In this document: positions 1 through 21,072 of the stretch, in pieces
Position numbering within the stretch: the stretch's first letter is position 1
Layout: every line of letters starts with the position of its first letter
IMG/VR virus record: IMGVR_UViG_3300049846_003385
Location: 1 to 21,072 of that record
Origin: a virus
Length of the DNA stretch: 21,072 bases
Direction: 5' to 3' (one strand)
Made by a program: the position numbers and the translations under genes
Notes under the pieces: generated by a model
What the model was told of the DNA's origin: nothing
Databases searched by the model: none
Seen by the model: only the letters and a program-made list of their open reading frames with translations

Positions 1-2
1 AA

Positions 3-2453
3 CCACTTGGAGTCAACACTATTGCTAGTTCATTGTATCTTGTAAATTCACAGAATCCTGGGGTCGTTATTCTGCCTTTTGAAAATTCAGTGGTTGACGA
101 CGGCGAGACAACATATGCTCCAGGGAACTTATTTTTTAAATCGACTACAATAGCAAATAATTCAATTCAAAGCCTTGTGCAATATGCCGAAGACATCTCT
201 AGAAAAATTACAAACACTGTTGACATATCAAATGATATATTTGATTTCTATAACAGATCCTATGGTCTTTTACCAAACAACTATATTCAAAAGTTTCTTG
301 GTATTCTAAAAAGTTCTTTATCGTATATAAACACATATCAATCCAGCGGCAACCCATCAAAAGAAAGCTTAATTATTCCAGCTCTCATCAACTACTCTCA
401 AACAGACAGGACTTTAAAATACTATCTGTTTCAGTTTGTTTTGCTATTGGGCCTTTGCTCAATCACGAACACTACCGATAAGAAACTTTTTAGAAATCTA
501 AAAACGGAACTTAAAACAACTTTAAAGTTTTCTAACTTACCATTTAGAGAAATTTTATTAGATGTTAATATTGATCAATCTTCTGATCTAAGAGGCGCAG
601 CACTTGCAATGGCACGCGAGATTACAAGGTATGTAACTCAAACATTAATAGAAAACTCATCTCTGACGCTGGATGAAAACGCGAGTTTGACACCAAGGCC
701 AAGAACGGACGGAAATCAAAACCTATTCTTAGAGAATCCAGAGATGATTTCTAGAGTTTTAATTGATACAGTAAATTCAAGCGTTTCAAATAGGCCAAAT
801 CTTTTTAAAGATTTTGTTGACCTTGCTTCTTCTCTTGACCAAGATGCTTCAATTGCAGGTAGTCAAGACTCATGGTTGAATGCAAATTTAACAACATCAA
901 GATATTCAAATATTTCTATCTCCTATCTGCTTCTTTATTTATTTGAACTCATTTGCTCATTTACGAAACGTTATTTTAACGTAAATTTTGACGTTGAAAA
1001 TGGAAAATTGTTTGGCATTGTTTACAACAAAGAAGATTGTTTGTGCGCTTTAAAGGGTGTTGAAAATGCAATCAAGGAAATACCATCCTCCTTATTATCT
1101 TTTCCAACTGAAATTAGAGTGGATTTGGCATCTAACGCATCCCAAAACTCATCTGTTAGCCTAGATACGCTAGGATTAATTTTAACATACACACCAGAAC
1201 AGCTTAGAAAAATTAATGAATATTACGACGTAACCAAAAAGCTTGCAAATGCATTAATTGATGAGGACACATTCTTAAAAAATATCTTAGGTATTTTTGG
1301 CGTGATTTCTACCAACTTAAGTAATGCAAAAAGGATAGGAATTAATTTATACAATTCTTTAACACCAGCACAATCAGATTTATTGCGGCGAAATGCAAAC
1401 ATGCTGAAAAAAGCACAGTTCAGAATCGCAAAAACAACATTCGACAATATAAAAGCGGCAAAAGACAACAATATAAATTCTTTAGCGTTTAACATAACAG
1501 ATGATGAATATTACCACTTACTATCTCTTAGCAAAGAAATGAAAGCAGAAGATGGTGAAAGGACAAAGTTGGTTGCGGTTGGCTTGCCAAACGGTTTTAT
1601 AGATTCAATAAAAGGAAGAGCAAGTAAAACGGCAGCAATTTCTGGTGCAGAACAAATAGTAGATCTTTCATCAACAACAGGTATAATTTCTATTGCAATA
1701 TATCGTAAAAGCTTGTTAGATGAAGAGATAATTTATAAACCCAAGCGTTTTATTTTCGATACTTCTCTAATCGTAAACAAATATCAGGAATCTTTAACAA
1801 TTGATCCATTTACTTCGTTTAGTGAACAAAATGGACTTATCACATTGACAGATTTAGAATCTGTTAAATCACCAAAAACATTAACAAAATCGAGTGTCGG
1901 AAATTATTCAAAATACAATACCATTCTTTCGAATGAAGAAAAACAACAAATGATTACAAATCACATAGAAGATTTCTTGTTTAAGAAATATATGGCTTTG
2001 TATAGTGGTATTCAAATTTCAGAGGAAGTTTTCCCTATTGCAGAATATCAGTTTAGAAATAATATTAATGATCAGGCACAACAATTTATGAGATTGGTAC
2101 TTCAAACATTTGGAATAAGTGATTCTAGACCAATAAAGGACATTTTAGCGGACGAGGCAACTCCAATAGCTGTAAAAGATTCTATGAGTCTAATAAAGAA
2201 TTCAATATCATTTATGGATATGGAAACTCTTGATTCTGTTATAATGTCTGAAAAATTATTCGATAAAATTCTTGTTGTAAAAATTAATATTGATAAAGAC
2301 TTCGAAATAGATACAGCACTAACAAGAAGACAAGTTCTTCAAAACGAATCAATTATTAAAAGAATATATAAAGTTGGCGAAAAAACATTCTTGAAAGATT
2401 TGGACGGATCTATAATGGATGAGTTTTATGCCACAATAGAGGTGCTCGGTTAA
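3..2453 (+). CDS. Large virion-type protein, 5' end cut by the window edge
   Basis: The frame is open from the first codons of the window, so this gene almost certainly starts upstream. A TTG at 33 could be read as a start, but the codons before it continue a plausible protein (PLGVNTIASS, then LYLVNSQNPG), so I treat it as 5'-partial, with at least 816 residues visible. I recognise no named family. The protein is Asn/Ser/Thr-rich with long helical stretches, and I see no signal peptide, membrane segment or catalytic motif. It ends one base before the next gene, whose Shine-Dalgarno (GAGGT, 2439-2443) lies in its last codons, so the two are probably co-translated. Its size and its place at the head of a structural run suggest a baseplate, tail or neck component. 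That role is inferred from context only. Confidence 0.75.
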   Translation, partial: PLGVNTIASSLYLVNSQNPGVVILPFENSVVDDGETTYAPGNLFFKSTTIANNSIQSLVQYAEDISRKITNTVDISNDIFDFYNRSYGLLPNNYIQKFLGILKSSLSYINTYQSSGNPSKESLIIPALINYSQTDRTLKYYLFQFVLLLGLCSITNTTDKKLFRNLKTELKTTLKFSNLPFREILLDVNIDQSSDLRGAALAMAREITRYVTQTLIENSSLTLDENASLTPRPRTDGNQNLFLENPEMISRVLIDTVNSSVSNRPNLFKDFVDLASSLDQDASIAGSQDSWLNANLTTSRYSNISISYLLLYLFELICSFTKRYFNVNFDVENGKLFGIVYNKEDCLCALKGVENAIKEIPSSLLSFPTEIRVDLASNASQNSSVSLDTLGLILTYTPEQLRKINEYYDVTKKLANALIDEDTFLKNILGIFGVISTNLSNAKRIGINLYNSLTPAQSDLLRRNANMLKKAQFRIAKTTFDNIKAAKDNNINSLAFNITDDEYYHLLSLSKEMKAEDGERTKLVAVGLPNGFIDSIKGRASKTAAISGAEQIVDLSSTTGIISIAIYRKSLLDEEIIYKPKRFIFDTSLIVNKYQESLTIDPFTSFSEQNGLITLTDLESVKSPKTLTKSSVGNYSKYNTILSNEEKQQMITNHIEDFLFKKYMALYSGIQISEEVFPIAEYQFRNNINDQAQQFMRLVLQTFGISDSRPIKDILADEATPIAVKDSMSLIKNSISFMDMETLDSVIMSEKLFDKILVVKINIDKDFEIDTALTRRQVLQNESIIKRIYKVGEKTFLKDLDGSIMDEFYATIEVLG

Positions 2454-2454
2454 A

Positions 2455-4380
2455 ATGGCAAAAATTATTCAAACAACATTACCTTCAAAAAAAATATCAA
2501 CAGTAGATGTTGCGGAAATACTAAATTTTAAAGCCGAGTTTGTTTACAATTTTTTTCAAAAAGATGAAAGAAGAAATGAAACTGGGGAGGGTGTTCTAGA
2601 GCGGTTTAAGACGCTTAATGCCACAGATCTTCCAACAAGCATCCAAGAAAGTGTTGACATAAATACAAGAGTGCCAAGGTATATACTTCTAAGTTGGAAT
2701 CCCTATGTTGTTGGATCAAATAGCGAAATCTCAAATAACGTGAGAATTAAAGACAATATCGATAAAGTTTATTTTGAGGATGATTTTAGCTACGATGACT
2801 TTAGTGTGTTAGAAATACAAGATCTATCTGTTGATAGAAAATTAAATCTATTTGTTGAAACATTGCTGAAAAACTCGTCCAAAGAGTCAAAAAACATATC
2901 TGCCGTAAATGCGATAAGAAGTGCTACGGAGGCCACAAATACAAGTGTAAGACCAGAGATTTTAGCAAATGGAATGGATGCAAAGCTCTTTGGATTAAGA
3001 TTTTTTGGAGATAATAATAAACAAAAAAATTCAAACGACTATGCGAACATATTAAAATCAAATAAAAGTAATATACAATTAAACAATAAGATATTAAACG
3101 ACACGATCAAATATAATGCTTATATTGATCCAACAAATCCATTTGTTGACGAATTGCAAGGCTTTGTAAGCGAAGCAAGTAGGATACAGAAACAAGCTAG
3201 ACAAGATCGAGACTCTTCAAGAATCTCAAGCGAAGAATATGATTTCGAAATTGACAAGTATATTAGACAGCAAGTTTTATTCTCTGACGTGCATAATCCA
3301 TTTATACAGTCAGTTGGTTACTTGATTGAAAAAATTGAACTTCTACAAGACGGAACAGAGAGAAAGTTGCAAAATATCTTCGTAGAGAGCCCAAATAAAG
3401 GCGCGTTTTTTGACCCGAAGGTAAAATACGGAGCAACATACATATACAAAATCAGAGCGGTTTTTTATATCGAAATTGAAGGTATTGATGAAAATTCTGG
3501 TTTGTTAAGCAGTATTGGCATACTGGTTGCTAGTAGACCTTCATTAACAGAAGCAATTTTATGTGAAGAATATGCGCCGCCACCAGCTCCACAAGATTTG
3601 GCATTCAAATATCTTCCATTCGACGGAGTATTGAAGTTAACATGGGCTTTCCCTGTGAATCCGCAAAGGGACATAAAAAAATTTCAGGTTTTTAGACGCT
3701 TTTCTATCTATGAGCCATACGAATTGCTTAAAGAATATGATTTTGATGACTCGGAAGTTAAAGTTTTATCGGGAGAATTCCCAGAAGAATTTTTGGTAGA
3801 AAAACTTACTGGTCCCAAGACAATGTATTTGGATCATGAATTTACCAGAAATAGTGTTGCGTATTATGCGCTTGCCTCAATAGATGCACACGGAATAACA
3901 TCAAACTATTCTGCACAGTATAAAATATCATTTAATAACATTTTAAACAAACTCAATGTTGAACTTCTATCAATTGCTGGTGCCCCAAAAGCATATCCAA
4001 ATATTTGGATAAATCAAGACGCTTTTGTTGATAGTATTAGAGACCAATATCATTCGAAGCTTGATGTATATTTCAATCCAGAATATCTAAAGGTTTTTAA
4101 TAAGGATGATAAAGATTTGAATTTGTTAGCTTTAAAAGTATCGGACTGCTATCAATTACAATTGATAAACATTGATAAAAACGAACAGCAAATCTTAAAA
4201 ATAAGACTACAAGATAGAACAGAAAACGTTATGAGAGAGCCAATTGATGGAGCAATAAACAGAACGCTTTTGAAACAAAAGCTTAATACTGAAAGATTGA
4301 AAAATATAAACGCAGACCAAGAAAGACAAGAGTCTGGCTATATTGATAAAAAAATTGATTCAGTTTTCAAAAATCAATAA
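2455..4380 (+). CDS. Virion structural protein with fibronectin-III-like region
   Basis: This 641-residue protein has no recognised overall family. Around residues 374-493 there is a fibronectin type III-like beta region. It opens with a proline-rich linker (APPPAPQDLAF) and continues with LKLTWAFP, FQVFRRFSIYEPY and a late YYALASIDAHG strand, the usual order of Trp and Tyr landmarks in FnIII folds. An earlier segment near residues 305-345 (YGATYIYKIRAVF) looks like the end of another Fn-like sheet. The C-terminus is charged and helical, rich in Glu, Lys and Gln. The start has a GAGGT Shine-Dalgarno about 11 nt upstream, inside the previous gene, from which it is separated by one base. FnIII modules are common on surface parts of phage tails and baseplates, which is the likely location here. 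The exact role is unknown. Confidence 0.8.
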   Translation: MAKIIQTTLPSKKISTVDVAEILNFKAEFVYNFFQKDERRNETGEGVLERFKTLNATDLPTSIQESVDINTRVPRYILLSWNPYVVGSNSEISNNVRIKDNIDKVYFEDDFSYDDFSVLEIQDLSVDRKLNLFVETLLKNSSKESKNISAVNAIRSATEATNTSVRPEILANGMDAKLFGLRFFGDNNKQKNSNDYANILKSNKSNIQLNNKILNDTIKYNAYIDPTNPFVDELQGFVSEASRIQKQARQDRDSSRISSEEYDFEIDKYIRQQVLFSDVHNPFIQSVGYLIEKIELLQDGTERKLQNIFVESPNKGAFFDPKVKYGATYIYKIRAVFYIEIEGIDENSGLLSSIGILVASRPSLTEAILCEEYAPPPAPQDLAFKYLPFDGVLKLTWAFPVNPQRDIKKFQVFRRFSIYEPYELLKEYDFDDSEVKVLSGEFPEEFLVEKLTGPKTMYLDHEFTRNSVAYYALASIDAHGITSNYSAQYKISFNNILNKLNVELLSIAGAPKAYPNIWINQDAFVDSIRDQYHSKLDVYFNPEYLKVFNKDDKDLNLLALKVSDCYQLQLINIDKNEQQILKIRLQDRTENVMREPIDGAINRTLLKQKLNTERLKNINADQERQESGYIDKKIDSVFKNQ

Positions 4381-4413
4381 CATTTAAAAGTAGAAATACG
4401 AATTAATTAACAA

Positions 4414-4418
4414 AAGGA
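4414..4418 (+). promoter_or_regulatory. Shine-Dalgarno AAGGA for the gene at 4426
   Basis: AAGGA lies 7 nt upstream of the ATG at 4426 in an A-rich leader with no obvious hairpin next to the start. It shows that the phage uses conventional ribosome binding sites on some genes, which makes genes without one stand out. Confidence 0.75.
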
Positions 4419-4425
4419 AAAGTAA

Positions 4426-5139
4426 ATGGGTTTTTTAGATTCAACAACATCAACAATCGTTTTAGACGCGGTTCTTACATTAAAAGGTAGGGAACTAATA
4501 GCTCGCGGCGATGGTTCTTTTAGAATTTCTAAGTTTGCCATAGGTGATGATGAGGTAGATTATACTCTAATTCAAAAATATGGCAGAACAGTAGGGATTG
4601 AAAAAATAGAAAAGAATACACCAGTTTTCGAGGCACTACCAAATGGAAGTTATGCACAAAAATATCGCTGCATTTCAATTTCAAATCCAAATTTAGTAAG
4701 ATTGCCGATTGTAAATTTACAAGGAGTTGGATTTGATTCAAGTTCCGAAGTCTTGTCAATTGGCAACACTACTACAAGAACAAGGACAATAACAGTAGAG
4801 CAAACAATAAGAGAAGAAACAACAATTGATCCAGAACTAAGAGATCAAACATTTATCGTTAATCTAGACTCTAGATTTTTAAGTGTAGTTGGAAGAAGAC
4901 CAGATAATATTGATGGATTAAGAAGAGCGACTTATATAATTGATAGAGATGCTGGGGAAAACTCCCTCGGTGGCACCCGTTTAACTTTAACGCTTGGAGT
5001 ACAGGCGATCCCAGAATCAAATTTTTCAATTTACGGTTCTAGATCAAATCAAAACATTATCAAAACATATGTTGTTATAAGTGGGACCGCATCAGGTGGC
5101 GTAAAACAATTTGAAGTTCAAATTTCAAAAACAGACTAA
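4426..5139 (+). CDS. Probable virion structural protein (FLDSTTSTIVLDAVLT N-terminus)
   Basis: This is a 237-residue protein. Its N-terminus (MGFLDSTTSTIVLDAVLTLK, followed by a KFAIGDDEVDY segment near residue 37) is of a kind I remember from conserved structural proteins of T4-like aquatic phages. That is a memory-based resemblance, not a search result. The middle and C-terminal parts are beta-rich and Thr/Arg-rich (TRTRTITVEQTIREE near residue 120). No signal peptide or membrane segment is visible. The start is well supported: AAGGA at 4414-4418 lies 7 nt before the ATG. It sits in a co-directional structural run, with about 45 nt on each side free of other genes. The specific structural role is not known. 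Confidence 0.8.
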   Translation: MGFLDSTTSTIVLDAVLTLKGRELIARGDGSFRISKFAIGDDEVDYTLIQKYGRTVGIEKIEKNTPVFEALPNGSYAQKYRCISISNPNLVRLPIVNLQGVGFDSSSEVLSIGNTTTRTRTITVEQTIREETTIDPELRDQTFIVNLDSRFLSVVGRRPDNIDGLRRATYIIDRDAGENSLGGTRLTLTLGVQAIPESNFSIYGSRSNQNIIKTYVVISGTASGGVKQFEVQISKTD

Positions 5140-5183
5140 TTGAATCAATATAATAGATATCTAAAAACAGAACAGAGAAAAAA

Positions 5184-6326
5184 ATGCCTACATTTCAAGA
5201 ATTAACAAACGCAGATTTTGCAACAAATAGTGATGGATTAGATATCGTTATTGATTTAATTCAATCAGATATTTCTTCATCCTCTTCGAGACGTAAATAC
5301 CAACATTATATTACTGGAGCATTGAGTGCCTCTGGCGTCACATCCAGCTTGTATCAAACAATATACGATCAAGATTTTACGTTACAAACTGCAAATGCTA
5401 CATTTGATCTAACTTTTGGTCTTTCTAGAAGCTCGTCACTGGTTACAAGTTCGCTTCTATATACAGATTCAACAACTGGGCAATTATACTTTCCATCTCA
5501 GTCTTTGATGATGAGAGAAAAAATAGCGCTCTATAGAGAAATGGCACAGACATTGCTCGGTGATCCTGATTCTGAATTTAGCTTGTCATCTGGCTCATCA
5601 ACTATCACAGTACGCGAACCTTTATTCTTGTCATTTAAGCGTCTCTTTACAAGGGATAGAATTAAGCGCGAAACATTTGCAATAAGATTATTGACGGCCT
5701 CGAATTATATTAGTGGTTCTGCGAGCGGAGAAAAGATTTATACAGATGTAGGATCTTCGACAAATCAAGAATTTTCATTTGGGGGTGCGGTTTCGACAAT
5801 CGTGGATAGCTCGACAACAACATATCCAGTTGGACTACTTTATTTGGATAAGGGCATTGCTGTTCTTGATACTCAAAGAATTTTTAATATCACTGAATCA
5901 ATAGCAGGAACTTTAGATGCTGTAAATGCGTCTGGTACAGAATCATTCTCTGGGACTTTTAATAAGCTTATGGTCAGTGCCTCTATAGATGATTTTGTAG
6001 ATCATATTGCTTCAACAAGATTTGGTTCATCGTCTCTAACAGCTTTGGCATATCAAAATCAAACAATCCTAAACAGCTCATATATTACAGTCAGACTCCC
6101 ATATTCTTACTTCAACTATTCGTCAAACCCTTCGTTTGTCGATACAAATGGAAGAATTGTTGTAATCGAACAAGGACAAGAAGATATCCAAAAGTCCTTT
6201 GTTATGTTTACTTCAGTTGGATTTTATGATGCTAACAATAACCTATTGGCTGTTGGAAAGACATCTAGACCTGTTTATAAAGACAGTTCCAGAACAACAC
6301 AATTAACAGTACGCCTCGACTATTAA
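5184..6326 (+). CDS. Virion structural protein with LLAVGKTSRPV...LDY C-terminal motif
   Basis: This is a 380-residue, Ser/Thr-rich, beta-looking protein. The N-terminus (MPTFQELTNADFATNSDG) resembles that of the next gene (MSFQKLNPEDFNLTN). The C-terminus has GFYDANNNLLAVGKTSRPV followed by a short strand ending VRLDY. I associate this ending with T4-like virion proteins (from memory). The next gene ends in a similar way (LNVVARASLGQAV ... LPLTY). These shared ends suggest that the two proteins are related or occupy similar positions in the particle. No enzymatic motif is visible. The leader (5140-5183) has only a weak AGAG upstream of the ATG and a perfect 10-bp palindrome at 5154-5163. Function beyond structural is unknown. 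Confidence 0.8.
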   Translation: MPTFQELTNADFATNSDGLDIVIDLIQSDISSSSSRRKYQHYITGALSASGVTSSLYQTIYDQDFTLQTANATFDLTFGLSRSSSLVTSSLLYTDSTTGQLYFPSQSLMMREKIALYREMAQTLLGDPDSEFSLSSGSSTITVREPLFLSFKRLFTRDRIKRETFAIRLLTASNYISGSASGEKIYTDVGSSTNQEFSFGGAVSTIVDSSTTTYPVGLLYLDKGIAVLDTQRIFNITESIAGTLDAVNASGTESFSGTFNKLMVSASIDDFVDHIASTRFGSSSLTALAYQNQTILNSSYITVRLPYSYFNYSSNPSFVDTNGRIVVIEQGQEDIQKSFVMFTSVGFYDANNNLLAVGKTSRPVYKDSSRTTQLTVRLDY

Positions 6327-6351
6327 TATCCTGCCATTCCAATTAATGAAA

Positions 6352-6375
6352 ATGCATTATTTAGCAATAGTGCAT
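6352..6375 (+). promoter_or_regulatory. Hairpin ending 1 nt before the ATG at 6377
   Basis: ATGCATTATT (6352-6361) pairs with AATAGTGCAT (6366-6375) over 10 positions, one of them a G-U pair, around a TAGC loop. The 3' arm ends one base before the start codon. No purine-rich Shine-Dalgarno is visible near the start. The pairing is direct observation. A role in ribosome recruitment or repression is inferred. Confidence 0.55.
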
Positions 6376-6376
6376 C

Positions 6377-8710
6377 ATGTCGTTTCAAAAGCTTAATCCA
6401 GAAGATTTTAATTTAACAAACTTGATTTTGAATCCATCAGTCTCATTTTCATCTTCATCTGCGGGAGTGACTGGTTCAAAATATGTTTTCTTGCAACGAA
6501 ATGATGTCGAGAAGGCGGCAGCAACATTTAATAGCTCTTCCCTCTTTAATAATGATAATACGTCTTTAAAAGACGTTTTAAGGAGAGCTGCCTCGCAATC
6601 AAACTCAAATTTTACATTAATGAGTTCGTACATGGCAGAGGTTAATGCTTTGCCAACATCAAGCAAAAACCAACAAAGAATTAACATTTTAAACTATACT
6701 CCTGGCTATGGCTTTGGTACAAATTATAATAAAAAGAAAACAATATTAACATCGCTCTATTCGCCATATTACAAGCCAGAATATCCAGAAGCACACTTTT
6801 CATATACCAACTATCATAGTTTAAATTTCTTCACTGGTTCAATTTTTTCAACAAGTTCTGCTATTCTATATCCAAACAATGTTACATTACAAAGTAATGT
6901 CTTGGTTAGTAGCTCATATATTCCAACTGGCTCGTTTACATTTAATTTCTGGGTGAAACCCTCCTATTCATTTGCAAAGGCAGGGACAATTTTTCACGCA
7001 TCTGGCTGTTATGCAATTTCATTAAGAACTGGCTCAAGAAAAGATCAAAATGGAAACCCTTCTGGGTTCAAAATCTTATTCCAAGTAGAAAGAGGAACAT
7101 ATATTACACCATCAGATGCAACAACTGCTTCTACTTTTGTTTTTGAGACAGATGATAATTCTTTAACAAAAGACACATGGCACAATGTTTGTATTCGCTG
7201 GGGTACCTCGAACTACAGTAATGGATCTGGCTCAATCTTGGTCGATAATGAGCAAGTTGGAAGTTTTGTGATCCCAAGCACTTCAATACAATTCCCAGTA
7301 AGTTCTGGGATGGACGGTCCATCAGCTATAGTGATAGGTAATTTTTATGAGGGAGTAAACTCTGGGTCATTTGGTTTGTCGCGATTTTTTGGTGCCGACA
7401 CTGCTACCCAAGACGGTTTGCTTGAGTTGAATAGTGATACGGGATTTACTACCCCAACGAGTTATAGTTTTAAACATCCTTTGAACGCAGAAATACATGA
7501 TTTTAAAATCTATAACAAGTTTCTTTCGACAACTGAAATTGATAATCTTATTACAAATGGACCAAGTTCTAGAACCAATCTTTTGTTTTATGTGCCGCCA
7601 TTCTTTACGGAAGAAAGTCCATATAGAACAAAAGTTGGAGTTAGCGGTGGAATTTTAGTAACCCCATTCTATAATCAAACAGGAACGACACGCTCACCTT
7701 TTAGCGCAGAATTAGCGTTCGAGGTTGGCGCGCATATGATAAATCTTGAAAACCACACAAGAGAATTTGTTCTTGGTAGATATCCAAGACTACTTGGCTT
7801 AAGAACGCAAATTGCAACAAGTACAACGCCTCCAACAACGGCAAATGCTTTGCTAAATCTAACAGAATCGTTCTTAAAGAGAAATTTAACAATATTGCCA
7901 AATGATAATGGTCTTTTTATACCAAATTTTGAATACTGGTTAACAGATCTTTCTAGTTCCTTTTTTAGAAATGATATAACTGACGACATTGGGTACATTT
8001 CATTGAGACAGGTAATTTCTTCCTCGTACAACAATGCAATATTGTATCTAACACCTTCAACATCATCAATTGGATTTGGAATTGTTGGACCAGACCCATC
8101 GCTTTCTTCTTCTCTAATATCTGCACCAGCTAGCGTACCATCCATTCTCCAAAGATCTAGAGATCCGTCTTCCAATCAAATAAGAATTTTTGAAATCTCA
8201 AATTTGTTTTTTGGAAATAGAATAGAGCCAGGAACATTAATTTTAACCGATACTGCAATCAGTGGTTCTGATGGAATGTTGCCAATAACATTAATGGACG
8301 ATGGCCGCGGCAATCTTTATAGAGCAAATGCGGCATCTACAAGATGCACATGGAACTCTGTTGGAAACGTTTTCTACAATGAAGGTATAGTTGTTATAAA
8401 AAATCCTAGCCTTTACTGGTTTGGCGAGAGTCAATTTCAAGTATCGTTTAGAGGCCAAACCTCAGTTTACACGATGACCATTGATTGCTATGCTGATTCC
8501 TTGAAGCAGATAGAGTCAACAAACTCCTCTTGGAGTCCATCGCTGAGAGGCTCGAATCTTGCAAATGATCAAGACACAAGATATGTTTACATTAATGAAG
8601 TTTTACTTCACGATGAAAACTTAAATGTTGTGGCAAGAGCATCGCTTGGTCAGGCAGTGATGAAAAGGACAGGGGATAAACTCTTATTCAAGCTTCCATT
8701 AACATACTAA
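6377..8710 (+). CDS. Large virion protein with LamG-like jelly-roll domain (tail fibre/adhesin candidate)
   Basis: This 777-residue protein contains a concanavalin/LamG-like domain at roughly residues 179-393. The domain opens with a typical SFTFNFWVKPS strand, continues with DTWHNVCIRWG and a SGSILVDNEQVGSF strand, and closes with AEIHDFKIYNKFLSTTEIDNL-type residues that mark the end of LamGL folds. Such folds bind carbohydrate or other surface ligands and are frequent in phage tail fibres and capsid decorations. The N-terminus (FQKLNPEDF) and C-terminus (LNVVARASLGQAV...LPLTY) resemble those of the preceding gene, suggesting a shared attachment scaffold with the LamG region inserted. There is no Shine-Dalgarno, but a 10-bp hairpin abuts the start. 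It ends one base before the next ATG. A fibre or adhesin role is inferred from the fold and context. Confidence 0.8.
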   Translation: MSFQKLNPEDFNLTNLILNPSVSFSSSSAGVTGSKYVFLQRNDVEKAAATFNSSSLFNNDNTSLKDVLRRAASQSNSNFTLMSSYMAEVNALPTSSKNQQRINILNYTPGYGFGTNYNKKKTILTSLYSPYYKPEYPEAHFSYTNYHSLNFFTGSIFSTSSAILYPNNVTLQSNVLVSSSYIPTGSFTFNFWVKPSYSFAKAGTIFHASGCYAISLRTGSRKDQNGNPSGFKILFQVERGTYITPSDATTASTFVFETDDNSLTKDTWHNVCIRWGTSNYSNGSGSILVDNEQVGSFVIPSTSIQFPVSSGMDGPSAIVIGNFYEGVNSGSFGLSRFFGADTATQDGLLELNSDTGFTTPTSYSFKHPLNAEIHDFKIYNKFLSTTEIDNLITNGPSSRTNLLFYVPPFFTEESPYRTKVGVSGGILVTPFYNQTGTTRSPFSAELAFEVGAHMINLENHTREFVLGRYPRLLGLRTQIATSTTPPTTANALLNLTESFLKRNLTILPNDNGLFIPNFEYWLTDLSSSFFRNDITDDIGYISLRQVISSSYNNAILYLTPSTSSIGFGIVGPDPSLSSSLISAPASVPSILQRSRDPSSNQIRIFEISNLFFGNRIEPGTLILTDTAISGSDGMLPITLMDDGRGNLYRANAASTRCTWNSVGNVFYNEGIVVIKNPSLYWFGESQFQVSFRGQTSVYTMTIDCYADSLKQIESTNSSWSPSLRGSNLANDQDTRYVYINEVLLHDENLNVVARASLGQAVMKRTGDKLLFKLPLTY

Positions 8711-8711
8711 A

Positions 8712-9221
8712 ATGTATTCAATACACAAAAAATATACTCCACAAAAATCTGCAATAATCATTGTAACAAAACGCGGAGTACCAGTAGCAGGTATTCATTC
8801 TAACTGGTCTCAAACCCATGATTCATTTATCGTGTCTAAAAGTTACTCAACATTAAAACCAGGGTTTGGTTTATTTTTATACCGTTCGCTTTTTTCAATG
8901 TTTCCTAACAAATACTTTTGTCCAGATCGCTCTGTTTGTCTTCCAAAAGCCTTTAATATTTGGAATAAAATATATCACATAGGTTTTGGCATCTCTTGTC
9001 ATGAATTCAATACAGGGTACTGGATAAAGAATCCAGATCATAAAATTCTAAACTACAGATACATATTGGAATCAACGGAAAAACCAGTATCATTGTTCAA
9101 TGAGAAACCAATCACGGACTGCCTATTGGACAGCAGTATAAGCCTGTTTAGAGAGGTATACAGGGCAGAACTACACTCCCTGAAGGAGCGAGCTAAGACC
9201 CCCTATAACCCCCGTGTATAG
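8712..9221 (+). CDS. Hypothetical protein, 169 aa
   Basis: I do not recognise a family. The protein is compact and aromatic-rich, with a predicted beta start (SAIIIVTKRGVPVAGIHSNW), several Cys residues (C91, C97, C117, C137 in rough position) and a basic, helical C-terminus (AELHSLKERAKTPY). No signal peptide, membrane helix or clear catalytic motif is visible. The ATG lies one base after the stop of the LamG-domain gene, so translation is probably coupled. It closes the structural block. It could be a small tail accessory, chaperone or enzyme, and nothing in the sequence decides between them. Confidence 0.7.
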   Translation: MYSIHKKYTPQKSAIIIVTKRGVPVAGIHSNWSQTHDSFIVSKSYSTLKPGFGLFLYRSLFSMFPNKYFCPDRSVCLPKAFNIWNKIYHIGFGISCHEFNTGYWIKNPDHKILNYRYILESTEKPVSLFNEKPITDCLLDSSISLFREVYRAELHSLKERAKTPYNPRV

Positions 9222-9275
9222 AGACCACGAACTTCCTTAGCTTGTGGCTTGAATTGCAGCCTACTTAGATAGACG

Positions 9276-9866
9276 ATGGCAAAGAGCACAGGGAAGAGCT
9301 GGTATAAAGAAGGAGTGGTGCAAATCAGCAAGTCAAGAGCACCCATTTCTTTCAGAAGTGGCTGGGAGTATGAATTTGCCCTTCTTCTTGAAGAAGACAA
9401 GACTGTGGTGTCGGTAGAATACGAGACTCTGCAAATCCCATACATTTCAAATAAGCGTTCCCAGAAAAGAAAAATATATATACCAGATTTCCTTGTTCAG
9501 TATACCGATGGAACTAAAAAAGTAATAGAAATAAAAAGAACGGATAGAGTCAATTCAAAACTCGTACAAACAAAGAAGCAAGCAGCAGAAGCATATTTGA
9601 ATTCTTTAAACCCACCAATAGCCTATGAATTATGGTCAAAAATAGAATTGACGAACTATAGAAAGATTATTGAGGCGAGCATTGGAAAAAAAGTAAGTAT
9701 TCCAAAACTTAAGTCCAGATCCAAGAAAAGAAAGTCTCACAGTAAAACACTTTCGGTTAAAAAAGTAAAGAAGAAAGTCGCCACTGACATTCTCTTGTCC
9801 AGCCAGCAAAGATTACTTCTTGAGACACATAAAAAATGCAAAACGAAATCAAAAGTAAAGAAGTAA
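9276..9866 (+). CDS. gp4/TnsA-like PD-(D/E)XK nuclease, probable head completion protein
   Basis: This 196-residue protein has the ordered PD-(D/E)XK signature: SFRSGWEYEF with E31, VEYETLQIPY near residues 47-56, RKIYIPDF with D71, and VIEIKR with E85 and K87. The MAKSTGKSW start and the FRSxWE/PDF/EIK order resemble T4 gp4, a nuclease needed for head completion, and the TnsA N-terminal fold (family knowledge from memory). In T4-like phages this protein acts at the packaged DNA/portal end. After about residue 140 there is a strongly basic Lys/Arg tail, probably for DNA binding. There is no Shine-Dalgarno. It overlaps the next gene by 31 nt. The homing endonuclease at 17178 has a similar catalytic domain. 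Nuclease fold is well supported; the head-completion role is moderately so. Confidence 0.78.
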   Translation: MAKSTGKSWYKEGVVQISKSRAPISFRSGWEYEFALLLEEDKTVVSVEYETLQIPYISNKRSQKRKIYIPDFLVQYTDGTKKVIEIKRTDRVNSKLVQTKKQAAEAYLNSLNPPIAYELWSKIELTNYRKIIEASIGKKVSIPKLKSRSKKRKSHSKTLSVKKVKKKVATDILLSSQQRLLLETHKKCKTKSKVKK

Positions 9867-10426
9867 TTCTCGGATTAGACATAAGCAGTAGAAATGTTGG
9901 GGTTTCTGTTTTTGGTAAAGAAGCGGGTGAGTTGCTCGATCTTTTTGCCGTTGTATTACCAAAACAAACTATTACCGAGTATAAGGATATGTTTGAGAAA
10001 ATAGAATATTTTTCTAATGAAATTTGTAACCGCTTCAAAAACCAAAATTGGATTCCTGTTGAAGTTCGTGTTGAAGCAAATGCAAAGGCTTTTTCTGGTG
10101 GTGCAACTACTGCACAAACAATGTTTGTATTAGCGAAAATGAATGCATTAGTTGTTTATTGGTTCTGGCAAAGGTATCCAAAAGCAACAATAAAAGAGAT
10201 ACAAGTTTCAACGGCAAGAAAAAAAATAGGTTTTAAACAATCAAAGACCACTGGTAAAAAAATTAAAGAACAGGTGTTTGATTTCGTAATAGCAAACTAC
10301 TCAAAAACTATTGAATCTTTTCTACCAACAAAGATATTAAAATCTGGACCAAATAAAGGTGCTAAAGTTTACGATGAACATGCCAAAGATATGGTAGATG
10401 CTTTTGTCATTGGTAAAGGAGTTTAA
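9836..10426 (+). CDS. RuvC-like Holliday junction resolvase (RNase H fold)
   Basis: This 196-residue protein is close to the RuvC family length. The acidic active-site residues are in the expected order: D15 in ILGLDISSRNVGVSVF, E80 in VRVEANAKAF, and D185/D188 in EHAKDMVDAFVIG. The family cuts four-way DNA junctions. In a phage it would resolve recombination and replication branches before packaging, a job done in T4 itself by the unrelated endonuclease VII. A basic stretch at about residues 126-146 fits DNA binding. The start overlaps the upstream nuclease gene by 31 nt, and the gene ends one base before the next ATG, so the three are likely translated together. The RNase H fold is clear; the exact substrate is inferred. 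Confidence 0.85.
   Translation: MQNEIKSKEVILGLDISSRNVGVSVFGKEAGELLDLFAVVLPKQTITEYKDMFEKIEYFSNEICNRFKNQNWIPVEVRVEANAKAFSGGATTAQTMFVLAKMNALVVYWFWQRYPKATIKEIQVSTARKKIGFKQSKTTGKKIKEQVFDFVIANYSKTIESFLPTKILKSGPNKGAKVYDEHAKDMVDAFVIGKGV
10418..10421 (+). promoter_or_regulatory. Shine-Dalgarno GGAG deciding the start at 10428
   Basis: GGAG lies 6 nt before the ATG at 10428, in the last codons of the RuvC-like gene. It favours this start over a TTG ten codons further upstream in the same frame. Confidence 0.75.
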
Positions 10427-10427
10427 G

Positions 10428-10688
10428 ATGGATTTAACAAAAAAACAAAAACTGCAATTCACCACAGAGTTTGAACTAGAAAAAGGTATTCATGAAATAC
10501 TCTCGGAGGTGTATCATGAAGAAAAATATGATGGTGTCATCGAGATCGAGTGGGGTCATAAAGCAAAAAGTGGAAAATTATTGGAATTGTGGGTTAAAGG
10601 TAATAAGATACCAGCAGTCCCAGCACGACGCAAGGAACAAGCAGTTTATTTTCACGTTTCAAGAGAAAAGGGCGTTAAGAAAATCTAA
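10428..10688 (+). CDS. Small hypothetical protein, 86 aa
   Basis: I do not recognise this protein. I chose the ATG at 10428, not an upstream TTG at 10398, because a GGAG sits 6 nt before it and it follows the RuvC-like stop by one base. The sequence is charged, with an acidic helical first half (FELEKGIHEILSEVYHEEKY) and then strand-like segments (GVIEIEWGH, KLLELWVKG, AVYFHVSREKG). There are no Cys pairs, membrane segments or catalytic motifs. The context, between resolvase and primase, suggests an accessory role in DNA metabolism. That is guilt by association only. Confidence 0.7.
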   Translation: MDLTKKQKLQFTTEFELEKGIHEILSEVYHEEKYDGVIEIEWGHKAKSGKLLELWVKGNKIPAVPARRKEQAVYFHVSREKGVKKI

Positions 10689-10726
10689 TCTGTATTGCTT
10701 GCTACTTAAGACGAACCATAAACTGG

Positions 10727-10740
10727 TTATTGTGCAATAA
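10727..10740 (+). promoter_or_regulatory. Small inverted repeat ending 1 nt before the ATG at 10742
   Basis: TTATT (10727-10731) and AATAA (10736-10740) pair around GTGC; as DNA the repeat extends to TTATTG/CAATAA. It ends one base before the primase ATG, and no Shine-Dalgarno is visible. The stem is short and all A-T, so it is the weakest member of the start-abutting hairpins in this window. Confidence 0.35.
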
Positions 10741-10741
10741 G

Positions 10742-11827
10742 ATGTTTACAAAATCTGAGGCGATACATTTTATAGAAAAATGTTTTGGAGAGGCATTACT
10801 ATCGAATTCTGGTCTTAATGCAAATGTAGTATGTCCTTTTTGTAAAAGAGAAAAGGGAATAAATTATTCAAACAAAAAATTAGTTATCAGAACTAGCGAT
10901 TTTGCTCTCCATTGCTGGAGATGTGGATATAAAAGCCGAGGTTTGTTTGGCTTACTCTATAAGTTTAGACGTTCTTTTCTTGAAGAATATAAGCTTAATT
11001 TTGAAAACGATTTAAAGCGCGAAGGTCTTATTAAGAAATTTGTAGCTACAGTTGAATCAAACGAATATAGAGAAAAGATACTAAGCTATAATAAGGAACC
11101 CACAAAAGAAAAGACTAATGTATTGCCAGTAGGCTTTAGATTACTTAATTCTCAGCCATATGGAAAAAGGGAAAAGTTAATTTTTGACGAAGCTTTGAAG
11201 TATCTTTTTAATAGAAAAATTACAGAGCAACAAATTGTTGACAACAATTTGGGTGTTGTTTCGTGGTTTGAAACGACGCAGGAATTCGTTAAATTCAACA
11301 ACAGAATTATGATTCCTTCTTTTGACAGGGATGCGTTGGCGAGCTTTTACACTACGAGAACAATTTTGAAAGATGTTTTGCCGCGATATTCAAATTCTGG
11401 TCATTCAAATGAAATTGTATTCAATTCTTTTTTCATCAACAGTTCATTAAAAGAACTAACGCTTGTTGAGGGTCCATTTGATTATATTTGTAGCCCATAT
11501 GAAAACACAATACCTCTTCTTGGAAGTTCAATAAGTAAACAGTCGTTAATTTATCAGTTTATTTACGAATTCAAGCCAAAATTATTAAGAATTGTCTTGG
11601 ATAAAAATGAGCTAATAAAGGCAAATAAGGTGGCAACAGAATTGTATTTGACGTGCGAACCAGAAACCACAATATTGATTGGAAATATTAATCATCCTGT
11701 TGCCAAAGATTTTGCAGAGATTCAAGATTTATCAAATCGTCTTGCGGAACCAAGTGATGTTTCTGAAACGATTTGGCACCCATTGTCTATTAAAGACAAA
11801 CTATTACTGAAAGTACAAAACCGATGA
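10742..11827 (+). CDS. DnaG-type DNA primase (zinc finger plus TOPRIM)
   Basis: The protein has 361 residues from the ATG at 10742; a TTG at 10730 is a less likely start. An N-terminal zinc finger has C31-x2-C34 (CPFCKREKG) and C58-x2-C61 (HCWRCGYKS), as in DnaG-like primases that read template DNA. A middle segment (NRIMIPSFDRD...FYTTRTI, about residues 187-208) matches the region before the catalytic core in phage primases. The TOPRIM core is visible as LVEGPFDYI (E243, D247), RIVLDKNE (D287) and AKDF (D323). The usual DxD appears as D-K-N, so the metal site is somewhat divergent. It would make RNA primers for lagging-strand synthesis. Its stop overlaps the next start (ATGA), giving translational coupling to the recombination ATPase. 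No helicase domain is attached. Confidence 0.85.
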   Translation: MFTKSEAIHFIEKCFGEALLSNSGLNANVVCPFCKREKGINYSNKKLVIRTSDFALHCWRCGYKSRGLFGLLYKFRRSFLEEYKLNFENDLKREGLIKKFVATVESNEYREKILSYNKEPTKEKTNVLPVGFRLLNSQPYGKREKLIFDEALKYLFNRKITEQQIVDNNLGVVSWFETTQEFVKFNNRIMIPSFDRDALASFYTTRTILKDVLPRYSNSGHSNEIVFNSFFINSSLKELTLVEGPFDYICSPYENTIPLLGSSISKQSLIYQFIYEFKPKLLRIVLDKNELIKANKVATELYLTCEPETTILIGNINHPVAKDFAEIQDLSNRLAEPSDVSETIWHPLSIKDKLLLKVQNR

Positions 11828-14800
11828 AAATAGCACATTTAGCAGATATTCATATTAGAGGAACGGAAAGAATACCTGAATATAGGACTGTTTTTTCAAG
11901 CCTTTATAAATCGCTTAATAGATCCAATATAGATCTGATTATTATTGCTGGGGATATCTTTCATACAAAAACACAAAACATCACTCCCGAAGGGATTGAG
12001 TTGATTGCTGAATTTTTTATCAACCTTGCCAATATCGCAGAAACTCATATTTTGCTAGGAAATCATGATGGAAATTTAAAAAACGAACAATCACAGGACG
12101 TTATTAGCCCCATTGTTCAGTTAATAAATAATAAAAATCTTGTACTCCATAAGCAAACAGAGAGTGTGGCTATAGGCGATATGGAATTTTACTTTTATTC
12201 CCTTTTTGATAAAAAGGGCTGGGAGACACTTCAAGTGCAGCAAACAAGGAAGCCGAATGTTTGTGTTTTTCATGGTTCTGTTTTGGGCTGCATAGCAGAT
12301 AATGGATTTGCACTCACAGAACATGCCGAAGTTGAACCTTGGTTTTTTTCTAAGTTCGATTTCAGCTTACTTGGAGACATTCACAAAAGACAAAGTATTG
12401 GAAAGAATAATCGTGTCCACTATGCTGGCTCACTTATTCAGCAAAATTTTGGAGAAGAGTTGGAAAAGGGTTATTTGGTTTGGGATATAAAATCTCGTGA
12501 TGATTTTGCCGTCAATTTTGTTAAGTTGCCAAACCCAAATCCATTTATTACAATAGATTGGGAGACTGATTTACAAACAACAAAGAATAAGATTTTCGAG
12601 GCATTCAAAACAAATCAATGCCAAGCTGGCTGGAAACTAAAGATTAAAAGCCAGGTTCAGTTAACAGAAAATGATAAACAAAGTTTGCTGTTATACGCAA
12701 ATACAAAGCTTGATGCAAAAAAAGTAGAATTTGATGAAAAAGTCCTATTCTCGGTTGGAGACGTGGAGATTGATGGAGAAACTCTTTCAAAAGAAGAGTT
12801 AAAAACAAACAAAGAAAAGATTAAGGATCTTTATGAGTCGTTTGTAAAACAAAACAAAACCTCCCAAAAAACTATTGATTTAGAAAAGGCGAAACTAAAA
12901 GTAGATGAATATGTCGGCAAGCTTGATATTGATACAACATCTCAAGTAAGAGATGCGATCATTCGAATTGAAAATTTCGAATTTGATAATGTTTTTGCTT
13001 ATGGTCCTTCTAATAAAGTTAATTTTAATAAATTGGATGGCTTAGTTGGAATCCTTGGAAAAAACAGAATTGGCAAATCGAGCCTTATTGGTTCGGTAGC
13101 ACTGACACTCTACAATATTACGGACAGAGCACCAGTCAAATCTGCCTTTGTTGTAAACAACAAAGAGAAAGAAGCTTGCATGAGGATGCAGATAAATTTA
13201 TCTGGGCAAAGATACTTGATCGAAAGAAGAATAGAAAAACAAATCCCCAAAAAACAAAAGAAGGCATTAGAAGACGAAGATAAGGCGCTGACCTCTTTAA
13301 AATTATTTAAGCTAGATAAGCAGGGAACCCAATATGAGTTAAACAATCAAAATTCTGTGACAAGAACCGACACAGAAAAAGTCCTAAGAAACATAATAGG
13401 AACCCCAGAAGATTTTTTATTTACATCGTTGAGTTCCCAAGGGCAAATGAATGCGTTTATTAATTCTGGGGCTACCTACCGAAAAGAATTACTTAATAGA
13501 TTTTTAGATCTAGACATCTTCAAGTCTCTTTATACGCTTGTAAATGAAGACTATAACCTTTTGAAAAAAGGATCTCTAAAAGACTATAATCCAATTTCAT
13601 TAGAAGAAAGAGTTAAAGAACTCGAAGCAGAGTTAGAAATAAAGAGAGTCTTCTTGCAAGACAAAGAACAAGAACTATCTTCAATTGAAGAAGAAATATC
13701 TTCTTTGCCAGATTCAAAGGAATATGACCAACTTCATTCCAATCTCTTCTCTCTGAAAACGGCTGTCGAAAAAAAGAATCAAGAGTTAAGCTCTAAAAAA
13801 CAAGAGCTAGATTCTATACGGGTTGTATTAGAACAGACAAAATTGAAAAAAGAATCACTTCTAAAAACATTAAAAGAGAGTACAGAATCTTTAAATGAAA
13901 TTCAATCAGAAGTTAAGGCTCTTGAGTCTGAACTAAGTGAGCTTCAAAAGTTTAAAGAAAAATATTTGCTACTTCAGAAAGATATTGAGTCTTCAAAAAA
14001 ACTAGTCAAAAAACTAGACATCGTTCCATGCGGAGACATGTTTCCAACTTGTGTTTATATAAAAGATGCACATGATTCTAAAAAGAATTTAGAACTTCTA
14101 CAAAAGGAATTATTAGCACTTGCTTTTGATGATGAAAATTTTATGGCAAAGAAATCAATCTTAAGAGAATTGAAGGATCTTTTAGAAAAAGAAAACATGG
14201 CACAAGTGACACTAAAAAATCAGTATGACACTTGTGAACGCAAAGAGTATGACTATAAAATCCAAATTGGAATAAAGGAAACTCAGATTCAGTCAATAGA
14301 AAATGATTGTGTTTTACTCAACGAGAGATTGAAAGAGTGTGCAGATAAATGCGCTTCCATGCATTCTCTATTGGGAATCCATGAAATGAGAGAGGAAAAA
14401 ATTAAATTTCGCAAGGAAAAGCAGCGCGAAATAAATACGATATCGATTGACATAGGAAGGTTATTATCAGAAAAAGAGATGGCTGAACACGATTTAGTTT
14501 CAAAAAAACAAGACCATGATCAATTAGAAATTTTGGAGACTATTTTGGCGGCATTTTCAAAAAATGGAATACCAGCCATGCTTCTTAACACACAATTGCC
14601 ATCAATTAACAAGATTGTAAATGATTATCTTTCTGGAATAGTTGACTTCAAGTTGAAGTTTGTTACAGAAGTCGGAGTCAATACTCTCGATATTTATATC
14701 GAGGATACAAAACCGAGAAGGGTAATTGAACTTGCTTCTGGTATGGAGAAAATGATTTCGTCTCTTGCTGTTAGAGCCGCATTAATGCAGCTTACCCCGC

Positions 14801-15015
14801 TACCAAAGCTTGATTCGCTTATTATAGATGAGGGTTTTGAAGCTCTAGATGAGGCAAATCTTCAGAATGTCATTAAGATGCTTAACAAACTAAAGCAGAA
14901 CTTTAGATCGATTATTGTGATTACTCATATCCCTCTTCTAAAAGAATACATGGATAAAATTATTGAAATACAGGTTGACAACGAGACCCATCAGTCTAAA
15001 ATATTGTATACATGA
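11824..15015 (+). CDS. SbcD-SbcC (Mre11-Rad50, gp47-gp46) single-chain fusion
   Basis: This is one 1063-residue reading frame. Residues 1-240 form a calcineurin-like Mre11/SbcD nuclease: D8-x-H10 (HLADIH), GD44 (IAGDIFH), GN80-H81-D82, H150 (FHGS) and GD185-x-H187. Residues from about 378 form a Rad50/SbcC ATPase: Walker A GKNRIGKSS at 412-420, Q-loop-like SLSSQGQM near 535-542, long coiled coil about 592-940 with a central Cys pair C736/C743 (CGDMFPTC), signature ASGMEK at 971-976, Walker B LIIDE at 999-1003, and ITHI near 1034. In T4 these are separate gp47 and gp46, which process DNA ends for recombination-dependent replication. Here they would be made one to one. The gene is coupled by ATGA overlaps to the primase upstream and a zinc-ribbon gene downstream. 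I see no frameshift or internal stop. Confident in both domains. Confidence 0.92.
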   Translation: MKIAHLADIHIRGTERIPEYRTVFSSLYKSLNRSNIDLIIIAGDIFHTKTQNITPEGIELIAEFFINLANIAETHILLGNHDGNLKNEQSQDVISPIVQLINNKNLVLHKQTESVAIGDMEFYFYSLFDKKGWETLQVQQTRKPNVCVFHGSVLGCIADNGFALTEHAEVEPWFFSKFDFSLLGDIHKRQSIGKNNRVHYAGSLIQQNFGEELEKGYLVWDIKSRDDFAVNFVKLPNPNPFITIDWETDLQTTKNKIFEAFKTNQCQAGWKLKIKSQVQLTENDKQSLLLYANTKLDAKKVEFDEKVLFSVGDVEIDGETLSKEELKTNKEKIKDLYESFVKQNKTSQKTIDLEKAKLKVDEYVGKLDIDTTSQVRDAIIRIENFEFDNVFAYGPSNKVNFNKLDGLVGILGKNRIGKSSLIGSVALTLYNITDRAPVKSAFVVNNKEKEACMRMQINLSGQRYLIERRIEKQIPKKQKKALEDEDKALTSLKLFKLDKQGTQYELNNQNSVTRTDTEKVLRNIIGTPEDFLFTSLSSQGQMNAFINSGATYRKELLNRFLDLDIFKSLYTLVNEDYNLLKKGSLKDYNPISLEERVKELEAELEIKRVFLQDKEQELSSIEEEISSLPDSKEYDQLHSNLFSLKTAVEKKNQELSSKKQELDSIRVVLEQTKLKKESLLKTLKESTESLNEIQSEVKALESELSELQKFKEKYLLLQKDIESSKKLVKKLDIVPCGDMFPTCVYIKDAHDSKKNLELLQKELLALAFDDENFMAKKSILRELKDLLEKENMAQVTLKNQYDTCERKEYDYKIQIGIKETQIQSIENDCVLLNERLKECADKCASMHSLLGIHEMREEKIKFRKEKQREINTISIDIGRLLSEKEMAEHDLVSKKQDHDQLEILETILAAFSKNGIPAMLLNTQLPSINKIVNDYLSGIVDFKLKFVTEVGVNTLDIYIEDTKPRRVIELASGMEKMISSLAVRAALMQLTPLPKLDSLIIDEGFEALDEANLQNVIKMLNKLKQNFRSIIVITHIPLLKEYMDKIIEIQVDNETHQSKILYT

Positions 15016-15281
15016 AAGATAAATCAGTTTTTGAATCCTTTGATAATTTTGTGGTTATAAAACCAGAAAGTCATGAGGCAATTCCAATCTTTTGTCCAAT
15101 GTGTAGTTTTCCTATGAGGGACGCAGAGGATATTCTCATGTATAATGAGAAAAAATGTTGCTTTTCATGTGATACATGGTTTGTGTTACCAAACAAGGAG
15201 TATGATCCGTTGAGCGAATATGGAAAGAAATATTTAAACCATAGAAAACAACGAATGACGATTAGTTTCGATTTGAGATAG
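15012..15281 (+). CDS. Small zinc-ribbon protein, 89 aa
   Basis: This 89-residue protein has two Cys pairs in zinc-ribbon spacing: C28-x2-C31 (FCPMC) and C50-x2-C53 (CCFSC, with an extra C49). The first pair follows a short N-terminal segment. The C-terminus is basic and helical (YGKKYLNHRKQR). The ATG overlaps the stop of the SbcD-SbcC fusion (ATGA), so its translation is tied to that gene. The family is not recognised beyond the metal-binding pattern. It could be a nucleic-acid-binding or protein-interaction partner of the recombination complex, but only the coupling supports this. Confidence 0.75.
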   Translation: MKDKSVFESFDNFVVIKPESHEAIPIFCPMCSFPMRDAEDILMYNEKKCCFSCDTWFVLPNKEYDPLSEYGKKYLNHRKQRMTISFDLR

Positions 15282-15299
15282 TTATGGAAAGAAATTATC
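15277..15299 (+). promoter_or_regulatory. Hairpin directly abutting the ATG at 15300, purine-rich loop
   Basis: GATAGTT (15277-15283) pairs with AATTATC (15293-15299) over 7 positions, one of them G-U. The 9-nt loop ATGGAAAGA carries a weak Shine-Dalgarno-like GGAAAG. The 3' arm touches the start codon, and the 5' arm includes the stop of the upstream gene. The pairing is observed; display of the purine run in the loop is an inferred function. Confidence 0.5.
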
Positions 15300-15743
15300 A
15301 TGGCTCAAGTAAAGAACTTTTTTACATATCAAATATTAGCGAATGTTTTACAGGAACAAAGTGGTCAAGATGGCAGGAAATCTCATTACATGAAATTTGA
15401 AGCCATGGATGATGGCTTAATTAAAGTTTGTCATCAATGCATCGTGTCTGCTGGACACCAATCCGTAAGGATTGAAATGCAGAGAAAATGGCTCGAAGAT
15501 GCGGTTTCAGATATAAAGCGCAAGATACCTTTGATTGAAGAAGGTTATAAGAAGGCCATCGAAACTAGAGAGTCGCTGCTATCACTCAGCCCACAACCAT
15601 ACAAGGAATCCCCAGCAAAAACAGTTAAAATTTCCCTTTTAGAGAATTCAATACAGGAAGTATCTGAACCACTTTCATATCAAGTTTACAACCCAAATAA
15701 GACATCAGTATACAAGGTTTTTGCACTTTTAAAGGTTTCTTAA
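15300..15743 (+). CDS. Hypothetical protein, 147 aa
   Basis: No family is recognised. The first half is mixed, with a Cys pair C44-x2-C47 (VCHQC) near residue 45 but no matching second pair. A long amphipathic helix follows (RKWLEDAVSDIKRKIPLIEE and on, about residues 83-115). The C-terminal third is beta-like (KTVKISLLE, SVYKVFALLKV). The start follows the zinc-ribbon gene by 18 nt and is directly preceded by a 7-bp hairpin with GGAAAG in its loop. It precedes the packaging genes. A role in recombination or packaging is possible from position only. Confidence 0.65.
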   Translation: MAQVKNFFTYQILANVLQEQSGQDGRKSHYMKFEAMDDGLIKVCHQCIVSAGHQSVRIEMQRKWLEDAVSDIKRKIPLIEEGYKKAIETRESLLSLSPQPYKESPAKTVKISLLENSIQEVSEPLSYQVYNPNKTSVYKVFALLKVS

Positions 15744-15761
15744 ACAAAATCACTAGATTGA

Positions 15762-15793
15762 TGTTATAGTTACTCTAACATAACAATGTTAGA
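15762..15793 (+). promoter_or_regulatory. Two mutually exclusive hairpins over the start of the terminase ATPase paralog
   Basis: Hairpin A: TGTTAT-(A bulge)-GTTA (15762-15772) pairs with TAACATAACA (15776-15785) over 10 bp around CTC, ending exactly before the ATG at 15786. Hairpin B: TCTAACAT (15774-15781) pairs with ATGTTAGA (15786-15793) over 8 bp around AACA, with the start codon inside the stem. The two share 15774-15781 and cannot form together. No Shine-Dalgarno is visible nearby. The geometry resembles a translational switch or a repressor site, but the mechanism is inferred. Confidence 0.5.
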
Positions 15794-16547
15794 ACTAGTA
15801 AAAATCAAAGAAAATACAGATGGCAGAACACAAAAGTGTTTAGAATGGAAAAAAGACCCATTCCTTTTTACCAAGGAATGCCTGTCACTGTCACACCCAG
15901 TAAAAGGTACAATTCCTTTTGAACTATATGATTGGCAAAGGAAAGCTCTGGAAAAGTTTCTTATCACAGATAAGGGTAAATGGTCTTTTGTAACAGCTAG
16001 ACAAGTAGGTAAAACCAGTTTAATTATTGCCGCAGCAGTTAATGCTACATGTTTTGAATGTGCCCAAATTGGCATTGTTAGTTTCAATCTAGAATATTCC
16101 AAGTTAATTCTAGCAAAAATTAAGTCATTGATTAATAGATTACCAGAAGAGCTTATAAAAGTGCTTCGACTAGAGATCGTCAGAGACACTGCAAAGGTTA
16201 TTGAATTTGCAAACGGAGCCCGTATACGGGCCTTGCCAGCAACTTGCATGGCCCTTCGCGGGGAATCGTTCGATTATGTTTTTGTTGATGAAGCTGCTCA
16301 TATTAATTCGGGAGAACTAGAAGGGTTGTTATCTCAGGCAGATTGTTGCAGTCAAAAACTGATTGTGCTCTCGACACCAACCAGAAAAAAAGAAAACAAT
16401 AAAGTTTTCAAATCTTTTTGTGAGAATTCCGAAAAAACAAATGTAAAATGGAATGATGTTCCTGGGCGTGATTCGAAATGGGTCGAGGAACAGATTGCAC
16501 ATTTAGATTATCATGCCGCGGCTGCTGAATATTTTCTGCAAATGTGA
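15786..16547 (+). CDS. ATPase-only paralog of the large terminase
   Basis: This 253-residue protein is homologous to the first part of the TerL that follows. Both share DP-x-x-F near the start and HPVKGxIPxELYxxQ (residues 37-51 here). It has a classical P-loop, ARQVGKTS (71-78), Walker B YVFVDEA with D168/E169, and a coupling-type motif VLSTPTRKK (194-202). It stops at EYFLQM (248-253), the point that aligns with EKEYCCGF in TerL, just before the nuclease domain. It is therefore an ATPase domain without nuclease, not a random truncation. At the position where TerL carries its intein it reads VDE-AAH and is uninterrupted. Its stop overlaps a GTG start of TerL (GTGA), so the two are co-translated. 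It may be a regulatory or mixed-ring packaging ATPase, or a degenerating duplicate. The homology is clear; the role is unknown. Confidence 0.82.
   Translation: MLELVKIKENTDGRTQKCLEWKKDPFLFTKECLSLSHPVKGTIPFELYDWQRKALEKFLITDKGKWSFVTARQVGKTSLIIAAAVNATCFECAQIGIVSFNLEYSKLILAKIKSLINRLPEELIKVLRLEIVRDTAKVIEFANGARIRALPATCMALRGESFDYVFVDEAAHINSGELEGLLSQADCCSQKLIVLSTPTRKKENNKVFKSFCENSEKTNVKWNDVPGRDSKWVEEQIAHLDYHAAAAEYFLQM
16218..16231. repeat. GC-rich perfect 14-bp palindrome within the terminase paralog
   Basis: GCCCGTATACGGGC is a perfect palindrome inside codons for GARIRA in the ATPase-only paralog. Ten of its 14 bases are G or C in an otherwise AT-rich genome, and TerL itself encodes a different sequence (GSKIEA) at the aligned place. 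It may be a protein-binding or packaging site, or chance. Confidence 0.4.
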
Positions 16548-17176
16548 AGGCTCATAAAAGCCTAGTTAATCTTACTAGGAAAATGGCCGAAACAAAAAAA
16601 GCAGCAGTAAATTTAAGAATGCAGGAGTTGCAGAGATGCAAAGAAGATCCTGTTTATTTTATTAAAAACTACATCTATATTCAGCATCCAGTAAAAGGTA
16701 GAATTCCGTTGGAACTTTATCCTTTTCAAGAGAATTGCATTGAAGACTTTCTCGAATTCAAATACAACATAGTTGTAAAATCTAGACAGTTAGGATTATC
16801 AACTATTACTTCAGCTTATTGCCTTTGGCTCGCGATGTTCCATCAGGATAAACTAGTCCTATTGATGGCAACGCGACTTGAAACCGCAAAGAACATGATT
16901 CAAAAAATCCGTATCGCGTTCAAAGACGTTGCGCCATGGATTAAAACAAGTCTTGGTTTAACTGAGACTGAAAAAGAATCAGTTAAGTATATTGAATTTT
17001 CAAACGGTTCCAAAATTGAAGCTATTCCAACAACTCCTGAAAGCGTTCGTGGTGTTGCGTGTTCTTTGTTGGTGATTGACGAATGCGTGTCTGGTGACAC
17101 ACTAATAACTGTAAGGAATAGTGAAACTGGTGAAATAATGGAAATTCCAATAGAAGAACTATGGGGAGATTTGTAA
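16544..17176 (+). CDS. terL: Large terminase, N-terminal half, ending in a 30-aa N-intein
   Basis: This 210-residue gene encodes the first part of the packaging motor ATPase. Residues 1-180 are extein: HPVKGRIPLELYPFQ (48-62), a variant Walker A KSRQLGLST (79-87) in which the usual GKT lysine is Leu, and Walker B LLVIDE (175-180). Residues 181-210 are an N-intein with block A CVSGDTLI, beginning directly after the catalytic Glu, and then a stop. The gene therefore cannot make a working ATPase alone; trans-splicing with the product of the gene at 18245 is expected. I took the GTG at 16544 overlapping the previous stop; an ATG at 16583 (residue 14) is an alternative. The N-intein codons also hold the GGGGAG ribosome site of the following endonuclease. 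Split design confidence is high. Confidence 0.88.
   Translation: MKAHKSLVNLTRKMAETKKAAVNLRMQELQRCKEDPVYFIKNYIYIQHPVKGRIPLELYPFQENCIEDFLEFKYNIVVKSRQLGLSTITSAYCLWLAMFHQDKLVLLMATRLETAKNMIQKIRIAFKDVAPWIKTSLGLTETEKESVKYIEFSNGSKIEAIPTTPESVRGVACSLLVIDECVSGDTLITVRNSETGEIMEIPIEELWGDL
17163..17168 (+). promoter_or_regulatory. Strong Shine-Dalgarno GGGGAG for the homing endonuclease
   Basis: GGGGAG lies 9 nt before the ATG at 17178, embedded in the last N-intein codons (ELWGDL). The mobile gene thus carries its own ribosome site within coding sequence of the intein. Confidence 0.7.
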
Positions 17177-17177
17177 A

Positions 17178-18257
17178 ATGAATAACGAAAATATTGAAAT
17201 TATTAAACGATATGTTTTTAACAATGGCAAAATGTTACATTTTGCACTAAACCCAAATTGGTATGAAAAGCACGGTATTTTACATATTAAAACTTTAATA
17301 CATGAAGAAACCTCGTTTTTAGACCAAGAAGCAACATTAAGAGAACGCATTTTTTATATCGAAAAGGGAATAGACACACCAAAAATTTGCAACTATTGTA
17401 ATTCTCGACAAATTAGGTTTATTACAACTGGAGCATTGAAATTTTATAAATCTTGTAAAGATGCCGAGTGTCTTGCCAAACATAAATCTAAAGTTTCTAT
17501 TAGAAACTGGGAAAGGATGGAAAAGGAGAAAAGAGAAAGCGTCTCCGTTAAGATTGGAAAATCCAATAAAGGAAAGAAGCGATCTGAAGAGTATAAAAAG
17601 GCGTGTAAAATAAGGAATCTTGGAAGAAAGCAAGACGAGGCAACAAAAAGAAAAAGAATAGAAACAAGAAAAAATAATGGAAATTTATGGTTTTCAAAAG
17701 AAACATTAAGAAAACTTTCAGAGTCAAATCGGAAAACACATCTCTCTAAGGAATTTAAAGAAAAATATAAAGAAATTTATCTGGCATCTAGAGAAAAGAT
17801 ATCTAATTCAATTAAAAAAAAGATATTTCTTGGACAATACACGCCAAAAACAGTAAATAAATTTTCTAGAAAAACTGCTTTCTGCATAAAAGAAAATACG
17901 AATTTTAAATTTAGAAGCAGTTGGGAAGCTATTTTTTGGCTAGTAGTTCCAAATATAGAATATGAAACTTTAAGATTGTCTTACAAATATGAAAATAAAG
18001 ATCATATTTATATTGTTGATTTTATTGACAAACAAAATAAAAAGTTATATGAGATAAAACCGTGTAGTGAAAGAACAAGTGAAAAAAATCTAGCAAAATT
18101 TGACGCGGCTAGTAAATGGGCAAAAGATAATGGATATGATTTTCAAATTATTACCGAGGAATGGTTTCGGGAAAATTTACAAGATTATATGTTTGGAACA
18201 GAAAACGAGCATCTTAATTTAAGATTAAAAGGTTTGGTTGGTAAATGCAAAAAGTAA
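17178..18257 (+). CDS. Free-standing homing endonuclease: zinc finger, basic region, gp4-like PD-(D/E)XK nuclease
   Basis: This 359-residue protein lies between the two intein halves, where it would promote spread of the intein by cutting intein-free terL. Order of parts: an N-terminal zinc finger with C71-x2-C74 and C93-x4-C98; a basic NUMOD3-like DNA-binding region at about 125-220 (GKSNKGKKRSEEYKKAC, then similar repeats); and a C-terminal nuclease with FKFRSSWE (E250), IEYETLRLSY (260-269), IYIVDF (D281) and YEIKP (E292, K294), closing with NGYDFQIITEEWF. This nuclease part resembles T4-gp4-type head completion nucleases and the gene at 9276. It is not LAGLIDADG, GIY-YIG or HNH by eye. 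It starts one base after the N-intein stop and overlaps the C-intein start by 13 nt. Position and domains support the role; the cut site is inferred. Confidence 0.82.
   Translation: MNNENIEIIKRYVFNNGKMLHFALNPNWYEKHGILHIKTLIHEETSFLDQEATLRERIFYIEKGIDTPKICNYCNSRQIRFITTGALKFYKSCKDAECLAKHKSKVSIRNWERMEKEKRESVSVKIGKSNKGKKRSEEYKKACKIRNLGRKQDEATKRKRIETRKNNGNLWFSKETLRKLSESNRKTHLSKEFKEKYKEIYLASREKISNSIKKKIFLGQYTPKTVNKFSRKTAFCIKENTNFKFRSSWEAIFWLVVPNIEYETLRLSYKYENKDHIYIVDFIDKQNKKLYEIKPCSERTSEKNLAKFDAASKWAKDNGYDFQIITEEWFRENLQDYMFGTENEHLNLRLKGLVGKCKK
18211..18225 (+). repeat. Inverted repeat 20 nt before the C-intein gene start
   Basis: ATCTTAA (18211-18217) and TTAAGAT (18219-18225) are exact inverted repeats separated by one base, inside the last codons of the endonuclease. 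AAAAGG follows at 18227-18232 and the ATG is at 18245. It may help to present a ribosome site for the C-intein gene, but an AT-rich chance repeat is also possible. Confidence 0.35.
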
Positions 18258-19732
18258 ATTCAAAATACGAGGTTTTAACTCCTTCTGGTTGGAGCAAGTT
18301 TACAGGAATAAAGAAGACAAAAAAACAAGCATATCTTGTTATCGCAACAGAAAATTCAGAGTTAAAATGTTCATATGAACATAAATTGAAATTTCCAAAT
18401 GGAGAATTTTTAGAGGCTCAGTTTATTTCAAAAGGAGACATTTTACAAGATGTTGGAGAGGTTCTTGATATAAAGGAAGTGGTCAAAGAAATAGAGTTGT
18501 TTGATCTTTTGAATGTTGAAATGGGGAACGAATATTATACTAATGATTTTGTTTCATCAAACTGTGCTCACATTGAGAAATTTGATGATATTTGGGAGGC
18601 GGCTAGACCAACAATTACAACTGGTGGTGATGCCATTTTATTTTCTTCTCCAAATGGAAAGGGCTTGTTTTATGAAATCTACAAAAATGCTGAATCTGGT
18701 GAATGGATTGAAAATCGAGTAGGATTCCACGGAAAAGAAACTGGTAAAAATAGTTTTCATGCAATTAAATTGCCATGGCAAGTGCATCCTGATAGAGATG
18801 AAAAATGGTTTGAAAACGAAACAAAATCTCTTGATCCAAAGAAAATAGAAAAAGAATATTGTTGTGGATTCGAGGGAAGTGGAAATACGTTTTTTAATTC
18901 CGAAACTATAGAGTGGGCAAAATCAACGGTTATTTCTCCCTTGGTTTATGAACACAAAGGTAATGAATTCTGGATTTGGGAGCCCCCGCAGGAAAATCAC
19001 AAATATGTAATTTCGAGTGATATTGCCCGCGGAGATGGGGAGGACAATTCATGTTGTCATATAATAGACATGACAACAGATGAACAGGTTGCTGAATTTT
19101 ATGGTAAAATAGCTCCTGATAAATTTGCCGAGCTTATGGTAAACTATGCAGAGAGATATAATAACGCATTAATAATAAGTGAATTAAACTCTATCGGAAT
19201 TGCCGCATCTATCAAATTAAGAGATTCTAAATATCCAAACATTTATTATGATGAAAAATCAAAAGAAAAAATGGAACTCATGACAGACGAGGAAAAGGAA
19301 GATATTCTCCCTGGGCACACCACATCCTCGAAAACAAGAGAAAAGCTGCTGTCGAAGTTAGAAAACGCATTAAGAAACAAGCAGTTGAGAATTAATAGCT
19401 CAAGATTTGTGGCGGAAATGGATACCTTTATTTGGAATGGCAAAAAAGCACAGTCTTTGCGCGGCAAAAACGATGACTCAATTATGGCGCTCTCAATCGC
19501 TTTACTAGTTTACGAGCCAGCAGGTAATAGCAAGAACAAACAAACATATTCTGCTTCTGATTGGCATAACGCTTTTTTACAAAGCATTTCTCGCGGCAGC
19601 AAACCAAAAGAATTTCAACAAGCCATAAATAACGAGAGAGAATCGCTCAGGAATGAAATATTGGGATTGCCAAGAAACTTCCCAAGTAGGGGAATAGGAA
19701 TGTTCGGAATAGATCCAAGAAAACTGAGATAA
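18245..19732 (+). CDS. terL: Large terminase, C-terminal part, beginning with a 106-aa C-intein
   Basis: This is a 495-residue precursor. Residues 1-106 are the C-intein: block B-like CSYEHKLKF with H46, F-block-like LFDLLNVE near 85-92, and the terminal NDFVSSN, with Ser rather than the common His before the last Asn. Cys107 is the +1 residue. The extein then supplies the rest of the ATPase, including the coupling motif FSSPNGKG (133-140), and an RNase H-like nuclease with D259 (SSDIARGDGEDNS), E313 (IISELNS) and D410/D411 (KNDDSIMA), the three acidic positions of T4 gp17-type terminases. After trans-splicing it would pump DNA into the prohead and cut the concatemer. The start overlaps the endonuclease by 13 nt. 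All terminase motifs outside the intein look intact. Confidence 0.9.
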   Translation: MQKVNSKYEVLTPSGWSKFTGIKKTKKQAYLVIATENSELKCSYEHKLKFPNGEFLEAQFISKGDILQDVGEVLDIKEVVKEIELFDLLNVEMGNEYYTNDFVSSNCAHIEKFDDIWEAARPTITTGGDAILFSSPNGKGLFYEIYKNAESGEWIENRVGFHGKETGKNSFHAIKLPWQVHPDRDEKWFENETKSLDPKKIEKEYCCGFEGSGNTFFNSETIEWAKSTVISPLVYEHKGNEFWIWEPPQENHKYVISSDIARGDGEDNSCCHIIDMTTDEQVAEFYGKIAPDKFAELMVNYAERYNNALIISELNSIGIAASIKLRDSKYPNIYYDEKSKEKMELMTDEEKEDILPGHTTSSKTREKLLSKLENALRNKQLRINSSRFVAEMDTFIWNGKKAQSLRGKNDDSIMALSIALLVYEPAGNSKNKQTYSASDWHNAFLQSISRGSKPKEFQQAINNERESLRNEILGLPRNFPSRGIGMFGIDPRKLR

Positions 19733-19734
19733 CC

Positions 19735-20127
19735 TTAAATTCCGCTGTAACTCCAGAAACGAGTATCGTTATACGACAAGCTGCCAGTAGATGTACCAGA
19801 GGCAATAAGAACAAAGCAATCTCTGCGTTCGACTGTGGTCAAGCCAGCAATAACCTCGGTTGCCCCACCAGAAAGGTGTAGATCGGTTATTCTCCAATAT
19901 AATGGGCCAAGTGTTGTGTTCGCTGGCAGTGTAATAGCATTACCAGTAGCAAAGCCGCCAGTTGTAAACGCCGCGGTCACAGCTTGTGTGGTCTTAATAA
20001 GAATCCATTGCGTTAGATATGGAAATTGAATTGATAATGCTCCAGAACAACTAGTCACAAAAGGAACTCCAGAAACTTGAAATTCTCCTACGTGGCTAGG
20101 TCCAGATTTTGGCCAATGCATACTCAT
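19735..20127 (-). CDS. Small hypothetical protein, possibly virion-associated
   Basis: I place the start at the ATG ending at 20127 (MSMHWPKSG), giving 130 residues. A TTG 8 codons upstream and an ATG two codons downstream are alternatives. The N-terminus (HVGEFQVSGVPFVTS) is a pattern I vaguely remember from small proteins of T4-like aquatic phages. The rest is beta-rich with Gly, Thr and Ser (TTGGFATGNAITLPANTTLG), compatible with a jelly-roll head or tail decoration protein. No catalytic motif or signal peptide is visible. It converges on terL with a two-base gap and diverges from the Dps-like gene. The start codon lies in the loop of a 7-bp hairpin. The structural role is only inferred. 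Confidence 0.65.
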   Translation of the reverse strand: MSMHWPKSGPSHVGEFQVSGVPFVTSCSGALSIQFPYLTQWILIKTTQAVTAAFTTGGFATGNAITLPANTTLGPLYWRITDLHLSGGATEVIAGLTTVERRDCFVLIASGTSTGSLSYNDTRFWSYSGI

Positions 20128-20135
20128 GATGCATT
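20115..20135 (-). promoter_or_regulatory. Hairpin with the start codon in its loop
   Basis: AATGCAT (20115-20121) and ATGCATT (20129-20135) are exact 7-bp inverted repeats around a 7-nt loop. On the minus strand the loop is CATGAGT and holds the ATG start at 20127. A second in-frame ATG (20121) is in the stem. Both this start and the one at 6377 are preceded by TGCATC. A translational control function is inferred. Confidence 0.4.
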
Positions 20136-20162
20136 TAAATAGAACAGACAATAGTTAGCAGT
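20128..20162. promoter_or_regulatory. Short divergent intergenic region
   Basis: Only 35 nt separate the divergent starts at 20127 (minus) and 20163 (plus). The only notable element is the palindrome ATTTAAAT (20133-20140), AT-rich enough to act as a -10-like melting site in either direction. No -35 box, T4-type late promoter TATAAATA or Shine-Dalgarno is evident, so promoter identity is weakly supported. Confidence 0.25.
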
Positions 20163-20711
20163 ATGTCAATTTTATTATCTAAATTAGTTTTTACTGCCCC
20201 AGAACAAGATTATAAATTTATGGCGAAGCAACTTCTGGGCGAAGAAGTTAAAGCTTATGGCAATGCACAATATGCAGAGTTGGCAGTTTTGTTGGCGGCG
20301 GTTAGAACCTTATCGTTTATTCATCAACAAAATCATTGGTGCGCCAAAGGAAAAGAATATTATGGAGACCATCTTTTGTTTATGCGTCTTTACGAAACGG
20401 TCGATAAAGAAATTGATATCCTCGCAGAAAAAATAGTGGGATTATCTTCTGAGGGGTTTGTTTTGTTACGTTCCCAATGCAAACATATGCACGCTTTTGT
20501 TGAGTTAATGGGTGAAGAACTAAGCGATACAAGTAAAGGTTACAAAACGAGCTTTCAGGCCGAATTAATATTCGCTGCATTAATCTCGGAAGTGTTTACA
20601 ATCCTCGAACAAAGCGGTCTCTTAACCCCAGGACTCGAACAATGTTTGGGTACAATCATGGATACCCATGAAGGAAATGTTTATCTTTTGAAACAAAGAT
20701 ATCAAGCTTAA
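20163..20711 (+). CDS. dps: Dps-like ferritin
   Basis: This 182-residue four-helix-type protein matches the Dps length. Residues 54-95 carry the family signature: HQQNHWCAKG (H58), YYGDHLLFM (H70), KEIDILAEKIVGL (D85, E89). Relative to E. coli Dps (H51, H63, D67, D78, E82) the spacings are identical; the residue matching D67 is M74, so four of five ferroxidase ligands remain. Dps dodecamers oxidise and store iron, and many bind DNA. There is no extended Lys-rich N-terminal tail, so DNA binding is doubtful. No Shine-Dalgarno is obvious. The gene is divergent from the minus-strand gene at 20127, and its stop overlaps the stop of the convergent gene at 20708. In a phage it could protect DNA or host from Fenton damage or supply iron. 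Family assignment is good; the phage role is inferred. Confidence 0.82.
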   Translation: MSILLSKLVFTAPEQDYKFMAKQLLGEEVKAYGNAQYAELAVLLAAVRTLSFIHQQNHWCAKGKEYYGDHLLFMRLYETVDKEIDILAEKIVGLSSEGFVLLRSQCKHMHAFVELMGEELSDTSKGYKTSFQAELIFAALISEVFTILEQSGLLTPGLEQCLGTIMDTHEGNVYLLKQRYQA

Positions 20712-21034
20712 GAATCTATTAAATGTACGTGTTCCATTGGAACCCATACAACTTGTCTATATGTGTCAAGCATTATTGGAAAAACCTTAGTCGTTTCTGT
20801 TCCTGACATACTTTCTGCTTTGTTTGCATTAACAAGCGTTGACTTATAAACCTTAACGGGCTCACCCGCGATATGCCCAGTCTCACCAGAATCAATTCTA
20901 CTTATTGGTTTTACAAATGCAGTTTGGTTCGGGTCAAGAAAAACGCTTCCGCCTTCCATTCTTGCTTCGTAAACTGGAATTTTCTCTTTTATTATTTTGT
21001 CTATTTGGCGTCTGCCTAGCATTACTCTTTCCAT
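20708..21034 (-). CDS. Hypothetical protein, 108 aa
   Basis: No family is recognised. The protein starts with a basic helix (MERVMLGRRQIDKIIKEKI), followed by strand-rich segments (GGSVFLDPNQTAFVKPISRI, VKVYKSTL, RQVVWVPMEHVHLID). It is soluble-looking, without Cys pairs or membrane segments. The start at 21034 is supported on the minus strand by AAGGA (plus 21042-21046) 7 nt before the ATG. It converges on the Dps-like gene with interlocking stop codons in TTAA. Its operon partners, if any, lie beyond the right edge of the window. Confidence 0.7.
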   Translation of the reverse strand: MERVMLGRRQIDKIIKEKIPVYEARMEGGSVFLDPNQTAFVKPISRIDSGETGHIAGEPVKVYKSTLVNANKAESMSGTETTKVFPIMLDTYRQVVWVPMEHVHLIDS

Positions 21035-21041
21035 TTTTTAT

Positions 21042-21046
21042 TCCTT
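21042..21046 (-). promoter_or_regulatory. Shine-Dalgarno AAGGA for the minus-strand gene at 21034
   Basis: On the minus strand AAGGA lies 7 nt before the ATG ending at 21034, in an A-rich leader. It decides this start over an ATG four codons further in. Confidence 0.7.
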
Positions 21047-21072
21047 GTGTGAATTATTGTAATCTATATTAA

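What the first reader, a model, noticed from the sequence alone, without database searches (positions are those of the whole stretch)
17084..18562. terL broken by an atypical split intein, with an endonuclease gene between the halves
The sequence shows Cys1 block A right after VIDE, a stop after 30 intein residues, a separate endonuclease gene, then a gene starting with 106 residues of intein ending in Asn before Cys+1 and the rest of TerL. The short-N/long-C split resembles AceL-TerL, and the layout resembles the fractured genes described from marine metagenomes (both from memory). Such very short natural N-inteins are uncommon, and a complete locus with its endonuclease is useful for understanding how they arise.
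Basis: partly seen in the sequence, partly recalled or inferred. Interest (0 to 1): 0.8.

Follow-up and report, generated by a model that had tools for sequence, protein, structure and literature searches.

The report
Packaging gene split by short intein
This phage's DNA-packaging motor gene is cut in two by a self-splicing protein element with a DNA-cutting enzyme gene between the halves; many relatives share the layout, and leftover enzyme DNA in some of them suggests how such unusually short split elements arise.

Summary
terL is encoded as TerL-N + 30-aa N-intein (17084-17173), stop, a 359-aa nuclease gene (17178-18257), and a 106-aa C-intein (18245-18562) + rest of TerL. The intein is a true Hint intein: its C-half matches Cat, the engineered consensus atypical intein (E 7e-14), and the contiguous sister intein folds like solved inteins. 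It is not unusual: the same break occurs in tens of viral contigs and, unrecognised in annotation, in cultured phages (phiR1-RT, HY03, PspYZU05, JK32, Campylobacter phages). The closest relative (G001, 81% extein identity) has the same intein unbroken, also 136 aa. AceL-TerL is broken alike but sits at a different TerL site. The new part is comparative. The break lies in the N-terminal loop (probably N35), where published work says endonucleases do not insert. Here several endonuclease families occupy it; none was found in frame with both halves. Several endonuclease-free splits, AceL-TerL included, retain remnants of the endonuclease's coding DNA. Best reading: a mobile endonuclease gene invaded the intein at this loop, and TerL is restored by protein trans-splicing. 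Splicing itself is inferred. Key prior papers (Dassa 2009; Thiel 2014) could not be read.

The parts
16544..17083 (+). TerL N-extein (180 aa; ATPase domain with Walker A-like SRQLGLST, ends at Walker B VIDE); real start may be ATG 16583
   Evidence: phrog_5989 terminase large subunit E 7.5e-48; 86.7% identical to G001
17084..17173 (+). N-intein, 30 aa, Cys1, ends after the IEELWGDL helix
   Evidence: aligned to contiguous inteins and to other split N-inteins
17174..17176 (+). TAA stop of the N-half gene
17165..17168 (+). GGAG, Shine-Dalgarno-like site for the endonuclease gene, 9 nt before its ATG
17178..18257 (+). putative homing endonuclease (359 aa): N-terminal Cys-rich/NUMOD-like region and C-terminal PD-(D/E)XK nuclease domain (aa about 231-335; Glu250, Asp281, Glu292-x-Lys294)
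   Evidence: PF08722 TnsA-like E 3.6e-9; phrog_15427 endonuclease; conserved residues; AF2 pLDDT above 90 over most of the nuclease domain, best fold matches TnsA/Vsr-type but E > 0.05
18229..18232 (+). AAGG, weak Shine-Dalgarno-like site for the C-half
18245..18257 (+). 13-nt overlap of the endonuclease ORF end with the C-half start (likely translational coupling)
   Evidence: overlaps of 4-34 nt in 16 of 16 distinct loci
18245..18562 (+). C-intein, 106 aa, block B His46, terminal Asn106
   Evidence: PDB 6dsl CatC E 7e-14, gp41-1 E 1.3e-4; invariant H46, D87, N100, N106, Cys+1
18563..19732 (+). TerL C-extein (389 aa plus stop), starts Cys+1 AHIEK; holds the nuclease-domain motifs DIARGDGED, ELNSIG and NDDSIMALS
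   Evidence: phrog_2 E 6.9e-22; sequence read

Best explanation
terL is a fractured gene. Its two halves are translated as separate proteins, each ending or starting in half of a naturally split, class-1-type (Cys1, Asn106, Cys+1) intein. The 30-aa N-intein binds the 106-aa C-intein, the Hint fold completes, and trans-splicing ligates the exteins into a 569-aa TerL. The gene between is a PD-(D/E)XK homing endonuclease, a mobile element that invaded a formerly contiguous mini-intein at the loop after the first helix (probably N35, the pseudo-symmetric twin of the usual C35 endonuclease site), breaking the chain. It would spread by cutting endonuclease-free alleles of the site. Shown by sequence: homology, intact catalytic motifs, an unbroken sister allele, and endonuclease remnants in relatives. 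Inferred: splicing activity, cleavage specificity, direction of change in this window's own lineage.
For: C-intein/Cat E 7e-14. Sister phage G001/G002 has one 699-aa TerL ORF with a contiguous 136-aa intein at the same site; 30+106 is also 136. AF2 of that intein has pLDDT mostly 93-98 and matches VidaL, NrdJ-1, Cat and gp41-1 structures. Splice residues are invariant across 10 relatives. Same layout in cultured Straboviridae, with in-frame N-fused endonuclease in Thanatos-2 and JK32. Closely related Campylobacter phages CP21 and IBB_35 carry the site without and with an HNH-type insertion. Endonuclease remnants lie between halves in L061 (83% over 29 aa, E 8e-15), L065 (7e-20), L056 (9e-9) and the truncated copy L068 (2e-47). 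AceL and contiguous L184 carry DNA matching the endonuclease 3' end of L183/L188. C-intein amino-acid divergence from G001 (pN 0.205) equals that of the C-extein (0.208).
Against: No splicing or cleavage assay exists. The N-intein is only 43% identical to G001's. dS is saturated, so dN/dS is unusable. The endonuclease 5' flank in the window carries no extein fossil as seen in some relatives. The C-half Shine-Dalgarno site is weak. Contiguous forms can be secondary re-fusions (L184), so polarity for window vs G001 is not proven.
Confidence: 0.86

Rival explanations
1. Gene in pieces without splicing: the two TerL parts act as separately folded ATPase and nuclease subunits (as described for nrdA split by mobE), and the intein parts are vestigial.
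For: A phage nucleotide reductase split by a homing endonuclease and working as two peptides is on record (cited in PMC10448857). The break separates the Walker B region from the rest.
Against: Cys1, block B His, terminal Asn and Cys+1 are kept in all relatives aligned. The break is inside the ATPase fold right after the Walker B Glu, not between domains. The C-intein has diverged no faster than the extein.
Confidence: 0.05
2. Dead copy: endonuclease insertion inactivated terL and the fragments are decaying.
For: A 759-bp TerL-ATPase-like paralog lies just upstream (15786-16547).
Against: All ORFs are intact with overlapping starts. ATPase and nuclease motifs are intact. The paralog is ATPase-only and also sits upstream of the intact terL of G001. 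Other phages carry the same arrangement as their only recognised terL.
Confidence: 0.03
3. RNA-level joining: the insert is a self-splicing intron with an endonuclease ORF (the IBB_35 authors read their terL as intein plus intron).
For: PMC3322345 interpreted the related Campylobacter phage locus this way.
Against: No Rfam match in the window at gathering thresholds. The N-intein stop and C-intein start are recurrent in position. The contiguous sister intein has the same total length.
Confidence: 0.02
4. Assembly or metagenome artefact.
For: The window is a 21-kb metagenomic fragment.
Against: The same layout with the same overlaps occurs in complete genomes of cultured phages and in many independent assemblies.
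Confidence: 0.01

Closest known systems
AceL-TerL, GOS-TerL and Cat atypically split inteins
   Same: TerL inteins with short N (25-37 aa) and long C (104-115 aa) parts (PMC11766414); sequence homology to CatC E 7e-14.
   Different: AceL is at another TerL site (TEFE|C) with adjacent halves and no endonuclease gene. The window is at the Walker B site (VIDE|C) with an intact endonuclease gene between. The GOS-TerL insertion site was not checked.
Fractured genes (Dassa et al. 2009; paper not held, content recalled from memory)
   Same: Conserved phage gene broken by a split intein with a free-standing endonuclease gene between.
   Different: Those, as recalled, use the canonical split (long N, short C). 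Here the break is at the N-terminal loop. The same endonuclease family also sits at canonical breaks in helicase and clamp-loader genes.
Straboviridae terL g166/g167/g168 of Yersinia phage phiR1-RT, and HY03, PspYZU05
   Same: Same TerL site, same order, homologous endonuclease, 13-nt overlap with the C-half.
   Different: Their endonuclease is shortened at the N-terminus (199 aa), the N-intein is 41-43 aa, and the exteins are distant. Annotated only as two terminases plus a hypothetical protein.
TerL of Campylobacter phages (Fletchervirus; IBB_35/CP21)
   Same: Split or contiguous inteins at the Walker B site.
   Different: Fletchervirus halves lie far apart on opposite strands without an endonuclease between them. 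IBB_35 has an HNH-type insertion plus a second fractured intein.

Membership tests
Naturally split intein (Hint fold, class 1 residues) | Hint-domain homology of both parts | tested here: met
   fold of the contiguous sister intein matches solved inteins
Naturally split intein (Hint fold, class 1 residues) | Cys1, block B His, terminal Asn, Cys/Ser/Thr+1 | tested here: met
   Cys1, His46, Asn106, Cys+1 present; His46, Asn106 and Cys+1 invariant in A1
Naturally split intein (Hint fold, class 1 residues) | trans-splicing activity | not testable with these tools
   Needs protein work
Atypically split (short-N) intein, AceL/Cat type | N part of about 15-40 aa, break before block B | tested here: met
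   30/106 aa; break after the first helix, about 65 residues before the canonical site
Fractured gene | conserved gene broken by split-intein halves with a free-standing endonuclease gene between | tested here: met
Homing endonuclease | nuclease fold with catalytic residues | tested here: met
   PF08722 above its cut-off; PD-(D/E)XK residues conserved; Foldseek hits to TnsA only weak, E 0.09-0.26
Homing endonuclease | site-specific cleavage and homing into empty alleles | not testable with these tools
   Only patchy presence/absence seen
Vsr-like (EDxHD) homing endonucleases recalled for fractured genes | EDxHD Vsr-like motif | tested here: not met
   Window enzyme is TnsA-like PD-(D/E)XK; a Vsr-like motif is seen by eye in L063
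Group I intron | intron RNA structure in the insert | tested here: not met
   No Rfam match at gathering thresholds

The most novel reading that the evidence does not exclude
The N-terminal (N35-type) loop of phage TerL inteins is a second, repeatedly used homing-endonuclease insertion site, tolerated only when the chain is broken. Atypically split inteins, AceL-TerL included, are the scars of endonuclease gain and loss there, and some re-fuse in frame to become contiguous again. This would contradict the statement that all endonuclease domains in inteins sit at one conserved site (PMC6801210), and would explain both that rule and its exception by the predicted clash with exteins.
Probability: 0.65. 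Interest if true: 0.68.

Novelty: new variant of a known kind. Interest (0 to 1): 0.56.

Why it matters
Where atypically split inteins come from, and why endonucleases sit at only one place in inteins, are stated puzzles (PMC6801210; PMC11923092 ties only the typical split to the endonuclease site). This locus and its relatives offer a testable answer, with contiguous, N-fused, fractured, remnant-bearing and dispersed forms. They also give many new natural short-N split inteins, including in phages that grow on laboratory E. coli. Annotations of many T4-like phages list two partial terminases where one trans-spliced TerL is expected.

Tried and rejected
Single-sequence search with the window endonuclease found no relatives; the alignment search did. 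Intein search of bacterial and archaeal genomes found none. Group I intron: no Rfam match. dN/dS was unusable because dS is saturated. An extein copy at the endonuclease 5' end exists in L043, L053, L057, L183 and L188 (p about 0.002 each) but not in the window (p 0.66). Foldseek of the endonuclease gave only weak TnsA/Vsr-type hits (E > 0.05). The extein tree shows scattered states but several long branches, so I did not count independent origins beyond 'several'. Dassa 2009 and Aranko 2014 are not held, so priority for the N35 idea cannot be excluded.

Full report
OBSERVATION. The N-half ends VIDE|CVSGDTLITVRNSETGEIMEIPIEELWGDL-stop. One base later a 359-aa ORF begins (17178). Its last 13 nt overlap the ATG of the C-half (18245), whose first 106 residues end in ...FVSSN before CAHIEK. 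Removing 30+106 residues leaves a 569-aa TerL. The window is a whole 21,072-bp IMG/VR fragment.

IDENTITY OF THE PARTS. The exteins match terminase large subunit profiles. The C-intein matches CatC, the engineered consensus of atypically split TerL inteins (E 7e-14), then gp41-1. The middle ORF carries a TnsA-like PD-(D/E)XK domain above Pfam's cut-off, with the catalytic residues invariant or nearly so in relatives. AF2 gives a confident nuclease domain, but fold matches to TnsA, Vsr and I-Bth0305I are weak (E 0.09-0.9). No Rfam family (gathering thresholds) or tRNA is present.

THE UNBROKEN SISTER. Two large IMG/VR contigs (172 and 204 kb) encode TerL as one 699-aa ORF with a contiguous 136-aa intein at the same site. 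They are the window's closest relatives (81% extein identity, sister with 100/100 support). AF2 of this intein, built with window halves in the alignment, has pLDDT mostly 93-98 over the intein and matches VidaL, NrdJ-1, Cat and gp41-1 structures. The window's break falls at the end of the helix at intein residues 23-31, at the edge of the loop at residues 32-37. A matching strand/short-helix/loop motif follows at residues 84-100, the usual endonuclease site. I therefore equate the break with the N35 site of Beyer et al. 2019. That identification is an inference from secondary structure and sequence, not from superposition.

HOW COMMON IT IS. An intein-profile search gave 64 viral loci. Among 49 entries with both halves at the Walker B site (cultured phages included, some near-identical), 30 are fractured with this endonuclease family or a remnant of it, 2 have it fused in frame to the N-intein, 8 are split without it, 8 are contiguous, and 1 is dispersed. 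In 16 distinct fractured loci the endonuclease ORF always overlaps the C-half start, by 4-34 nt. Contiguous inteins are 133-149 aa, and none contains an endonuclease in frame with both halves. Cultured phages with the fractured layout include phiR1-RT, HY03 and PspYZU05; in Thanatos-2 and JK32 the endonuclease is fused to the N-half. Campylobacter Fletchervirus has the halves far apart on opposite strands.

DIFFERENT ENDONUCLEASES AT THE SAME BREAK. Besides the TnsA-like family, the Walker B break holds a gene with a Vsr-like motif read by eye in L063, and DUF7487-bearing genes in L063, L070 and L081. IBB_35 has an HNH-type insertion where CP21 has a contiguous intein; its authors described the gene as intein plus intron. 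At the AceL site, near-identical inteins carry a GIY-YIG-like gene (L183, read by eye), an HNH gene (L188, PF13392), or nothing. The TnsA-like family also sits at canonical long-N breaks in helicase and clamp-loader genes.

SCARS. Endonuclease remnants lie between halves that lack a full gene: L061 (29 aa, 83%, E 8e-15), L065 (E 7e-20) and L056 (22 aa, E 9e-9); L068 holds a truncated copy (E 2e-47). These E-values are for a very small database of chosen gaps. At the AceL site the DNA is explicit: the last bases of the AceL N-half, AGGTTGGCATAATG, match the 3' end of the GIY-YIG-like gene of L183 (...AGTTGGCATAATG), and contiguous L184 contains the 3' end of the HNH gene of L188 (GTTGAAAAAAAGAGTTGGACAAATG) read in another frame. 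So AceL-TerL and L184 look like endonuclease-deletion products, and contiguity there is probably secondary.

MECHANISM. Supported by sequence: split Hint intein with intact residues, intact endonuclease, unbroken sister, recurrent layout. Inferred: two proteins are made with translational coupling, associate, splice in trans and give TerL. The endonuclease gene is the mobile part. Direction of change between the window and G001 is not resolved.

LITERATURE. Beyer et al. 2019 (PMC6801210) state that all endonuclease domains within inteins are inserted at one conserved site, and that an insertion at N35 would clash with the exteins. A 2025 paper (PMC11923092) ties only the typical split to the endonuclease position. 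I found no accessible paper stating that atypical breaks are endonuclease sites, but Dassa 2009 is not held and Thiel 2014 and Bachmann and Mootz 2015 were not available to read, so novelty is provisional.

VERDICT. The locus is real and best explained as a fractured terL with a short-N split intein. As a single case it is one of many. Its value is as a complete endonuclease-bearing stage, next to an unbroken sister, in a series that bears on an open question.

Noticed in passing
window 15786-16547; L003 3721-4371: A second, ATPase-only TerL-like gene lies directly upstream of terL in the window and in G001 (29% identical to each other, 31% to the window's TerL N-half), with Walker motifs but no nuclease domain.
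   Followed up: partly
L043, L053, L057, L183, L188 (between N-half stop and endonuclease start): A short degenerate copy of the 3' extein start follows the N-intein stop at two different TerL intein sites (p about 0.002 each), as if the endonuclease arrived with a piece of its terL target.
   Followed up: partly
L042-L047, L041, L093-L096: TerL in three pieces: two successive split inteins in one gene, which would need two trans-splicing steps.
   Followed up: partly
L001/L016/L017 (Campylobacter Fletchervirus): TerL halves with split-intein ends lie far apart on opposite strands; the two genes are annotated as separate terminase genes or hypothetical proteins.
   Followed up: partly
L022 41760-47033 (IBB_35): TerL appears to carry three intein sites, one contiguous and two fractured with different endonuclease genes; published as intein plus intron.
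   Followed up: partly
L183 and L188 endonuclease genes: GIY-YIG-like and HNH enzymes at the same AceL-site break share nearly the same C-terminal region, which looks like a nuclease-domain swap on one DNA-binding tail.
   Followed up: no
window 9276-9866: TnsA-like nuclease (PF08722) related to the endonuclease's catalytic domain (33% over 112 aa, E 2e-7).
   Followed up: partly
window 11824-15015: Mre11-like phosphoesterase and Rad50/SbcC-like ATPase fused in one 1063-aa ORF.
   Followed up: no
L003, minus strand (896-aa ORF): Phage-encoded GroEL interrupted by a large intein just before TTTAT.
   Followed up: no
L032, L033, L034, L035: Other T4-like TerL sites show the same short-N breaks: GIY-YIG-like domain fused to the N-half (Vibrio K474, 1.255.O), fused to the C-half side (AsFcp_2), and a split at Walker A (Atu_ph07).
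   Followed up: partly
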